Source: Pyramidobacter sp. C12-8 (GTDB lineage: Bacteria; Synergistota; Synergistia; Synergistales; Dethiosulfovibrionaceae). From it: a stretch of DNA of 64,000 nucleotides. Both the position numbers and the translations under genes were made by a program. Below, in pieces: positions 1-64,000 of this stretch. Where the stretch lies: contig NZ_MUHX01000008.1 in NCBI RefSeq assembly GCF_002007215.1, positions 1 through 64,000 on the forward strand, in the 5' to 3' direction. The first letter of the stretch is position 1, and every line of letters begins with the position of its first letter. The notes under the pieces are model-generated. The model was not told where the DNA came from and did not search any database. It worked only from the letters and a program-made list of their open reading frames with translations.

Positions 1-159
1 AAAAACAGAAAACTTCATGAAAAACATCGGATCTCCGCCCGGCCCGCGCCGCGGATCTTCCCCGGGATCTGCCGCGCGATATTTCAGTGAGGAAACAAGA
101 GGGACCGCCCCCGCCGCCGTCCGCAGGGCGCACGCGCCTTTTCGAAGGGCCGGCGGCAA

Positions 160-203
160 ACGTCGCGCCCCTGGACCGATCGAACGGTCCGGGGGCGCGG
201 CGT
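160..203 (-). terminator. Strong hairpin, near-copy of the one at 2051-2095
   Basis: Two 19-base arms (160-178 and 185-203) pair with a six-base loop; two of the pairs are G-T. The arm sequence and the flanking bases up to about 240 closely match 2051-2142. It follows the end of a minus-strand remnant (stop at 213-215), so it looks like the terminator of a lost or decayed gene. Confidence 0.65.
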
Positions 204-212
204 TATGCGGTT

Positions 213-458
213 TTAGGGCCGCCAGCCGGCGGCGATGGCGAAGCGGACTTTCGCCGTCGCGGTACAACGGCAGCTTTTCGCGCCCGATATACAGGACGCT
301 CCCGGCAATCCCGCCGCCCTCGCTCCTTCCGGTGCGGGCGACGCAGCGCGCTTCATCGTCGTGCGCGTATTCGCCTGCCCCTTCGGTGACAAATGTTTCG
401 CCGTCCGTCGTCGTGGCGACGCGCACCGCGACGTCTTTTTCCTTGTTACGGTTTTACC
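213..458 (-). pseudogene. Remnant of an unidentified minus-strand gene (3' part)
   Basis: The minus strand shows about 60 protein-like codons (for example the stretch VRVATTTDGETFVTEG) with no start codon, preceded in frame by a TAA. A different frame over the last 30 codons ends FAIAAGWRP-stop, resembling the C-terminus FAIAAGSD of the proline-rich protein at 2114-2614. The terminator after it is also shared with that gene. I read this as a decayed, probably frameshifted gene end. I do not recognise the family, and it may never have been one gene. Confidence 0.3.
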
Positions 459-484
459 ATGGATCTCCCATTCCTTCCCGGCTG

Positions 485-1759
485 TCAGAACAGTTCGACG
501 CGATTCAGCAGAAAATCGCCAAGCGCGCAGTGGAAAATCCCGTTTTCGTCATAGTAGCTGTGCAACAAGTCCATGCGAATCACGATCTTTTTGAAAAAAT
601 CGTTCGTCAGCCACAGCGAAGCGAGCTCAGACGAAGTTTTGCTCTCCATGTCCATTCTCAGCGCCGACTGGATATAGATCCTTCTGTTCGTATCGTTGAC
701 GACGAAATCGATCTCTTTCCGCACGTTGCCTCCGCCAGCGCGGTCGCTGACTACGCCGACATCGACGGAATAACCTCGGCGGATAAGCTCATTGTAAATT
801 ACGTTCTCCATGATGTGTCCCGGGTCGAACTGCCGGTAATTCAGCCGCGCGTTGCGCAGGCCGAGGTCGGTATAGTAATATTTGTTGGGGTACTTGAAAT
901 ACGATTTGCCCTTCACGTAAAACCGCTTCGCCTCGCTGATCAGGAATGAATCGAGGGAATACTGGATATAATTCGACACAAGCGAAGGATTCACCTTTTC
1001 CCGTCTCATGCTCGTCAGAGCGTTTGCGACGGCCGTCGGATTCGTCAGCGAGCCGATCTGCGAGGCGAGATAATCAAGGATGCCGTTCATCAGGTCCTCC
1101 CGCTCAACGCCGTTGCGCTCAGCGATGTCTTTCAGATACAGCTCGTTATAAAGAGACATGAGATAATCTTTCTTGTCTTTCTCATCATCGAGAGAAAGCA
1201 GGCGCGGCATCCCGCCATAAAGCATGTACCGGTCAAGCGCCGCGCGCTCGTCGCCGCCGACATGCGAGTATAATTCCGCAAACGACAGCGGATAAACGCG
1301 GATCTGCGTCGCCCGCCCACGAAATTCCGTCGCGACGTCGCTGGACAGCCCTCTGGAATTGCTCCCCGTCACGTACATGTCAAGATTTTTGTACGCTTTC
1401 AGCTCGTTCAGCATGTCGTAGACAGTCACAGAGATACCGCCACTTTCGCTGTCGAGCGTCGTCGAAGTCATCTGAACTTCGTCGAGCAAAAGATAAAACC
1501 GCTTTTTCGACTCTTTCTGGATCAGCGACTCGACAGACTCGCACAGGACGATCGGATTGCGGTATCGATAGAACCTTCGCTGATCGAGCGCGATCCTGAC
1601 GATCTGTTCGTCCTTCACGCCCTGACTGAGCAGATAATCGTAAAACAGCTCGAACAGCAGCACCGATTTCCCGCAGCGGCGAAGTCCCGTGATGATCTTG
1701 ATCTCTCCGTTCCACATGGCGCGAACGATTTTGTTCAAATAAAAATCCCGTTTAATCAT
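485..1759 (-). CDS. AAA-family ATPase with DUF4143-type C-terminus (COG1373-like)
   Basis: A 424-residue P-loop protein of the family in which an N-terminal AAA ATPase is joined to a DUF4143 domain. The Walker A motif GLRRCGKS is at residues 25-32 and the Walker B strand ends in D93-E94. The C-terminal half carries the DUF4143-like region ending in conserved strand residues (KEIDFVV). Cellular role is unknown; such genes are scattered and often occur in accessory DNA. I chose ATG 1759 because GAGGTG lies six bases upstream; the GTG at 1768 overlaps that ribosome site. Base composition is clearly lower in GC than the neighbours, and the gene is bracketed by two near-identical terminators, both consistent with acquisition. 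Its own promoter is at 1807-1835. Confidence 0.8.
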   Translation of the reverse strand: MIKRDFYLNKIVRAMWNGEIKIITGLRRCGKSVLLFELFYDYLLSQGVKDEQIVRIALDQRRFYRYRNPIVLCESVESLIQKESKKRFYLLLDEVQMTSTTLDSESGGISVTVYDMLNELKAYKNLDMYVTGSNSRGLSSDVATEFRGRATQIRVYPLSFAELYSHVGGDERAALDRYMLYGGMPRLLSLDDEKDKKDYLMSLYNELYLKDIAERNGVEREDLMNGILDYLASQIGSLTNPTAVANALTSMRREKVNPSLVSNYIQYSLDSFLISEAKRFYVKGKSYFKYPNKYYYTDLGLRNARLNYRQFDPGHIMENVIYNELIRRGYSVDVGVVSDRAGGGNVRKEIDFVVNDTNRRIYIQSALRMDMESKTSSELASLWLTNDFFKKIVIRMDLLHSYYDENGIFHCALGDFLLNRVELF

Positions 1760-2050
1760 ATATTTCACCTCAAAGTCATATCGTAACCGTTATAACTACA
1801 ATAATGATTATAGACTTCCATTCAGGAAAAAGCAATTCGTCCCTTCATCGTGCCGTTTCATCCTGACATGATTTTTGACAGGCATCGCATTCAGAATGAA
1901 ATGAAAACCTCTCAGCGCCGAATATTCACTCAGGAAAAGGAGGGAACAGGCAACGGTAAATCCCCAACCACAGTCGCGCTCAGCGGTATGAATAAAGCCG
2001 CCTTAACGAACATAATCCTTCTTTTAAAAAGAGCACAAGACAGACAACAA
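1760..2050. other. Non-coding spacer, AT-richer
   Basis: Apart from the promoter at 1807-1835 I see no supported gene here. The small open frames on both strands lack ribosome sites and resemble no family I know. Confidence 0.5.
1807..1835 (-). promoter_or_regulatory. Promoter of the AAA ATPase gene
   Basis: On the minus strand TTGCTT (1830-1835) and a perfect TATAAT (1807-1812) are separated by 17 bases. It lies about 50 bases upstream of the ATG at 1759. Confidence 0.6.
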
Positions 2051-2095
2051 ACGTCACGCCCCCGGACCGATCGAAACGGTCCGGGGGCGTGACGT
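2051..2095 (-). terminator. Perfect 19-bp stem terminator of the proline-rich gene
   Basis: Arms 2051-2069 and 2077-2095 are perfect complements around a seven-base loop, directly downstream of the stop at 2114. A near-copy lies at 160-203. Confidence 0.8.
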
Positions 2096-2113
2096 TATAC
2101 GGTTTTAGGACTG

Positions 2114-2614
2114 CTAGTCGCTGCCGGCGGCGATGGCGAAGAAGAACGGGAACAGGAAGAGAAAGTCGTCCCGGTCGCGGCGATGCCGCCAATACCGCGG
2201 AGGCGGAGGCGGCGGACGGTGCCAGGCCGGCGGCGGGGGCGGCATCCTCCGTCCCCAGTAGGGCGGAGGCGGCGGCCCGGGGCGCCAATCGCGGCGCGGC
2301 GGGGGCGGTGGGGCTGGGCGGAAGCCGGGGTGAAAGGGCGGGGGCGGGGCAGGACGCCAGTCACGCCGTGGCGGAGGCGGGGGAGCAGGGCGAAAACCTG
2401 GACCGCCCGGTCCGGGACGGAAAGGCGGAGGGGCGGGACGCCAATCGCGGCGAGGCGGGGGCGGCGCGTGATGGAAGCCCGGACCGCGCCCGAAAGACGG
2501 CGGCGGCCCGCCGTGGAATCCCGGCCCCGGGCGCGCGCAGGCCGCGCCCGCCAACGTCAGGACCGCCAGCGCCGACAGCGCCAGACGAGCATATTTTCTG
2601 CCGGTGAATTTCAT
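2114..2614 (-). CDS. Exported proline-rich repeat protein
   Basis: A 166-residue protein. The start ATG 2614 is preceded by GGAAG and begins a clear signal peptide (MKFTGRKYAR, then a hydrophobic run ending AGAACA). The mature part is low-complexity, dominated by Pro, Gly, Arg and Trp. A unit close to PPPPPRRDWRPAP recurs at least three times, followed by a basic stretch and an aromatic/hydrophobic C-terminus (FLFLFPFFFAIAAGSD). An upstream in-frame extension lacks the ribosome site and is rejected. The protein is probably periplasmic or surface-associated; the hydrophobic tail could anchor it. Function unknown. The repetitive, compositionally biased sequence makes homology searches unreliable. 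Confidence 0.65.
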   Translation of the reverse strand: MKFTGRKYARLALSALAVLTLAGAACARPGPGFHGGPPPSFGRGPGFHHAPPPPRRDWRPAPPPFRPGPGGPGFRPAPPPPPRRDWRPAPPPPFHPGFRPAPPPPPRRDWRPGPPPPPYWGRRMPPPPPAWHRPPPPPPRYWRHRRDRDDFLFLFPFFFAIAAGSD

Positions 2615-2811
2615 GTGAATTCGCTTCCGTGTGAGCTCGTTCGCGTGCTTGTTTTGTCTGAGTTCTGTCCAATATGCCGTTTTCAGGGGCGCTTTGGCTT
2701 TTTCACGCGGGCAACCGGCTAGAAATACTTCGGGCATGAGCTCGAATTTCCTACTTGACTTTTAATAGCTGGTCTCCTTTAAAGGATTTACTCTGCGGAG
2801 CGTATATGAAA

Positions 2812-2838
2812 AAGCGGAGTTTACGCAAAAACGCCGCT
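2812..2838 (-). terminator. Weak hairpin after the MacB-like permease
   Basis: Downstream of the stop at 2851, a short AGCGG/CCGCT stem is followed on the minus strand by a T-run. The stem is short, so this is a weak candidate terminator for the efflux operon. Confidence 0.35.
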
Positions 2839-2850
2839 GATCTTCGCGTC

Positions 2851-4074
2851 TCATTCGTATTTCAGCGCGTCGATGGGATCGAGCAGCGAGGCCTTGGCCG
2901 CGGGGTAATAGCCGAAGCCGATGCCGACCGCCGCGGAAAACACGAAAGCCAGCGCGATGGAACCGAACGTGAACACCGGCGGCGCCTGCGTGACCGAGGC
3001 CAGAGCATACCCCGCGCCGACGCCCAGGCAGATGCCGAGGATGCCGCCGATCACCGACAGCGTCACCGACTCGATCAAAAACTGCAGGCGGATGTTGACG
3101 CTCTTGGCGCCTACGGCCATGCGGATGCCGATCTCGCGCGTGCGTTCCGTGACCGAGACGAGCATGATGTTCATGATGCCGATGCCGCCGACGACGAGCG
3201 AGATGACGGCGATGGAAGCCAGCAGCATGGAGGTGACGCTGGTGGTCCTGCGGCGCGCTTCGAGCATCTGCGAAAGGCTGCGCACCGCGAAGTCGTCGGC
3301 CTGGCCGCCGCGGATCTTGTGGCGCTCGCGCATCAGCATCGTGATCTCGCTGGTGATGTACGAAAGCGATTCCATGGACACGCCCTTGACCTGGATGGTG
3401 CCGACGCGACCGGGCGTGTTGTCCCACTTGACGAGGCGGCTCTGCGCCGTTTTCAGCGGCACGAGGATCAAGTCGTCCTGATCCATGAAGCCGCCGGTGG
3501 ATTGTCCTTTCGCGGCGAACACGCCGACGACGGCAAAGGGCACTTTGGCGATGCGGATCGACTTGCCGACCGGGTCTTCGTGGGGAAAAAGTTTCTGCGC
3601 CACGGTGCTGCCGATCACGGCCACCTTGTTGCCCTGGCGCTGGTCCGATTCGCTGATGTTGCGTCCCTGCGCGATCGCGTACCCCTGCACGTCGCCGTAC
3701 GACGGGGTGCTGCCGTAGACTGCCGTGGACCAGTTCGTGTTGCCGTAGACGACCTGCGCGCTGGCGTTCACGACGGGCGCCACGGCCGCAACGCCGGAGA
3801 CGTTGGCGGCGATCGCCTCGGCGTCGCCTTCGGTCAGGTACTTGGCGGTGTCGCCGGTGGATTGGGCGTTGCGCTCGCGCATGACGGTGACGGAGTTGGT
3901 GCCGAAGGAGGCGATCTCCTCGTCGATCACCTTGTTGGCTCCCGCGCCGACGGCGAAGGCGGCGATCACGGCGCCGACGCCGATGATGATGCCCAGCGTC
4001 GTCAGGAACGAACGGGTCTTGTTGCGCCGCAGGGCGCGCAGCGCGGTACGAAAAATCTCCACGAGGGAAATCAT
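2851..4074 (-). CDS. MacB/FtsX-type ABC transporter permease
   Basis: A 407-residue integral membrane subunit of a MacB-type ABC system. The N-terminus has the usual amphipathic start and first membrane helix (SFLTTLGIIIGVGAV, residues about 23-40). A large periplasmic domain follows, then three C-terminal helices with the family turn GGIGIMNIMLVSVTERTREIG (split here: GGIGIMNIML then VTERTREIG). In E. coli MacB the ATPase is fused to this part; here it is the separate gene at 4090-4788, the LolCD/YknYZ arrangement. It is last in an operon tolC-macA-ATPase-permease, so the complex probably exports a substrate from the periplasm through the TolC-like channel. The substrate (macrolide, peptide, lipid) cannot be told from sequence. 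Confidence 0.85.
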   Translation of the reverse strand: MISLVEIFRTALRALRRNKTRSFLTTLGIIIGVGAVIAAFAVGAGANKVIDEEIASFGTNSVTVMRERNAQSTGDTAKYLTEGDAEAIAANVSGVAAVAPVVNASAQVVYGNTNWSTAVYGSTPSYGDVQGYAIAQGRNISESDQRQGNKVAVIGSTVAQKLFPHEDPVGKSIRIAKVPFAVVGVFAAKGQSTGGFMDQDDLILVPLKTAQSRLVKWDNTPGRVGTIQVKGVSMESLSYITSEITMLMRERHKIRGGQADDFAVRSLSQMLEARRRTTSVTSMLLASIAVISLVVGGIGIMNIMLVSVTERTREIGIRMAVGAKSVNIRLQFLIESVTLSVIGGILGICLGVGAGYALASVTQAPPVFTFGSIALAFVFSAAVGIGFGYYPAAKASLLDPIDALKYE

Positions 4075-4089
4075 GAACGTTCACTCCTT

Positions 4090-4788
4090 TTAAGTGCGCC
4101 GATGTTCGTTAAGCCGGTCTTCGAGGATCACGCCGTCGCGGAAGAGCAGCTCGCGCCCGGCGAAGGCCGCCACGTCCGGTTCGTGGGTGACGAGGATGAT
4201 GGTGATGCCTTCTTCGCGGTTGAGCCGCTGGAACAGGCGCATGATCTCGTCGCTGGTCTTGGAGTCGAGGTTGCCCGTCGGTTCGTCGGCCATCAGGATC
4301 GGGGCGTGGTTGACGATGCCGCGGGCGATGGCGACGCGCTGCTGCTGGCCGCCGGAAAGCTGGCTCGGCTCGTGATACAGGCGCTCGCCCAGCCCCATGC
4401 GCGCCAGGGCTTCCACGGCGCGCTCGCGGCGCTCCCTGGCATGGACGCCGGCGTAGAGCATGGGCAGCTCGACGTTTTCGACGGCGCTGGTGCGCTGCAG
4501 CAGGTTGAAGCCCTGGAACACGAAACCGATGGTGCTGTTGCGGATCGCCGCGAGCTCGTCGCGGTTCAGTTCCGAGACGTCGCAGCCGTCGAGGAAATAT
4601 TGGCCGGACGTGGGCTTGTCGAGGCAGCCGAGGATGTTCATGGTCGTCGACTTGCCCGACCCCGACGGCCCCATCATGGCGACGAATTCGCCCTTTTCCA
4701 CGACGAGATCGATGCCATGGAGGATCTCCACCTGCCCGCCGCCGAGGCGGAAGCTTTTTTTGACGTTTCTCAGCTCGACGAGCGGCAT
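4090..4788 (-). CDS. ABC transporter ATP-binding protein (MacB/LolD type)
   Basis: A 232-residue nucleotide-binding subunit. The Walker A motif GPSGSGKS is at residues 40-47, the signature LSGGQQQRVAIARG lies near 144, and Walker B (ILMADEPTGNLD) follows near 163, all in the form typical of the MacB/LolD/FtsE group. It sits 15 bases upstream of the permease gene and begins two bases from the end of the MacA-like gene, so the three proteins should assemble together. It hydrolyses ATP in the cytoplasm to drive the MacB-like permease. Confidence 0.9.
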   Translation of the reverse strand: MPLVELRNVKKSFRLGGGQVEILHGIDLVVEKGEFVAMMGPSGSGKSTTMNILGCLDKPTSGQYFLDGCDVSELNRDELAAIRNSTIGFVFQGFNLLQRTSAVENVELPMLYAGVHARERRERAVEALARMGLGERLYHEPSQLSGGQQQRVAIARGIVNHAPILMADEPTGNLDSKTSDEIMRLFQRLNREEGITIILVTHEPDVAAFAGRELLFRDGVILEDRLNEHRRT

Positions 4789-4789
4789 C

Positions 4790-5962
4790 TTATTTCTTCT
4801 TTTCCGCTTGCAGGTTGAAGCCGACCAGCACCCTCGCGCCTTCTTCGAGGCCGGAAAGGATCTCGGTGCGGTCGCCGTCGCTGATGCCCTTCTCCACTTC
4901 GATCTTGGCGGGCTTTTTGCCGAGCAGCACGTACACGCCGGGCGTCTCCGCCGCGGCCACGGTGCCGCGGCGGGAGGGCGGCCCCATGGCGATTTCGGTG
5001 CTGACGACGGGGCGGAAGCGCAGCGCCGCGTTGGGCACGAGCAGGACGTCTTTCTTCTCGGTGACGACCAGCGAGACGTTGGCCGTCATGCCGGGCATCA
5101 GCTTTTCTTCGTCGTTGGCGACCTTGACGATCACCGTGTAGCTGACGACGTTTTCGCTGGTGCTGGGCGAGATGCGCACCTGCGTGACCTTGCCGGAGAA
5201 CGTCGTGTCGGCGTAGGCGTCGACGGTGAATTCGGCGTCCTGCCCCACTTTGACGCTGCCGATGTCGGCCTCGTCGACGTTGACTTCGACCTGCATCTGC
5301 TTGAGGTCGCGGGCGATCTCGGCGATGCTGGGCGTCTGATAGCTGGCGGCCACGGTCTGTCCCTTTTCCACGTTCTTGGCCACGACGACGCCGTCGACGG
5401 GCGAATAGATCTTCGTGTAACCGAGGTTGATCTCGGCCTTGCGCAGCGTGGCCTCGTACTGGGCCACGCGCGCCTGCGCGGCCATCACGTCGGCGCTGGC
5501 CGTCGACTGGGAAGCCACGTCGGCGTCGAGCTCGCTGCGGGCGATCAGATCTTTTCTGATCAGCTCGCGAGTGCGCTTCAGGTCGCGGTCGGCCTTGAGC
5601 AGCGTGGCCTTCGCCTTGGCCAAGTCCGCCTTGGCGGAGAGGACGTTGGCCCTGGCCATGTCGACTTCGGCCTGCTGGGTGCGGTCGTCCATCACGGCGA
5701 TGAGCTGTCCCTGCGCGACCTTGTCGTTGTAGTCGACGTAGATGTCGTTGATGGTGCCGCTGATCTGCGTGCCGACGTCGACGGTCTCCTCGGCGCTCAG
5801 GGTGCCGGTGGCCTGGATGACGCTGCGCAGCGAACCGCGGGCGGCGACGGCCGTGCGGTAGCTCACGTCGGCGCTGGCGGCGCGCCGTTCGCTGTACCAG
5901 TACACGCCGCCGCAGCTGAGCGCGACGACGGCAAGAAGCGTGACGATCCTTTTCAGTTTCAT
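4790..5962 (-). CDS. MacA-like periplasmic adaptor (HlyD/RND family)
   Basis: A 390-residue membrane-fusion protein. It has an N-terminal membrane anchor (residues about 5-22), a barrel-sandwich motif (SAEETVDVGTQISGTI), an alpha-hairpin from about 90 to 200 rich in Ala, Lys, Asp and Glu heptads, and a beta-barrel/proximal domain towards the C-terminus (LVVTEKKDVLLVPNAAL). Its ATG overlaps the stop of the TolC-like gene in an ATGA arrangement. It should bridge the inner-membrane ABC permease and the outer-membrane channel. A much longer open frame runs upstream but is a shadow of the tolC-like gene. Confidence 0.88.
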   Translation of the reverse strand: MKLKRIVTLLAVVALSCGGVYWYSERRAASADVSYRTAVAARGSLRSVIQATGTLSAEETVDVGTQISGTINDIYVDYNDKVAQGQLIAVMDDRTQQAEVDMARANVLSAKADLAKAKATLLKADRDLKRTRELIRKDLIARSELDADVASQSTASADVMAAQARVAQYEATLRKAEINLGYTKIYSPVDGVVVAKNVEKGQTVAASYQTPSIAEIARDLKQMQVEVNVDEADIGSVKVGQDAEFTVDAYADTTFSGKVTQVRISPSTSENVVSYTVIVKVANDEEKLMPGMTANVSLVVTEKKDVLLVPNAALRFRPVVSTEIAMGPPSRRGTVAAAETPGVYVLLGKKPAKIEVEKGISDGDRTEILSGLEEGARVLVGFNLQAEKKK

Positions 5963-7230
5963 GATCCGGAAACCTCCCCCATGGCTTTCTCGAGGCTGAG
6001 CCGCGCCTCCTTGTGATTGTAAAGGCTCGCGATCAGCGTCGTCTGCGATTGCGCGTAAGCGTCGACGGCGTCGGAAATCTCCAGGCTGTCGCCCACGCCG
6101 GCCCGGTAGCGGCTCAGCGCCAGATCGAGATTTTCGCGGGCCTGCCGCTCCGCCGCGCGGGCGGCGTCGATGGAAGCGGCGCTTTCCCGAAGGCTCTGCC
6201 AGGCCTGGCGCACGTCGAGCACGACGTCCTGCGCCAGCTTGTCGCGGTTGGCCCGCGCCACTTTCAGATCGGCTGTGGCGCCGGCCACGCGCGCTTTCGT
6301 CTCGCCGCCGTCGCCGATCGGGATCGACAGGCTGAGCCTGGCGTTCCACTGGTCGTCGTCGTAAAATCCCGAGCCGCCGAAGCTGTAGCCGGCGCTGGCG
6401 GTCAGATCGGGGGCGTTGTTCAGCTTCGCCGCGGTCACGTCGGTCTTCGCCTTGTCCACCAGCAGGTCCTGAGCGGCCAGGTCGGCGCGGTTCGCGGCCG
6501 CGCGCTTCAGCGCGTCGCCGAGGGCGATGTCCCATCGTTCGTATTCCAGTTCGTCGGCGACGCCGTCGATTTCCAGTTCGGGCATTCCCATCGCCGAGGC
6601 GAGCCGGGCCTTGTACTGCTCCGCCGCGGACTCGGCCTTGATCAGCGAGAGTTTGGCGTTGGCCAGGTCGGTCTCGGCCTTGGTGACTTCGATTTTGGCC
6701 TTGGCGCCGGCCGAATAGTAGGATTTGGCCCAATCGAGGCGTTGCTGGTAATTTTTCACCTGTTCGTTTTGCACCGCCGTGTCGCGCACGGCCTTGTTCA
6801 GGCTGTAATAGGCGTCGCGCACGTCGGCGACCACGCTCTCGCGGGTGCGTTCCAGCGTTTCCCGCGCGGCTTTTTCGCCGAGCTTGGCGCTTTTCACGGA
6901 CGCCTTCGTCTTGCCCCAGTCGTACACCGTCTGCGAGAGCGAAACGCCGGTGCTCCAGTCGCCGTCGCTGCCGCCGCTGTTCGCTCCCTTGGTGGAACCG
7001 TTGCGCGCGTAAGAACCCGTCGCGCTGGCTTTCAGCCGGCTGCCGGATGCGGAGAGCGAGGCGGCGGCATGGCGCGATTCCGCCGTTCCTTCGGCGGCCG
7101 TCAGGCTGGGATGGGAGGCCAGCGCCTTTTCGACGCACTGCGCCAGCGTCAGTTTTTCGCCGGCCATGGCGGGGACGCCGAGCAGAAGCAGGCAGCCGCC
7201 CAAAGCCAGAGCGCCGATTTTTTTCCTCAT
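5959..7230 (-). CDS. TolC-family outer-membrane efflux channel
   Basis: A 423-residue protein with a signal peptide (MRKKIGALALGG to a cleavage site after VPAMA, residue about 24). Two repeated OEP halves follow, rich in long Ala/Lys helices (TKAETDLANAKLSLIKAE and the later DLKVARANRDKLAQD), the pattern of TolC alpha-barrel proteins. It is first in the operon with the MacA-like adaptor and the two-part MacB-like ABC transporter. ATG 7230 was chosen because GAGGTG precedes it by six bases; the GTG at 7239 lies inside that site. Its presence is direct evidence for an outer membrane. Confidence 0.88.
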   Translation of the reverse strand: MRKKIGALALGGCLLLLGVPAMAGEKLTLAQCVEKALASHPSLTAAEGTAESRHAAASLSASGSRLKASATGSYARNGSTKGANSGGSDGDWSTGVSLSQTVYDWGKTKASVKSAKLGEKAARETLERTRESVVADVRDAYYSLNKAVRDTAVQNEQVKNYQQRLDWAKSYYSAGAKAKIEVTKAETDLANAKLSLIKAESAAEQYKARLASAMGMPELEIDGVADELEYERWDIALGDALKRAAANRADLAAQDLLVDKAKTDVTAAKLNNAPDLTASAGYSFGGSGFYDDDQWNARLSLSIPIGDGGETKARVAGATADLKVARANRDKLAQDVVLDVRQAWQSLRESAASIDAARAAERQARENLDLALSRYRAGVGDSLEISDAVDAYAQSQTTLIASLYNHKEARLSLEKAMGEVSGS

Positions 7231-7338
7231 GTGAGTCACCTCGTCGAATGATCTGTCCGTTCCGATTTCGTTGGCTTCAGTCTAGCGCCGCCCATTCCGT
7301 TTGGCATTGTCGAAAATACCAGTTCGCCCCCCGGTGAA

Positions 7339-7367
7339 TTCCCTACTCCGCGCGGAAAGGCTATAAT
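7339..7367 (+). promoter_or_regulatory. Promoter of the SNF2-family gene
   Basis: TTCCCT (7339-7344) and a perfect TATAAT (7362-7367) are 17 bases apart, 32 bases before the GTG start at 7399. The -35 match is weak. The region between this and the leftward tolC-like gene is a divergent promoter region. Confidence 0.5.
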
Positions 7368-7398
7368 AACGACAGATGAAAAAGGCAGGTGACGCGCA

Positions 7399-10300
7399 GT
7401 GCAGCTTGATTTCGAACGGGAAAATTTGCTTTCTCTCTACCGCAAGACGGACGGCGACGAGAAGCACGCCTTGCGGATCCTGGCGGCGGCGGTCGGCCCC
7501 GTCGCGGCGGGCGCGTACGAGACGATGCTCCATTCCCGAAAAGCGGCCCGCATCTCGCCGACTCTTCCCGGTTTCGACGCGGCGGCGGCGCTGCAGCGCT
7601 GGAAACGGCTCGGGCTGGCGGGGCGCGAGCGGGGAGCCGAGGGCGAAGGCTGGTCCGTCGTTCTGCCCATCCGCGAGCTGGTCGCCCGCGAAACGGTGCG
7701 CGAGAACTCCTTCGCGCTGTATTGCGAAGCCGTGGAGAGCAAACTGCATCTGCCCTCGCTGCGCGCCGAATTCAGCGGCGGCTATCGGGTGTTCAGAGAG
7801 CTCTGGCGCGCCGTGTACTTCCTGCGCAAATATTTTTATCTGGGCGACTCCGAAAGTTTCATCCAGCTGGGAGCGCTCGACTTCGCCGGCGGGGAAGCCA
7901 CCGAAGAGCAATGCCTGAGCGTTTTTGCCGCCGCGGTGCTGAACAACCCCTTCGACCGCGAGATGTTTCGCGCCCTGCCGAAAGTCATGCGCCCCTTTTT
8001 CCTCGAAACGCTGCATCTGACGAGAATGAGCCCGGAACTGCGCGCCTTTGCGACCGACGCCGAAGAAGAACTCTGCCGGTCCGGCGACTTTCCGGAGCTG
8101 GCGGCCCTGCTGGCCGACCAGTACTGCCATGCCGGGCTCTTCGCGAAGGCGATGGAGTTGCTGCCCAAGCTCGACGACGCCGGCCGCGACCGCCTGCAGG
8201 CGGTCGACGCTCTGGTGCGCGGCGACCTCGAAGCGGCGCGCAAAAGCTACGCGCGCCTGGCGCGTCGTCCCAAACGCCGCGCCGGCAAGGCTCCGCCGCC
8301 CGTCAACCTTTGGGATCCGTTTTACATCCCGGTGCTAGCGGCGCTGCGCGAAACGCCCGACAAGATCGCCGCCGCCGCGCACAAGGAAAGCAACCGCACC
8401 GAATGGGCGCGCGGCGGGCGCCTTTACGACGCGCTCGGCGTCCTCGCCAAAGGAAGTTCCGCCAATCAGGCGGCGCTGTTCGCCGAAGACGATTTGGTCA
8501 AGACGCTCGACAGGGCCGTTCGCTCCATGCTGTGCGCCCCCCCCCGCCAGGACGAGAAAGCGCTCGACGAGCGGCTCACGAAGCTGATGGACTCCCTCGG
8601 GCTCGGCGCGGCCGACCTGTGCCATCTGCTGCTGGCGGCGCGCTGGATCGCGCCCCGGCTGGCCAGAACGTGGCGGGCGTTCTACCGCATCGCGGCGTTC
8701 CACCTGAACAGCCTCGGCATGTCGTTCGTCGCCAGCGAGCTGGAAGCCGCCGGCGAAGCGCTGGCAAGCCGACAGGACGACGGCTGGCACCCGCTTCGCG
8801 ACCTGTTCAGCCCGCGTCCGCCGTGGGAGTGCGCCCTCGACGCGCTGGAATCGCTCGCCGGCGACGCCGGCGGAGTCCGGAAGAAAGGCGAACGCCGCCT
8901 CCTCTGGCTCGTCGAGATCGCCAGACCGGCGTGGCTGGAGGAGGACGAACCGATCGTCGCCGTGCGCCCGCTCGAACAGACGCTGCAGGCCTCGGGGAAA
9001 TGGAGCAAGGGGCGCGAGATCGCCCTCAGCTCCATCGCCAACGGGCTGGAACGCATCCCCAACCTGAGCGAGCAGGAACGCCGCGTCGCCGACGCCGTGT
9101 ACGATCGCGGCTCTTACGGCAAGTCGGAGCTGTGGCTGGACGGAATGCAGGCGCTGCACATCCTCGCCGGGCTGCCCAACCTCGTCCGCGCCGACGACTT
9201 TTCGCCGCTCGAAGTGGTCAAAATCGAGCCGCAACTGGAAGTGACCGCCGTCCCGTCCGGCTGCCGCATCCTCATGACGCCCGCCAACCCGCGGGGACGC
9301 GAATACGCGCTCAGCGAAGAGTCGCCGTCGCGGCTGCGCGTCACCCGTTTTTCGCCGGTGCATCTCAACATCCTCGCCATTCTCGGCGGCGAGGGCGCGC
9401 TCGTTCCCGAGGAAGCGCGCGCCCGCACGCTGAAGATCCTGTCCCGGCTGGCCGCGAACGTGACCGTGCAGTCCGAACTGGAGGGCGCGCCGCAGAGCGT
9501 CCCCGTCGAAGAAGCCAACGCGCGCCTGCACGTTCAGCTCTCGCCCTGCGGCGACGGCCTCAACGCGGAGATCGTGGTGCACCCGTTCGGCGGCGAGGGG
9601 TTGTCCTGCCGCCCCGGCGGCGGCGCGCCGACGCTGTTCGGCCTGAAAAAGGACGACGCGGGGAACGAGCGGCGCGTGCAGGTCAAACGCGACCTCGCCG
9701 CCGAAGCGCGGAAGACGAAGGAACTTTTCGCCGCCTGCCCGGCGCTGGCCGAAAACGGCGATCCCGACGACGGGCGCGCGCAGCTCGCCGCTCCCGACGC
9801 GTGCCTCGAACTGCTTTTGCAGCTGCAAAAAATCCCCGACGTGACCGTCGAATGGCCGCGCGGCGGCGCCATGACCGTGCGCCGCGAGCTGGACGGAAGC
9901 GCCATGCTCGGCGCGGTCCAAAGCGGCGGTACCGACTGGTTCGCGCTCTCCGGCACCGTCGCCGTGGACCGCGAACTGACGCTGTCGCTGCGCCAGCTCA
10001 TGGATCTGCTGCGGCAGCGCAAAGGCCGCTTCGTCCCCGTCGGCGCGGGGCAGTTCGCGGCGCTGACGCGGGAATTCCAGCGCCGCCTGGAAACGCTCGA
10101 CTCCCTGACCGACGCCAAGGGGCAGGAACTGCGCGTGCCGGCGCTGGCCGCCGCGGCCGTGGCGGAGCTGTTCGACGAAGGCGCTTTGGCCGCCGACAAA
10201 AAATGGCGCGAGCTGTGCGAGCGCTTCGACGAAGCGAGGGATCTCGCGCCCGAAGCGCCGCGCGCGCTGTGCGCGCAGCTGCGCCCCTACCAGCTGGAAG

Positions 10301-11658
10301 GATTCCGCTGGCTGGCGCGTCTCGCTCACTGGGGCGCGGGCGCCTGTCTGGCCGACGACATGGGGTTGGGCAAAACCGTGCAGACGCTGGCGCTGCTGCT
10401 GTACCGCGCCGAGGGCGGCCCGGCGCTCGTGGCCGCGCCCACGTCGGTCTGCGGCAACTGGATCGAGGAGGCGGCGCGTTTCGCGCCGACGCTGAACGTC
10501 GTCGATTACCGCAGCGCCGGGCGCGAAAAGGCGCTCGCCACGCTCAAGCCCTTCGACGTCGTGCTGGCGTCTTATGGCCTGCTGCAGAGCGACGCGGAGT
10601 CGTTCGCGCAGAAACGGTGGCACACGGTCGTGCTCGACGAGGCGCAGGCGGTCAAGAACATGTCCACCAAGCGTTCCGCCGCCGTCATGGGGCTGCAGGG
10701 CGACTTCCGCATGATCATGACCGGCACACCGGTCGAAAACCGCCTCGGCGAGCTGTGGAACCTGTTCCGCTTCCTCAACCCCGGCCTGCTCGGCTCGCTG
10801 GAGCGCTTCAACCGGCGTTTCGCTTCGCCCATCGCCGCGGGCGACGACGGCGCGCGGGGCCGTCTGCGCCGGGTGATCGCGCCGTTCCTGCTGCGCCGCG
10901 TCAAGGAGCAGGTGCTCGACGACCTGCCCGAGCGCACCGAAGTGACGCGCCGCATCGAACTGAGCCCGCAGGAATCGGCGTTCTACGAAGCGCTGCGCCA
11001 GTCCGCCGTCGAGGCCATCGACGCCGCCGGAAACTCTCCGGAGGCGGACAAGCGCTTCGCCATCTTCGCCCAGCTAATGAAGCTCCGCCGCTGCTGCTGC
11101 GCCGTCAAGCTCGTGTCGGAAAGCGTGGGCGCGGCGATCCCCTCTTCCAAGCTCGAAGCGCTGCTCGAACTTGTTGCCGAACTGCGCGAAAGCGGGCATC
11201 GCGCCCTGATCTTCAGTCAGTTCACCGACTATCTGCGCCTGATCGAACGGGCGCTCGCGGAACGGGGCGTGCCCTGTCTCTATCTGGACGGCGCCACGCC
11301 GCCGGGCAGACGCGCCGAACTGGTGCGCGCGTTCCAAGCCGGACGCGGCGACTGCTTTTTGATCAGCCTGCGCGCCGGCGCCACGGGGCTGAACCTGACC
11401 GGCGCCGATTTCGTCGTCCACATGGATCCGTGGTGGAACCCCGCCGTCGAGGACCAGGCCTCGGACCGCGCCTACCGCATCGGCCAGACGCGCCCGGTCG
11501 CCGTCTATCGCTTCGTGGCCGCCCGCACCGTGGAGGAGAAGATCGTCGACCTGCACCGCCTCAAGCGCCGCCTCGCCGACAGCCTGCTCGAAGGCGCGGA
11601 CACGCCGCGTTCGCTCGATCTCGAGGCGCTGGCGGCGCTGATCCGCGACGAAGCGTGA
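7399..11658 (+). CDS. SNF2/SWI2-family DNA-dependent ATPase (helicase-like), 1419 aa
   Basis: The C-terminal third is a Snf2 motor. It contains DDMGLGKT at about residues 981-988 (motif I), LDEAQ at about 1079 (motif II), MTGTPVENRLGELW (motif III), and in the second RecA lobe LRAGATGLNLTGADFV and DQASDRAYRIGQTRPV (motifs V and VI, about 1330-1360). Such proteins translocate on double-stranded DNA and remodel protein-DNA complexes; bacterial RapA/HepA-like members act in transcription or repair. The first 900 residues match nothing I recognise; SNF2 bacterial proteins often carry variable N-termini. The start is GTG with CAGGTG seven bases upstream. It heads a plus-strand run with a CobU-like protein and a uracil-DNA glycosylase in a mostly minus-strand region. 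Confidence 0.88.
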   Translation: MQLDFERENLLSLYRKTDGDEKHALRILAAAVGPVAAGAYETMLHSRKAARISPTLPGFDAAAALQRWKRLGLAGRERGAEGEGWSVVLPIRELVARETVRENSFALYCEAVESKLHLPSLRAEFSGGYRVFRELWRAVYFLRKYFYLGDSESFIQLGALDFAGGEATEEQCLSVFAAAVLNNPFDREMFRALPKVMRPFFLETLHLTRMSPELRAFATDAEEELCRSGDFPELAALLADQYCHAGLFAKAMELLPKLDDAGRDRLQAVDALVRGDLEAARKSYARLARRPKRRAGKAPPPVNLWDPFYIPVLAALRETPDKIAAAAHKESNRTEWARGGRLYDALGVLAKGSSANQAALFAEDDLVKTLDRAVRSMLCAPPRQDEKALDERLTKLMDSLGLGAADLCHLLLAARWIAPRLARTWRAFYRIAAFHLNSLGMSFVASELEAAGEALASRQDDGWHPLRDLFSPRPPWECALDALESLAGDAGGVRKKGERRLLWLVEIARPAWLEEDEPIVAVRPLEQTLQASGKWSKGREIALSSIANGLERIPNLSEQERRVADAVYDRGSYGKSELWLDGMQALHILAGLPNLVRADDFSPLEVVKIEPQLEVTAVPSGCRILMTPANPRGREYALSEESPSRLRVTRFSPVHLNILAILGGEGALVPEEARARTLKILSRLAANVTVQSELEGAPQSVPVEEANARLHVQLSPCGDGLNAEIVVHPFGGEGLSCRPGGGAPTLFGLKKDDAGNERRVQVKRDLAAEARKTKELFAACPALAENGDPDDGRAQLAAPDACLELLLQLQKIPDVTVEWPRGGAMTVRRELDGSAMLGAVQSGGTDWFALSGTVAVDRELTLSLRQLMDLLRQRKGRFVPVGAGQFAALTREFQRRLETLDSLTDAKGQELRVPALAAAAVAELFDEGALAADKKWRELCERFDEARDLAPEAPRALCAQLRPYQLEGFRWLARLAHWGAGACLADDMGLGKTVQTLALLLYRAEGGPALVAAPTSVCGNWIEEAARFAPTLNVVDYRSAGREKALATLKPFDVVLASYGLLQSDAESFAQKRWHTVVLDEAQAVKNMSTKRSAAVMGLQGDFRMIMTGTPVENRLGELWNLFRFLNPGLLGSLERFNRRFASPIAAGDDGARGRLRRVIAPFLLRRVKEQVLDDLPERTEVTRRIELSPQESAFYEALRQSAVEAIDAAGNSPEADKRFAIFAQLMKLRRCCCAVKLVSESVGAAIPSSKLEALLELVAELRESGHRALIFSQFTDYLRLIERALAERGVPCLYLDGATPPGRRAELVRAFQAGRGDCFLISLRAGATGLNLTGADFVVHMDPWWNPAVEDQASDRAYRIGQTRPVAVYRFVAARTVEEKIVDLHRLKRRLADSLLEGADTPRSLDLEALAALIRDEA

Positions 11659-11714
11659 GAAAGCGGCGCGTCCGCCGCGCCGGCAAAAATTTTCGATTGA
11701 AGGAGGCGTTACGC

Positions 11715-12254
11715 ATGAACAGCGAATGGAGGTCGCCCTCGGGCGTCCAGGTCCGCATGGTGACGGGAGGATGGCGCAGCGGCGCCAGCGCTTTCGCGCT
11801 GAAACTGGCGCAGGACTGGGAGCGGAAAACGATCGTCTCCGCCCAGACCTCCACCGAGGAAGACATGCTGGAGCACATCGCGCTCTATCAAAAAGGCCTC
11901 GACGACGGCTGCGAAACCATCGTCGAGGGCGTTCATCTCGACCAGGCGCTCGACAAGGTCCGCGGCGGCGTGTGCATCGTCGACGACCTCGGCGCCTGGG
12001 TGAGCAACCTGACGAGCGGCAGTTTCCGCTTCACCGGCGAGACCTGTCCCGAGATCGAAGCGTTCGTCAGAAAACTGCGCCGGCCGCCCTGCGAGGTGAT
12101 CGTCGTCACCCGCGAGCTGGGCATGGGACTGCCGTCCGACCGGATCGCCGAGCGGCGCTACCGCGACGTCGTCGGCCGCCTCAACCAGCGCATCGCCGCC
12201 TTGGCCGCCTCGGTCTACCTGTGCGTCAGCGGGCTGCCGCTCAAGCTCAAATAA
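11715..12254 (+). CDS. CobU-like protein with degenerate P-loop
   Basis: A 179-residue homologue of adenosylcobinamide kinase/guanylyltransferase (CobU). The framework is clear: VTGGWRSGAS at residues 16-25, VDDLGAWVSNL, VTRELGMGLP, the ERRYRDVVGRLNQRIA helix and the C-terminal VSGLPLKLK. CobU has GGARSGKS; here the catalytic P-loop lysine is alanine (A24, codon GCC). The histidine region that takes the guanylyl group in CobU is also not obvious. Kinase activity is therefore doubtful. No other cobalamin genes are in the window. AGGAGG precedes the ATG by eight bases. It lies 56 bases after the SNF2 gene and 44 before the uracil-DNA glycosylase gene. Confidence 0.8.
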   Translation: MNSEWRSPSGVQVRMVTGGWRSGASAFALKLAQDWERKTIVSAQTSTEEDMLEHIALYQKGLDDGCETIVEGVHLDQALDKVRGGVCIVDDLGAWVSNLTSGSFRFTGETCPEIEAFVRKLRRPPCEVIVVTRELGMGLPSDRIAERRYRDVVGRLNQRIAALAASVYLCVSGLPLKLK

Positions 12255-12298
12255 TTCGTGTATAATACCCTCGAGAACTTTTCCGGGGAGGGATCCGC

Positions 12299-12904
12299 AT
12301 GTCCGCACTCAGCGCGCTTCATCAGCGCGTCTGCCAATGTCGCAGCTGTCCGCTGGGACAGGCCGACGGCGTCCGCGAGGACGGCTCCGCCTTTTATCAC
12401 GTGCCCGGCGAAGGGCCCGAAAACGCCCGCCTCATGATCGTCGGCGAAGCGCCCGGCGCCGAAGAGGAGCGCACCGGCCGCCCCTTCGTCGGCCGTTCCG
12501 GCCGTCTGCTCACCGAAATCCTCGCCGCGGCGGGTTTGGAGCGCGAAGAGATCTTCATCACCAGCGTGTGCAAATGCCGGCCGCCGAAAAACCGCACCCC
12601 GCTGCGGACGGAGATCGCCGCCTGCCTGCCGTGGCTCACCGCCCAGTTCGAGGCGGTCCGTCCGCATCTGGTGCTTGCCGTCGGCAACGTGCCTTCGCAG
12701 ACCCTGCTCGGCGTCAGGACCGGCATCAACGAGCTGCGCGGCCGCTTTCATCAATTTGCGTGGAACGGCCGAACCATGACGCTGCGGCCGCTGTTCCACC
12801 CCGCCTACCTGCTGCGCAACCCGCGCCGCGTCGAGGGCTCGCCGTGGGACAAAATGCTCCGCGACCTGGTCGAAGCGCGCGACTTTCTCGCCGGGCGAGG
12901 TTGA
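12299..12904 (+). CDS. Family 4 uracil-DNA glycosylase (4Fe-4S)
   Basis: A 201-residue enzyme that removes uracil from DNA, starting base-excision repair of deaminated cytosine. The iron-sulphur ligands expected for family 4 are present as C14, C17, C93 and C109, with the family spacing of 16 between the last two. The active-site loop GEAPGAEEE begins at residue 49 and the leucine-loop region LFHPAYLLRNP lies near 165-175. GGGAGG is upstream of the ATG, and a TATAAT at 12261-12266 could give it its own transcript. It ends before the bidirectional terminator at 12949-12994. Confidence 0.9.
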   Translation: MSALSALHQRVCQCRSCPLGQADGVREDGSAFYHVPGEGPENARLMIVGEAPGAEEERTGRPFVGRSGRLLTEILAAAGLEREEIFITSVCKCRPPKNRTPLRTEIAACLPWLTAQFEAVRPHLVLAVGNVPSQTLLGVRTGINELRGRFHQFAWNGRTMTLRPLFHPAYLLRNPRRVEGSPWDKMLRDLVEARDFLAGRG

Positions 12905-12948
12905 GCGCGCCGCCGGACGGGAGCCGCCGCAAAGACGCGAAAAAAATC

Positions 12949-12994
12949 AAAAAAGGTCTCGTCTGGAATGCGCATTCCAGACGAGACCTTTTTT
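12949..12994. terminator. Bidirectional terminator, 46-bp perfect palindrome
   Basis: The sequence 12949-12994 is a perfect inverted repeat with no spacer, with A-runs and T-runs at its ends. It lies between the convergent uracil-DNA glycosylase and RelE-like genes, so it can terminate both. Confidence 0.85.
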
Positions 12995-12997
12995 ATA

Positions 12998-13267
12998 CTA
13001 ATTCTTGTAAATGCTTCCACGTGGGCCGACATCGAGAATCAAGATTGTTAAAATGCCGTGTTCTATTTTGACAATGACTCTGTAATCCCCAACGCGATAA
13101 CGATACAATCCGGCGAGATTCCCTTTCAGGTTCTTGCCGCTTTGCTGCACCTCTTCTTTACAGGCCAACTCTTCTTCAATCCATTTTCTAATACGTTCGC
13201 GAATTGGCCTGTCAAGTCTTGCCATTGCTTTAATCGCCGCTTTAGCGTAGCTGATTTTATACAACAC
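12998..13267 (-). CDS. RelE/ParE-family toxin
   Basis: An 89-residue protein with the RelE-fold pattern: N-terminal MLYKISYAKAAIKAMARLD, a basic helix (RERIRKWIEEEL), the core LKGNLAGLYRYRVGDYRVIV and a C-terminal strand plus DVGPRGSIYKN. RelE-type toxins cut mRNA at the ribosome, ParE-type inhibit gyrase; this sequence, with its YRYRVGDYRVI core, looks RelE-like. The gene lies five bases after the antitoxin gene. Composition is lower in GC than the core genes. Confidence 0.85.
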   Translation of the reverse strand: MLYKISYAKAAIKAMARLDRPIRERIRKWIEEELACKEEVQQSGKNLKGNLAGLYRYRVGDYRVIVKIEHGILTILILDVGPRGSIYKN

Positions 13268-13272
13268 TGGAA

Positions 13273-13536
13273 TTAGCGTTCCTTATCGCTTTGTTCCCAA
13301 ACTGCACGCGCTTCTTCGGGCGTATAGACCGTTGGGTCTGCTTCGTATTCTGCAAGGGCTTTCATCGCGGCTTGGCGATCTTCTTCGTCTTCTATCCAAT
13401 CTGCTATACGCGCCGCGATACATTCAGATATTGTCAGGTCTTTCGCGGCTGCATAGCCTTGAAGAAAGACGAGCGTTTGTGAAGGGATTGCGATTTCAAT
13501 ACTTGTTGTTTCCTGCGGCGTTGAAATATTAGGCAT
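13273..13536 (-). CDS. RelB/DUF6290-like antitoxin
   Basis: An 87-residue acidic protein upstream of the toxin. Residues 10-50 (TSIEIAIPSQTLVFLQGYAA, then TISECIAARIADWIEDEED) look like a ribbon-helix-helix DNA-binding domain. The acidic C-terminus (EYEADPTVYTPEEARAVWEQ) is the usual toxin-binding tail. GAGGTG is seven bases before the ATG. By analogy with RelBE it should neutralise the toxin and repress its own promoter. Confidence 0.8.
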   Translation of the reverse strand: MPNISTPQETTSIEIAIPSQTLVFLQGYAAAKDLTISECIAARIADWIEDEEDRQAAMKALAEYEADPTVYTPEEARAVWEQSDKER

Positions 13537-13601
13537 GATATGTCACCTCATTGTTTGAGTGTACGAGAATGCGATGTAGTATATTTCTCCACGACGAAGG
13601 T

Positions 13602-13763
13602 TCATTCTCCGCTTTCTCCAATCTGCTTACACATAAGCGCTACAAGTTCGTTCGCGTTCTCGTTTTCAGCACAGGCTTCAACAAGTACGGCGTTGTCATA
13701 ACGACGCTTCCGCTGTGCTGCGCGAAACCGTAATGAGTGCAGCTCTTTTCTTTTGGTAAGCAT
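13602..13763 (-). CDS. Small basic hypothetical protein upstream of the toxin-antitoxin pair
   Basis: A 53-residue frame (MLTKRKELHSLRFRAAQRKR at the N-terminus, then an acidic half EACAENENANELVALMCKQ). The split of basic and acidic halves and the coding-like codon pattern support it. A GAGAG about 11 bases before the ATG is only a weak ribosome site. It is co-directional with the antitoxin gene, 65 bases upstream. No family is recognised. Confidence 0.4.
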   Translation of the reverse strand: MLTKRKELHSLRFRAAQRKRRYDNAVLVEACAENENANELVALMCKQIGESGE

Positions 13764-14168
13764 ACGCTGTCATCTCTCTTATTTTGTCGGCTTTACCTAA
13801 TGTTATATTATCGTTCCTTTCCGAAAACTGCAATAGGATATTACATCATATCTTTAATAATGAGTGTAATTTCGTATCCGAACAGGTAAAACTTCTTGAC
13901 TCTAAATGTTTTTACACGTATACGACTGTCCCTGTTAAGACAGTTAAATGTACAGGTATTACCGCAATATGTCCATGATTCAAGGAATACGATGTCGAAG
14001 CAAGTCGTCCCTGCGCGGAGGGAAAACGGTCTGAGACGACTTCAGAATTACTGAAATTGGGGGGCGTGAACCGCGCCCCCCTTACGAATGGAGAGAAGAC
14101 GGCCTGCATAATTTGCAGAGCCTTTTCATCTTCAAGTTGGTCTTGCACGAGGGGAAGATGAGGACGTA
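13764..14168. other. AT-rich stretch without a supported gene
   Basis: This part is markedly richer in A and T than the rest of the window. A G6/C6 hairpin (GGGGGGCG pairing with CGCCCCCC) lies at 14058-14080. A 78-codon minus-strand frame (13912-14148) has no good ribosome site and is not supported. It is possibly foreign or decayed DNA. Confidence 0.45.
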
Positions 14169-14333
14169 GATAATACTCATACTAATTCTTGATAAAAAGC
14201 ATTAACATAGTTTACTGGGCGCCGCGAGGGAGTTCAGTCGCTCAGAACTACCTCGACTGCTGCGCAGCTCGCTTTGTGAATCTCCCTCGCAACCCCCTTG
14301 TGCTCGGCCTTTTAATGGAGAAAGAGTATTATC
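14169..14333 (+). repeat. Interspersed structured repeat, copy 1
   Basis: One of three related elements (others at 22981-23142 and 38890-39041, both inverted relative to this one). It is bounded by a perfect 10-bp inverted repeat, 14169-14178 with 14324-14333. The common left end reads ATACTAATTCTTGATAAA. A long-range stem pairs GCGAGGGAG (14224-14232) with CTCCCTCGC (14282-14290). No protein is encoded. It may be a MITE-like element or carry a structured RNA. Confidence 0.75.
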
Positions 14334-14421
14334 TTGGAGTTCTGCCGCGGTGGGCGGGGCCTTCTTGCTTTTCTTCGCGCCGTGCCGCGGCTTTCCCCGC
14401 ATCCTTCCGCGCCGTTGCCGT

Positions 14422-14451
14422 TTGACGGAGTTTCGTGTAGAATTATATTAT
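14422..14451 (+). promoter_or_regulatory. Promoter of the LysR-family gene
   Basis: TTGACG (14422-14427) is followed by overlapping -10 candidates TATATT (14444) and TATTAT (14446), with spacers of 16 or 18. The start codon is at 14480. Confidence 0.6.
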
Positions 14452-14479
14452 AGATTTCAGTTATAAAGGAGTGCTTTCT

Positions 14480-15352
14480 ATGGAACTCTTTCATTTGCGG
14501 TACTTTATGACTGTCGCTAAATACGAAAACTTCTCGAAGGCCGCCGAGGAACTGTACATCTCCCAGCCGTCGATCAGCAAGGCCGTGCTCTCGCTGGAGA
14601 AGGAGCTCGGCGTCTCGCTGTTCCTGCGCAAAGGCAAGCGCGTGCAGCTCAACGACACGGGGCTGGCGCTGAAGCGCAAGCTCGAGCCCGTGATGAGCAT
14701 CCTCGACAATCTCTCCAAGGAGCTCAGGGTCGTAGCGGGACATTCGCGCTCGACCATCGTCTTCAACGTGCTGGCCGGCTCGTCGCTGCTGCCCGACATC
14801 CTCCTCAAGTTCAAGGCCATGCATCCCTTCATCGACTTCCAGATCATCCAGAACGCCCGCACCACCAAGTGCGACCTCTGCATGCGCACGGCGTTGCCCG
14901 ACGCGGCGCCGGAGAACAGCCGCGTGGTCATGAACGAGGAGATCCTGCTGGCCGTCCCCATGCAGTCCCATCTGGCGCTGAAAGAGTCGGTGCGGCTCAA
15001 GGACCTGCGCAACGAGAACTTCATCATGCTCGGCAAGCGCAGCCCGATGCGCGAGATCGCCGACCGCTTTTTCGCGCTGTGCGGCTTCGTCCCGCACGTG
15101 GGATTCGAAAGCGACAATCCCGGCACGATCCGCGGCCTCGTCAGCGCCGGCCTGGGCATCTCGTTCTGGCCGGAAGCCACGTGGGGGCATCTGGCCACCG
15201 ACAAGGCGCGGCTGGTGCACATCTCCGACCCGCTGTGCAGCCGCAACATCTACATCACCTGCGACGAACGCGGCAAACTCAACGACCAGACGCGAATGTT
15301 CCTCGACTTCGTCGTCGACTATTTCCACGGTCTTCTGAAAAAAGCTCGTTAA
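14480..15352 (+). CDS. LysR-family transcriptional regulator
   Basis: A 290-residue regulator. The N-terminal winged helix-turn-helix (residues 1-60: ELFHLRYFMTVAKYENFSKA, then SQPSISKAVLSLEKELGVSL) is classic LysR. A linker helix and a periplasmic-binding-protein-like effector domain (about 90-285) follow. ATG 14480 has AAGGAG eight bases upstream; the GTG at 14471 overlaps that site. LysR regulators usually act on a divergent neighbour, but the divergent side here is repeat and AT-rich DNA, so no target is evident. The gene ends next to a parS site and a shared terminator. Confidence 0.9.
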   Translation: MELFHLRYFMTVAKYENFSKAAEELYISQPSISKAVLSLEKELGVSLFLRKGKRVQLNDTGLALKRKLEPVMSILDNLSKELRVVAGHSRSTIVFNVLAGSSLLPDILLKFKAMHPFIDFQIIQNARTTKCDLCMRTALPDAAPENSRVVMNEEILLAVPMQSHLALKESVRLKDLRNENFIMLGKRSPMREIADRFFALCGFVPHVGFESDNPGTIRGLVSAGLGISFWPEATWGHLATDKARLVHISDPLCSRNIYITCDERGKLNDQTRMFLDFVVDYFHGLLKKAR

Positions 15353-15380
15353 AAAAAGCCGCGCCGCCTCCGCCGGGCAA

Positions 15381-15396
15381 TGTTCCACGTGGAACA
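15381..15396. other. parS site (ParB-binding palindrome)
   Basis: TGTTCCACGTGGAACA is a perfect 16-bp palindrome fitting the ParB consensus TGTTnCACGTGnAACA. The same sequence, also preceded by GGCAA, occurs at 61007-61022. It lies in the intergenic gap between two convergent genes, as expected for a chromosomal centromere-like site. Confidence 0.85.
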
Positions 15397-15400
15397 ACGA

Positions 15401-15448
15401 AAGCGGGCGGAAGCCGATGAGTCAGATTTCATCGGCTTCCGCCCGCTT
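15401..15448. terminator. Bidirectional terminator between lysR and an unknown gene
   Basis: A perfect 20-bp stem (15401-15420 with 15429-15448) with an eight-base loop lies between convergent genes ending at 15352 and 15477. It sits five bases from the parS palindrome. Confidence 0.8.
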
Positions 15449-15476
15449 TGCGTCGTTCAGGGGCAAAATGCCCGCA

Positions 15477-16442
15477 TCACAGCGTCAGGCAAACGGGGCG
15501 GCCGGCCTGGGGCAGCACGTCCCAGATCACTTCGCAGCGGTCGGGCGCAGCTTTCAGATCTTCGAGCGCGAGCGTCCAGATCTCCATCGGGTTGACGGGG
15601 CGGATCAACTCGTCGCCCAGCGCTTTCAGCCGCGCCAACGAAGCGTCGGCCCCGGCGCGGGTGCGGCTGACGAAGATCAGCCAGTTGACGCTGTCCTGTT
15701 CGTGAACGTCGCAGTCGAGATAGCCGGGGATCGCCAGCCGCCTCAGCTCCCAGAGCAGGCGGTGGAAGCGCCCGAGCGCGTCGAGCTGTTCTTCCGCCGT
15801 CGCCGCGGCCGAGAAGTAAAAGCGGTCGGCGTTGACGAGCCGGTGCTCGTCGCCCGGATGTCCCCTGAAGTCGCGGTAATTCTCGAAATCGTAGTTGACG
15901 ATCAGCACCAGATCGAGCCCCAGACGTTCGCCGGGCAGTTCACGCCACGCCGCCCAGGCGGCCGGGTCGGGGATCTCCGCGCGGCGCCGGCGGTGCGGCA
16001 CGGCAGGATGGGCTGCGAGCATGGCCTTGAAACGCGGTTCGTCGGGATAAAGCCAGCGCAGTTTTCCGCCCTCGATACGCCATACTTCTTCACGCCGCAG
16101 CGCCGGCCGCACGGGCCAATCGGGACGGACGACGTAGCGCTTCAGCCCCCAGCGCTGCACGTTCGCGCGCTCCAGTTCCAGCCACAGCGCCGTGGTCAGC
16201 AGGCAGCGTCCCGCGTTTTCCGGCTCGCCGCCGGGGCGCTCGTCGAGAAACATCTCTGCCGCGGCCCGGCGGAACGATTCCGCGCCGGATCCCGTCAGCG
16301 CGTAGACTCCGCCACGCTCCTTCAGCAGCCCCTGCGCGGTCAGTTCGTCCAGCCCCGCCGCGTCTTCTCCGGCGCGTTCCAGCAGCTCGCGGTCCCAGCA
16401 GGGATGATCCTGGCTGAAACGGGTCAGCAGCGATTCGTACAT
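15477..16442 (-). CDS. Protein of unknown function, 321 aa
   Basis: I do not recognise this family. Residues about 30-60 (LDELTAQGLLKERGGVYALT) resemble a winged-helix turn. The middle is rich in Arg and Trp. The C-terminal half has strand-like segments LDLVLIVNYDFENY and DSVNWLIFVSRTRAGAD, plus PVNPMEIWTLALEDLK. No signal peptide or membrane segment is seen, so it is likely cytoplasmic. It begins 18 bases after the frameshifted EamA transporter gene and is probably co-transcribed with it. The ribosome site is GAGAGGAT upstream of ATG 16442. Confidence 0.7.
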   Translation of the reverse strand: MYESLLTRFSQDHPCWDRELLERAGEDAAGLDELTAQGLLKERGGVYALTGSGAESFRRAAAEMFLDERPGGEPENAGRCLLTTALWLELERANVQRWGLKRYVVRPDWPVRPALRREEVWRIEGGKLRWLYPDEPRFKAMLAAHPAVPHRRRRAEIPDPAAWAAWRELPGERLGLDLVLIVNYDFENYRDFRGHPGDEHRLVNADRFYFSAAATAEEQLDALGRFHRLLWELRRLAIPGYLDCDVHEQDSVNWLIFVSRTRAGADASLARLKALGDELIRPVNPMEIWTLALEDLKAAPDRCEVIWDVLPQAGRPVCLTL

Positions 16443-16460
16443 TTCATCCTCTCCCCTTCG

Positions 16461-17353
16461 TCAACTTTTATGAAGAGCGTCCCAGCCCGTCAGCGCCATA
16501 CAGGCAAATTCCAGCGCCATGCCGGCCGCCTGCACGGCCGTTGCCGTCTCGCCGAGAAAAAACAGTCCCAGCAGCCCCGCCGTAAGCGGCTCCACCAGTC
16601 CGATCGTGTAGGACTGTCCCACGGTGATGCGGGCCAACGCCAACGCAAAGAAGAAATACGGCACCGCCGTAGGGAAAAATCCCAGCGCCAGCGCGCTCGC
16701 CATACCGCGCGCCGTCGCCAGCCAGCTCATGTCGCGTCCCCACAGCAGCGGCAGCATCAGCACCGCGCCCCCCACAGCAGGGCCGCGCCATTGCTCTCCA
16801 ACGGGCCAAGCCCGCGCCGCGCCAGCAGCTTCAAATTCAGCCCCAACAGCGCGTAACCCAGACCGCCGAGAAGCCCCCACAACAATCCCGCCGCCTGAAA
16901 AGAAGCGCCCGCCGAACCGGGCGCAGCCGCCAGACAGCTGCCGGCAACGCCCAGCAGTGCCGCGAACCACCAGAGCCGCGACGGCGCCTCGCCGAGGAAA
17001 CAGCCGAGAACGCCGGCCATGACCAGCGACGATCCGATCACCAGCATTGTGCCCAGAGCCACGCCGAGCACATCCATGGATATGAAAAACCCCGTTTGGT
17101 TCATCGCCGTACAGATCCCGGCCAGAAACGCCGCGCGCGCCGTCGAAAAAACGCCGCGACGGCGAACGGCCAACGCCGCCGCACAGAGCATGACGCCGCC
17201 GAAAAACAGCCGCGTCCACGCCAGCGCCAGCGGTTGATCGAGGCCCGCCGCCGGCGCGAAGCGCGAAATCGTGCCGCTGCCGCCCCAGAACAGCCCCGCC
17301 ATGAGCATGGCGAAGACGCCCAGACTGCGTGACGCAGAACTCAATCTTCCCAC
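16461..17353 (-). pseudogene. EamA/DMT-family transporter, frameshifted
   Basis: The first 198 codons from 17353 encode about six membrane helices of a drug/metabolite transporter (MLMAGLFWGGSGTISRFAP, the EamA opening). They run into a stop just after AALLWGARC. The rest of the family (LPLLWGRDM to the last helices, ITVGQSYTIGLVEPLTAGL) continues in another frame to 16461. The break is at a run of six G on the minus strand near 16766; one added base would restore a protein of about 297 residues. It could be a pseudogene, a phase-variable tract or a sequence error. Start is uncertain (GTG 17353 or TTG 17344 after GGAGGA). TATAAT on the minus strand at 17383-17388 may serve it. Confidence 0.75.
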
Positions 17354-17469
17354 TCCTCCCGCCGCTCCGCCGCTTTCCGTTCATTATAACAGGGCCCCTC
17401 GCCCCGAACAGCGCCGTGCCTCCTGCGTTGCCGATCCCGTTTCTTCTCCGCCGCGGCGGCGGATTCCGT

Positions 17470-19188
17470 TTACTTGAGCTTGCCCGAAGCGCGCAGCAGG
17501 CGTTCCAGACGCTCCATGCGCTCCTTCATCTCCGCCTGTTCGCGGGCCTGCGAAGCTTTCAGTTCCGCAATCTCGCGCGCCTGCGAGGCCACCTGGGCCT
17601 GCAGCTCGGCGTTCTCTTTCTGCATCACGTAGACGCTGCTGATCGGGCCGGAGCGGTAGCGTTCGGGGATCTGGTCTTTGTCTTCCTTGCGCCCGATCTT
17701 CCACGTCAGCCCGGCGTTGGCCATCGACTCGCCGTGGTGGGTGACGGACACTCCGGCGTGGACCATGAAGTCTTCCTTCACGTAGTGCGCAAAGCCGAGG
17801 GCCAGCGCGTACTCGCCTCTGTACGCTCCGAAGCCGGCCATGATCTGGCTGGGTTCGACGGGGTCGTACTGCATCGGTTTCAACCCGGCGAGGGCAGATC
17901 CGAGCGCTCCGGTGCTCTTGATTTCGCTTCTCAGTTCGCCCATCTGGTTGTAGACGTTACCGAAGTTGTTGTAGATGTTGTTGAACTGTGTGTCGACGGC
18001 GCTGAGGGCGTCGCCGACGTTATGGTACGTGCCGCCGCGGATGACGTAGGTGGGGGCGGAGACGGAACCGTCGTTGTTGACGGAGGAGCCGCCGCCGAAG
18101 TGGTTGGAGACGCTCGACGAGACGCCCCAGAGCTGCGAGCCGTTGACCGCGTCGGCGCTGGTCTGGCTGACTTCGCCCTTGGCGACGTTGGCGATCTTTT
18201 TGTTTCCGGCGTCGATGCCGGCCTTGGTGACCGAGGGGCCGTTGTGGATGACGAGGCCGTTGTCGGTGATCGAGGTGCCGCCGGCCGTAAAGGTGTTCGC
18301 GGTGACGCTGTTGAAGTTCACGTCGGCTTTCGTGGCGACGGTGACGTTTTTGTCGTCGCGGGTGATGGTGATGTTGTCGCCGCTGGTGAACGTCACTGTG
18401 TCGTTGGGATTGACGGCGGCTGCCGGCTGCGTGCCGGGCTTGGTATCGAGATTCCAGGAACCGCCGCCGGCGCCGAGCAGGGCTTTGAGCTGGGCGACGT
18501 TGACGGCGTCGGTGTCGTTGATGCCGGCGGCGACGCCGGTGATCTGGCGGGTGAACGGCGTTCCTCCCGTGATCGTCACCGCGCCGACGGAAACGGCTGC
18601 GGCGGTGGATTTCCATACGCCGGTCGTATCGTTGGCGTGGTCCGCCCCAGGGGTGGGATCGTAGCCGACGACGCCTTTGTCGACAGAGGCTACGGAGCCG
18701 CTGCCGAGGGCCACGCCGCCTTCTTTTTGCACGTCGGCGTTATGGCCGATCAGCACCGCGTCGGCGACTTTCAATTCTTTCTCGGCGTCGGCCGAGCCGA
18801 GCACGACGCTGCGGTTCGCGCTGCTCAGCTTGCGCTTGTCACCTAATACAAGAGCTGTTTGGGTATCGGTTACTGTGTTTTCGGAACCGATGACGGTCGT
18901 GTGGCTGACGTTTTCACCGGTGTTCTTGTAGCCGTCGAGCAGGTTGTATTCGCTCGGCAGGTTTGCCGTGCCGCTCAGAGTGTTGTTCACGCCTATCAGC
19001 TGCGAAGCGCGGGTGTAGTCGGCCGTGTTGCCGCCGCCGATGGCGAGAGTGGCGCCGCCGCCGTCCGAAGATTTTACCGCGGCGCGCAGGCTGTCGGCCA
19101 GATCCTTGGCGGAATCTCCGCCGCTGGTCGGCATGCCGCTGAGGGACGCAACAGAATTGGTAATTTCGTTGCCGGCGCCGAAAATCAA
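17470..19188 (-). pseudogene. Trimeric autotransporter adhesin, C-terminal part (frame-shifted from 19185-21539)
   Basis: This frame holds further YadA-like head repeats, neck motifs ([15 protein letters not shown] and [14 protein letters not shown]), a stalk and a YadA anchor ([20 protein letters not shown] to AGLTWKIG), the outer-membrane barrel of type Vc secretion. It has no signal peptide or ribosome site of its own. The open frame reaches upstream to about 19257, where it joins the preceding reading frame if one base is added. After the anchor there is an unusual tail of about 70 residues with a Pro-rich joint and heptads ([20 protein letters not shown]). Alone it could not be exported, so with the present sequence the adhesin is broken. 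Confidence 0.8.
18710..18840 (-). repeat. 131-bp internal repeat of the adhesin gene, unit B
   Basis: About 94% identical to 20296-20426 in the same orientation; the first 56 or so bases are identical. Both encode the module [20 protein letters not shown] within the head. Recombination between them would delete about 1.59 kb in frame. Confidence 0.8.
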
Positions 19189-21539
19189 GGAGCCGTTGGA
19201 GTTGAACGTGCGGTTCGCCGTGCCGACGACGCTGTTGGCGACGCCGGAAAGAGGACTGCGGCCGTCTCCGATTCAATGCTGTTCAGAGCGCCGTAAATGT
19301 TGGCGCCGAAATTCTTCGCCCTGCCTGTGCTGTAGTTTCCGGACGCGATCGAGTACGCGCCGGTCACGGTGGAGAAGGCGCCCTCGTTATAGCTGTTCGT
19401 GCCGAGGGTCGTGGAGTTGATGTCCAGATTAAAGGTTTTGGTATCCGCGCTGTCGACGGTGACGTCGCCCATCAGCCCCCGATAATTGTGGGTGCCGACC
19501 ATCAGGCTGCCGGTACGGGCAAAGGAGTTCTGGCCAATGGCGATGCCCGTGGCGACTTTCGACGGATCGGCCGGCGTTCCGCCGCTGTAGTCGGTCTGTC
19601 CAAAGGCAAAGGAGCTTTCCCGTGAACCGTACATATTTTCAACGTGGCTCTTCTGCCCGATCGCAATGCCTCCGCTCTGGTTGACGTAATTTTCGACGAA
19701 AGACTGGTCGCCGACGGCGATGTCGCCGCCCCCGGCGGTAGGCCCGTTGCCGTGCCCCGTTTTCGCGCCGGTTCCGATGGCAAGCGAAGTGGAACGCTGG
19801 GAAACGCTTCCGTCGCCGATGGAAATGCCGGCTCCGTATTCGCCGCCGGCGCCGTTGCCGATTGAAACGGCGCCGGGTTCCTTCGCATAGGAACCATAGC
19901 CGATCGCCACGGATTTTTCGGCATCTTTGCCCGTCTTGGCGTTGATTCCCGCCGCTAAGGAATTGGCGCCTCCGGCTCCCGCCGTGGCCGTCATGGGCCC
20001 CTTGTTGGTGCCGACGGGAGCGACTCCCGCGCCGGGGTTGACGTGGAAGTACATGTCAGCGTTGGCTGCGCCAGCCGCGTTGGCGGCCGCGTCGGCGACC
20101 GCCTGAAGCTGCCTCACGTTCACCGCATCGGTGTCTTCCGTGCCGTCGCCGACGTTGACGATCTGGCGCAGTTTGCCGTTGCCGCCCACGGAGACGGCGC
20201 CGAGGGTATTTGTGTCGTTCAGCTTGACCTTGCTGAACGGCGCCTCCGTTTCGGTCGTGAAGGCCCCGCGGTCAGCCGTGCTGCCCGAGCCCAGCGCCAC
20301 GCCGCCTTCTTTTTGCACGTCGGCGTTATGGCCGATCAGCACCGCGTCGGCAACTTTCAATTCTTTCTCGGCGTCGGTCGAGCCGAGGACAACGCTGTAG
20401 TTCGCGCCGGTCAGCTTGCGCTTGTCGCCCAAGAGAAGCGCCGTGTCCGTGTTTTCCACCGTGTTCTCGGAGCCGATGACGCTGACGTGATTTACGTTTC
20501 TGGCGGTATTTTTGTAGCCGTCGATCAGGTTGTACTTGCTGACCGCGCCGCTTGTTCCGGTCAGTTTGTTGCCGACGCCCATCATCTGGGACGACTGGGC
20601 ATACTCCGCGGCATTGGCACCGCCGATAGCCAAGACAGCGCCGCCGGCACTTTTTGCCACACCATCCATCAATGCCTTTTGCATGGCGGTGACCGAATCA
20701 AAATGCTTACTGTAAGCAGATGCGTCGAAGCTCGCACTAGATTCTTTCACGCTGTTCCCCGCGCCGATCACAATGGCCCCATTGCTGTTGGTCACCTTAT
20801 TGGCAGCGCCGTTGATCACGTTGGCCACGCCGCTGCTGGAGGAACCGCTCATCGATTCATTCGAATTCAGCGTGCCGACAACTGTGGCAAAGGCATTTTT
20901 AGCTGTATTGCTGTAATCAAATAGGCCACCTGCTTCATATTGACTGCTTTGGACATTGTAACTGCCAAGGGTCGTGGCGAAACCGCCGCCGGTATAGGAA
21001 TTCGTGCCCAACGTGGTAGAGGCCACGCCGAACTGGCGCAGCTTATCCGCCGTCGTGTCGCCGATGGCAATCTTATTCTTTTCCAGCGTATGATCCCCTA
21101 TCTGAATGGAACCGGTACGGGCATATGTGTTTGTTCCTACAGCAATACCCGCAGGGAGATTCTGTTTGGCAGCAGTATTGCCATGAATATTCATAGAGAG
21201 GCCAAAATTTGTATACTCAACGGTCTCTCCAAACGAAAGCATGGACTCCTGCGTGCCGCCGCCGATGAAGACTTTGGCGTTTTTGCCTACGGCGATATTC
21301 GTCCCGTCGTTGGCGGGGCTGATGTCGTAAGCAATCGGTTGGGCACCGTTAGAAACGATGTCGTCCGCGTCCTCCGCTTTCGACGGTGCGGCCTTCATCA
21401 GCATCAGTCCCAGCGCCACGGCGGCCAGCGCGGCGCCTTTCAGGACGGACGACGGGCGTTTTTCGGCGCCGGAGCGTCTCCTTCCCCCGCAGGCGCCCGA
21501 CACCAGAGCGGAATCGTAGACCTTGGTACATTCTTTCAT
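19185..21539 (-). CDS. Trimeric autotransporter adhesin (YadA-like), N-terminal part
   Basis: From ATG 21539 (AAGGGGG nine bases upstream) the protein starts with a long, basic signal region and a hydrophobic core ([21 protein letters not shown]). The passenger is built of YadA-type head repeats with the G-x-x-A-x-A-x-G rhythm ([40 protein letters not shown]) and a neck motif ([13 protein letters not shown]). The frame breaks near 19255 and ends with about 16 non-family residues at 19185; the continuation is the entry at 17470-19188. Restored, the adhesin would be about 1356 residues. Role by family: surface adhesion to host cells or matrix. Confidence 0.82.
20296..20426 (-). repeat. 131-bp internal repeat of the adhesin gene, unit A
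   Basis: Partner of 18710-18840, with about eight differences in 131 bases. It encodes the same adhesin head module. Confidence 0.8.
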
Positions 21540-21645
21540 CAACAACATCCCCCTTTGAGAGCTTCGTTTCGAAAACATCGACCAGCGGGCTTCAGCATCC
21601 GCCGGAAAATTTTTATCCTAAAGAATCTTCAGACGAGTATGGCTG

Positions 21646-21673
21646 ATTCTATCACAGATTTTCCACGGATCAA
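21646..21673 (-). promoter_or_regulatory. Promoter of the adhesin gene
   Basis: On the minus strand TTGATC (21668-21673) and TAGAAT (21646-21651) are 16 bases apart, about 107 bases before the start at 21539. Confidence 0.5.
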
Positions 21674-21837
21674 GGGGTTTCTTAACGGTCGCCGCCGTTT
21701 TTTTGCGTTCACTTCCCGTTGCGCGGCCGACGCCTGCCGCCGCCGATTTTGCCGGCTTTCCGCACAACCGCTGCGAAGAACAGCTCGCCCTGTTCCGCTC
21801 GCTCGCCCCGGCCCGGCCGGCGGCAAAAGCCCGGCGT

Positions 21838-21873
21838 AAAAAAGAATCTGTCCCGTGGCAGGACAGACTCTTT
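21838..21873 (-). terminator. Terminator of the EamA transporter gene
   Basis: A 13-bp stem with one mismatch (21841-21853 with 21861-21873) has a seven-base loop and is followed on the minus strand by a T-run. It lies 35 bases after the stop of the transporter gene. The rest of 21540-21907 holds only the adhesin promoter. Confidence 0.75.
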
Positions 21874-21907
21874 TCGTTTCCGCGCCAAAGGCGGCGCGGA
21901 AGATCTT

Positions 21908-22819
21908 TCAGGACAAATTCTTTTTCACTCCGTCTCCGGCGCTCCGCGGCCGGCTCCTGCCCAGCACGAGGAGCACGGACGACAGCAGGATCAGCGCCAT
22001 GCCGGCGGCGAGGCGCGGCGTCATCGGCTCGCCGTAAACGGCCAGGCCGACGGCGATGCTGGTCAGCGGCTCAAAGGTGCTCAGCAGCGACGCTTTCACC
22101 TCGCCGCAGAGGAACAGCCCTTTCTGGAAAAAGGCCAGCGCCAGCACGGTCGCCAGCAGCCCCAGCCCGGCTTCGGCCGCCCAAGCGGCCGCGCCCTGAT
22201 TCCAGGCCAGGCTGCCCGCCAGGGCCGCGAACGCGCCGATCATGAGCGCCGAGAACAGGGAGATCCAGAAGGTGATCGTGAATATGTCGGCGTCGCGCAG
22301 ATGGCTGCGTCCCAGCGCGATGATGTAGCCCGCGTAGAGCAGGCCGGACGCGGCGGCGAGCGCCATGCCGAAGCCGTCGGCGTTCCGCCCGGGGCGATAG
22401 AGCAGAAAGATCCCCGCCGCGCACAGCGCCGCGCAGATCATCTGGCGGAGCGTGAAACGGGCGCGGAAGAACAGGCCCATCAGGCACATCACCGCGACGG
22501 GATAGGTGAAGTGCAGCGTCGTCGCCAGGCCGGAGCCGATAAAGCCGTAAGACAGGTAAAGCAGCACCGGCGTGAGGGCGTAAAAGACGGACAGAAAGAC
22601 GATCTCGCCCATCCGGCGGCGGCCGAGGCGCAGCGGCACGCCTTTGTATTTGAGGTACGCGAAAGCCATGGCGCTGCCCGTGAGGAATCGGCCGAACGCC
22701 GCCGTAGAAGCGTTGGCGCCGTCCGCGTAGGCGATCTTGGCAAGCAGCGGCATCAGGCCGAAGAGCACGGCCGAGGCGATCACGCACAGCGCTCCGGCGC
22801 GTTCGCTGTTTTCTTTCAC
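21908..22819 (-). CDS. EamA/DMT-family transporter
   Basis: About 303 residues with ten hydrophobic segments in two EamA halves, starting GALCVIASAVLFGLMPLLAK and ending ALILLSSVLLVLG. Members export amino acids or other metabolites; the substrate cannot be predicted. I prefer GTG 22819 (VKENSERAG), preceded by GGGGAAG, because it places the first helix near the N-terminus. An upstream extension to 22918 is Arg-rich and overlaps the promoter. Unlike the EamA gene at 16461-17353, this one is intact. Confidence 0.8.
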   Translation of the reverse strand: MKENSERAGALCVIASAVLFGLMPLLAKIAYADGANASTAAFGRFLTGSAMAFAYLKYKGVPLRLGRRRMGEIVFLSVFYALTPVLLYLSYGFIGSGLATTLHFTYPVAVMCLMGLFFRARFTLRQMICAALCAAGIFLLYRPGRNADGFGMALAAASGLLYAGYIIALGRSHLRDADIFTITFWISLFSALMIGAFAALAGSLAWNQGAAAWAAEAGLGLLATVLALAFFQKGLFLCGEVKASLLSTFEPLTSIAVGLAVYGEPMTPRLAAGMALILLSSVLLVLGRSRPRSAGDGVKKNLS

Positions 22820-22889
22820 TGGAATGTCACTTCCCCGTATCTTTTCGGCAGATCTCTGCCGGCGCGGCGTTCCCGCCCGCGATTCGCCT

Positions 22890-22918
22890 ACTGTAGCGCA
22901 GGGCAGGGACAAAATCAA
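22890..22918 (-). promoter_or_regulatory. Promoter of the EamA transporter gene
   Basis: On the minus strand TTGATT (22913-22918) and TACAGT (22890-22895) have a 17-base spacer, ahead of GTG 22819. This placement supports the shorter start. Confidence 0.55.
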
Positions 22919-22980
22919 CCTTTTTCAAGTTTGCGCGCGGCGGGCCCTCGCCGTTTTCCGGCACGGCGACGTTCCGCGCT

Positions 22981-23142
22981 TATACTGTTTCTCAATGAGA
23001 ATGCCGAATACAGAGGCGCTGCGGGGGAGATTCACAAAGCGAGCTGCGCAGACCGCGCAACGGTCGAGCCCCTTCTGAGCGACTGGACTCCCCCGCAGCG
23101 CCCAGAAAACCGCGTTAATGTTTTCTATCAAGGATTAGTATT
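22981..23142 (-). repeat. Interspersed structured repeat, copy 2
   Basis: Inverted relative to copy 1 at 14169-14333 and clearly alignable over its length. The internal stem is perfect for 15 bp: 23015-23029 pairs with 23088-23102. Bases in this stem differ from copy 1 on both sides while pairing is kept. It lies in the gap between the EamA promoter and the pyridoxal kinase terminator and contains no gene. Confidence 0.75.
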
Positions 23143-23189
23143 TCTATGAAAAACAAGGGCATCGCTTCGGAAAAAGGTTCTGCAGAAAA

Positions 23190-23241
23190 CGCGCGGCAAA
23201 AACGCCGCCCGCTTCGAAGCGGACGGCGTTTTTGCCGCGCG
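23190..23241 (-). terminator. Terminator of the pyridoxal kinase gene
   Basis: A 52-bp inverted repeat centred at 23215/23216 with one mismatched pair and no spacer. It lies 32 bases after the stop at 23273. An internal five-base A/T block lies in the stem. Confidence 0.7.
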
Positions 23242-23272
23242 GCCCATAAAACTTCGCCGGGGCGTTCCGGCG

Positions 23273-24103
23273 CTACTTGCACCGTTCGGTCAGCTCGTGC
23301 AGGAGCGGCTCGAACTTGACGCCGTACCAGTGCGAGGGGTCCTGCGAGGTGAAGCGAATGCAGTGCAGCGTGAAGTCGGCGGCGGCGACCGCCGCGTCGT
23401 AGGCGGATTTTCCGCCCGTCAGCATGCCGGCGAACACGGACGCGAAGACGTCGCCCGTACCGTGGCAGCCTTTCGGCATTTTTTCGTGACGGTAATAGCG
23501 TTTTTCCGTGCCGTCAGCCACCACGACGCCCGTCGTCGCGTCGTCGTAACTGACGCCCGTCAGCACCACGGTTTTGGCGCCGGCTTCGCGCAGCGCGGCG
23601 AGCAGAGCGTCGACGTAGCTTTCGTCGTACCGCTCGCGGTATTCCCTGCCGGTGAGCAGCGCCGCCTCGGTGACGTTGGGCAGGATCAGATCGGCGGCGA
23701 AAACGAAGCGGCGCATCGCTTCCACGTAGGCCGCGTCGAAGCCGGGATAGAGCCGTCCGTTGTCGGCCATGGCCGGATCGGCGATGCGCAGTCCGCCGGG
23801 CTGAAGCAGCGCGCCGTAAATTTCCTTGAGGTATTCGGTCTGCGAGGCGTTGCCCAGATAGCCGCTGTACACCGCGTCGAAACGGATCTGTTCGCGTTTC
23901 CAGTGCTCGACGATGCGCGGCATCTCCGCCGTCAGGTCGTGGAACGTGTACCCCGTAAAACCGCCCGTGTGCGTGGAAAGCACGGCCGACGGCAGGATCG
24001 CCGTCTCCAGCCCGCAGGCGGACAAAATGGGCAGAGCCACCGTCAGCGAGCACTGCCCGACGCAGGAAATGTCCTGCACCGTCAGAATCCTTTTGTACGA
24101 CAT
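23273..24103 (-). CDS. pdxY: Pyridoxal/pyridoxine kinase (PfkB superfamily)
   Basis: A 276-residue kinase that phosphorylates pyridoxal or pyridoxine in vitamin B6 salvage. The N-terminus VQDISCVGQCSLTVALPILS and GFTGYTFHDLT are typical of the PdxK/PdxY group. The ATP/anion-hole motif GCHGTGDVFASV lies near residues 208-219 with the catalytic Asp in GTGD. The length fits the family. GGAGAG precedes ATG 24103. It has its own promoter (24177-24205) and terminator, so it is a single-gene unit. PdxY versus PdxK specificity is not settled by these motifs. Confidence 0.85.
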   Translation of the reverse strand: MSYKRILTVQDISCVGQCSLTVALPILSACGLETAILPSAVLSTHTGGFTGYTFHDLTAEMPRIVEHWKREQIRFDAVYSGYLGNASQTEYLKEIYGALLQPGGLRIADPAMADNGRLYPGFDAAYVEAMRRFVFAADLILPNVTEAALLTGREYRERYDESYVDALLAALREAGAKTVVLTGVSYDDATTGVVVADGTEKRYYRHEKMPKGCHGTGDVFASVFAGMLTGGKSAYDAAVAAADFTLHCIRFTSQDPSHWYGVKFEPLLHELTERCK

Positions 24104-24176
24104 GTTCCGCTCTCCTTCTCCGTTTTTTTGTTTTTCCGCCGGGGAAGCGCAAAAACGATCTGCTTACGTGAATCAC

Positions 24177-24205
24177 ATTATAGAACATGCAAAATCGCCA
24201 TGCAA
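24177..24205 (-). promoter_or_regulatory. Promoter of the pyridoxal kinase gene
   Basis: On the minus strand TTGCAT (24200-24205) and a perfect TATAAT (24177-24182) are 17 bases apart, about 75 bases upstream of the ATG. Confidence 0.65.
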
Positions 24206-24249
24206 TAACAAAATTGTATGTCGATCGCTTTTGTTTTCGCCGCGCGGCG

Positions 24250-24311
24250 TCAATGAAAAAGAGCGTCCCGAAAATCCTGCGCAGGATTTTCGGGACGCTC
24301 TTTTTCATTGA
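24250..24311 (-). terminator. Terminator of metG, 62-bp perfect palindrome
   Basis: 31-base arms complement each other exactly around a centre between 24280 and 24281 with no spacer. It follows the metG stop (24324) by 12 bases and ends in T-runs on both strands. Confidence 0.85.
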
Positions 24312-24323
24312 GATCGATCAGAT

Positions 24324-26279
24324 TCAGTGCACGCGGCTGCCCAGCGGGATGTCCTCCACGGGGGCGAGCAGCGAGAGTTTTTCCTCGGGCGTGTGGGGCG
24401 CGCCGGAACCGGCGGCGAGCAGCATGCCGTTGCTCATGACGCCGCACATCTTGGCGGGCTTGAGGTTGGCGACGACGACGATGCGGCGGCCTTCCAGCTC
24501 CTCGGGCGTGTAGAAATCCTTGATGCTGGATACGATCACGCGCTTCTCGTAGCCGAGGTCGAGATCGAGCTTGTAGAGCGAGCGCGACTTGGGGACGGGC
24601 TCGGCGCGGACGATCTGCGCGACGCGCAGCTCGATCTTGGCGAAGTCGTCGATGGAGATCTCCGGCTCGTGCTCGCCGGGGTCGGCGGCAAGGCCTTTTT
24701 TGGCGTTGGCGCGCGCTTCGGCCTGTTTCTTCCACTCGTCGAGGTCGATGCGGGGATAGAGCACGCCTTCGCCGCGGCGGACGGTCGGGCGTTCTTCGCC
24801 CATGCCGCCCCAGCGGTAGTCGCCGAAGCGCTGGTCTTTCACGTCGCCGTTCAGGCCGAGCTGCGCCCAGATCTTGACGGCGGTCTTGGGCATCACGGGG
24901 GCCAGCATCAGCGCGGCCAGCTTGAGCTCTTCGGCCAGCGTGGCCAGCACGGTGTCGAGGCGGGCGGCCAGCGACTCGTCCTTGCCGAGCTTCCACGGCA
25001 TGGTTTCGTCGATGTATTTGTTGGCGCGGCCGATCATGCTCCACAGGGCCTTGAGAGCGTCGTCGAACTGATAGTTGTCCATGAAGGCGCGGTACTCGGC
25101 GAAAGCGTTCAAAGCCTGATCGCGCACTTCCGCGTCGAGCGGTTCGAGCGCCGCGGGCGCGGGCACTGTGCCGCCGCGGTACTTTTCGATCATGGTGACG
25201 GTGCGGCTGAGCAGATTGCCGAGGTCGTTGGCCAGGTCGGAATTGACGCGCTGCACGAGGGCGAGTTCGGAGAAGTCGCCGTCGAGGCCGAAGGTGACCT
25301 GGCGCAGCAGGAAGTAGCGGAACACGTCGGAACCGTAGAGGGCGACCATCTCGTGCGGATCGACGACGTTGCCCTTGGACTTGGACATCTTCTCGCCGTC
25401 GCGGGTCCACCAGCCGTGCGAGTACACGCAGGCGGGCGGCGTCAGGCCGAGGGCGAGCAGCATGATGGGCCAGACGATGCAGTGGAAACGGATGATGTCC
25501 TTGCCGACGAGGTGGTTGACGACGGGCCAGAACTTTTTCATCTTCGCCTCGTCGCTGCCGTAGCCGCAGGCGGTCAGATAGTTGACGAGGGCGTCGAACC
25601 AGACGTAAATAGTGTGCTTCTCGTCGCCGGGCACGGGGATGCCCCACGGCACGCTGGTGCGCGAGATGGACTGGTCTTTCATGCCCATGCGCAGGAAGCT
25701 GACCACTTCGTTGTAGCGGACTTTCGGCTTGATGGCGTCGGGATGCTCCTCGTAGAACTTGAGCAGCTGGTCGGCGTAGGCCGAGGTGCGCAGGAAGTAG
25801 CTCTCCTCCTCCATCTCCTTGAGCGGGCGGTGGCAGTCGGGGCAGGTGTGGTTCTCGCCCTGGCTGGCTTCGGGCACGTAGGTCTCGCAGGGCACGCAGT
25901 ACCAGCCTTTGTACGTTCCCTTGTAGATGTCGCCCTGGTCGAGCAGTTTTTTGAAGATCTGCTGCACGACTTTGACGTGGCGCGCTTCGGTGGTGCGGAT
26001 GAAGTCGTCGTTGCTGGCGTCGATGAGCGGCAGCAGGTCGCGGAAGTTCTGCGCCAGCTCGTCGGTGAGCTGCTGCGGCGTCATGCCCTTCTTGGCGGCG
26101 CTCTCGCTGACTTTCTGGCCGTGCTCGTCGGTGCCGGTCAGAAAGAACACGTCGCAGCCGTCCATGCGCTTGTAGCGCGCCATGACGTCGGCGGCGATGG
26201 TCGTGTAGGCGTGCCCGATGTGGGGCACGTCGTTGACGTAGTAGATCGGCGTGGTGATGTAGAAATTTTTCTCAGTCAT
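24324..26279 (-). CDS. metG: Methionyl-tRNA synthetase with C-terminal tRNA-binding domain
   Basis: A 651-residue class Ia synthetase that charges tRNA-Met. HIGH is at residues 20-23 and KMSKSKGN near 297. A zinc knuckle is present (CVPC and CPDC, about 128-150). The anticodon-binding helical domain follows, and the last 110 residues are an EMAP/Trbp111 OB-fold (EISIDDFAKIELRVAQIV to LLAPVEDIPLGSRVH), the dimerising tRNA-binding module. Length matches the long bacterial form. It is a stand-alone gene between two terminators. Confidence 0.96.
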   Translation of the reverse strand: MTEKNFYITTPIYYVNDVPHIGHAYTTIAADVMARYKRMDGCDVFFLTGTDEHGQKVSESAAKKGMTPQQLTDELAQNFRDLLPLIDASNDDFIRTTEARHVKVVQQIFKKLLDQGDIYKGTYKGWYCVPCETYVPEASQGENHTCPDCHRPLKEMEEESYFLRTSAYADQLLKFYEEHPDAIKPKVRYNEVVSFLRMGMKDQSISRTSVPWGIPVPGDEKHTIYVWFDALVNYLTACGYGSDEAKMKKFWPVVNHLVGKDIIRFHCIVWPIMLLALGLTPPACVYSHGWWTRDGEKMSKSKGNVVDPHEMVALYGSDVFRYFLLRQVTFGLDGDFSELALVQRVNSDLANDLGNLLSRTVTMIEKYRGGTVPAPAALEPLDAEVRDQALNAFAEYRAFMDNYQFDDALKALWSMIGRANKYIDETMPWKLGKDESLAARLDTVLATLAEELKLAALMLAPVMPKTAVKIWAQLGLNGDVKDQRFGDYRWGGMGEERPTVRRGEGVLYPRIDLDEWKKQAEARANAKKGLAADPGEHEPEISIDDFAKIELRVAQIVRAEPVPKSRSLYKLDLDLGYEKRVIVSSIKDFYTPEELEGRRIVVVANLKPAKMCGVMSNGMLLAAGSGAPHTPEEKLSLLAPVEDIPLGSRVH

Positions 26280-26337
26280 TCGTAATGCCTCCAGTGCCTT
26301 TAAAAAATGCGGCCGCCGGGGCCGCTTCGTCCCGCGA

Positions 26338-26371
26338 TAAAAAAATCCCGCCGCGATTCCGTACGCGGCGG
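26338..26371 (-). terminator. Terminator of rsmI
   Basis: An 8-bp stem CCGCCGCG/CGCGGCGG (26348-26355 with 26364-26371) is followed on the minus strand by a run of seven T. It begins 26 bases after the rsmI stop. Confidence 0.8.
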
Positions 26372-26396
26372 AATATTTTGTTATTGTAACAGATTT

Positions 26397-27215
26397 TCAG
26401 CTCTTCTGCTCGAGCAACCACGATTTGATTTTGTTCTTCGGCGCGCCGAAACGCTCCGCAAGCTCTGCGGCGATCCGCTTCACGGGAAGCCCTTCGGCGC
26501 GCAACCGCAGCGCCTCCGGCTGCCAGTCGCCGTCGGACGGCGCTTCTTCCGCGGCGCGCCCTTCGACGACGAGGACCAGCTCGCCCTTCACGCCCTCGGC
26601 CACCGAAGCGAGGATCTCGGACAGCGAGCCGCGGCGCGCTTCCTGATAGACTTTGCTGATTTCACGCACCAGCGCGGCGCGGCGATCGCCGAGCACGGCG
26701 AGGAAGTCTTCGAGCTGTTTCGCGGCCTTGTGCGGCGAAAGGTAAAAGACCATCGTGTAGGGATGGGCTTGCAGTTTTTGCAGCGCGGCGACGCGCTCGC
26801 CCTTTTGATCGGAAAGGAAACCGACGAACGAGAACGGCTGCGGCGTCAGCCCCGACAGCAGCACGGCGGGCACGAACGCCGTGGCGCCGGGCAGAACGTC
26901 GACGGGCAGTCCGGCCTCGACGGCGGCTTTCAAAATAACGGAGCCGGGGTCGGACATGCCGGGCGTGCCGGCGTCGCTGATCACGGCGACTTTCTCGCCC
27001 TTGGCGAGGCGCGCCAGCAGCTCGTCCACGCGCGCCTGCTCGTTGAACTTCTGATAGCTCAGCAGCGGCCGCTTGACGCCGTAGCGGCTCAGCAGCAGGC
27101 CGCTGTGGCGCGTGTCCTCGCAGGCGATCAGGTCGGCGGATTTCAGTTCTTCCAGCGCGCGCAGCGTGATGTCGCCCATATTGCCGATGGGCGTGGGGAT
27201 CAGGATCAGCGGCAT
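26397..27215 (-). CDS. rsmI: 16S rRNA (cytidine1402-2'-O)-methyltransferase
   Basis: A 272-residue SAM-dependent methyltransferase of the tetrapyrrole-methylase fold that 2'-O-methylates C1402 in the ribosomal decoding centre. Family hallmarks: LILIPTPIGNMGDITLRAL at the N-terminus, CEDTRHSGLLL, SDAGTPGMSDPG near residue 80 and LPGATAFVPAVLLSGL. The C-terminal 45 residues form the usual HTH-like extension (VKRIAAELAERFGAPKNKIK). ATG 27215 was chosen over an upstream start because the family begins at this point and AAAGGA lies upstream. It follows the trmN6-like gene by 100 bases. Confidence 0.93.
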   Translation of the reverse strand: MPLILIPTPIGNMGDITLRALEELKSADLIACEDTRHSGLLLSRYGVKRPLLSYQKFNEQARVDELLARLAKGEKVAVISDAGTPGMSDPGSVILKAAVEAGLPVDVLPGATAFVPAVLLSGLTPQPFSFVGFLSDQKGERVAALQKLQAHPYTMVFYLSPHKAAKQLEDFLAVLGDRRAALVREISKVYQEARRGSLSEILASVAEGVKGELVLVVEGRAAEEAPSDGDWQPEALRLRAEGLPVKRIAAELAERFGAPKNKIKSWLLEQKS

Positions 27216-27315
27216 CGTTCCAGCGTCCTTTCTTTCTCGTAAGACAAAAGCGACCACGGAAACACGGAGAAGCGGGGAAAACAAAAGACCGTACTTCCCC
27301 GCGGCGGGTTCCGTT

Positions 27316-28077
27316 TTACGGCAGCGGCGGTTCGGGGGCGTAAAAGCGCATCAGCTCGGGCGTGTACTCGCCCGTTTCGTCGTAAATGAACAGCGGCGGC
27401 GGCACGGTCACGGCCGCCCCGCCGCTGCGCCGCGCTTCGACGAGGAACACGGAGGCGTTTTTGCCCGGCGCGGGGTGGACCATCAGCAGTTCGCGCGGTT
27501 CGAGGCTGCGCGCCCGCAGCAGCGCCAGCGTCTCGGCCAGGCGCAGCGCGCGCATGACCATGTACAGGCGGCCGCCGTTTTTCAGCAGGAAGCGCGCCGC
27601 GTCGCACACGTCGGCGAGCGAGCACATCTCGCCTTGGCGGGCCAGCCGGTTCGTCGCCGCCTCGGCGCGGCGGCCGAAGCCGGAATCTTCGTAGGGCGGA
27701 TTGACGACGACCGCGTCGAAGCTCTGGTGTCCGTAGAGGCGTCGGTGCTCGCGCAGGTCGCCCGTCTGAAAGAGCGCGTTGGCCGTCAGGCCGTTGCGCG
27801 CGGCGTTTTCCCGCGCCAGTTCGATCAGCTGCGGCTGAACGTCGAGCCCCTCGAAACGGCTTTGCGGGAAGCGTTTGGCCAGGATCAGCGAAACGCCGCC
27901 GTGGGCGCAGCCCAGTTCGAGCACGCGCTCTCCGGCGCGCGGCCGGGCGAAGCCGGCCAGCAGCACCGTGTCCATGTTGACGCGCGGCCCTACGTCGGGC
28001 TGGCGCAGGCGCAGAAATCCGTAGAGGATCGCCTCGCCGTCCACCGGCGGGATATCTTTTCCGCGCTCTAGTTCCAT
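27316..28077 (-). CDS. TrmN6-like tRNA1(Val) adenine-N6 methyltransferase
   Basis: A 253-residue class I SAM methyltransferase. The SAM-binding loop VLELGCAHGGVSL lies near residues 51-63, and the N6-adenine catalytic motif NPPY (VVVNPPYEDSGFGRR) near 120. This pattern and length match YfiC/TrmN6, which methylates A37 of tRNA1-Val. ATG 28077 overlaps the smc stop by 10 bases, indicating translational coupling. A longer open frame upstream lies inside smc and is a shadow. The exact tRNA substrate is inferred from family only. Confidence 0.8.
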   Translation of the reverse strand: MELERGKDIPPVDGEAILYGFLRLRQPDVGPRVNMDTVLLAGFARPRAGERVLELGCAHGGVSLILAKRFPQSRFEGLDVQPQLIELARENAARNGLTANALFQTGDLREHRRLYGHQSFDAVVVNPPYEDSGFGRRAEAATNRLARQGEMCSLADVCDAARFLLKNGGRLYMVMRALRLAETLALLRARSLEPRELLMVHPAPGKNASVFLVEARRSGGAAVTVPPPLFIYDETGEYTPELMRFYAPEPPLP

Positions 28078-31000
28078 TGGTCGACCTTGACGGAAACGAT
28101 CTGCGACAGCCCGGGTTCGGACATGGTGACGCCGTACATCACTTCGGCGTGTTCCATGGTCTGGCGGCGGTGGGTCATGGCGATGACCTGCAGGTTCTTC
28201 GAGTAATCGGCCACCATCTGCGCGAAGCGCGTCAGATTGGCCTCGTCGAGCGCCGCGTCCACTTCGTCGAGCACGGCCAGCGGCACCTTGGCCACTTCCA
28301 TGGAGGCGAACAGCAGCGACAGCGCCGTCAGCGACTGTTCGCCGCCGGAAAGCTGAGCGAGGAACAGCGGCTTCTTTCCGGGAGGGCGGGCGACGATCTC
28401 CACGCCGGCTTCCCAGAGATCCATGTCCTCCTGCGCTTTCAGATGGGCTTCGCCGCCGCCGAAAAGGCGCTGGAACAGTTCGTCGAAGCGGCGGTCGATC
28501 TTCACGAGCGCGCCGTTGAACATCGTCCCCGCCTGTTTGTCGGTATTGGCGATCAGGGCGCGCAGTTCGTCCATGCCGTGCTGCACGTCTTTGAGCTGGC
28601 CGTCGAGGAATTCGAGACGCTCGGACAGCGACTGATCTTCCGACAGCGCGCCCATGTTCACGTCGCCGAGATCCTTGAGCGAGCGCTCCACGTAGCGGCA
28701 ACTGTTTTCGAGCTTGTCGGCGCTCTCGTCGCCGGGGACGAAATCCGCCGGATAGGGATATTTCTCCTCGTTGTCGGCGATCAGGCTGCCGAGGCGCTCG
28801 CGAACCTTTTCGATCTCGTTGCGGGCCATCAGCTCGTCGCGGGTCAGTGAGTCGAACGTGGTCTGGGCGCGCTGGCTGCGCAGCAGCTGGCGCTCCATGC
28901 GCCGCGCCGCGTCGGCGTTGTGCTTGTCCAGCTCGGAGATCTGGTCCTGCACGGCTCGTTTTTCGGCCTCGCGCTCGCCTTTTTCTTTCAGGACCGCTTC
29001 CTGCCGTCCGGCCAGCTCGGCCAGCTTCTGCACGATGCGGCGGGACTCCTCGGTATTGGCGCTGAGCGCGCGGCGCAGGTCGCTCACGGCGCGTACGCTC
29101 TTTTCGAGCTCGCCCTTTTTGGCCGTCAGGCGTTCGCCGACCAGCAGGCTTTGGGTGCGCAGCTCGGCGAGGCGGGCGCTTTCGGCGTCGTCGCCGGCGG
29201 ACAGCGGCAGGGCGTCGATCTCGGCGCGGGCCTGGGAGGCGCTCTCGCGCATTTTCTTCGCCTCGGCGCGGCAGTGGTCGATGCGCTGCGCCGAATTGCT
29301 GTCTTCCTGAAGCAGGGCGTTCAGCTCTTCGGTCTGCTCGCGCAGGGCGCGGCGCAGCGCTTCGGTCTGCGATTTCTGTTCGGAAGCGGCGGCGCGCTGT
29401 TTTTCCAGCGCTTCGCCGGCTTTCGCCTCGGCGCGCTCGGCCGCTTCGAGGGCTTTGGCGATCTCCGCCTGCGCTTTCTTGTCGGCGGCGATCCGTTTTT
29501 CTGTCTCGTCGATCATGTTGCGCAGCGTGATCGCGCCCGCGGAACGGGCGTTCTTGCCGCCGCTGACGGTGCCGGAGGGCGAAAAGACTTCGCCATCGAC
29601 CGTGACGATCGGATAACGGGCCGTCGCCGCCAGGCGCGCGCCGGTGTCGTAATCCTTGACGACCAGCAGGTCGCCGAGCAGATGCTCCATGGCGGGCAGC
29701 CAGCGCGGATCGGGCGCGACCAGATCGATAGCCCAGCCCAGCACGCCGCTTCCCGCGGGGGCTTTGCCGGGGCGGGGGCTGCGGCAGCGCTCCAGCGGCA
29801 AAAACGTGGCGCGCCCGCCGCTGCGCTCTTTCAGCAGGTCGATGCCGACGCGGGCCTGCGCCATCGTGTCGACGAGCAGCCAGTACTGGCGGCCGCCCAG
29901 ATAGGCTTCGAGGCAGGGGGCCAGCGAGCCGTCGCAGGAAAAACCTTCGACGGCGGGGATCGTCTCGATCTTCAGGCGCCCGAGCTTGACGGCCGAGAGC
30001 ACCATCTGCACGGGGCGCGGATAAAGCCCCGCCTCGGCGCGCTGCAGCAGACTGTCGAGTTCGGCCTCGCCCTTGGCGATGGAGCGGCGCACGCTTTGGG
30101 CGCGGATCGCCATCTCCTGGCTCCGAGCCGCCGCTTCGCCGCGTTTTTTCTCCAGCTGTTCGAGCGCGTCTTCGAGCGCTTCCAGCGCTTCGTCGGACTC
30201 GGTCATCTTCGAGACCATTCCGTCGCGTTTGGCGCGCAGGTCGTCGAGCACGGCGGAGCGCTCGCGGCTTTGCAGGCCGAGCGTTTCGGCGCGGGCGTCC
30301 ATCTGCCGCGCTTCTTCCAGCAGACCGGCTTCGCGTTCCAAAAGCTCCTGCCGTTTGCGGCGCGTCTCTTCCAGCGCGGCGTCGCGGGAAGAGAGTCGGT
30401 CTTCCAGATCGTGGATCTGCACGTCGAGCGACGATGCTTCCTGCGTCAACCGGCCAGCCTGGACGGCCAGCTCGCTGCGCAGAGTTTCTTCTTTTTTCAG
30501 CTGTCCTTCAAGACGGTCGCGCTCTTCGCTGGCACGGCGCGCGGCGAATTCGCTCTCGCTCTTTTCCGCGTTCAGCGCCATCTCGCGGCGCAGCGCGTCG
30601 TCGAGGCGCGGCGTCAGCTCTTCCAACTCGTCGTTCAGCTCGCCGCGGCGCCGCGCGTACTCGCTGCCCTGCGCGCGGAGGCGTTCGAGGGCGTTTTTCC
30701 ACAACGACGCCCAGCGTTCCGCCGACTCGAGGCGCGAACCGGTCTCTTCGTGCTTTCGATCGAGCGTTTCAAGACGCGTTTCTTCGCTGCAGCGCCGGTA
30801 ATGGTACAAAACGCGGCGCAGGTCTTCGAGACGCTCCTGATAGTCTTTGGCCTTGCGCGCGTTCTGGAGATCCGGCGCGATCTCTTCGCGGCGCGCCCGC
30901 AGCTCGCCCATCAGCGTGTGCAGACGCAGCAGCTCGTCGCCGGACTGCTTCAGCTCGTCGAGAGCGCCGTCGCGCTTTTTACGATACAGGTCGATGCCGA

Positions 31001-31469
31001 AAAGCTCTTCCAGCTGCAGGCGGCGCTGGAACGGCTTCTGCAGGACGGCCGCGCCCACTTCGCCCTGGCCGATGAAGGCCGAACGGTCGCCCTCGAGGCG
31101 CCACTGCTGTTTGAACTGCGTCAAATCCTGGATGCGCATGCGGGCGCCGTTCACGTAAAGCGTGCCGCCCGAGGCGTCGAGATGGCGGCGCAGGCTGCCA
31201 TGGGCGCCGCCGTCGTTGAGATCCAGCGTCACGTCGGTCTCGGCCGCCTCGGAAAGGCCGGCCGATCCCTGAAAGATCAGGTCGCTCTGGCGGGTGATGC
31301 GCAAACGGGCCGCGCCGCTCTCGCCGAGGACCCAGCGCAGCCCGTCCAAAATATTGCTCTTGCCGCTGCCGTTCGGCCCCACGATGGCCGTGAAGCCCGG
31401 CGCGAAAGGAAGCTCGTGCGTGCCGCCAAAGCTCTTGAAATTTTTAAGGGTCAGTCGTTCGATAAACAA
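28068..31469 (-). CDS. smc: Chromosome segregation protein SMC
   Basis: A 1133-residue SMC ATPase that, with ScpAB, compacts DNA and helps separate replicated origins. The N-terminal head has GPNGSGKS at residues 31-38. Two long coiled coils flank a hinge near 510-650 (the SPSGTVSGGK region). The C-terminal head has the signature LSGGEQSLTALSLLF and Walker B LAVLDEVDAALDE near 1050-1080. Its start overlaps the end of rng by 26 bases. The two parS sites in this window are the sort of loading sites where ParB recruits SMC. scpA and scpB are not in the window. Confidence 0.96.
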   Translation of the reverse strand: MFIERLTLKNFKSFGGTHELPFAPGFTAIVGPNGSGKSNILDGLRWVLGESGAARLRITRQSDLIFQGSAGLSEAAETDVTLDLNDGGAHGSLRRHLDASGGTLYVNGARMRIQDLTQFKQQWRLEGDRSAFIGQGEVGAAVLQKPFQRRLQLEELFGIDLYRKKRDGALDELKQSGDELLRLHTLMGELRARREEIAPDLQNARKAKDYQERLEDLRRVLYHYRRCSEETRLETLDRKHEETGSRLESAERWASLWKNALERLRAQGSEYARRRGELNDELEELTPRLDDALRREMALNAEKSESEFAARRASEERDRLEGQLKKEETLRSELAVQAGRLTQEASSLDVQIHDLEDRLSSRDAALEETRRKRQELLEREAGLLEEARQMDARAETLGLQSRERSAVLDDLRAKRDGMVSKMTESDEALEALEDALEQLEKKRGEAAARSQEMAIRAQSVRRSIAKGEAELDSLLQRAEAGLYPRPVQMVLSAVKLGRLKIETIPAVEGFSCDGSLAPCLEAYLGGRQYWLLVDTMAQARVGIDLLKERSGGRATFLPLERCRSPRPGKAPAGSGVLGWAIDLVAPDPRWLPAMEHLLGDLLVVKDYDTGARLAATARYPIVTVDGEVFSPSGTVSGGKNARSAGAITLRNMIDETEKRIAADKKAQAEIAKALEAAERAEAKAGEALEKQRAAASEQKSQTEALRRALREQTEELNALLQEDSNSAQRIDHCRAEAKKMRESASQARAEIDALPLSAGDDAESARLAELRTQSLLVGERLTAKKGELEKSVRAVSDLRRALSANTEESRRIVQKLAELAGRQEAVLKEKGEREAEKRAVQDQISELDKHNADAARRMERQLLRSQRAQTTFDSLTRDELMARNEIEKVRERLGSLIADNEEKYPYPADFVPGDESADKLENSCRYVERSLKDLGDVNMGALSEDQSLSERLEFLDGQLKDVQHGMDELRALIANTDKQAGTMFNGALVKIDRRFDELFQRLFGGGEAHLKAQEDMDLWEAGVEIVARPPGKKPLFLAQLSGGEQSLTALSLLFASMEVAKVPLAVLDEVDAALDEANLTRFAQMVADYSKNLQVIAMTHRRQTMEHAEVMYGVTMSEPGLSQIVSVKVDQWN

Positions 31470-32946
31470 CGCTGGTATCTCCTCTGCTGCGCATCAGTTC
31501 GACGCGCGATTCTACGCTGCTCAGCGAGCCCTGCAGGTCGAGACGGAATTTCTCCAGCGGCATGCCCGGCCGCCCGCGCAGGAAAATTTTCCGGCCGAAC
31601 GTCTCCTCCCACAGACTCAGATAGACCTGCGCCGCGTAAGCCGCCACCGATTCGTTGACGTCCACGAGCACGGCCTCGGCGCGGCCGGAAAGGAAGACCT
31701 TGCGGATGAAGCGCTTCAGCATCAGCGCCAGCGAATCCTCCTTCAGCACCCGCGAGCCGGAGCCGCAGAGCGGGCAGGGACGCGTCAGCACCGATCTCAG
31801 ATCGGCCCGCGCGCGCTTGCGCGTCATCTCCACCAGGCCAAGCTGCGAGATCCCGTAGACGCGCACGCGGCAGCGATCCGCCGCGAAAACTTCGTCCAGC
31901 TTCGCCAGCAGCGCTTTTCTGTCCCCTTCCGGCTCCATGTCGATGAAGTCGACGACGACGATGCCGCCGATGGCGCGCAGCTTCAGCTGCCAGGCGATCT
32001 CTTCGGCCGCTTCGAGGTTGGTGGCCAGCACCGTCTCGCGCAAATTGTGCCCGCCGGTGTACTTGCCCGTGTTCACGTCGATCACCGTCAACGCTTCCGT
32101 CTGATCGACGACGAGATAGGCGCCGGACTTGAGCCAGACTTTATTGTCCAGCAGCGCGTCGATTTCCTTTTCGACGTCGTAGTACTCGAACAGCGGGATG
32201 TTGCTGCGGTGGAAGCCCAGCGCCGGCGTTTTCTCCGCGGCGCTGTAGCGCTGCAGGTAATCGGCGACGCGGTCGTACTCCTCCTGATTGTCGACGACGA
32301 TCTGCGACACTTCGGAGCTCAGCTCGTCACGCAGCACGCGCCCGACCAGCCCCATGTCCTTGTACAGCAGGCAGGGCGCCGTCTGCTTGGCGGCGTTGTC
32401 CTCGATGTCGTGCCAGAGCGTCTTGAGCCGCTCGAAATCGTCGGCCAGAGCGTCGGCGTCCACGCCTTCCGAAGCCGTGCGCAGGATCACGCCGTAACCG
32501 GCCGTGTCCAAGGCGCGGATCGTCTCCTTGAGACGGGCCCGCTCCTCTTCCTTGACGATACGTTTGGACACGCCCACGTCGCGGCCGCCGGGCACGAGCA
32601 CGAGATAGCGCCCGGGCAGCGAAATGCGCGCGGTCACGCGGGCCCCTTTGTTCTTGCGCGCCGTCTTGACAACCTGCACCAGCACTTCGCCGTTTTGCTG
32701 CACTTTCACGCCGCGCGCGTCGTTCAGATAAAGGAAGCCGTTCCGCCCGTCGCCGAGGCCGACGAAGGCGGCGTTCATGCCGGGCAGAACGCTTTCCACG
32801 CGCGCTTTGTATATTTCCCCGCTCTTCTGGCATTCCCACATCCGTTCGACGAAGAGCTCGCTCAAACGACCGTTTTCCACGATCGCGACGCGGGCTTCTT
32901 CCGGGTCGATGGTGTTCGCCAGGATGAGTATATCCGGCTGGTTCAT
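31444..32946 (-). CDS. rng: Ribonuclease G/E family endoribonuclease
   Basis: A 500-residue RNase G-type enzyme for rRNA maturation and mRNA decay. The S1 domain is at the N-terminus (YKARVESVLPGMNAAFVGLG). Metal-binding catalytic aspartates are in VIDVNTGK and VVVDFIDM. The zinc link CPLC lies near residue 397. It lacks the long RNase E scaffold tail. ATG 32946 was chosen because GGAGG lies seven bases upstream; GTG 32952 is the alternative. The 26-bp overlap with smc points to coupling. Confidence 0.93.
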   Translation of the reverse strand: MNQPDILILANTIDPEEARVAIVENGRLSELFVERMWECQKSGEIYKARVESVLPGMNAAFVGLGDGRNGFLYLNDARGVKVQQNGEVLVQVVKTARKNKGARVTARISLPGRYLVLVPGGRDVGVSKRIVKEEERARLKETIRALDTAGYGVILRTASEGVDADALADDFERLKTLWHDIEDNAAKQTAPCLLYKDMGLVGRVLRDELSSEVSQIVVDNQEEYDRVADYLQRYSAAEKTPALGFHRSNIPLFEYYDVEKEIDALLDNKVWLKSGAYLVVDQTEALTVIDVNTGKYTGGHNLRETVLATNLEAAEEIAWQLKLRAIGGIVVVDFIDMEPEGDRKALLAKLDEVFAADRCRVRVYGISQLGLVEMTRKRARADLRSVLTRPCPLCGSGSRVLKEDSLALMLKRFIRKVFLSGRAEAVLVDVNESVAAYAAQVYLSLWEETFGRKIFLRGRPGMPLEKFRLDLQGSLSSVESRVELMRSRGDTSVVYRTTDP

Positions 32947-33051
32947 GTCCACGCCTCCGAAAACATTTGATTTCTATCGAAAAATCGCTCGAGACAACGG
33001 TCGCCGTCGGATTTTTCCCGTTTCTTCGCGGCAGCCCTTGTTTCCCGTCGT

Positions 33052-33663
33052 CTACAGCAGCGGCGCGATCTCGCCCTTGTCGGCGCGCCAGCGTCCCAGA
33101 CGGAGCCGGGCGATACAGACCTCCGGCCAGCCGGAGATCGCTTCGCGGGCGATCAGCGCCTTGACGAGCGCGCCGGGACCGGTCTGCGACGGATCGTGCA
33201 TGACCAGCTCAAGACCGTCGCCGCATTCGCGCAGCGCCAGCAGCGTCTCCGCACCGAACTCCTCCGAGAGGACGCTCTTCACCGCCGCCAGCTTGTCCAT
33301 ATCGCGCGGGCAGAGCCAGTACGAAGCGGCGTCAAAACACTTGTTCAGCGACATAGCGTCGGGCGCGATGCGGGCGGCCCTGAGGAAACGGAACCCCGTC
33401 GGCGCCTGGGCGTTCATTTTTTCCAGCGCTTCCTCGGGCGGGACGTTCTCATCGAACCAGATCTCCGCCGCTTCGCAGAGCGAAATCACGCCCACCGGCA
33501 GCGCCGGTCCCATGACGATGTGCGGATGGGGCGACATGCCCTGCGTCAGGACGACTTTCAGTCCGGCGCGGCGGGCGATACGCCCGAAAAGCTGCGGCAG
33601 TTCCACGTGGCGCACGAAGCAGGCGAAGTCCCGCTTCTCGAAGATCATGCGGAGGCGGCTCAT
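33052..33663 (-). CDS. DUF2344 (TIGR03936) radical SAM-linked protein
   Basis: A 203-residue protein of the family found next to or fused with TIGR03960 radical SAM proteins. Typical pieces: MSRLRMIFEKRDFACFVRHV, PQLFGRIARRAGL and TQGMSPHPHIVMGPALPVG. Its ATG overlaps the radical SAM stop (ATGA), so the two are translated together and probably act together. The biochemical role is not established. Longer frames upstream are shadows of the radical SAM gene. Confidence 0.88.
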   Translation of the reverse strand: MSRLRMIFEKRDFACFVRHVELPQLFGRIARRAGLKVVLTQGMSPHPHIVMGPALPVGVISLCEAAEIWFDENVPPEEALEKMNAQAPTGFRFLRAARIAPDAMSLNKCFDAASYWLCPRDMDKLAAVKSVLSEEFGAETLLALRECGDGLELVMHDPSQTGPGALVKALIAREAISGWPEVCIARLRLGRWRADKGEIAPLL

Positions 33664-35483
33664 GCGTTCGCTGCGCTCCACTCGCAGCCGCGCCGCTCCC
33701 AGCCGCAGGCGTTGCAGCCGAAAGACCGGCAGTCGCGGGTGACCTTCGCTTCCCGCGCGCGGCGGTATTCGCGCAGCAAAAACGATTTGGACACGCCGGT
33801 GTCGATATGGTCCCACGGGAACGCCTCGTCTTCGGCGCGCGTACGTTGGGCGTACCACGCCGGATCGACGCCGGCCCGGGCGAACGCTTCCATCCAGCGT
33901 TCGAGACTGAACGTCTCGCTCCAGCTGTCGAAGCGCTCGCCCAGCCGCCACGCTTCGAGGATCGCGCGGCCGACGCGGCGGTCGCCGCGGGCCAGCACGC
34001 CCTCGATGAAAGACTGTTCCGACTCGTGATATTTGAAGCTGATCGCCCGCGACCTGATCTGTTTCTTCATGAAAGCGCCCTTGCGCGCCAGTTCCTCGCG
34101 CGTGTTCTGCGCCACCCACTGGAACGGCGTGTGTCCCTTCGGCACGAAGCCGGCCACGGACACGTTGATCGCCGCACGCTTGCTGTAGCGCCGGCCGATC
34201 GACGCGGCGCGCTCGGACAGTTCGACGATGCCCCGCAGATCGTCGTCAGTCTCCGTCGGCAGCCCCATCATGAAGTAGAGCTTGATCTTCTGCCAGCCGT
34301 GCTCGAACGCCGCGTTCAGCGCCGCGTCGAGATCGGCTTCGGTCACGCCCTTGTTGATCACGTCGCGCATGCGCTGCGAACCGGCTTCGGGCGCCAGCGT
34401 CAGGCCTCCCTTCTTCATCGCTTCCAGCCCGGCCGCCAGGCCGACGGAAAAATTATCGACGCGCAAACTCGGCAGGCTGACCTTGATGCCATCGTCGTGA
34501 AGGTCCGCCAGCGACTGGAGCAGCGTTCCGATCTGCGGATAATCGCAGCTGGCCAGCGAGACCAGACTGCACTCTTCCCAACCCGTCTGACGGATCAGCG
34601 CGCGGATGCACTCGTCGACGACCTGCGGGCTGCGCTCGCGGATGGGCCGGTAGATCATGCCCGCCTGGCAAAAACGGCAGCCGCGCGAACAGCCGCGGAA
34701 CAGTTCCACCGCCACGCGGTCATGGATGATGCCCGACGCGGGAACGATCATGTCCCGCGGCGCGATCGCGTCCATGTCGCGGCAGATCAGGCGCTTCCGC
34801 GGCAACGGAAACTCCGAGGCGAAGTGCGTCCCCGCCTCGTCGTAAGTACACGACACCAGCGCCGGCACATACGTGCCGTCCAATTCGGCCGCGGCGCGCA
34901 ACCGCTCGATCCGCGGCCGTCCTTTCGTCTTTTTCAGCAGCTCGAACAGCGGCAGATTGACGACTTCGCCGTCGCCGAGGCAGAAAATGTCGATGAAATC
35001 CGCCAAAGGCTCCGGCACCAGCGCCGCCGGTCCGCCGGCCATGACGATCGGATCGCCGTCCGCCCGGCGGGATGCCAGCAGCGGCACGCCGCCCAGATCG
35101 AGCATGGTGAGGATGTTCGTAAAGCTCATTTCGTGCTGGAGCGTAAAGCCCAGCCCGTCGAAATCTTTCAGCGCCCGCCCCGACTCCACTGACCCCAGAG
35201 GCAGCCGCGCTTCGCGCAGCGACTGCTCCATGTCGATCCACGGACAGTAGGCGCGTTCCGCGTCGACGCCGTCCATGTTTTTCGTACGGGGATAGAGCAG
35301 CTGAAATCCGAGATAGCTCATGCCCACCTCGTACACGTCGGGGAAACAGAAGCACAGGCGAAAATCGGCGTTTTCCTTCGGCTTCGTGCGCCCCCATTCG
35401 GAGCAGGCGTACCGCGACGGCCATTTCGCCCCGGCGATCAATGGCCAGCGCGGATCGTCAAATTCTTCAAATCGCAAAATCAA
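33660..35483 (-). CDS. B12-binding-type radical SAM protein (TIGR03960)
   Basis: A 607-residue protein. The N-terminal 190 residues form the B12-binding-like domain (FPDVYEVGMSYLGFQLLY, then GDGEVVNLPLFELL). A radical SAM barrel follows with the cluster motif CSRGCRFCQAG near residues 266-276, coordinating a 4Fe-4S cluster. The C-terminus adds Cys-containing CRSFGCNACGW. Substrate unknown; the family travels with DUF2344 and often with RNase G and cell-shape genes, as here. The start is uncertain: TTG 35483 follows an in-frame stop directly, and TTG 35477 is equally possible. Confidence 0.88.
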   Translation of the reverse strand: MILRFEEFDDPRWPLIAGAKWPSRYACSEWGRTKPKENADFRLCFCFPDVYEVGMSYLGFQLLYPRTKNMDGVDAERAYCPWIDMEQSLREARLPLGSVESGRALKDFDGLGFTLQHEMSFTNILTMLDLGGVPLLASRRADGDPIVMAGGPAALVPEPLADFIDIFCLGDGEVVNLPLFELLKKTKGRPRIERLRAAAELDGTYVPALVSCTYDEAGTHFASEFPLPRKRLICRDMDAIAPRDMIVPASGIIHDRVAVELFRGCSRGCRFCQAGMIYRPIRERSPQVVDECIRALIRQTGWEECSLVSLASCDYPQIGTLLQSLADLHDDGIKVSLPSLRVDNFSVGLAAGLEAMKKGGLTLAPEAGSQRMRDVINKGVTEADLDAALNAAFEHGWQKIKLYFMMGLPTETDDDLRGIVELSERAASIGRRYSKRAAINVSVAGFVPKGHTPFQWVAQNTREELARKGAFMKKQIRSRAISFKYHESEQSFIEGVLARGDRRVGRAILEAWRLGERFDSWSETFSLERWMEAFARAGVDPAWYAQRTRAEDEAFPWDHIDTGVSKSFLLREYRRAREAKVTRDCRSFGCNACGWERRGCEWSAANA

Positions 35484-35511
35484 TCATCCTCAATCGAGTA
35501 AAGAAGCTCAC

Positions 35512-35540
35512 GGCGCGGCGGCGAAAAAAATCGCCGCGCC
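35512..35540 (-). terminator. Possible terminator of rodA
   Basis: The sequences 35512-35524 and 35531-35540 pair through GC-rich arms around an A/T loop, 25 bases after the rodA stop. The T-run is in the loop, so efficiency is uncertain and it may only attenuate. Confidence 0.45.
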
Positions 35541-35564
35541 CTCAATCGCAAGCTCATAAGCGCG

Positions 35565-36719
35565 TCAGGAACGACGCACCGAATACGGCGTCCGCGAATC
35601 CGGCACCGAGTTTTCACGGCGGCTGATCTCGCTTCGAGCACCCAGCTTCACCGTTACGCCGATCGCCAGCACCGTCGCCAGCAGCGAACTGCCGCCGTAG
35701 CTCATCAGCGGCAGGGGCAGCCCCGTCACGGGCAGCAGCCCCATGCTCATGCCGATGGATTCAAAGCTGTGAAACCACAACGACGCCGACAGCGACGCCA
35801 CAAGGACCTTGACCGTCACGCTGCGCGCCCTCAGGGCGATGCGGATCATGCGCCAGAGGATGAACGACAGCAGCGCCAACACAAAAAGCCCGCCCACCAG
35901 CCCGAACTCCTCGGCGAAAACGCTGAAGATGAAATCGGTGTGCGGTTCGGGTAAAAAACGCAACTTGCTTTGAGCCCCCTGCATGAACCCCTTGCCGAAA
36001 AAGCGCCCCGAGCCCACGGCGATGCGCGACTGGATCACGTTGTATCCGGCGCCGAGAGGATCCAGCTCCGGATTGATGAACACGAGGATGCGTTTTTTCT
36101 GATACTCTCTGAGCAACATCCAGCCCAACGGCAGCAGCGCCGCCGCGCCGCCCATCAGCGAGAGCAGATAGCGCTTCGGAGCGCCCGCCACCAGCAGCGC
36201 CACGAAGATCATGACGCCGTAGACCAGCGTGCTGCCGAGATCGGGCTGCACGAGCACCAGCAGCGCGGAAACGCCGCCGAGCGCCAGCGCGCCGGCGAAA
36301 TTTTTCAAATTGTACGGCGGAAAAAGCGTCACATGATGCGCCATCACAAAGGCCAATCCCAATTTGACGAATTCCGCCGGCTGGACCTTGAAGAATCCCA
36401 AGTTGATCCACGACTGAGCGCCCTTGGCCCGATGTCCCATCACAAACAGCAGCACCAGCATCAGACAGCAGCCGCCGTAGAGCCAGTAGGACGCGTCGAG
36501 GAAAAACTCATAATCCAGTCGCAGCACGACCGCCAGCATCACGAGCGCCGCGACGCCCCAGATCAGCTGACGACCGGCATAAAACCGACCCAGCCCCGCG
36601 GGGCCGCCGCCGGCGCTGTAAATCGTCGCTACGCCCGTCAGGTACATCAGGAAGACGGCGATCAGCAACGGATAATCCAGCGCACGCAGCGTATCCCGCC
36701 AGGAACCACGATCGTTCAT
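35565..36719 (-). CDS. rodA: RodA, SEDS-family peptidoglycan glycosyltransferase
   Basis: A 384-residue polytopic membrane protein that polymerises lipid II during elongation with a class B PBP. Ten or so membrane helices are visible. Signature stretches include GAQSWINLGFFKVQPAEFVK, LVQPDLGSTLVYG and the C-terminal PVTGLPLPLMSYGGSS. ATG 36719 overlaps the minE stop (TGATG). It ends the mreBCD-mrdA-minCDE-rodA run, consistent with coordinated control of side-wall growth and septum placement. Confidence 0.95.
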   Translation of the reverse strand: MNDRGSWRDTLRALDYPLLIAVFLMYLTGVATIYSAGGGPAGLGRFYAGRQLIWGVAALVMLAVVLRLDYEFFLDASYWLYGGCCLMLVLLFVMGHRAKGAQSWINLGFFKVQPAEFVKLGLAFVMAHHVTLFPPYNLKNFAGALALGGVSALLVLVQPDLGSTLVYGVMIFVALLVAGAPKRYLLSLMGGAAALLPLGWMLLREYQKKRILVFINPELDPLGAGYNVIQSRIAVGSGRFFGKGFMQGAQSKLRFLPEPHTDFIFSVFAEEFGLVGGLFVLALLSFILWRMIRIALRARSVTVKVLVASLSASLWFHSFESIGMSMGLLPVTGLPLPLMSYGGSSLLATVLAIGVTVKLGARSEISRRENSVPDSRTPYSVRRS

Positions 36720-37024
36720 CACGCGTTGTTTTTATCGGCCACCCTGCCTATGGCCGAAGAGGCCCGCTTCATGCCCTTCACCGGCACGGAAACTTCGAGC
36801 GCCACCATGTTCTCGTCATCGTTCAGGTCGATGTCGATGCCTGTGTTGTCAACGTCCATGTACTTGCTGATCACTTTGAGAATGTCCTCGCGGATCGCCG
36901 CCATGACCTCGGGAGAAATATCCTTGCGGTCGTGCATGAGCACGATCTGCAGGCGCTTTTTGGCGTTGTCCTTGGATTTGGTCCTTTTGAAGATCCGGTT
37001 CAGAAAATCAGTCATCGATGCCAT
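36719..37024 (-). CDS. minE: Cell division topological specificity factor MinE
   Basis: 101 residues (MASMTDFLNRIFKRTKSKDN at the N-terminus). The first part is the amphipathic membrane-targeting and MinD-binding segment (AKKRLQIVLMHDR). The rest is the topological specificity domain (DILKVISKYMDVD, then MVALEVSVPV). MinE stimulates MinD ATPase and drives pole-to-pole oscillation. ATG 37024 has AGGTG six bases upstream. It starts nine bases after minD. Confidence 0.92.
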   Translation of the reverse strand: MASMTDFLNRIFKRTKSKDNAKKRLQIVLMHDRKDISPEVMAAIREDILKVISKYMDVDNTGIDIDLNDDENMVALEVSVPVKGMKRASSAIGRVADKNNA

Positions 37025-37033
37025 CGCGGTCAC

Positions 37034-38170
37034 CTACTTACGGCCAAAGAAATGGCGGAGACTGGCAAGGAATCCTTTGTCCATGTTCTCCACGTCGAGG
37101 AAAGGAACTTCTTCGTCCAAAAGACGGCGCGCGATATTGGTGAAAGCCGTGGCCGCCGGAGAGTTGGGCGAAAGCGTCAGAGGCTCCCCGTTGTTGGACG
37201 AGCGCAGCACCAGATCGTCCTCGGGCACCACGCCGATCAGGGGGACGGAAAGGATGTCGAGCACGTCGCTGACGCCGAGCATGTCGCCTTTGCGCATCAT
37301 CTTCGGCACCAGGCGGTTGATAATCAGATGGATCTGCTCCTTGCCCTGAGCCTCGAGCATGCCGATGATACGATCGGCGTCGCGCACGGGAGCCACGTCG
37401 GGCGTAGTCACCACCAGGGCTTCGGAGGCGCCGGCGGAAGCGTTCTTGAACCCAGACTCGATACCGGCGGGGCAGTCGAAGAGGACAAAATCGAAGTCCT
37501 TCTTCAGCTCGTCGCTGAGGGCTTTCATCTGCTCTTCGCTGACGCAGTCCTTCTGACGGGTCTGAGCCGTGGGCAGCAGATAGAGTCCATCGACGCGCTT
37601 GTCGCGGATCAGGGCCTTTTTCAGTTCACAGCTGCCTTCGACGACGTCGACCAGCGTATAGACGATGCGGTTTTCCAATCCGAGGATGATGTCGAGGTTA
37701 CGAAGTCCCGTATCGCCGTCGACGACCACGACTTTCTTGCCCAGCTTCGCCAAAGCCATGGAGATGTTGGCCGTCGTCGTCGTCTTGCCGACGCCGCCTT
37801 TTCCTGAGGTCACTACGATCACGCGTCCCGCCATGGGGGATCTCCTCCTTTGAGTTCTTTCCGTCAATGCCGCATTTTCCCTTGTCTCCGCTGCAGATCG
37901 TGACGCTCCGAAGACGTCGGGCTGTTCCGGTTTCTTTTCGGCGGGCGCCGCTTTGGGGACGTCGGGCTGCCGTGCTTCCTTTACGTTTTCCTCAGCAAAG
38001 GAAACGATCGACTGCCCCGCCTCGTTCGCGAGCCGCGCCGTTCCGGAAAGTTCCGATTGCTTTTCGTTCTCCGCAGGCCGTGTCACGGTTTGATTCTTTC
38101 TTGCCGCGGCGATCAAAGCCTGTCTCTTTTCCAACTTATTCTGCTTCTTCTGTCTGTCTTTTCTGCTCAT
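37034..38170 (-). CDS. minD: Septum-site determining ATPase MinD, with 112-residue N-terminal extension
   Basis: The canonical MinD starts at MAGRVIVVTSGKGGVGKTTT (ATG 37834, GGAGG nine bases upstream) and is complete: deviant Walker A KGGVGKTT, FDCPAGIESG and a C-terminal amphipathic membrane helix (FLASLRHFFGRK). The same frame is open for 112 codons upstream to ATG 38170, which has AAAGG eight bases ahead and lies 13 bases after minC. The extension is highly charged, Lys/Gln-rich then Ala/Pro/Glu-rich, probably disordered. So either a long MinD is made, or both forms, or the leader is translated for coupling. The coordinates give the long form; the canonical form would be 37034-37834. Confidence 0.85.
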   Translation of the reverse strand: MSRKDRQKKQNKLEKRQALIAAARKNQTVTRPAENEKQSELSGTARLANEAGQSIVSFAEENVKEARQPDVPKAAPAEKKPEQPDVFGASRSAAETRENAALTERTQRRRSPMAGRVIVVTSGKGGVGKTTTTANISMALAKLGKKVVVVDGDTGLRNLDIILGLENRIVYTLVDVVEGSCELKKALIRDKRVDGLYLLPTAQTRQKDCVSEEQMKALSDELKKDFDFVLFDCPAGIESGFKNASAGASEALVVTTPDVAPVRDADRIIGMLEAQGKEQIHLIINRLVPKMMRKGDMLGVSDVLDILSVPLIGVVPEDDLVLRSSNNGEPLTLSPNSPAATAFTNIARRLLDEEVPFLDVENMDKGFLASLRHFFGRK

Positions 38171-38183
38171 CAGGACTGCCTTT

Positions 38184-38852
38184 CTACTTTTCCCAAGAGA
38201 TATCGCTGGCTACAAAGACACCGCCCTCCACGACAATTCGCACGGGCTTGCCCCACCAGGGCGAAGCGCCAGGCTCCATGGCGTTGCTGATCATGGAACC
38301 GATACGCAGCTGATTGGTCTGGTAGCTCAGCGTGATCACCGAAGCGCTGTTATCGCCGTTACAGCCGGCATGCACTTGCCCCTGGATGGCGCCAAGAACG
38401 ATGATCGAGCCGGTGGCATTGATCTCGGCGCCGTGATGCAGGTCGCCCAGCATCAGCACATCGCCGTCATGCTGCAGCGCCTGCCCGCCGCGCAGAGGGA
38501 TCGAGACGATCTTGAGAGTCCCCTGCGTCACCATGGGACGTTCCGAACCATCGACTTTAAATCCCAGCGACGCCAGATTTTCTTTCGTCGACGGCTCTTC
38601 AGCGTTCCACAACGAGACGGAAAGATTCATCGGGAAAATCACGTCGCGCAGCAGATCAAGCAGCCAGTTTCTTGGCACCTGAAGTTTCTTGAAATCAAAG
38701 ACGATCTGATGGCCGGTCACCATGCTCCCGGCATCGCGCAGCTCTCGCAGCACGTCCGAAATGCCCGGCAGGATCGCGCCTTCGAAGGCCACGCACACCG
38801 ATGTACCGCGTCCTTTGAAGCTGATTTCCTTCTTCTGTGAGGCAAGTTCCAT
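38184..38852 (-). CDS. minC: Septum site-determining protein MinC
   Basis: A 222-residue FtsZ-polymerisation inhibitor. The N-terminal domain (about 1-105) is divergent. The C-terminal beta-helix domain is plain, with SIPLRGGQALQHDGDVLMLG, HHGAEINATGSIIVLGAIQG and VHAGCNGDN. GGGGA precedes ATG 38852. It starts the minCDE-rodA unit, downstream of mrdA and an interspersed repeat; its transcription may come through from mreB or from a promoter within the 38853-39038 gap. Confidence 0.92.
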   Translation of the reverse strand: MELASQKKEISFKGRGTSVCVAFEGAILPGISDVLRELRDAGSMVTGHQIVFDFKKLQVPRNWLLDLLRDVIFPMNLSVSLWNAEEPSTKENLASLGFKVDGSERPMVTQGTLKIVSIPLRGGQALQHDGDVLMLGDLHHGAEINATGSIIVLGAIQGQVHAGCNGDNSASVITLSYQTNQLRIGSMISNAMEPGASPWWGKPVRIVVEGGVFVASDISWEK

Positions 38853-38889
38853 CTATTTTTCCCCATTCCTTTCACTGAAATACGGATTC

Positions 38890-39041
38890 ATACTATTTCT
38901 TTAATAAAGGGCGAACTCAAGAGCGCTGCAAGGGAGATCCACAACGCCAGCGGCGCAGCAGTCGAAACGTTCCCGAGCGACTGAAGAACTCCGTTGCGAC
39001 GCCCGGCGAACCATGTTAACGCTTTTATCAAGAAAGTATTA
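38890..39041 (-). repeat. Interspersed structured repeat, copy 3
   Basis: Inverted relative to copy 1, most diverged of the three. The conserved end CTTGATAAAAGCGTTAAC and the middle GTCGCTCG and GACTGCTGCGC blocks align. The stem near 38924-38936 with 38988-39000 is mostly retained with some mismatches. Its left end overlaps the mrdA stop codon (39039-39041). It fills the mrdA-minC gap. Confidence 0.7.
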
Positions 39042-40817
39042 TTTTTCTTTCGCGCTGCCATTTTCATTCAGCAAAAAGCTCAGCAGCTGCCCAACCAAAG
39101 GGCCGGCCACGCGGCCGCCGCTCTCGCCGCCTTCGATGAAGCAGACGACGGCATAACGAGGCTTTGACGCCGGTGCGTAACCGGCAAACACGGCGTGATC
39201 CTTGCCGTGATCGTGCTGGACCGTACCGGTTTTGCCCGCAATTTCCACACCGGACACTGCGGCGCGATGACCGGTGCCGCCTTTGGCAACCACCGCCCGC
39301 AGCCCGGCCTTGACCAGTTGCAGATACTCCGGACGAAGCCCGGTAGGTTGTCCCTCTACTTCCGCCGTTTTCAACACGTGCGGACGATAGAAAACGCCGC
39401 CGTTGGCGATAGTCGCGTAGACGCTGGCCATCTGCAGCGGCGTGAGCAGCACAAAGCCCTGCCCGATCGACATGTTGACCGAATCGCCCTTGAACCAGCT
39501 CTGGCGCATCGTTTTTTTCTTCCACTCGGGCCCCGGCAGGATGCCCGCGGCCTCGCCGGGAAGATCGATGCCCAGCGGGCGGCCGAGAGCGAAACGTTCT
39601 CCCACGTCATCGTACCTTTTCACGCCGACCATCTGGCTGGTCTCGTAAAAATAGACGTCGCACGAATCGCGCAGCGCCCGCACGAAAGTCTCCCGACCGT
39701 GTCCGCCGCGCCGCCAGCAATGATACAAATTCCCGCCCAGGCGAAAAACTCCGGAGCAGTGAACCGACGTGTTTTTGTCTACCACACCGGATTCAAGCGC
39801 CGCGTAGCCGGTCACCGCTTTAAATATGGAACCGGGCGAGTACTGCCCGCTGATGGCCCGATTCAACAAGGGGCGGGAGCTGTCGAGATTCAGGCCGGCC
39901 CATTCAGTCCCGGACACCCCCCAAGCCAGCGGATTCGGATCATAAGAAGGATTCGACCACATCACGATCACTTCGCCGTTGTTCACGTCGAGAGCCACCA
40001 TCACGCCATTGTAATCCTTCATGAGATCCGAGGCATAACTCTGTGCGCTCAGATCGATCGTCAGCGTCAGATCCTGTCCGATGCCCGGCATCGTTTCATT
40101 CAGCGTGCGGCGCTGACGGCCGCGGGCGTCCACTTCTACCGCCCGTTCGCCGATGGAGCCGCGCAAAACGTCTTCATAATATTTCTCTACGCCGGATTTA
40201 CCGATCACGTCGCCGCCGATGTAGCTTTTGTTTTCATCAGTTTCAACGCTGCGCAGCTCCTGTTCGGAAATTTCGCCCACGTATCCCACCACGTGGGACG
40301 CCAAGGGACCGGCGGGATAAGTGCGGCGCCACACCGGCAGCGGGAACAGCACTTCGGGAAATTCAGGATCTTCCATCAGGCTGGTCATCTGCAGCAGCGT
40401 CAGATTCGAGACCAGCGAAATAGCCCGATACGGAGCCCAGTAAAGATTTTTGACGCGCTGTTCGAGCTTCTCCGGATCGTGAGGCAGGCGGGCACGCTGT
40501 AAAGCGCCAAGCAGTTTTTGTTTGACCTCGTCGCGCTGCAGGTCCAGCGGATAGCCCATGATATCGAACGTCATCACGTTCAGAGCCAGCGGCAGTCCCT
40601 TGCGGTCATAGATCTGCCCGCGAGCCGGCGGCATGCGGATCAGCCGAAGGCGGTTCTTCAGCGCCAGCCCTACGTAGCGGTCGGACCAGAGCACCTGAAA
40701 AAGCGCCAGCGCGATCGCCAAAACCACAAAGGATCCGGCCACGACGGCACGCCAGAAATTCAAGCGCGTGTCAGACAGCAGGCGCTGGGTCGGTTGTTCA
40801 GAAAGATTTTTCGTCAT
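39039..40817 (-). CDS. mrdA: Penicillin-binding protein 2 (class B transpeptidase of elongation)
   Basis: A 592-residue bitopic peptidoglycan transpeptidase. It has one N-terminal membrane helix (about 24-44), a dimerisation/pedestal domain, and a penicillin-binding domain with SPGSIFK (catalytic Ser), SCDVYFYE and KTGTVQ. This set and the length identify PBP2, the RodA partner. Its start overlaps mreD by 20 bases. The stop codon lies inside the end of an interspersed repeat. Confidence 0.94.
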   Translation of the reverse strand: MTKNLSEQPTQRLLSDTRLNFWRAVVAGSFVVLAIALALFQVLWSDRYVGLALKNRLRLIRMPPARGQIYDRKGLPLALNVMTFDIMGYPLDLQRDEVKQKLLGALQRARLPHDPEKLEQRVKNLYWAPYRAISLVSNLTLLQMTSLMEDPEFPEVLFPLPVWRRTYPAGPLASHVVGYVGEISEQELRSVETDENKSYIGGDVIGKSGVEKYYEDVLRGSIGERAVEVDARGRQRRTLNETMPGIGQDLTLTIDLSAQSYASDLMKDYNGVMVALDVNNGEVIVMWSNPSYDPNPLAWGVSGTEWAGLNLDSSRPLLNRAISGQYSPGSIFKAVTGYAALESGVVDKNTSVHCSGVFRLGGNLYHCWRRGGHGRETFVRALRDSCDVYFYETSQMVGVKRYDDVGERFALGRPLGIDLPGEAAGILPGPEWKKKTMRQSWFKGDSVNMSIGQGFVLLTPLQMASVYATIANGGVFYRPHVLKTAEVEGQPTGLRPEYLQLVKAGLRAVVAKGGTGHRAAVSGVEIAGKTGTVQHDHGKDHAVFAGYAPASKPRYAVVCFIEGGESGGRVAGPLVGQLLSFLLNENGSAKEK

Positions 40818-41280
40818 GAAGGCGAGACCTCACGAGCGCCAAAAAGATCAGCACCGCGGCGTTCGCGATCCATTGCACGCCGATGACGAGCCCGATCCGA
40901 CCGGCCAGGACGCCGGTATCCCAAAAGAGCAGTCGCGACAGCGTCATCACGGCGCAGAGCAATGTCGTGATGACCACATAGGGCAGCGTTCGGCGGTTGG
41001 CCGAGGGAATCTGGAACCATGCCCAATGCGCAGCCAGAACCGCCGCCGTATAAAGAGCGCCATACAGCCCCGGCACTCCGATCCAGCGCAGGTCCATCAG
41101 CAGGCCGCCACACAGCGCCGCGGCGAACCATCGCCAAGGCACGCTCGGCTGCTTCTCCCGGGTCACGCACCAGATCAGCATCATCAGATAGATTTCCGGC
41201 GCCAGAAAGGTCTGAGTCATCATGATCTGCACAATGTCCTGAGCGTACCAGCCGAAAATCAGCGCCAGAAAATTTTTCAT
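40798..41280 (-). CDS. mreD: Rod shape-determining protein MreD
   Basis: A 160-residue membrane protein with about five hydrophobic segments (YLMMLIWCV, LCGGLLMDLRWIGVPGLYG, VITTLLCAVMTLS, IANAAVLIFLAL). The GLLMDL motif in the middle and the position between mreC and the PBP2 gene support MreD; sequence conservation of this family is always low. The ATG overlaps the mreC stop (ATGA). Confidence 0.85.
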   Translation of the reverse strand: MKNFLALIFGWYAQDIVQIMMTQTFLAPEIYLMMLIWCVTREKQPSVPWRWFAAALCGGLLMDLRWIGVPGLYGALYTAAVLAAHWAWFQIPSANRRTLPYVVITTLLCAVMTLSRLLFWDTGVLAGRIGLVIGVQWIANAAVLIFLALVRSRLHDEKSF

Positions 41281-42053
41281 GGCTGCAAACCTCCCAGCAC
41301 GGACACGTATTGAAGTCTGAACAGATCGGCGCCTGTCTTGACGCGGAACTCATCGACGCCCGCGGTCACCGTCCGTCGTTCCGAAGTCAGCTCGCCTACC
41401 GGCAGTCCGACCGGCAGCCGGCTGCCCAAAACGGTCAGGATCTTCATTCCCGGCTTGTAATCGCCGTCGGAAGGCAGATACCTGACCCACACGCCGCCTT
41501 CGTTGTCCCCCGTGACGACGCCGATCTCGCGCGTCTCTTCCACGACCACGGGAACGTAAAAGCCGGCGCTGGTGACCAAACGTACCCAGGCGCTACCGCC
41601 GCTCTGCGAGGTGATCACGCCGACCAGATCGGAGCCGTCGAGCACGGCGCAACCGGGATCATACCTCTCGTCGCCGGTGCCGATGCGTAGTTCTTCCCAC
41701 CACATACTGGGGTCGCGAAAAATGATCGGGAAACGATTGCCGGGACGGGCACGCCGCTTAAACTCCGCCGAGATTTCCTCTCCCGATTGCAGGCGCAGCG
41801 CGCGATTCTCTTCGCGCAGCTCCTCCAGCTCCATCAGCAGATCCCGACGTTCCGTGGTCCAACGACGGAATCGCTCGACGCGATCGATCACAAAAACGGC
41901 CGGTTTCTCAAGCGGGGCCAGCACCGATGCGGTTACATCCATGGCATGGCGCGTCCGCCCGCTTCCAGTCGCTCCCAAGGCGAGAAACACGCAGGCGACG
42001 ACACAGATCAGGCCGATAACCAACTCCCGTTCAAAGTTCCAGCGCTCTGCCAT
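41277..42053 (-). CDS. mreC: Rod shape-determining protein MreC
   Basis: A 258-residue protein with an N-terminal membrane anchor (LVIGLICVVACVFLAL), a coiled-coil region (about 60-95, ERRDLLMELEELREENRALR) and two beta domains containing VLDGSDLVGVITSQSGGSAW and LPVGLPVGELT. It scaffolds the elongation complex in the periplasm and links MreB filaments to PBP2. It lies 12 bases after mreB. Confidence 0.92.
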   Translation of the reverse strand: MAERWNFERELVIGLICVVACVFLALGATGSGRTRHAMDVTASVLAPLEKPAVFVIDRVERFRRWTTERRDLLMELEELREENRALRLQSGEEISAEFKRRARPGNRFPIIFRDPSMWWEELRIGTGDERYDPGCAVLDGSDLVGVITSQSGGSAWVRLVTSAGFYVPVVVEETREIGVVTGDNEGGVWVRYLPSDGDYKPGMKILTVLGSRLPVGLPVGELTSERRTVTAGVDEFRVKTGADLFRLQYVSVLGGLQP

Positions 42054-42065
42054 GATCGGGACTCG

Positions 42066-43115
42066 TTAGAGCTGGCTCTTGTGGACGGTCGTGAGGATCC
42101 TTTTCATTTCTCCCAAATTCTGCAGCGTCAGTCCCACGCCGTTGGCGACCGCGTGAATAGGCTCCTCGGAAAGGATCACGGGAGCGTTCAGCACCCGCGT
42201 CAGTTTTTCCGGCAGGCCGCGCAGCTGCGAAGCGCCTCCGGTCAACACGATGCCGTTGTCTACGATGTCGCGGGAGAGCTCCGGCGGCGTCTGTTCAAGA
42301 GCCACTTTCACCATGTCCTCGATGCGGGAGACGATCGGCAGCAGCACCTCGCGGACTTCCACCGAACTGACGCGGCTCACCTTGGGCAGGCCGTCGGCCA
42401 GGTCCCGCCCTTTCACTTCCATCTCAAGCTCTTCCTTGAGCGGCAGCACCGAACCGATCTCGTTTTTTACGTTTTCGGCCGTGCTTTCGCCGATCAGCAG
42501 CGCGTGCTTCTGCCGGAACAGCCCGATGATCGCCTCGTCCATGCTGTCGCCGGCGATGCGCAGCGAATTGCTCACCACCAGGCCGCCCAAGGAAATGACG
42601 GCCACTTCGCTGGTGCCGGAACCGATGTCGAGCACCATGCTGCCCTCCGGCGCGTTGATTGGCAGCCCGGCGCCGAGCGCCGCCGCCAGCGGCTCGTCGA
42701 GAATGTACGCTTCGCGCGCGCCGGCGCCCAGAGCGGCGTCGACGACCGCGCGGCGTTCAACCTCGGTGACCCGCGCGGGCACGGAAACGACGACTTGCGG
42801 ATTGGAAAAATGTCCGGCCGCGCAGGCTTTGGAGATAAAATGGCGCAGCACGGCCTCGGTCATGTCGAAATTGGCGATGACGCCGTCGCGCAACGGCCGG
42901 ATCACCGAGACGCCCATAGGCGTTTTGCCGATCATCGCCTTCGCCTCGCGGCCGTAAGCGATCACTTCCACGCCGCCGCCGCGCGGCAGTTTGCGCACCG
43001 CCACGCAGGAAGGTTCGTCGAAAACGATTCCCCGGTCGCTCTGAAAAACGACCACATTGGCGGTGCCAAGATCGACGCCTACGCCAACGCCGCCGGATCT
43101 TCCGAAAAGAGCCAC
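42066..43115 (-). CDS. mreB: Rod shape-determining actin homologue MreB
   Basis: A 349-residue actin-fold ATPase. Nucleotide-binding motifs are VGVDLGTANVVVF (phosphate 1), DIGSGTSEVAVISLGG (phosphate 2) and IVLTGGASQLRGL (adenosine). It forms membrane-associated filaments that orient side-wall synthesis. It leads the mre-mrd-min run. RadC lies just upstream in the same direction. Confidence 0.96.
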   Translation of the reverse strand: MALFGRSGGVGVGVDLGTANVVVFQSDRGIVFDEPSCVAVRKLPRGGGVEVIAYGREAKAMIGKTPMGVSVIRPLRDGVIANFDMTEAVLRHFISKACAAGHFSNPQVVVSVPARVTEVERRAVVDAALGAGAREAYILDEPLAAALGAGLPINAPEGSMVLDIGSGTSEVAVISLGGLVVSNSLRIAGDSMDEAIIGLFRQKHALLIGESTAENVKNEIGSVLPLKEELEMEVKGRDLADGLPKVSRVSSVEVREVLLPIVSRIEDMVKVALEQTPPELSRDIVDNGIVLTGGASQLRGLPEKLTRVLNAPVILSEEPIHAVANGVGLTLQNLGEMKRILTTVHKSQL

Positions 43116-43162
43116 GATTGTTCCTCCTCAACAGTTCTTTTTCCGCGCGGAAAAGAACGATT

Positions 43163-43882
43163 TCACTGTTTTACCGCGGCAGCATTCAACACCACGTCTT
43201 TGCCCGTGCTGCCGTCGCCAGGAATGCGGCGGATCCCGCCGCCGCCGGCAATGTAATGTCCATAATAACCGATCTGAAGCACCTGAAGCATTTTTGCCAC
43301 CGAGCGCGACAGAAAAAGATCGTCGTCGCTCGGCGTCAGGCCGCCGTCGGGATGGTTATGCACAAGCGCCAGCGCCGCGCAGTTCAGCCGCACGGCGCGG
43401 CGCATCAGATAGGGGGCGTCCAGCACCGCGCCGTCGACGCCGCCGTACGAGAGACGTTCGTCCGCGATAGGAACGTCTTTACGATCCAGATAGATGGCGA
43501 TGATGAATTCGCGTTCGTCCGCCGACAGCTGCCGGGCCCAAAATTCAAGACGGCTTTTCAGGTCGTCGCGGCGCTCCTCTTCGTCCGCTGCCCGCCGCCC
43601 CAGTTCAAGCGCCGCCAGCAGCGTCACCGCCTTGGCGAGGCCGACTCCTTTGACGCTGTCGCAGGGGCGGCTTCGCCCCGCCAGTTCCAAGGCGTGAGCG
43701 CGGGACAGATTTTTCAGCGAGCCGTATTTGTTCAGCAACTCCCGCGACATTTCGATCACGTTGCAGCCCTCGCGCCCCGTACCGAAAAGGATCGCCAGCA
43801 GTTCCTCCGTCTTCAGAGCTTCGGGGCCGCGGGCCACGAGCCGTTCGCGCGGGCGTTCGCTGGCGTTCATCTCGAGTGCCAT
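43163..43882 (-). CDS. radC: RadC/JAB-domain protein
   Basis: A 239-residue protein. The N-terminal helix-hairpin-helix-like region contains GPEALKTEELLAILFGTG and VKGVGLAKA. The C-terminal JAMM metalloprotease-like domain carries VHNHPDGGLTPSDDD, the H-x-H-x10-D zinc signature. Despite the name, a repair role is doubtful; the function is unresolved. Its neighbours, radC upstream of mreB, match a common bacterial order. AAGGG is eight bases before the ATG. Confidence 0.92.
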   Translation of the reverse strand: MALEMNASERPRERLVARGPEALKTEELLAILFGTGREGCNVIEMSRELLNKYGSLKNLSRAHALELAGRSRPCDSVKGVGLAKAVTLLAALELGRRAADEEERRDDLKSRLEFWARQLSADEREFIIAIYLDRKDVPIADERLSYGGVDGAVLDAPYLMRRAVRLNCAALALVHNHPDGGLTPSDDDLFLSRSVAKMLQVLQIGYYGHYIAGGGGIRRIPGDGSTGKDVVLNAAAVKQ

Positions 43883-43886
43883 CGGT

Positions 43887-44516
43887 TCAGCCCTTCAAAA
43901 AGGGGTTCCACTCGCGCTCTTTCTGGAGCGTCGTCTCGGGCCCATGGCCGGGAAGCACGGGCATGTCGCCTGCAATGGCGTTGAGACGGGCCAGCGAGCG
44001 GGACATGGCCTCGCTGTCGCCGCCGCTCAGATCGGTGCGGCCGATGCTGCGGGCAAAAAGCGTGTCGCCGGAAACGAGCAGTTTTTCCCCGCCCTGCTCG
44101 GCGATGTAGCAGGTGCTGCCTTTTGTGTGCCCCGGCGTGTGCAGCGCCGTCAGCGAGATACCGCCGACGGAAAAAACGTCGCCGTCGCGCACAAGGCGGT
44201 CGGGCTGCACCGCTTCGATCTCGCAGCCGAACTCGCTGGCCAGATTCCGGTTGGGATCCGCGAGCAGCGGTTCGTCGTCCGCCGGCACGTACAACACGGC
44301 GCCGGTCGCTTCCTTCAGCGCCGCGCAGCCAAGGATGTGATCCATGTGGCCGTGGGTCAGGACGATCGCCGCCAGCTTCAGCCGCTCGTTGCGCAGGTAA
44401 CCCAACACGTCGGCGGGATCGCCGCCGGCGTCGATGCAGAAAGCCGTGCCGCGGCCGTCGTCGATCACGTAAGAATTGGTCCACAGCGGGCCAAGAGGAA
44501 TGCGTTTGTAATTCAT
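43887..44516 (-). CDS. Metallo-beta-lactamase fold hydrolase (glyoxalase II-like)
   Basis: A 209-residue hydrolase with the zinc motif THGHMDH (H55, H57, D59, H60). Further ligands lie in [11 protein letters not shown] (about 134-144), SGDTLF and LPGHGPET. Size and motifs fit the YcbL/GloB-like subgroup that cleaves thioesters such as lactoylglutathione, but substrate is unproven. ATG 44516 overlaps the dtd stop (ATGA). A longer upstream frame is a shadow of dtd and rsh. Confidence 0.88.
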
Positions 44517-44971
44517 GACTCTTTCTCTCTCTCCGGAGTATCGATAATCAGCGTGACGGGTCCGTCGTTGACGATATTCACCGTCATCATGGTCTGAAAC
44601 ACGCCCGTCTCGGCGGGAATGCCCCGAGAACGGACGCAGGCGACGAATTTCTCGTAAAGCGCGTCGGCCTGCTCGGGCCGCGCCGCCTCCGAAAAGGACG
44701 GGCGGCGGCCGCGGCGGCAGTCGCCGTACAGCGTAAACTGGGAAACGATCAGCATCGCTCCGCCCACGTCGGCCAGCGATCGATTCAATTTGCCGTTCTC
44801 GTCTTCGAACACGCGCAGTCCCGCAATTTTGTCGGCCAGCCAGCGGGCGTCGGCTTCGGTGTCGCCGTGCGTCACGCCCAGCAGCACGCAGAAGCCTCTG
44901 CCGATGGCGCCGACGCGAGCGCCTTCGGAATCGACGGAGGACGAGGTCACCCTCTGCACCACAGCTCTCAT
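44513..44971 (-). CDS. dtd: D-aminoacyl-tRNA deacylase
   Basis: A 152-residue enzyme that frees tRNA from wrongly attached D-amino acids or glycine. The active-site motif SQFTLYGD is at residues 77-84 and the NDGPVT element near 134. GGGGG precedes the ATG. It lies four bases after the rsh stop, the same order as in many Firmicutes (relA-dtd). Confidence 0.95.
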
Positions 44972-44974
44972 GTT

Positions 44975-47428
44975 CTACCCCCTGTATACGTCGATCACGT
45001 CGCGGATGCCGTTCAGCCGCGCGATGATGGAATACAGCTGTTCCAGATCCTGCACGGCGATATCCATTTTCATGCGAGAATTGCCGCTGCCCATCTGGCT
45101 GGCCATCACCGACGTGATGTTGATGCCGCCGTTGCCGCAGACCTGGGCGATGTCGCCGAAAAGTCCGGGGCGGTCGAGCGCGTCGATGATGATGCGCGCG
45201 TCGTACTTTTTCCGGTCGGTGTTGCCCCATGTGACGGGGATCAGGCGCTCGGGCGCGGCTTTTTCGAGGCGCGGGCAATTTTCGCGATGGACCATGATGC
45301 CGCGCACCTTCGTGGAAAATCCCACGATGGCGTCGCCGGGCACAGGCTGACAGCAGTGAGCCAGCGTCACAACGATACCGGATGCGCCTTCGACGATCAC
45401 GTCGGCCCCTTTTTGAGCGAAGCTGTGAGGCTTCTGCCCCACCGCTTCCGGGACCTGCGGTATCGCCTCGGAGACGGGCGTGTTCAGCGCCACGCAGACT
45501 CTCTGGGCGATGCCCGCCGGCCCAATCGCGCCGGAACCGATCGCCGCCAGTACGTCGTCGGCGTTATTGCAGCTTACGTCGTGAGCGATGCGGCTGATGC
45601 AGGGGATGACTTCGTCCACGGGTTTGAAATTCTCGCCGAGGCGCGTCTTCAATTCCCGCTCCAGCAGTTCGCGGCCGCGCTGGATGTTCTCGTTTTTCTC
45701 CTGCGAATCGAGGCGCTTGAAGTAGCTGCGGATACGGCTTTTCGCCTTGCTGCTCTTGACGAAATTGGCCCAGTCGCGCGAAGGCTTTCCCTGCGGCGAA
45801 GTCATGATCTTGACGATGTCGCCGTTGTGCAGTACGTAGTCGGCGGCGACGATGCGGTTGTTGACCATGGCGCCCACGTACTGTTCGCCGATGCGGCTGT
45901 GCACGGCATAAGCGAAGTCCACGGGACAGCTGCCGCGGGGCAGGCTCTTCACGTCGCCCTCGGGCGTGAAGACGAACACGTCCGACGTCAGCACATCGTC
46001 GCGCAGGCGTTCCATAAACTCCTGGCTGTTGGTCTCCGGCCCGTTCTCGAGGGTCTTGCGGATCCATTCGAGCTTCTGATCCAGCTCGTCGATGTGCCCC
46101 TGACCTTCCTTATAGCGCCAGTGAGCGGCCACGCCGTACTCGGCCAGCCAGTGCATCTCCCACGTGCGGATCTGCACTTCCAGCGGCTCGCCCTGCGGCC
46201 CCATGACCGTGGTGTGGAGGGAACGGTACATGTTGTTCTTGGGGTTGGCGATGTAATCGTCAAACTGTCCGGGGATCGGTTTCCACAGCGTGTGGACGAT
46301 GCCGAGGACGGTGTAGCAGGTCGTCACGTCGTTCACGATGACTCTCAGAGCCAGAAGATCGTAAAGTTGCTCCACCGACAGTTTCTTGCGGTTCATCTTC
46401 TCGAAGATGCTGTAGAAGTGTTTGGCCCGCCCCTTGATGTGAGCCTCGATGCTCATGCTCTTGAGCCGTTCGCCCAGGGTCTCCATGGCTTGGTTGACGA
46501 TGGCTTCGCGCTCCGGCAGGCGTTTTTTGACGCGCCGCTTGATGTCGTAATACATGGTCGGATCATAATACTTGAAGGCAAGATCCTCGAGCGTGCGCTT
46601 GACCTGATAGATGCCGAGCCGGTGCGCCAGCGGCGCGTAGATCTCCAGCGTCTCCTTGGCGATGCGCTGCTGTTTGTCGCGGCGCAGAGCGCCGAGGCTG
46701 CGCATGTTGTGCGTGCGGTCGGCCAGCTTGATGAGGACGACGCGGATGTCCTTGGCCATAACGAGGAACATCTTGCGCAGGTTTTCCGCCTGATAGTCCT
46801 CGAAAGTCTTGAACGGCAGCTTGCCCAGCTTGGTGACGCCGTCCACGAGCATCTCCACGGTCGGTCCAAAACGATTTTTCATCTCGTCGGCGGTCACGGG
46901 CGTGTCTTCAAGCACGTCGTGCAGCAGGCCGGCCTGCAATGTCGGCAGGTCCATGCGCATGTCGGCGAGGATGGACGTGACGTACACAGGGTGAATGACG
47001 TAGGGCTCGCCGGAGGCGCGCATCTGATCGCCGTGTGCCTGCGCGGCAAACACCAACGCCTCGCCGAGCTGCTTGAGATCGTCATGCGACAGGTAGCGCG
47101 ACGCCTTGCCCCACAGTTCCTGCCAGGCGAAGCTGACGGTCACTGAACGCTGAGGCACCGGCAGGCGTCCCATGTAACTGTCGCGCAGCATATTCAGCTC
47201 TTTTTTGAGCGCCGCACCGGGATCTTCCCGCGCCGCAACGGCAGTGCCGATCCCTTTGCCAGCGGAAGCCAAGGGATTGACGCGGGAAACGGCGAACTTG
47301 AAAGTTTCCGTCTCGGGACGGCGCGGCGCTTCCGCGCCTCCCTGCGTGACGGGCGCGCCGAGCTCTTCCGTATTTTTTTTCCGGTTGCGCGCGGCCGCGG
47401 CGGCAACCGTATCTTCCGTCAACGCCAT
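44975..47428 (-). CDS. rsh: RelA/SpoT homologue, bifunctional (p)ppGpp synthetase/hydrolase
   Basis: About 817 residues. The HD hydrolase domain has YVIHPVYVTSILADM and LLHDVLEDTP, with later HNMRSLGAL. The synthetase domain has RVIVNDVTTCYTVLGIVH and NPKNNMYRSLHTTV. TGS (VFVFTPEGDVKSLPRGSCPVD) and C-terminal ACT (MKMDIAVQDLEQLYSII) domains complete the long RSH plan. It makes and degrades the stringent alarmone. About 90 N-terminal residues before the HD domain are unusual, low-complexity Ala/Lys. ATG 47428 has GGGAG eight bases upstream. It lies 74 bases after recJ. Confidence 0.93.
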   Translation of the reverse strand: MALTEDTVAAAAARNRKKNTEELGAPVTQGGAEAPRRPETETFKFAVSRVNPLASAGKGIGTAVAAREDPGAALKKELNMLRDSYMGRLPVPQRSVTVSFAWQELWGKASRYLSHDDLKQLGEALVFAAQAHGDQMRASGEPYVIHPVYVTSILADMRMDLPTLQAGLLHDVLEDTPVTADEMKNRFGPTVEMLVDGVTKLGKLPFKTFEDYQAENLRKMFLVMAKDIRVVLIKLADRTHNMRSLGALRRDKQQRIAKETLEIYAPLAHRLGIYQVKRTLEDLAFKYYDPTMYYDIKRRVKKRLPEREAIVNQAMETLGERLKSMSIEAHIKGRAKHFYSIFEKMNRKKLSVEQLYDLLALRVIVNDVTTCYTVLGIVHTLWKPIPGQFDDYIANPKNNMYRSLHTTVMGPQGEPLEVQIRTWEMHWLAEYGVAAHWRYKEGQGHIDELDQKLEWIRKTLENGPETNSQEFMERLRDDVLTSDVFVFTPEGDVKSLPRGSCPVDFAYAVHSRIGEQYVGAMVNNRIVAADYVLHNGDIVKIMTSPQGKPSRDWANFVKSSKAKSRIRSYFKRLDSQEKNENIQRGRELLERELKTRLGENFKPVDEVIPCISRIAHDVSCNNADDVLAAIGSGAIGPAGIAQRVCVALNTPVSEAIPQVPEAVGQKPHSFAQKGADVIVEGASGIVVTLAHCCQPVPGDAIVGFSTKVRGIMVHRENCPRLEKAAPERLIPVTWGNTDRKKYDARIIIDALDRPGLFGDIAQVCGNGGINITSVMASQMGSGNSRMKMDIAVQDLEQLYSIIARLNGIRDVIDVYRG

Positions 47429-47501
47429 GCTCCTCACTCCCTCGCGCTTTTATTTTTCCCCGCGAAACGCCGGCGGGCGCTTCCGCTGCTTTCTCATGAG
47501 A

Positions 47502-49169
47502 TCAGGCCACGACAATGCCTTCAACGATGTACTGCAGGCTGACGCGCCCCTGCCAGAGATTCGGACGGGGACGGTAGAGCCAACCACGGATACCTTCCGT
47601 GCGTTCGATCTGCTCGGCGCCGTTGAAGGCGATCAGCGCGTTGCCGCCAAAAAGCACGCGGGTATGCAGGCCGCGCTTGCCCAACGGCGCATATGTCGTG
47701 CGGGAATCCAGCGGCACGAAAAAGGCCGGCAGAGGGTTGCCGTTGCCAAAGGGCCCGATGCGCTGCACCTCGTCCCATGCCGCGCCGGTGATCCGATCGG
47801 GTTCGAACTCGATCACCTCTTCGGGCGTTTTTTCAACTTTGATATTCTGAAGCAGACTGTTCAGCTCCCGCTCCAGGCGGGGCCATTTGAGCTGATCGAC
47901 GGAGAATCCCGCGGCGCTTTTGTGCCCGCCCCAGGCGTCGAGCAGATCGTCGAGGCTTTTCAGCAGTTCCACCGCGTTGGCGCCGCTGGGCACGCGCAGG
48001 GTGCCGCGGATGCCGCCGCCCGACGGCGCGGCCAGCGCGAAGGCCTTGTTGTGTTCGCTGCACAGACGGCTGGCGATCGCGCTCAAGATCCCCACCGGCC
48101 AGCTGCCGTTGAACAGGACCTGCGACCGCTCGCCCTGCTCCAGACCGGCGTTGATGCTCGAGCAGATCGCCGCGGAAATATCGCGGCGGCGGCGGTTGAG
48201 ATCCAGCAGCTGATCGACGCTGCGCTGCAGTTCCAGCGGCGTTCCCAATCCGGAGAGCACGTTGACCGCGACGTCGGCCACCTGCACGCGCCCGGCGGCG
48301 TTGAGGCAGGGGATCACCTTCATGGACAGACGATTTTCGTCGATCATCGAGTCGGGTTCGTTCGGGCACAGGGAGCGGAGCAGTTCGCGCAGCCCGCGGC
48401 GCGGAGCGCGGCGCATCATCTTGATGCCTTCGCGCGTCAGCGAGCGGTTCAGCGGCCCCAGCGGCATGCAGTCGGACACCGTAGCCAGCGCGGCCAGCTG
48501 AAGCATGCCGGCCAGGCGGCTTTCGGGCAAAATATGCGCCTGCCAGGCCCAACACCACAAAACGGCTGTCGCGCAAAGCCGTTTGGCTTCGGCGTCGCCG
48601 TCCATCTGGGGATTGACCAATGATTCGAGCCGGACGATGTCGCCTTCCACGGCATGGTGGTCGAAGATCAACACGTTCATCCCGGCGGTGCGCGCCATCT
48701 CTACGGCTTCCACGTCCTTCGAACCGCAGTCCGTCACGATCAGCGTGTCGAAACCGTCGGCGATGATGCGGCGCATGCTCGCAGGATGCAGGCCGTAACC
48801 TTCGGAACGGCGGTCGGGGATGTAATAGACCGCCTCGGACGCGCCGCTCTGCTGCGCCAGTTCAAGCGCGATCACCGTGGACGAGACGCCGTCCACGTCG
48901 TAGTCTCCGTAAACGAAAACTCTTTTTCCGGGCACCGCCTTCAGCCACAGCTCCCGCGCCGCCGGGGCCGCGCGTCCGAGAAAAAGCTCGTCCAACTGCC
49001 GGCGAAGATCGGGGACGTTCAGCAGCTGCTGGAATTGTTCCTCGCCCGCCGCTCGGCTGTCCAGCACCGCGGCGGCCAGCTCAGAACATTCCAGCCGGCG
49101 GGCGAGATCGCGGGTCTTCTCGCCGGGCTGGTAAATATCCAAATCATTGAACGAACACACAGGGATCAA
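47502..49169 (-). CDS. recJ: Single-stranded-DNA-specific exonuclease RecJ
   Basis: A 555-residue DHH-family 5'-3' exonuclease. Metal-binding motifs: VYGDYDVDGVSST near residue 84, VTDCGS and FDHHAVEGD. The DHHA1 domain holds GGGIRGTLRVPSG and GGHKSAAGFSV. A C-terminal OB-like region follows. It acts in recombination and mismatch repair. The start appears to be TTG 49169 with AAGGA about nine bases upstream; the downstream GTG is a weaker choice. It lies 59 bases after the LapA-like gene. Confidence 0.92.
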   Translation of the reverse strand: MIPVCSFNDLDIYQPGEKTRDLARRLECSELAAAVLDSRAAGEEQFQQLLNVPDLRRQLDELFLGRAAPAARELWLKAVPGKRVFVYGDYDVDGVSSTVIALELAQQSGASEAVYYIPDRRSEGYGLHPASMRRIIADGFDTLIVTDCGSKDVEAVEMARTAGMNVLIFDHHAVEGDIVRLESLVNPQMDGDAEAKRLCATAVLWCWAWQAHILPESRLAGMLQLAALATVSDCMPLGPLNRSLTREGIKMMRRAPRRGLRELLRSLCPNEPDSMIDENRLSMKVIPCLNAAGRVQVADVAVNVLSGLGTPLELQRSVDQLLDLNRRRRDISAAICSSINAGLEQGERSQVLFNGSWPVGILSAIASRLCSEHNKAFALAAPSGGGIRGTLRVPSGANAVELLKSLDDLLDAWGGHKSAAGFSVDQLKWPRLERELNSLLQNIKVEKTPEEVIEFEPDRITGAAWDEVQRIGPFGNGNPLPAFFVPLDSRTTYAPLGKRGLHTRVLFGGNALIAFNGAEQIERTEGIRGWLYRPRPNLWQGRVSLQYIVEGIVVA

Positions 49170-49228
49170 CGCAAACAGTCCTTCCTCGACGAAGCCGCCG
49201 GCGACCCCGGCGGCGGCCGTTTTTTGAT

Positions 49229-49570
49229 TTACAGCGACGTGCCGTTTTCGATGAAAGTGATCTCTTCCTGAGACGCGCCGGCGGCCTTCATCGCCGCCAG
49301 CAGCGCGCCGCGCTCCTTCTCCAGCGCGGCGATGCGGCGGCGGGCACGCTCGATCTCACGACGGCTGCGGAACCGGCCTTCCCATGAAGCGGCCAGCGAG
49401 ATCAGCCACATCACGACGATGCCGAAGAAAAACAAAAAGACCTCCCAGAGTCCCTGAGGCAGCGCGAAGTCCCAGGCCAAAAAGCGCACCGCCAGAATAT
49501 CCTGATTCTGCACCGCATAAGTCGCCGCCCAGATGGCGACGAAGCCAAGCCCCAGCCCGTAACTTCTCAT
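49229..49570 (-). CDS. LapA-like (DUF1049) inner-membrane protein
   Basis: A 113-residue protein with two membrane helices (LGLGFVAIWAATYAVQN and LWEVFLFFFGIVVMWLISLA) joined by an NQDILAVRFLAWDF loop, then a basic coiled coil (RREIERARRRIAALEKERGA). This is the LapA/YciS layout; LapA acts with LapB in controlling lipopolysaccharide synthesis in E. coli. Here no LapB is nearby, so the role is uncertain. GGAG precedes the ATG. Confidence 0.75.
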   Translation of the reverse strand: MRSYGLGLGFVAIWAATYAVQNQDILAVRFLAWDFALPQGLWEVFLFFFGIVVMWLISLAASWEGRFRSRREIERARRRIAALEKERGALLAAMKAAGASQEEITFIENGTSL

Positions 49571-49812
49571 CAGGCACTCCTCCTTCGCCGCGCCTTTTCA
49601 TGCGCGTTGAAATTTTGCGCCGGACAAAAACGGCGACCGACAATACCAGGAACATTTTACCAGATTTGCGCTCACAAAACCGCAGTAACATCAAGTTTTC
49701 TTCACGGCGAACCAATTTTCCCGTCCGTACGGGGATTCTCTTTCGCATCGCATTTTCTGCAGCGGCAAAAGCGCCGAACGAAATCCGCCGTCCCCGAAAT
49801 TTTCAAACGAAA

Positions 49813-49842
49813 AAACCCGTCCGGATCTTTCCGAACGGGTTT
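49813..49842 (-). terminator. Terminator of the yajC-secD-secF unit
   Basis: A 12-bp stem with one mismatch (49813-49824 with 49831-49842) has a six-base loop and a following T-run on the minus strand. It is 11 bases after the secF stop. The remainder of 49571-49812 holds no gene. Confidence 0.8.
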
Positions 49843-49853
49843 CGTTGTCTATG

Positions 49854-50732
49854 TTATTTTTCGGGAGAGAGCTCATGCCACAGGCACAGGATCGACGTCG
49901 TCACGCAGACGGAGCTGAAGCCGCCGACGACGATGCCCGCCATGATGGCCAGCGAAAAACCGGCCAGGACCGGACCGCCCCAGACGTAGAACGCCAGCAC
50001 CGGGAAGAACGTGGTCAGCGACGTGTTGATCGTGCGGGCCAGCGTCTGGTTGATGGAATTGTCCAGCAGCTGCGGCATTCCCACCTTGGGCAGGCTGTGC
50101 CAGTTTTCGCGCACGCGGTCCAAAATGACGATGGTGTTGTTCAGCGAATAGCCGATCGTCGTCAGAATGGCGGCGATGAACGTCATGCCCAGCTCCACGC
50201 GCAGCAGGCTGAACAGGCCCAGCGTCAGCAGCGTGTCGTGGATCAGCGCCAGCACGCTGACCAGCGCGAAGCGGAAGCGGAAGCGGAGCGTGATGTACAG
50301 CAAAATGCCCGCCAGCGCGATCGTCGAGGCCAAAATGGCTTGGTTGCGCAGTTCCGATCCGACCGTGGGGCCGACCATTTCGAAGTTGACCAACTTGACG
50401 CTGCCCGTATGGAGCGCGTCCACCGCCTTGATGATCTTGTCGCGCAGTTCAGCCGGCGTCAGCTCGCTGCTACCCTGCAGACGGATCATCACGCCCTTGT
50501 CGCTGTACGACTGGATCACGGCGCTGCCGTAGCCAACTTTCGTCATGGCTTCGCGCACCTGGCCGACCTCGACCGCTTCGGGGAATTCGATCTGGAGCAG
50601 ATTGCCGCCCGTGAAGTCAATGCCGAGGTTGAAGCCGCGGAACGCCACCAGCCCCAGACTGCCCAGCACGAAGAACGCCGCGATCGTCAGCCAGACCTTA
50701 CGATAACGCATAAAAGGGATATTCGATCTCAT
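49854..50732 (-). CDS. secF: Protein translocase subunit SecF
   Basis: A 292-residue RND-type membrane protein with six helices. Hallmarks are NLGIDFTGGNLLQIEFP near residue 35 and SLNNTIVILDRVREN. With SecD it uses the proton gradient to pull exported proteins out of SecYEG. It starts 15 bases after secD. Confidence 0.96.
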   Translation of the reverse strand: MRSNIPFMRYRKVWLTIAAFFVLGSLGLVAFRGFNLGIDFTGGNLLQIEFPEAVEVGQVREAMTKVGYGSAVIQSYSDKGVMIRLQGSSELTPAELRDKIIKAVDALHTGSVKLVNFEMVGPTVGSELRNQAILASTIALAGILLYITLRFRFRFALVSVLALIHDTLLTLGLFSLLRVELGMTFIAAILTTIGYSLNNTIVILDRVRENWHSLPKVGMPQLLDNSINQTLARTINTSLTTFFPVLAFYVWGGPVLAGFSLAIMAGIVVGGFSSVCVTTSILCLWHELSPEK

Positions 50733-50747
50733 TTTTCGCTCCGCTCC

Positions 50748-52151
50748 TTACTTGCGCGCCTGAAAGGTCTTGCTTCCGTAGTTCACCATGAGCTGCAGCA
50801 TCACGCGGTTGACCACCAGCGCGCTGAAAAGGCTGGCGATGATGCCGAGCGTCAGCGTCATGGCGAAGCCGCGCAGAGGGCCGCTGCCGTAGTAATACAG
50901 AACGGCGGCGGCGATGACCGTGGTGATGTTGGAGTCAAGGATGGTCGTCAGCGCGTTGCTGAACCCCGAAGTCAGCGCCGCGTTGGGCGTTTTGCCGGCG
51001 CGCATTTCTTCCTTGATGCGCTCGAAGATCAGGATGTTGCTGTCTACGGCCATGCCGATGGTGAGGATGATGCCGGCGATGCCGGGCAACGTCAGCGTGG
51101 CCTTGAACGCCATCAGCAGGGCGAAGAGCACCAGCAGCGTCGTGCACAGCGACAGATCGGCCGTGACGCCCCACAGACGGTAGTAAACGAGCATGAAAAG
51201 GAACACGGCTGCCAGGCCGATCATGCCCGCATAAGCGCCGGCTTTGATCGAATCGGAACCCAGCGACGGTCCCACGGAACGGTTTTCGAGAATCGACACG
51301 TTCACGGGCAGAGCGCCGGCGCGGAGCATGACCGCCAACCCCTTGGCCTCTTCCACGGAGAAATGCCCCGTGATCTGCGCTTTGCCGCCGGAAATACGCT
51401 CGTTGACGCGGGGGGCCGAGATGACCGAGCCGTCGAGCACCATGGCCAATTGACGGCCGACGGTCGCCTCCGTCGCCTTTTCAAAAAGCTCCGAGCCAGT
51501 GCTGTTGAACTCGAGGGAAACGTCGGGACGTCCCAGCTGGTCGAAGCCGGACGTGGCGTTGCTCAGCTCGTTGCCCGTCAGCATCGGCCTGCCGAGCAGA
51601 TAAATGGAACCGCTGTCGTCGCTGGCGACGATCTGTCCTTCTTCGCCCTTGAAGTCCTTGGCCTGCTCCATGGCCTTGGCCTGGCTCGCTTCGAGCTGAA
51701 CCTTGTAATCGTTCCAGCGTTTGACGGCGGCGTTGAACTCTTCGTCGCTGTCGTAGTTCTTGCGCTCCGCCTGCGGCGGCAGGGGCGCGGCGCTGTAAAG
51801 CGTCTGCACCACTTCGCGGAATTCCAGCAAAGCGGTGCTGCCGATCAGTTTCAGAGCCGCCTGAGGGTCTTCCACGCCGGGAAGATCGACGATCATGCGG
51901 TCGGCGCCCTGCTTCTGCAGCGTCGGCTCAGTCAGGCCGTACTGATTCACTCGCTTCTCGAGCACCGTGCGCAGACGGTCAAGACTATCGGGCGTCAACG
52001 GCACGTCCTTGGTGCCGCTGGCCTGAAGCACGATATGAGCGCCGCCGCGAAGGTCCAGGCCCAAATTCACTTTGCCGCGCAGAACCACCACAGCCGAAAT
52101 TGCGATGACGGCCGCCATGAAAATCAGCCGCCAACGATCCTTTCTCAACAT
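50748..52151 (-). CDS. secD: Protein translocase subunit SecD
   Basis: A 467-residue partner of SecF. The N-terminal helix and NLGLDLRGGAHIVLQ motif, the large periplasmic P1 domain (with the P1-like VDLPGVEDPQAALKLIG) and the helix with GMAVDSNILIFERIKEE are all present. GGAGG precedes ATG 52151. It is 86 bases after yajC. Confidence 0.96.
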   Translation of the reverse strand: MLRKDRWRLIFMAAVIAISAVVVLRGKVNLGLDLRGGAHIVLQASGTKDVPLTPDSLDRLRTVLEKRVNQYGLTEPTLQKQGADRMIVDLPGVEDPQAALKLIGSTALLEFREVVQTLYSAAPLPPQAERKNYDSDEEFNAAVKRWNDYKVQLEASQAKAMEQAKDFKGEEGQIVASDDSGSIYLLGRPMLTGNELSNATSGFDQLGRPDVSLEFNSTGSELFEKATEATVGRQLAMVLDGSVISAPRVNERISGGKAQITGHFSVEEAKGLAVMLRAGALPVNVSILENRSVGPSLGSDSIKAGAYAGMIGLAAVFLFMLVYYRLWGVTADLSLCTTLLVLFALLMAFKATLTLPGIAGIILTIGMAVDSNILIFERIKEEMRAGKTPNAALTSGFSNALTTILDSNITTVIAAAVLYYYGSGPLRGFAMTLTLGIIASLFSALVVNRVMLQLMVNYGSKTFQARK

Positions 52152-52237
52152 TTTTATACCTCCCAGAAGAAGTCATTCCTGCAATAAGCAAAAAAAGAGG
52201 CGGACGAGGTAATCCATCCGCCCCAAGCAAAAATGCC

Positions 52238-52687
52238 TTATTGTTTGTCCTCGGCCGCGGGCGCTTCTTCGGGCGTGGCAGGTACGTCGGCTTTTGCGGC
52301 CTCTTCGGCCTTGGGAGCCGCCTTGGGCGCTTCGGGGTTGATCTTCGTGGAGATGGAGCTCTTCAGCACACGCGCCACAAGGCCTTCGGCGATCTCGATG
52401 ATGACGCTGTCATCCTTCACTTCGCGGACGATGCCGAAGAAGCCCCCGGCGGTAATGACGCGGTCGCCGCGCTGCAAGCTGTTGACGAGGCTGTCGTGGG
52501 TCTTCTGACGTTTCTTCTGAGGACGAAGGATGAAGAAATAGAAAATCACCACGAAAATGATCAGCGGGAAAAACGCCTGCAACGCGCTGCCGCCCTGAGC
52601 AGCTGGAGCCGCCGCAGGAGCGTCGGCCGCAAAGGCCGCACCGGCCAAGAGAAGGGCGAAAAGCGAAGCGAACAGAGTCTTTTTCAT
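52238..52687 (-). CDS. yajC: YajC, SecDF-associated membrane protein
   Basis: 149 residues. The family core is FFPLIIFVVIFYFFILRPQKKRQKTHDSL, abbreviated FYFFILRPQKKR, then GDRVITAGGFFGIVREV. It is longer than typical YajC: the start is a signal-like segment (MKKTLFASLFALLLAGAAFA) before the normal membrane helix, and an Ala/Pro/Glu-rich tail of about 40 residues ends it. ATG 52687 with AGGAGG upstream was preferred over an extended frame. It leads yajC-secD-secF. Confidence 0.92.
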   Translation of the reverse strand: MKKTLFASLFALLLAGAAFAADAPAAAPAAQGGSALQAFFPLIIFVVIFYFFILRPQKKRQKTHDSLVNSLQRGDRVITAGGFFGIVREVKDDSVIIEIAEGLVARVLKSSISTKINPEAPKAAPKAEEAAKADVPATPEEAPAAEDKQ

Positions 52688-52783
52688 GTACTGAAACCTC
52701 CTAAAAGTTTTTTCTCTCAACTAAAAACACGAGCCACATTTTAACATGCGAAGACACGTTTTTACAAATGACGAGGCCGGAGC

Positions 52784-53455
52784 TCAAAAGCTCTGCTTTT
52801 TCTTCTGTTCAGAGGCTTTCAGCTTGAAAAGCAGCTTCTCCAGCTCGATGAAAATATCCACGTCTTTGACCTGAACGCCGGGAGGCGCCTGCAAGACCAC
52901 GGCCGAAAAGTTGAGCACGCCCTCGATCTTCCCAGTGCCGACCGCTATGTCGAGCACTGCCTGAGCCACCTGCGGCGGGACGGTCAGGATCAGCACGGTG
53001 ATGTTCTTTTCCGCGATCACCCGCGGCAGGTCGTCGATATGATAGCAGAGTTTCCCGGCGTAGCTGCGCCCGACTTTGTCGGGGTTGGAGTCGAAAACGG
53101 CCGTCACCTCGTAGTTCTCGCTGAGGAACGAGCGGTGATTCAGCAGGGCTTCGCCCAGACGACCGATGCCTACCAGACCGATGCGCCACATTTCGAACGG
53201 CGCCAGGATGCCGGCCAGATCTTCCAGAAGACGGCCGACGTCGTAACCGACGCCTCGTTTGCCGAACTCGCCCAGATAGGACAGATCCTTGCGGACCTGG
53301 CTGGACTTCAGGCGCAGCATTTCGCCGATCTCCTTGGAAGAGACCACCGGCACGCCGTCGTCCACAAGGCGCATCAGCAGGCGCCGGTACGCGACAAGAC
53401 GACCGACGGTCGGATCGGTGATCCGTTCTTTTTTCGACGGGATCAGGAATCCCAT
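52784..53455 (-). CDS. rex: Redox-sensing transcriptional repressor Rex
   Basis: A 223-residue repressor. The N-terminal winged helix (TVGRLVAYRRLLMRLVDDG, VSSKEIGEMLRLKSSQVRKD) binds DNA. The Rossmann domain (IGLVGIGRLGEALLNH, near 93-108) binds NAD(H), so DNA binding is lost when NADH rises. KDLSYLGEFGKRGVGY is a family stretch. It lies 16 bases after eno, so a glycolytic gene and its likely redox regulator share a transcript. Start uncertain: ATG 53455 or GTG 53464, both with weak ribosome sites. Confidence 0.94.
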   Translation of the reverse strand: MGFLIPSKKERITDPTVGRLVAYRRLLMRLVDDGVPVVSSKEIGEMLRLKSSQVRKDLSYLGEFGKRGVGYDVGRLLEDLAGILAPFEMWRIGLVGIGRLGEALLNHRSFLSENYEVTAVFDSNPDKVGRSYAGKLCYHIDDLPRVIAEKNITVLILTVPPQVAQAVLDIAVGTGKIEGVLNFSAVVLQAPPGVQVKDVDIFIELEKLLFKLKASEQKKKQSF

Positions 53456-53471
53456 TTCGTTCACGCCCGTT

Positions 53472-54758
<1,287 letters not shown>

Positions 54759-54959
54759 TTAAACTCCTCTCAGAATTTTTTCGTGTACCGAAAACAAAAG
54801 CATCGCCGCAAAGAGGCGGGATTGTTAACTGTTAGGAAGAAAGGACAAACAGGAAAAAAACAGCGTTTGACACGGAAACGCCCGGCGGTTTACTTTCGGA
54901 TACAATGCTCCGCGCAAAACAAAAAAGAGCGGCCGACCGTTCACGCGAGCCGCGGTATC

Positions 54960-55265
54960 TTAATGCCCGCCTGCGCTTCCTTCCCAAGGATTCTCGTCGG
55001 GTTCGACTCTCCGCTCGCCGCGCATCTCGCAGGCGACCGTACCGCGGCGGCGAAGCGCCGCTTCGTCGTCCACAAGGACGGCGGCCATAATGACGCGCCG
55101 GGGGAAAGCCACCTCGATCAGGTCCCCCGCTTTGACGTCGCTGGCCGGTTTGACCTTCCGGCCGTTGACGCGCACCGCGCCGACCTCGATCATTTCCTGC
55201 GCCGCGGTGCGGCGCTTCACCAGCTGCGAAAGCTTCAGGAACTTGTCCAGTCGAATCACGCGCAT
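54960..55265 (-). CDS. S4-domain RNA-binding protein (RqcP/Hsp15-like)
   Basis: 101 residues. Residues 1-60 are an S4 domain (MRVIRLDKFLKLSQLVKRRT, then IEVGAVRVNGRKVKPASDVK). This size and order match RqcP/YabO and Hsp15, which bind 50S subunits with stalled nascent chains. The last 30 residues are charged and variable. It follows dnaG by 79 bases and precedes eno. Which of the two relatives it matches functionally cannot be told. Confidence 0.85.
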   Translation of the reverse strand: MRVIRLDKFLKLSQLVKRRTAAQEMIEVGAVRVNGRKVKPASDVKAGDLIEVAFPRRVIMAAVLVDDEAALRRRGTVACEMRGERRVEPDENPWEGSAGGH

Positions 55266-55344
55266 CGCCTCATTTCCGAAGATTACAACGATGTTTTATT
55301 ATAGCAGTTTTTTCACAAAGTGTTCATCTTTCATGAGGAAGCTA

Positions 55345-57084
55345 TTAACGTTTCAGCTCCGCGGCCAGAGCCCAGTACTCGGTCAGTTCCTCCGGCGAGG
55401 CTTCGCCGCGGAACATCATGGCTTTAAGTTGAATGTAGCGGGCCTGTTTGACTCGGCGTCCCTGATCGGAACTCAGTTTCTGCCATTTTTCCATGTCAGT
55501 GCCGGACAACGTGTCGCAGAACGAAGCGCCGCCGGAGATGGCCGACATGGGAAAATGATCTCCCATCTCCAGCCAGCGATGCTCAAGGCTTTCCGGCTGT
55601 TCGCCCGTCAGCAACGCACCGGCGATGCCTTTGAGACGGGGGTCCTGAAACATGCGGATCACTTCCGCCACAGATGCCGACATACGCAGCTCGCGGCTGA
55701 TCCAGAGCAGGTAAAGCAGCCCCGTCTCCGCCGGATCGCAGTTTGACGGCGTTTCCGAAACGGCCGTTTCGGGCTCGAGCGGCTGCATGTCGCCGCCCAG
55801 GCTTTCTTCCGTACGAGGGCTGAGGCGGCGGCCGCGGCGCAGCCGGTTCAGTTCCGATGCCAGCTGATAATCGGGCAGCCCCACGGCATGGCCGATCTCC
55901 TGCATATAAGGCGCCAGCTCCACAGCCGTCAGCTGCGCCATGCCCTCCAGCAGCTCTTCTGCCGCTTTGGCCTGACCTTCTTTTTCGGCCGCCGCCTTGA
56001 AAAGGCCGATGTGATGGAGCACCAGCGGCTTGGCGTCTTCCACCGCCTTGTCGAAGAGTTCCTCGCCGCCTTCGCTCTGCAGCATCTCGTCGGGATCCTT
56101 GCCGCCGGGGAACAGCACCACGAACACCTGAAGCCCGGCGCGCTGCAGAATGTACATGCCGCGCAGCGTCGCGTTCTGCCCGGCCGTGTCGGAGTCGTAG
56201 CAGATATAACATGTGTCGGCAAATCGTTTCAACAATGACGCCTGTTCTTCCGTCAGCGACGTGCCCAGCGAAGCGACGGTCTCCCTGTGACCGTGCATGT
56301 GCAGGCGGATGGCGTCCATGTAACCTTCGACGAGGATCGAACGTCCTTTTTCGCGGATCGCGCTCTTGGCCTTGTCCAGCAAATAGAGATTTTCCTTTTT
56401 GTTGTAGAGCGGTCCTTCCGGGCTGTTCAGGTATTTGGCGCCCTCGCCGTCGACGATGCGGCCGCCCAGAGCGATGGCGCGTCCGGACACGTTGCGGATA
56501 GGAAAGATCACGCGTCCGCGGAAGCGGTCGTAGCAGCCCTTTTCGCCCTGGATCACGAGCCCGCACTTGAGCAGCTGTTCCTGCGTGACGCCTTCGCGGC
56601 GCAGGGCGTCGTTCAGAGCCCGCCACGCCGACGGCGACCACCCCAGTTCGAAGGCGTCGGCATCCTTCGCGGACAGGTTGCGGCGGCTCAGATAGCCTTT
56701 GCCGACGGCGCCGGCCGCGCCTTTCAATTCGGCACGGTAAAAGTCGACGGCCATTTCCATGACCGCATAGAGATCCGTCGTCTGCCCGCGGTTTTTCCGC
56801 CGCGGGATCTCGATGCCGGCACGCCGCCCAAGATATTCGAGCGCTTCGGGAAAGCTCAGTCCTTCCTTTTCCATGACGAAACTGAAAACGTCGCCGCCCT
56901 TGCCGCAGCCGAAACAATGCCAGGTGCCGCGATCGGGCGAGACGATGAACGACGGCGTCTTCTCGTCGTGAAAAGGGCAAAGGCCGCTGTAATTACGTCC
57001 CTTTTTCACGAGCCGCACCGAATCGCCCACCAGTTCCACGATGTCGACGGCGTCCTTTATTTTCGCGACGATTTCGTCGGCCAT
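55345..57084 (-). CDS. dnaG: DNA primase
   Basis: A 579-residue primase. The zinc finger CPFH (about 36-39) with CFGC (about 57-60) comes first. The RNA-polymerase core follows with YLNSPEGPLYNKKENLYLL and the TOPRIM motifs VEGYMDAIRL and CYDSDTAGQNA. The C-terminal region of about 200 residues is the helicase-binding part. It makes RNA primers for the lagging strand. The usual downstream rpoD is absent; the next gene is the S4 protein. Confidence 0.95.
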   Translation of the reverse strand: MADEIVAKIKDAVDIVELVGDSVRLVKKGRNYSGLCPFHDEKTPSFIVSPDRGTWHCFGCGKGGDVFSFVMEKEGLSFPEALEYLGRRAGIEIPRRKNRGQTTDLYAVMEMAVDFYRAELKGAAGAVGKGYLSRRNLSAKDADAFELGWSPSAWRALNDALRREGVTQEQLLKCGLVIQGEKGCYDRFRGRVIFPIRNVSGRAIALGGRIVDGEGAKYLNSPEGPLYNKKENLYLLDKAKSAIREKGRSILVEGYMDAIRLHMHGHRETVASLGTSLTEEQASLLKRFADTCYICYDSDTAGQNATLRGMYILQRAGLQVFVVLFPGGKDPDEMLQSEGGEELFDKAVEDAKPLVLHHIGLFKAAAEKEGQAKAAEELLEGMAQLTAVELAPYMQEIGHAVGLPDYQLASELNRLRRGRRLSPRTEESLGGDMQPLEPETAVSETPSNCDPAETGLLYLLWISRELRMSASVAEVIRMFQDPRLKGIAGALLTGEQPESLEHRWLEMGDHFPMSAISGGASFCDTLSGTDMEKWQKLSSDQGRRVKQARYIQLKAMMFRGEASPEELTEYWALAAELKR

Positions 57085-57119
57085 GAGCGTTCACCTCTCA
57101 GATTTTGAAATCCGACAGA

Positions 57120-57155
57120 AAAAGCGGAGAGAGCTTTCGCGCCCTCCCCGCTTTT
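57120..57155 (-). terminator. Terminator of hppA
   Basis: A 15-base stem with a mismatch (57120-57134 with 57141-57155) and a six-base loop is followed by T-residues on the minus strand. It lies between the hppA stop (57195) and the dnaG start. Confidence 0.75.
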
Positions 57156-57194
57156 ATTTTAGCTTTTTCTTTTCGTCCTGTCGAGAACGCGCCC

Positions 57195-59273
<2,079 letters not shown>

Positions 59274-59343
59274 TACGCAGACCTCCTTAGAAATTGAGAA
59301 CCACTCTTTTTAGAGCCGTTGTATCTTCCATAAAAGCCTGATT

Positions 59344-59372
59344 ATTATATGCGCCGCACTGACGAAATACAA
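59344..59372 (-). promoter_or_regulatory. Promoter of hppA
   Basis: On the minus strand TTGTAT (59367-59372) and a perfect TATAAT (59344-59349) have a 17-base spacer, 70 bases before the start codon. Confidence 0.65.
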
Positions 59373-59447
59373 GCGATAAAAAACTTTTTCCGCACTGCAG
59401 AGAGGGCGAAACGATTTTTATTCTCGCCCCCCGGCGCGGCGTCGGCG

Positions 59448-60524
59448 TCATTCGATGATCTGAAGCTCCTTGGGAACCTGATTGAGGATGCGCACGCCCG
59501 TTTCGGTGATCAGACACAGATCTTCGATACGCACGCCCGTCTCGCCGGGAAGATAGATGCCCGGCTCGCAGGAAAAGACGTTGCCCGGTCTGACCTGTTC
59601 CGTGTTGGCGCTGCTCACGTCGCCCCATTCGTGCCCCTGCTGGCCGATGGAATGCCCGAGACGGTGCGTGAAGTACGGTCCGTATCCGGCGTCGGCGATG
59701 ATCTTGCGGGCGATGCCGTCTAAGTCGCAGTAGCGCACGCCGGGTTTCATCGCCGCTTCCGCAGCCTCGTTGGCGCGGCGCGTGATCTCGTAGATTTCGC
59801 GGTCCTTGGCGCTCGCCGTCTTGAAGTAATAGGTGCGCGTCATGTCGGAACAATAGCCGTCTTTGATGCAGCCGATGTCGAAGAGCACGCACTGTCCCGG
59901 CTTCAGCACGGTGCCGTCGGGCGAATGGTGCGGATCGGCGGCGTTGGCGCCGAAGCTGACGATCGACGGGAACGACAGGCCGTCGGCGCCCAGCTCGCGG
60001 TAGATACCGGCCAGTTCGTCGGCCAGTTCGATCTCCGTCACGCCTTCGCGGACGCGCTCGCGAAGGGCCAGCATGGCCTGATCGTTCATCTGCGAGGCGC
60101 GCGTCATCAGGGCGATCTCCTCGGCGTCCTTGCAGGCGCGCACGCGGTCCACGCAGGGGGAAGCGTTCACGTAGCCGGCAGCGGCGTCCGCCTGCTGAAG
60201 TTCGAGCAAGAACTCGGCGGGCATTTTTTTGTCCACGCCCAGCGGCCGGGAACGGTCGATCAGGGGCAGGGCCTTGAGCGCGCCGCGCTCGGTATCGTCG
60301 TAGGGAACGATGTTTTCCGCCGCCACGTGGGGGGCGAAGAACAGCCGGTTCAAAAACAGCGCCGGTTTCTGCCCCTCGCGCAGCAGGAGCGCCAGAAAGC
60401 GCTCGCCGGGGCGGAAGTCGTCGCCGGTCACGTAGGTCAGCGAGAAAGGATCGCTCAACAGGGCCTGCGTGAGCCCCGCATCTTTCAGACTGGCCATGAT
60501 CTTGTCGATTCGCCGTTGATTCAT
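59448..60524 (-). CDS. Xaa-Pro aminopeptidase-like M24B peptidase
   Basis: A 358-residue metallopeptidase. An N-terminal creatinase-like domain (1-130) is followed by the pita-bread fold. Metal ligands are recognisable in FDIGCIKDGYCSDMTRTY (two Asp), THRLGHSIG (His), SCEPGIYL (Glu) and RIEDLCLIT (Glu). It removes N-terminal residues before proline from peptides. ATG 60524 has AGAGGA upstream; the longer frame to 60575 lacks support. A weak hairpin near 59403-59433 may terminate it. Confidence 0.9.
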   Translation of the reverse strand: MNQRRIDKIMASLKDAGLTQALLSDPFSLTYVTGDDFRPGERFLALLLREGQKPALFLNRLFFAPHVAAENIVPYDDTERGALKALPLIDRSRPLGVDKKMPAEFLLELQQADAAAGYVNASPCVDRVRACKDAEEIALMTRASQMNDQAMLALRERVREGVTEIELADELAGIYRELGADGLSFPSIVSFGANAADPHHSPDGTVLKPGQCVLFDIGCIKDGYCSDMTRTYYFKTASAKDREIYEITRRANEAAEAAMKPGVRYCDLDGIARKIIADAGYGPYFTHRLGHSIGQQGHEWGDVSSANTEQVRPGNVFSCEPGIYLPGETGVRIEDLCLITETGVRILNQVPKELQIIE

Positions 60525-60610
60525 GATTCCTCTTTCCTCCTCGGGGCTCTCCGGCCCGAAAGACCTTCTCCGCACGCCCGGCCGTCAGGGCGTCGTCCGT
60601 AAGCCGCGCC

Positions 60611-60886
60611 TTATCCCCTGACAGAGTCGTACTCCGTCGTCTTCTCAAACTGGCGGAGCGCATACGAACAGGTCGGCACGATTTTGACGCCGCGCTCACG
60701 GGCCGCCCGGACCAGTTCGTCCACCAGGCGCGCGGCGATGCCCTGCCCGCCATAGACGGGCTCGACTTCAGTATGGTACGCGGTCCAAACTGCGCCGTCT
60801 TCGGCATAGGCGCACAGCCCTACGCACTTTTCGCCGTCGTAGGCGGCGGTGCGTTTTCTCGTTTCTTCAAAGACAATTTCGATCAC
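60611..60886 (-). CDS. Small GNAT-family acetyltransferase (YjdJ/NATD1-like)
   Basis: A 91-residue GNAT protein. The acetyl-CoA pyrophosphate-binding loop is VYGGQGIAARLVDELV near residues 44-58. CSYALRQFEK towards the C-terminus matches the compact N-acetyltransferase subgroup. The start is GTG 60886 after GGGGG. Substrate unknown. It stands 86 bases upstream of the peptidase gene. Confidence 0.8.
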   Translation of the reverse strand: MIEIVFEETRKRTAAYDGEKCVGLCAYAEDGAVWTAYHTEVEPVYGGQGIAARLVDELVRAARERGVKIVPTCSYALRQFEKTTEYDSVRG

Positions 60887-61006
60887 GGCGCTGCCCCCTT
60901 TCCATCACTCACGACGTCATTGTATCATGAAGTTTTTTTGCGGGAAAGGCGCGACGATTCCGCGATCCTGTTCCAAAAAGAAACGTTTCCGTTGGCCGGC
61001 AGGCAA

Positions 61007-61022
61007 TGTTCCACGTGGAACA
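61007..61022. other. parS site (ParB-binding palindrome), second copy
   Basis: The 16-bp palindrome TGTTCCACGTGGAACA is identical to 15381-15396, including the preceding GGCAA. It lies between the bioY terminator hairpin and the GNAT gene. Confidence 0.85.
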
Positions 61023-61024
61023 TC

Positions 61025-61076
61025 AATACCGCACAACGCCTGACGGCTCAACCGCCGTCAGGCGTTGTGCGGTATT
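61025..61076 (-). terminator. Hairpin terminating bioY
   Basis: A perfect 23-bp stem (61025-61047 with 61054-61076) with a six-base loop lies eight bases after the bioY stop and three bases from the parS palindrome. There is no strong T-run. Confidence 0.75.
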
Positions 61077-61083
61077 CTGAATC

Positions 61084-61653
61084 TCAGCGTTCCTCGGACT
61101 TTTCCTCCGTCCCGGCGGCGCGCAGACGGCGGCGCAGCCCCCGGCCAAGCAGGATCGCCAACACGATCTTCAGCGCGTCGACGGGAATGAACGGATAAAC
61201 CGCCGCGGCCATGCACCGGTCGAAACCGAGATTGGCGACTTTCGCCAGCCACGCCGCGCCGAACAGATAGAGCACGGCCAGCCCCAGCAGCATGCCGGCG
61301 AACTGCGCGGCGACGCGTTCCGAGCGGTCGATGAACCAGCCGCTGATCGCCGCCAGCGGGATGAAACCGACGAGGAAGCCGCCCGTCGGCCCGAGCAGTT
61401 TGCCCGCTCCGCCGGCAAATCCCGAAAACACGGGCAGCCCGACAAAACCGATCAACAGGTAGAGGACGACGGCCAAGGTGCCGCGCCGCGCGCCGAGCGC
61501 ATACACCGAAAGGTAGACCACGAACACCTGAAAGGAAAAAGGGATCGGCCCGACGGGCACCGACAGCGGCCCGAGCACGCACATCAGCGCCGTCATCGCC
61601 GCGATCGCCGCCATGTTTCTGACATGATTCTTCTCCATTGTTATTGTCTTCAC
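61084..61653 (-). CDS. bioY: Biotin transporter BioY (ECF S component)
   Basis: A 189-residue membrane protein with about six helices that captures biotin for an ECF transporter or acts alone. Family motifs are MTALMCVLGPLSVPVGPIPF, FQVFVVYLSVYALGARRGTL and LLGPTGGFLVGFIPLA, with a basic C-terminus. The start is GTG 61653 with GGAG five bases upstream; ATG 61638 has poor spacing. No EcfT or EcfA gene is nearby. A BirA-like operator overlaps its promoter. Confidence 0.92.
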   Translation of the reverse strand: MKTITMEKNHVRNMAAIAAMTALMCVLGPLSVPVGPIPFSFQVFVVYLSVYALGARRGTLAVVLYLLIGFVGLPVFSGFAGGAGKLLGPTGGFLVGFIPLAAISGWFIDRSERVAAQFAGMLLGLAVLYLFGAAWLAKVANLGFDRCMAAAVYPFIPVDALKIVLAILLGRGLRRRLRAAGTEEKSEER

Positions 61654-61683
61654 TCCGTCTCCGCGAAAATGTGCAGCGCCCCG

Positions 61684-61712
61684 ATCATACGTCCGGCCGG
61701 ATCAATTGTCAA
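61684..61712 (-). promoter_or_regulatory. Promoter of bioY
   Basis: On the minus strand a perfect TTGACA (61707-61712) and TATGAT (61684-61689) are 17 bases apart. The -35 hexamer is part of the operator arm at 61704-61711. Confidence 0.75.
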
Positions 61713-61739
61713 TCATAAATATATTAAATGGTGACAATT
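61704..61739. promoter_or_regulatory. Candidate BirA-type biotin operator
   Basis: The arms AATTGTCA (61704-61711) and TGACAATT (61732-61739) are perfect inverted repeats with a 20-base AT-rich spacer. This resembles BirA boxes (TTGT-AACC arms separated by about 15 bases). It overlaps the bioY -35, so biotin-loaded BirA would block bioY. Confidence 0.6.
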
Positions 61740-61778
61740 AATGAACAAGCCCCGATCTTTCGGCGCGGACAAAGCGCC

Positions 61779-61807
61779 TTGAGCGAAGGCACGAAACGTG
61801 GCATAAT
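61779..61807 (+). promoter_or_regulatory. Promoter of the alanyl-tRNA editing gene
   Basis: TTGAGC (61779-61784) and CATAAT (61802-61807) have a 17-base spacer, 43 bases before ATG 61851. Confidence 0.6.
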
Positions 61808-61850
61808 TTGTCTCTGCGGAAGAAATCATTTTGATCGAAGAGGGTTTTCC

Positions 61851-63026
61851 ATGGACGAGATGAACGAACTGTACTATCGGCTCCCCTACGTGAAGGAATT
61901 CGACGCCGTCGTCACCGGCTGCGTGCCCGGCAAAAGCGGCTTCGAAGTGACGCTCTCGCAGACCGCCTTTTACCCCGAAGGCGGCGGCCAGCTCGCCGAC
62001 AGCGGCTCCATCGGCGAAGCGTCCGTCGGCGACACGCGCCGCCGCGGCGGCGACATCATCCATTACGCCGACCGGGCGCTGCAAGTCGGCAGCACTCAGC
62101 ACTGCGTCATCGACTGGCAGAAGCGCTTCGATCACATGCAGGCCCATTCCGGCGAGCACATCGTCTCCGGCCTGATCCACAGGCGCTTCGGCTACGACAA
62201 CGTCGGATTCCACATGGCCGCCGACAAAGTCACGGTCGATTTCAACGGACTGATCAGCGAAGAGCAGCTCGCCGAACTGGAGCGCGAAGCCAACGCCCGC
62301 GTTTACGACAACCTGCCCGTGCGCGTCGCGTTTCCCTCGCCGCAGGAACTGGCGGCGCTCGATTACCGCAGCAAAAAGGAGCTGAGCGGCGCCGTGCGCA
62401 TCGTCGAATTCCCCGGCGTCGACCGCTGCGCCTGCTGCGGCACCCACGTGGAGCGCAGCGGCGAGATCGGCCTGATCAAGTTCGTCTCCATGGCTCATTA
62501 CAAAGGCGGCGTCCGCATCGAAATGCTCTGCGGCCGTCTCGCCATGCAGGACTACGCGCGCAAGAACGAGCAGGAGCGCGAGATCGGCCGCATCTTCTCC
62601 GCCAAGCCCTACGAGACCGTCGAGGCCGTGCGCCAGTACGTCGCCGCCGCCGAAGCGGCGGAAGCCCGCGCTTCCGAGCTGGCGCGCCGCTATTTCGAGC
62701 TGCGCGCCGCCCAGCTCCCCGCCGGCGGCGGGCTGCTGATCGAGTTCGAAGAAGGCTTCAAGCCCGTCGAGCTGCGCAGATTCTGCGACGCCCTCGTTGC
62801 CGGCGGCAAGGCGAAAACGGCGGCCGTGCTCTCCCCCGCCGAGAACAACGGCAAAAAAGGCTGGAACTACGTGATCTGCGCCGGTGACCCCGTGCTGCGC
62901 GAGGCCGTCAAAACGCTCAACAAAGAGCTGAACGGCCGCGGCGGCGGCGACCCCACGCTCGTGCAGGGAACGTTCTTCGCCGGGCGCGCCGAGATCGAGC
63001 GCGCGCTCGAAGCGACTTTCCGGTGA
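61851..63026 (+). CDS. AlaX-type alanyl-tRNA editing protein (long form)
   Basis: A 391-residue homologue of the editing half of alanyl-tRNA synthetase, expected to hydrolyse Ser-tRNA-Ala or Gly-tRNA-Ala. The zinc motif HSGEH is at residues 99-103, and the second pair of ligands is in CCGTHVERSGEIG near 205. TAFYPEGGGQLAD near 38-50 is the synthetase-like stretch. The C-terminal 120 residues resemble the DHHA1-type C-Ala region. No aminoacylation domain is present. ATG 61851 has AGAGGG six bases upstream; an upstream in-frame start at 61728 lies in the bioY operator and is rejected. Confidence 0.88.
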   Translation: MDEMNELYYRLPYVKEFDAVVTGCVPGKSGFEVTLSQTAFYPEGGGQLADSGSIGEASVGDTRRRGGDIIHYADRALQVGSTQHCVIDWQKRFDHMQAHSGEHIVSGLIHRRFGYDNVGFHMAADKVTVDFNGLISEEQLAELEREANARVYDNLPVRVAFPSPQELAALDYRSKKELSGAVRIVEFPGVDRCACCGTHVERSGEIGLIKFVSMAHYKGGVRIEMLCGRLAMQDYARKNEQEREIGRIFSAKPYETVEAVRQYVAAAEAAEARASELARRYFELRAAQLPAGGGLLIEFEEGFKPVELRRFCDALVAGGKAKTAAVLSPAENNGKKGWNYVICAGDPVLREAVKTLNKELNGRGGGDPTLVQGTFFAGRAEIERALEATFR

Positions 63027-63081
63027 TCATGTGCCGAAAGAATCTCCATAGAACATTCCGAAAAAGAATCAGCGCGCGAAA

Positions 63082-63130
63082 ACAAACAGGGAGCGCCTCC
63101 AGCCAAAAGACGGAGGCGCTCCCTGTTTGT
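63082..63130. terminator. Bidirectional terminator between the editing gene and the ArsD-like gene
   Basis: A perfect 19-bp stem (63082-63100 with 63112-63130) with an 11-base loop lies between convergent genes ending at 63026 and 63179. Confidence 0.8.
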
Positions 63131-63178
63131 CGCAAAAAATCTCCGCCGCCCGCTCAAAAGAACGGACAGCAGATCTTT

Positions 63179-63679
63179 CTAATGATGGCCGCAGCCGTGA
63201 TGATGCCCGCGGCCATGCTCGCGCCCTTCGGCGCCGTCCGAGCAGCCGTCTTCGGCATAGTGTTCGTGACCGTGACAGCCGCAGCCGTCGTGATGGCGGC
63301 GGCGTTCGTGCTCGTGTTCGCGACAGCTGCCGTTCCCACCGCCGTGCGTTTCTTTCAGGTCCTCGACGTCGGCCCATTCGTACCCCAGCACCTCAGGCGG
63401 CAGCTCGAGCCAGTCGATCAGATCGACGTCGTCGGGATAGCGCCCGGCGATGACGACGACGCCGTCCACCAGCACGACGGGCAGGCGCTCCGCGCCGAAC
63501 ACTTTCAGGTACTGCGCGGCGGCGGGATTCGCCTCGAACGCCTCCGGCTCTTCAGCCAGGTCGTGGCGTTCCCATTCGACGCCCTGATGCGTCAGCACGT
63601 CCAGCGACTGAGCCAGATCGGCCAGCTCCTGTTCGTCGTCCCACTCGGCCGCGGCTTCGTAAATGGCCAGTTTGCGCAT
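63179..63679 (-). CDS. ArsD-like protein with His/Cys-rich C-terminal tail
   Basis: 166 residues from ATG 63679 (AGGAGG eight bases upstream). Residues 1-95 match the ArsD thioredoxin-like fold: GVEWERHDLAEEPEAF, then GAERLPVVLVDGVVVIAGRYP as in ArsD's GAEGLPLLLLDG-AGRYP core. The Cys pairs ArsD uses to bind arsenite are absent from the N-terminal loop (EAAAEWDDEQ). Instead residues 112-166 carry 14 His and 5 Cys, including HHDGCGCHGHEH and HGRGHHHGCGHH. That tail should bind soft or borderline metals (Ni, Zn, Cu, Co). No arsenic genes are adjacent in the window. Role as metallochaperone, store or sensor is open. Confidence 0.75.
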   Translation of the reverse strand: MRKLAIYEAAAEWDDEQELADLAQSLDVLTHQGVEWERHDLAEEPEAFEANPAAAQYLKVFGAERLPVVLVDGVVVIAGRYPDDVDLIDWLELPPEVLGYEWADVEDLKETHGGGNGSCREHEHERRRHHDGCGCHGHEHYAEDGCSDGAEGREHGRGHHHGCGHH

Positions 63680-63777
63680 GATTGGTTCCTCCTTCTGCTG
63701 AAATATCATTCGGGAAAAGTTTAGCGCTGACAGCCGCATCTTACCATAAAGCGGCGTTTCTTACGAACGGCAAGGAA

Positions 63778-64000
63778 TCACTCCACCGTTTCCCGTTTTA
63801 GAATCTCGATCGCCGCGCCATAGTCGCGGAGGCGGTAATCGGCGAGGGCGTCGATGCGGGCGCGATCGGCGTCGGCGTAGCGGTCGTAGACGGCGGCGGC
63901 TTCGATGCCGGCGTTGCGGGCCGATTCGACGCCGACCAGAGAGTCCTCGAAGATCAGGCACTCGTCAGGCGCCGCGCCGAGGTCGCCGAGGATACGGAAA
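63778..64000 (-). CDS. HAD-superfamily hydrolase, C-terminal part (cut by window end)
   Basis: About 73 codons at the right edge end in TGA at 63778-63780. The stretch ECLIFEDSLVGVESARNAGI is the HAD motif III/IV region (D-x-D-like EDS) of beta-phosphoglucomutase-like phosphatases, followed by YRLRDYGAAIEIL. The start lies beyond the window. Substrate unknown. It is transcribed towards the ArsD-like gene, about 98 bases upstream of it. Confidence 0.85.
   Translation of the reverse strand, partial: FRILGDLGAAPDECLIFEDSLVGVESARNAGIEAAAVYDRYADADRARIDALADYRLRDYGAAIEILKRETVE

Follow-up and report, generated by a model that had tools for sequence, protein, structure and literature searches.

Evidence for a genus-wide array of parS-type palindromes over most of the Pyramidobacter chromosome

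In textbook ParABS systems, parS sites are few, usually one to four, and are kept by the origin, and the NBS recognized by the ParB-family protein Noc have the consensus ATTTCCCGGGAAAT. The usual system combines a 16-bp palindrome with a cognate parA-parB pair and a ParB bearing parS-specific residues (PMC7022226), and ParB spreads from parS by CTP-dependent sliding (PMC7053999, PMC8367383). The chromosomes of Streptomyces carry 11-65 predicted parS each, most of them near oriC (PMC8743542). Dispersed sites are also described for Noc of Bacillus (~70 NBS) and for SlmA of Escherichia coli (24-52 SBS), in both cases thinning away from the origin or towards the terminus (PMC4726725), while ParB of Pseudomonas aeruginosa contacts the whole chromosome through single 7-bp halves of parS (PMC7022226). 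Noc requires an N-terminal amphipathic membrane helix (PMC4331003). In Caulobacter, an extra parS at mid-arm is harmful (PMC5815017), and in B. subtilis widely spaced strong parS lead to SMC collisions (PMC8357415).

Here, we analyzed two palindromes found in a stretch of 64,000 nucleotides from Pyramidobacter sp. C12-8 (hereafter the window), together with their copies in the genome and the genus. The system shares with the usual ParABS its 16-bp palindrome, its cognate parA-parB, the parS-specific residues of its ParB and the siting of copies in the vicinity of dnaA and upstream of rsmG-parAB. It departs from it in its copy number, which reaches about 57 exact sites in 2.7 Mb where relatives have 1-4, in the location of 34 of these 57 outside the 20% origin domain (the usual, although not strictly defining, location of parS), and in its sequence, TGTTCCACGTGGAACA, which is one base per half off the TGTTTCACGTGAAACA of relatives. 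As in Streptomyces, the sites are many and origin-biased; here, however, the chromosome is circular and measures only 2.7 Mb, hence a higher site density, the relative spread is wider, and hairpins are joined to a quarter of the sites, the counts here being of exact 16-mers and not from a matrix scan. The array resembles the NBS of Bacillus in number, scatter, thinning from the origin and a reader of the ParB family, but its sites are parS-type TGTTCCACGTGGAACA and differ from the NBS consensus, there is no Noc paralogue, and the specificity positions read RKSG in the ParB studied here and QKKR in Noc. The SBS are likewise dispersed palindromes with fewer copies near the terminus, whereas both SlmA and its site are unrelated to those described here; and the chromosome-wide contacts of P. 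aeruginosa ParB involve half-sites, whereas those predicted here involve full palindromes.

The literature that we searched holds nothing connecting Pyramidobacter, or parS in Synergistetes, with such an array, and no small circular chromosome with some 57 perfect sites mostly outside the origin domain. What is known is parS itself, with up to 65 predicted sites in Streptomyces; what has no counterpart in that literature is the array in one genus whose relatives have 1-4 sites. Since displaced or extra parS disturb segregation or SMC traffic in experiments, this genus stands in tension with current ideas on tolerated parS placement, which the array makes testable. As a natural experiment, it bears on the reasons for the usual confinement of parS, on how SMC handles many loading points and on how ParB could turn into Noc.

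Identity of the palindrome and its likely reader

The initial annotation of the window described two exact, identical palindromes, both intergenic, and our analysis confirms them (Table 1). It also judged a chance origin very unlikely, and rightly so: shuffles give 0.15 matches to TGTTCCACGTGGAACA at ≤3 mismatches in the window, where the only other match at this level is found at 33599-33614 (3 mismatches), and the genome contains 55 exact copies. Site 1 does lie, as described, between convergent genes and beside a terminator-like hairpin, while the gap holding site 2 separates two minus-strand genes, one encoding a BioY-family protein and the other a 91-aa product that looks, by eye, like a GNAT-type acetyltransferase. 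At both sites, a very stable hairpin starts within a few bases after the palindrome; the two stems are unrelated in sequence, and that of site 2 is a perfect 23-bp stem in the same-species genome G118 presented below. The GGCAA noted directly before both palindromes is real for this pair but is no genome-wide feature, as it precedes exactly no other genomic copy of TGTTCCACGTGGAACA; its sharing by the two sites is a coincidence.

Table 1. Features surrounding the two palindromes (window coordinates) and landmarks of the chromosome of G118 (last row, G118 coordinates).
Feature	Position	Strand	Description
parS-type palindrome, site 1	15381-15396	none	exact TGTTCCACGTGGAACA, 16 bp, intergenic
Hairpin joined to site 1	15397-15453	+	-54.6 kcal/mol, z -9.9
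LysR-family regulator left of site 1, pointing at site 1	14471-15352	+	Pfam HTH_1, LysR_substrate
ORF of 321 aa right of site 1, pointing at site 1	15477-16442	-	no Pfam match
parS-type palindrome, site 2	61007-61022	none	exact TGTTCCACGTGGAACA, 16 bp, intergenic
Hairpin joined to site 2	61025-61076	+	-55.3 kcal/mol, z -11.5
Small ORF of 91 aa left of site 2	60611-60886	-	ORF
BioY-family gene right of site 2, pointing at site 2	61084-61653	-	Pfam BioY, E 2e-42
Landmarks of G118	dnaA 171,967; parA-parB 161,315-163,026; mnmG 176,432; gyrB 208,271		

The identification of the palindromes as parS, already proposed in that annotation, is well supported by three lines taken together: their sequence, the place of two copies and the residues of the likely reader. 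Regarding sequence, TGTTCCACGTGGAACA differs by one base per half from the phylum's TGTTTCACGTGAAACA, sites of which lie within kilobases of parB in several genomes of other genera. The very 16-mer TGTTCCACGTGGAACA is also present in three genomes that belong to the phylum but not to this order (G001, G002 and G004), where its distance is about 1 kb to a match to the ParB recognition helix and about 1.8 kb to a TTTCACGTGAAA site. Regarding place, two copies are found just upstream of rsmG-parA-parB in the species of the window, at 160444 and 160561 in G118 (starts 117 bp apart), with parA at 161315 and parB at 162067. Regarding the reader, each genome of the genus encodes a single ParB-family protein (one TIGR00180 match each), located at G000:C122:10645 in the genome of the window. 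Aligned with Caulobacter ParB (6t1f), it displays R, K, S and G at positions 173, 179, 184 and 201, of which R173 and G201 are parS-specific and absolutely conserved in ParB (PMC7383237). The Noc-like residue K179 was considered as a cause of dispersal and rejected, because it is common in the ParBs of relatives with few sites. A contig scan for relatives of this ParB returned distant ParBs only, none of them from the phylum.

A related genus provides a separate observation. One of its genomes, G111, contains three GTTTCCCGGGAAAC palindromes (C2:264882, 276907 and 278043) beside its parB (C2:281311). GTTTCCCGGGAAAC is intermediate in form between parS and the site of Noc, and most genomes of that genus have a second ParB-family gene as well; from these sequences, G111 is possibly a natural intermediate of a parS-to-NBS switch.

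Number, position and turnover of the sites

The assembly of the window's genome (2.67 Mb, 182 contigs) holds, besides its 55 exact sites, further imperfect ones, for a total of 76 at ≤2 mismatches, against 1 for the reversed control. Positions along the chromosome were taken from G118, a genome of the same species whose chromosome is contained in one contig of 2,777,081 bases. The ends of this contig carry three head-to-tail copies of a 25.8-kb stretch (1-25.8 kb, 2725240-2751031 and 2751032-2777081), probably through wrap-around of the assembly or tandem amplification; the end-repeat copies were set aside, giving an analysis length of 2,725,239 bases. Over this length, we counted 57 exact copies of TGTTCCACGTGGAACA (about 21 per Mb), 10 with one mismatch and 12 with two; the whole contig also has 57 exact copies, and shuffled palindromes of equal composition yielded 0, 0.03 and 0.6 there, respectively. 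Such a predominance of perfect copies over near misses (57:10:12) argues for selection or recent homogenisation, not for drift. Lone half-sites showed no clear excess in G118, the full palindrome being far more in excess, and a half-site surplus of the Pseudomonas type is hence not supported.

Across four genomes of the genus, exact copies number 53 and 54 in two sister species, 55 in the genome of the window and 57 in G118. Two same-genus MAGs were compared using GTTTCACGTGAAAC at ≤2 mismatches: G119, which has no exact TGTTCCACGTGGAACA, has 61 such sites (control 6) and the other has 18 (control 4), compared with 5-7 (control 1-4) in outgroup genera. For TGTTTCACGTGAAACA, the count in other genera of the phylum is about 1-4. 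A genus-wide array of approximately 55-80 perfect and near-perfect sites, covering most of the chromosome, is well supported by these sequence counts. The array of G119, with about 55 sites, consists of a different and more degenerate variant, which suggests a shift of parS sequence preference within the genus.

The initial annotation suggested that the window is close to the replication origin and proposed to plot all copies of the palindrome against dnaA and GC skew. The plot, with the origin placed by dnaA, reveals that the 57 exact copies of G118 are centred on dnaA-parAB (circular mean, 81 kb; Rayleigh p 7e-6), and overturns the proximity of the window, whose sites correspond to 2,343,300 and 2,390,504 in G118, a closed chromosome of 2.73 Mb, at distances from dnaA of 554 and 507 kb. 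For the even scatter or missing parB that the annotation named as refuting its reading, the outcome is mixed: the copies are indeed scattered, but in a gradient from the origin, and parB is present. By octile of distance from dnaA, the exact sites number 15, 12, 13, 2, 8, 4, 0 and 3 (KS p 5e-6); the origin half of the chromosome holds 42 of the 57, and the 20% origin domain 23. On either side, the array reaches as far as about 0.9 Mb and is sparser beyond, with its largest site-free gap (390 kb) starting at 1.10 Mb, the skew maximum. Four exact sites at 1.02-1.10 Mb, just before this maximum, mean that the array cannot be called terminus-free. Cumulative GC skew and gene-strand bias both peak at about 1.10-1.13 Mb, and a search of G118 for dif gave weak matches only, one dif-like sequence being located at 1,135,321. 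From about 2.0 to 0.35 Mb, roughly the site-dense zone with the origin, GC skew and strand bias are scrambled.

Positions were compared with those in sister species through pattern matches and a concatenated-flank search. Among the 26 sites of G118 whose neighbour gene could be placed in the sister species G117 (53 sites), at least 15 are kept, a lower bound as three G117 sites lay outside the matches listed. Fourteen of these are exact and lie no more than 300 bp, and in most cases no more than 2 bp, from where they were predicted, and the fifteenth retains the 14-bp core only. Both sites of the window are kept: site 1, predicted at about C4:86959, was found at 86957 with flanks 94% identical, and site 2, one of the 14 exact ones, at C5:57126 with an offset of 0 bp. 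Close to half of the places may thus turn over between species at a constant number of sites, a pattern that points to selection on how many sites there are and how widely they spread.

Proposed role of the array

We propose, with a probability of roughly 0.7, that the palindromes form a dispersed and selected parS array loading the only chromosomal ParB over an origin-centred megabase. At these sites, the ParB of the single chromosomal ParAB system of the cell would nucleate, the genus maintaining some 55 perfect and 20-odd near-perfect sites over about ±0.9 Mb centred on the origin, with sparse sites beyond. Each site, as known ParB biochemistry suggests, would load ParB-CTP clamps that slide away along the DNA, and this sliding would decorate with ParB the megabase around the origin rather than a few kilobases. 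The resulting extended centromere would serve ParA-driven segregation and let SMC, the gene of which is present in G118, load at many points; the harm caused by a mid-arm parS in Caulobacter (PMC5815017) and the collisions of SMC in B. subtilis (PMC8357415) sit uneasily with this scheme, and SMC might therefore not be loaded at distal sites. The location of sites in intergenic regions at gene 3' ends, along with the hairpins at a quarter of them, would keep transcription off the loading sites, and this location would also keep ParB away from promoters. The analysis shows the sequence of the sites, their number, distribution and conservation, the single ParB and its residues; occupancy, spreading, SMC loading and insulation by terminators are the parts of this scheme that we infer.

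By analogy with Noc and SlmA, the single, unduplicated ParB might instead use dispersed parS to time division and to spare unsegregated DNA from the division ring, a reading that we consider unlikely. It would account for the ~57-80 sites graded from the origin and for a 390-kb gap that begins at the skew maximum, in line with the scatter of the NBS and SlmA sites and their under-representation near the terminus (PMC4726725), and no second ParB or Noc is encoded in the genome. The four exact sites at 1.02-1.10 Mb, however, lie close to the skew maximum and to the weak dif-like match at 1.135 Mb, and the match of ParB to the Noc model reaches 204 bits, far below the cut-off of 315. Moreover, a crude hydrophobic-moment scan shows no clear amphipathic helix at the extreme N-terminus of ParB, and its best window overlaps the GRGLGALL segment, which is the ParA-contacting part in other ParBs. 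MinD- and MinE-like genes, named by motif and position, are present as well. The combined proposal, in which an unduplicated ParB would both segregate origins and act chromosome-wide in nucleoid occlusion or compaction via the expanded parS array, is also doubtful in our view, resting on the same analogy; if true, such a dual-role ParB would represent a single-gene alternative to having both ParB and Noc, as well as a natural departure from the origin-only parS rule.

Genomic setting of the sites

With genes of G118 called by a home-made finder, 51 of the 57 sites are intergenic (89%) in a chromosome that is 85% coding (p 1e-35). Of these 51, 21 occupy convergent gaps, which are over-used (p 4e-5 against intergenic bases), 24 tandem gaps and only 6 divergent gaps, which are under-used (p 0.003). 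Flank preferences exist on both sides of the palindrome, with A at -1 (82%) and A or G at -2 (95%), and these symmetric RA...TY flanks lengthen it to a 20-bp form, RATGTTCCACGTGGAACATY. A long terminator-like hairpin is found within 8 bp of 15 of the 57 sites, including both copies of the window, where about 4 are expected. The hairpin of site 1 belongs to a repeated family combining palindrome and hairpin: in an alignment of seven copies (site 1 and six from G118), 97% of cells are paired and 7 pairs are changed on both sides, against 2.4 in shuffles, and 8 of the 9 strong loci of the family adjoin a palindrome. This shared covarying hairpin indicates that a part of the array, although not most of it, was spread or kept as a parS-terminator cassette.

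This part of the array, together with the preference for gene 3' ends, is what would be expected of a terminator or REP-like element whose palindrome-hairpin cassettes are copied about, with ParB binding being incidental. As an account of the whole array, we deem it improbable: about three quarters of the sites lack such a hairpin and are flanked by mostly unrelated sequences, no T-tract rule applies beside the palindrome among the sites, the flank signal is the symmetric one described above, and stems vary while the palindrome is invariant. Neither the grading from the origin nor the copies upstream of rsmG-parAB would be explained. Transposon-like spread is ruled out for most sites, as only a few small groups share related flanks.

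It is still less probable that the distal copies are owned by some other DNA-binding protein, such as a regulator or organiser, with the same target as ParB: the sites are depleted rather than enriched in divergent promoter gaps, the excess concerns the full palindrome far more than lone half-sites, and the sequence beside parB is identical. Finally, an ordinary origin-proximal parS pair marking the window as near oriC, to which the sequence and the existence of parB are suited, is almost certainly the wrong reading in view of the 55-57 exact copies and of the 0.51-0.55 Mb separating the window sites from dnaA, which refutes that location.

Two minor observations concern individual sites. At 633764 and 635814 of G118, two parS sites separated by 2 kb share the same right flank; this pair is, by its sequence, a local duplication carrying a site. 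In the sister species G116, the hairpin adjoining the orthologue of site 1 contains an insertion of about 0.8 kb (C79:57445-58255), which corresponds to positions ~15437-15449 of the window and where a 13-base overlap of the query ends resembles a target-site duplication.
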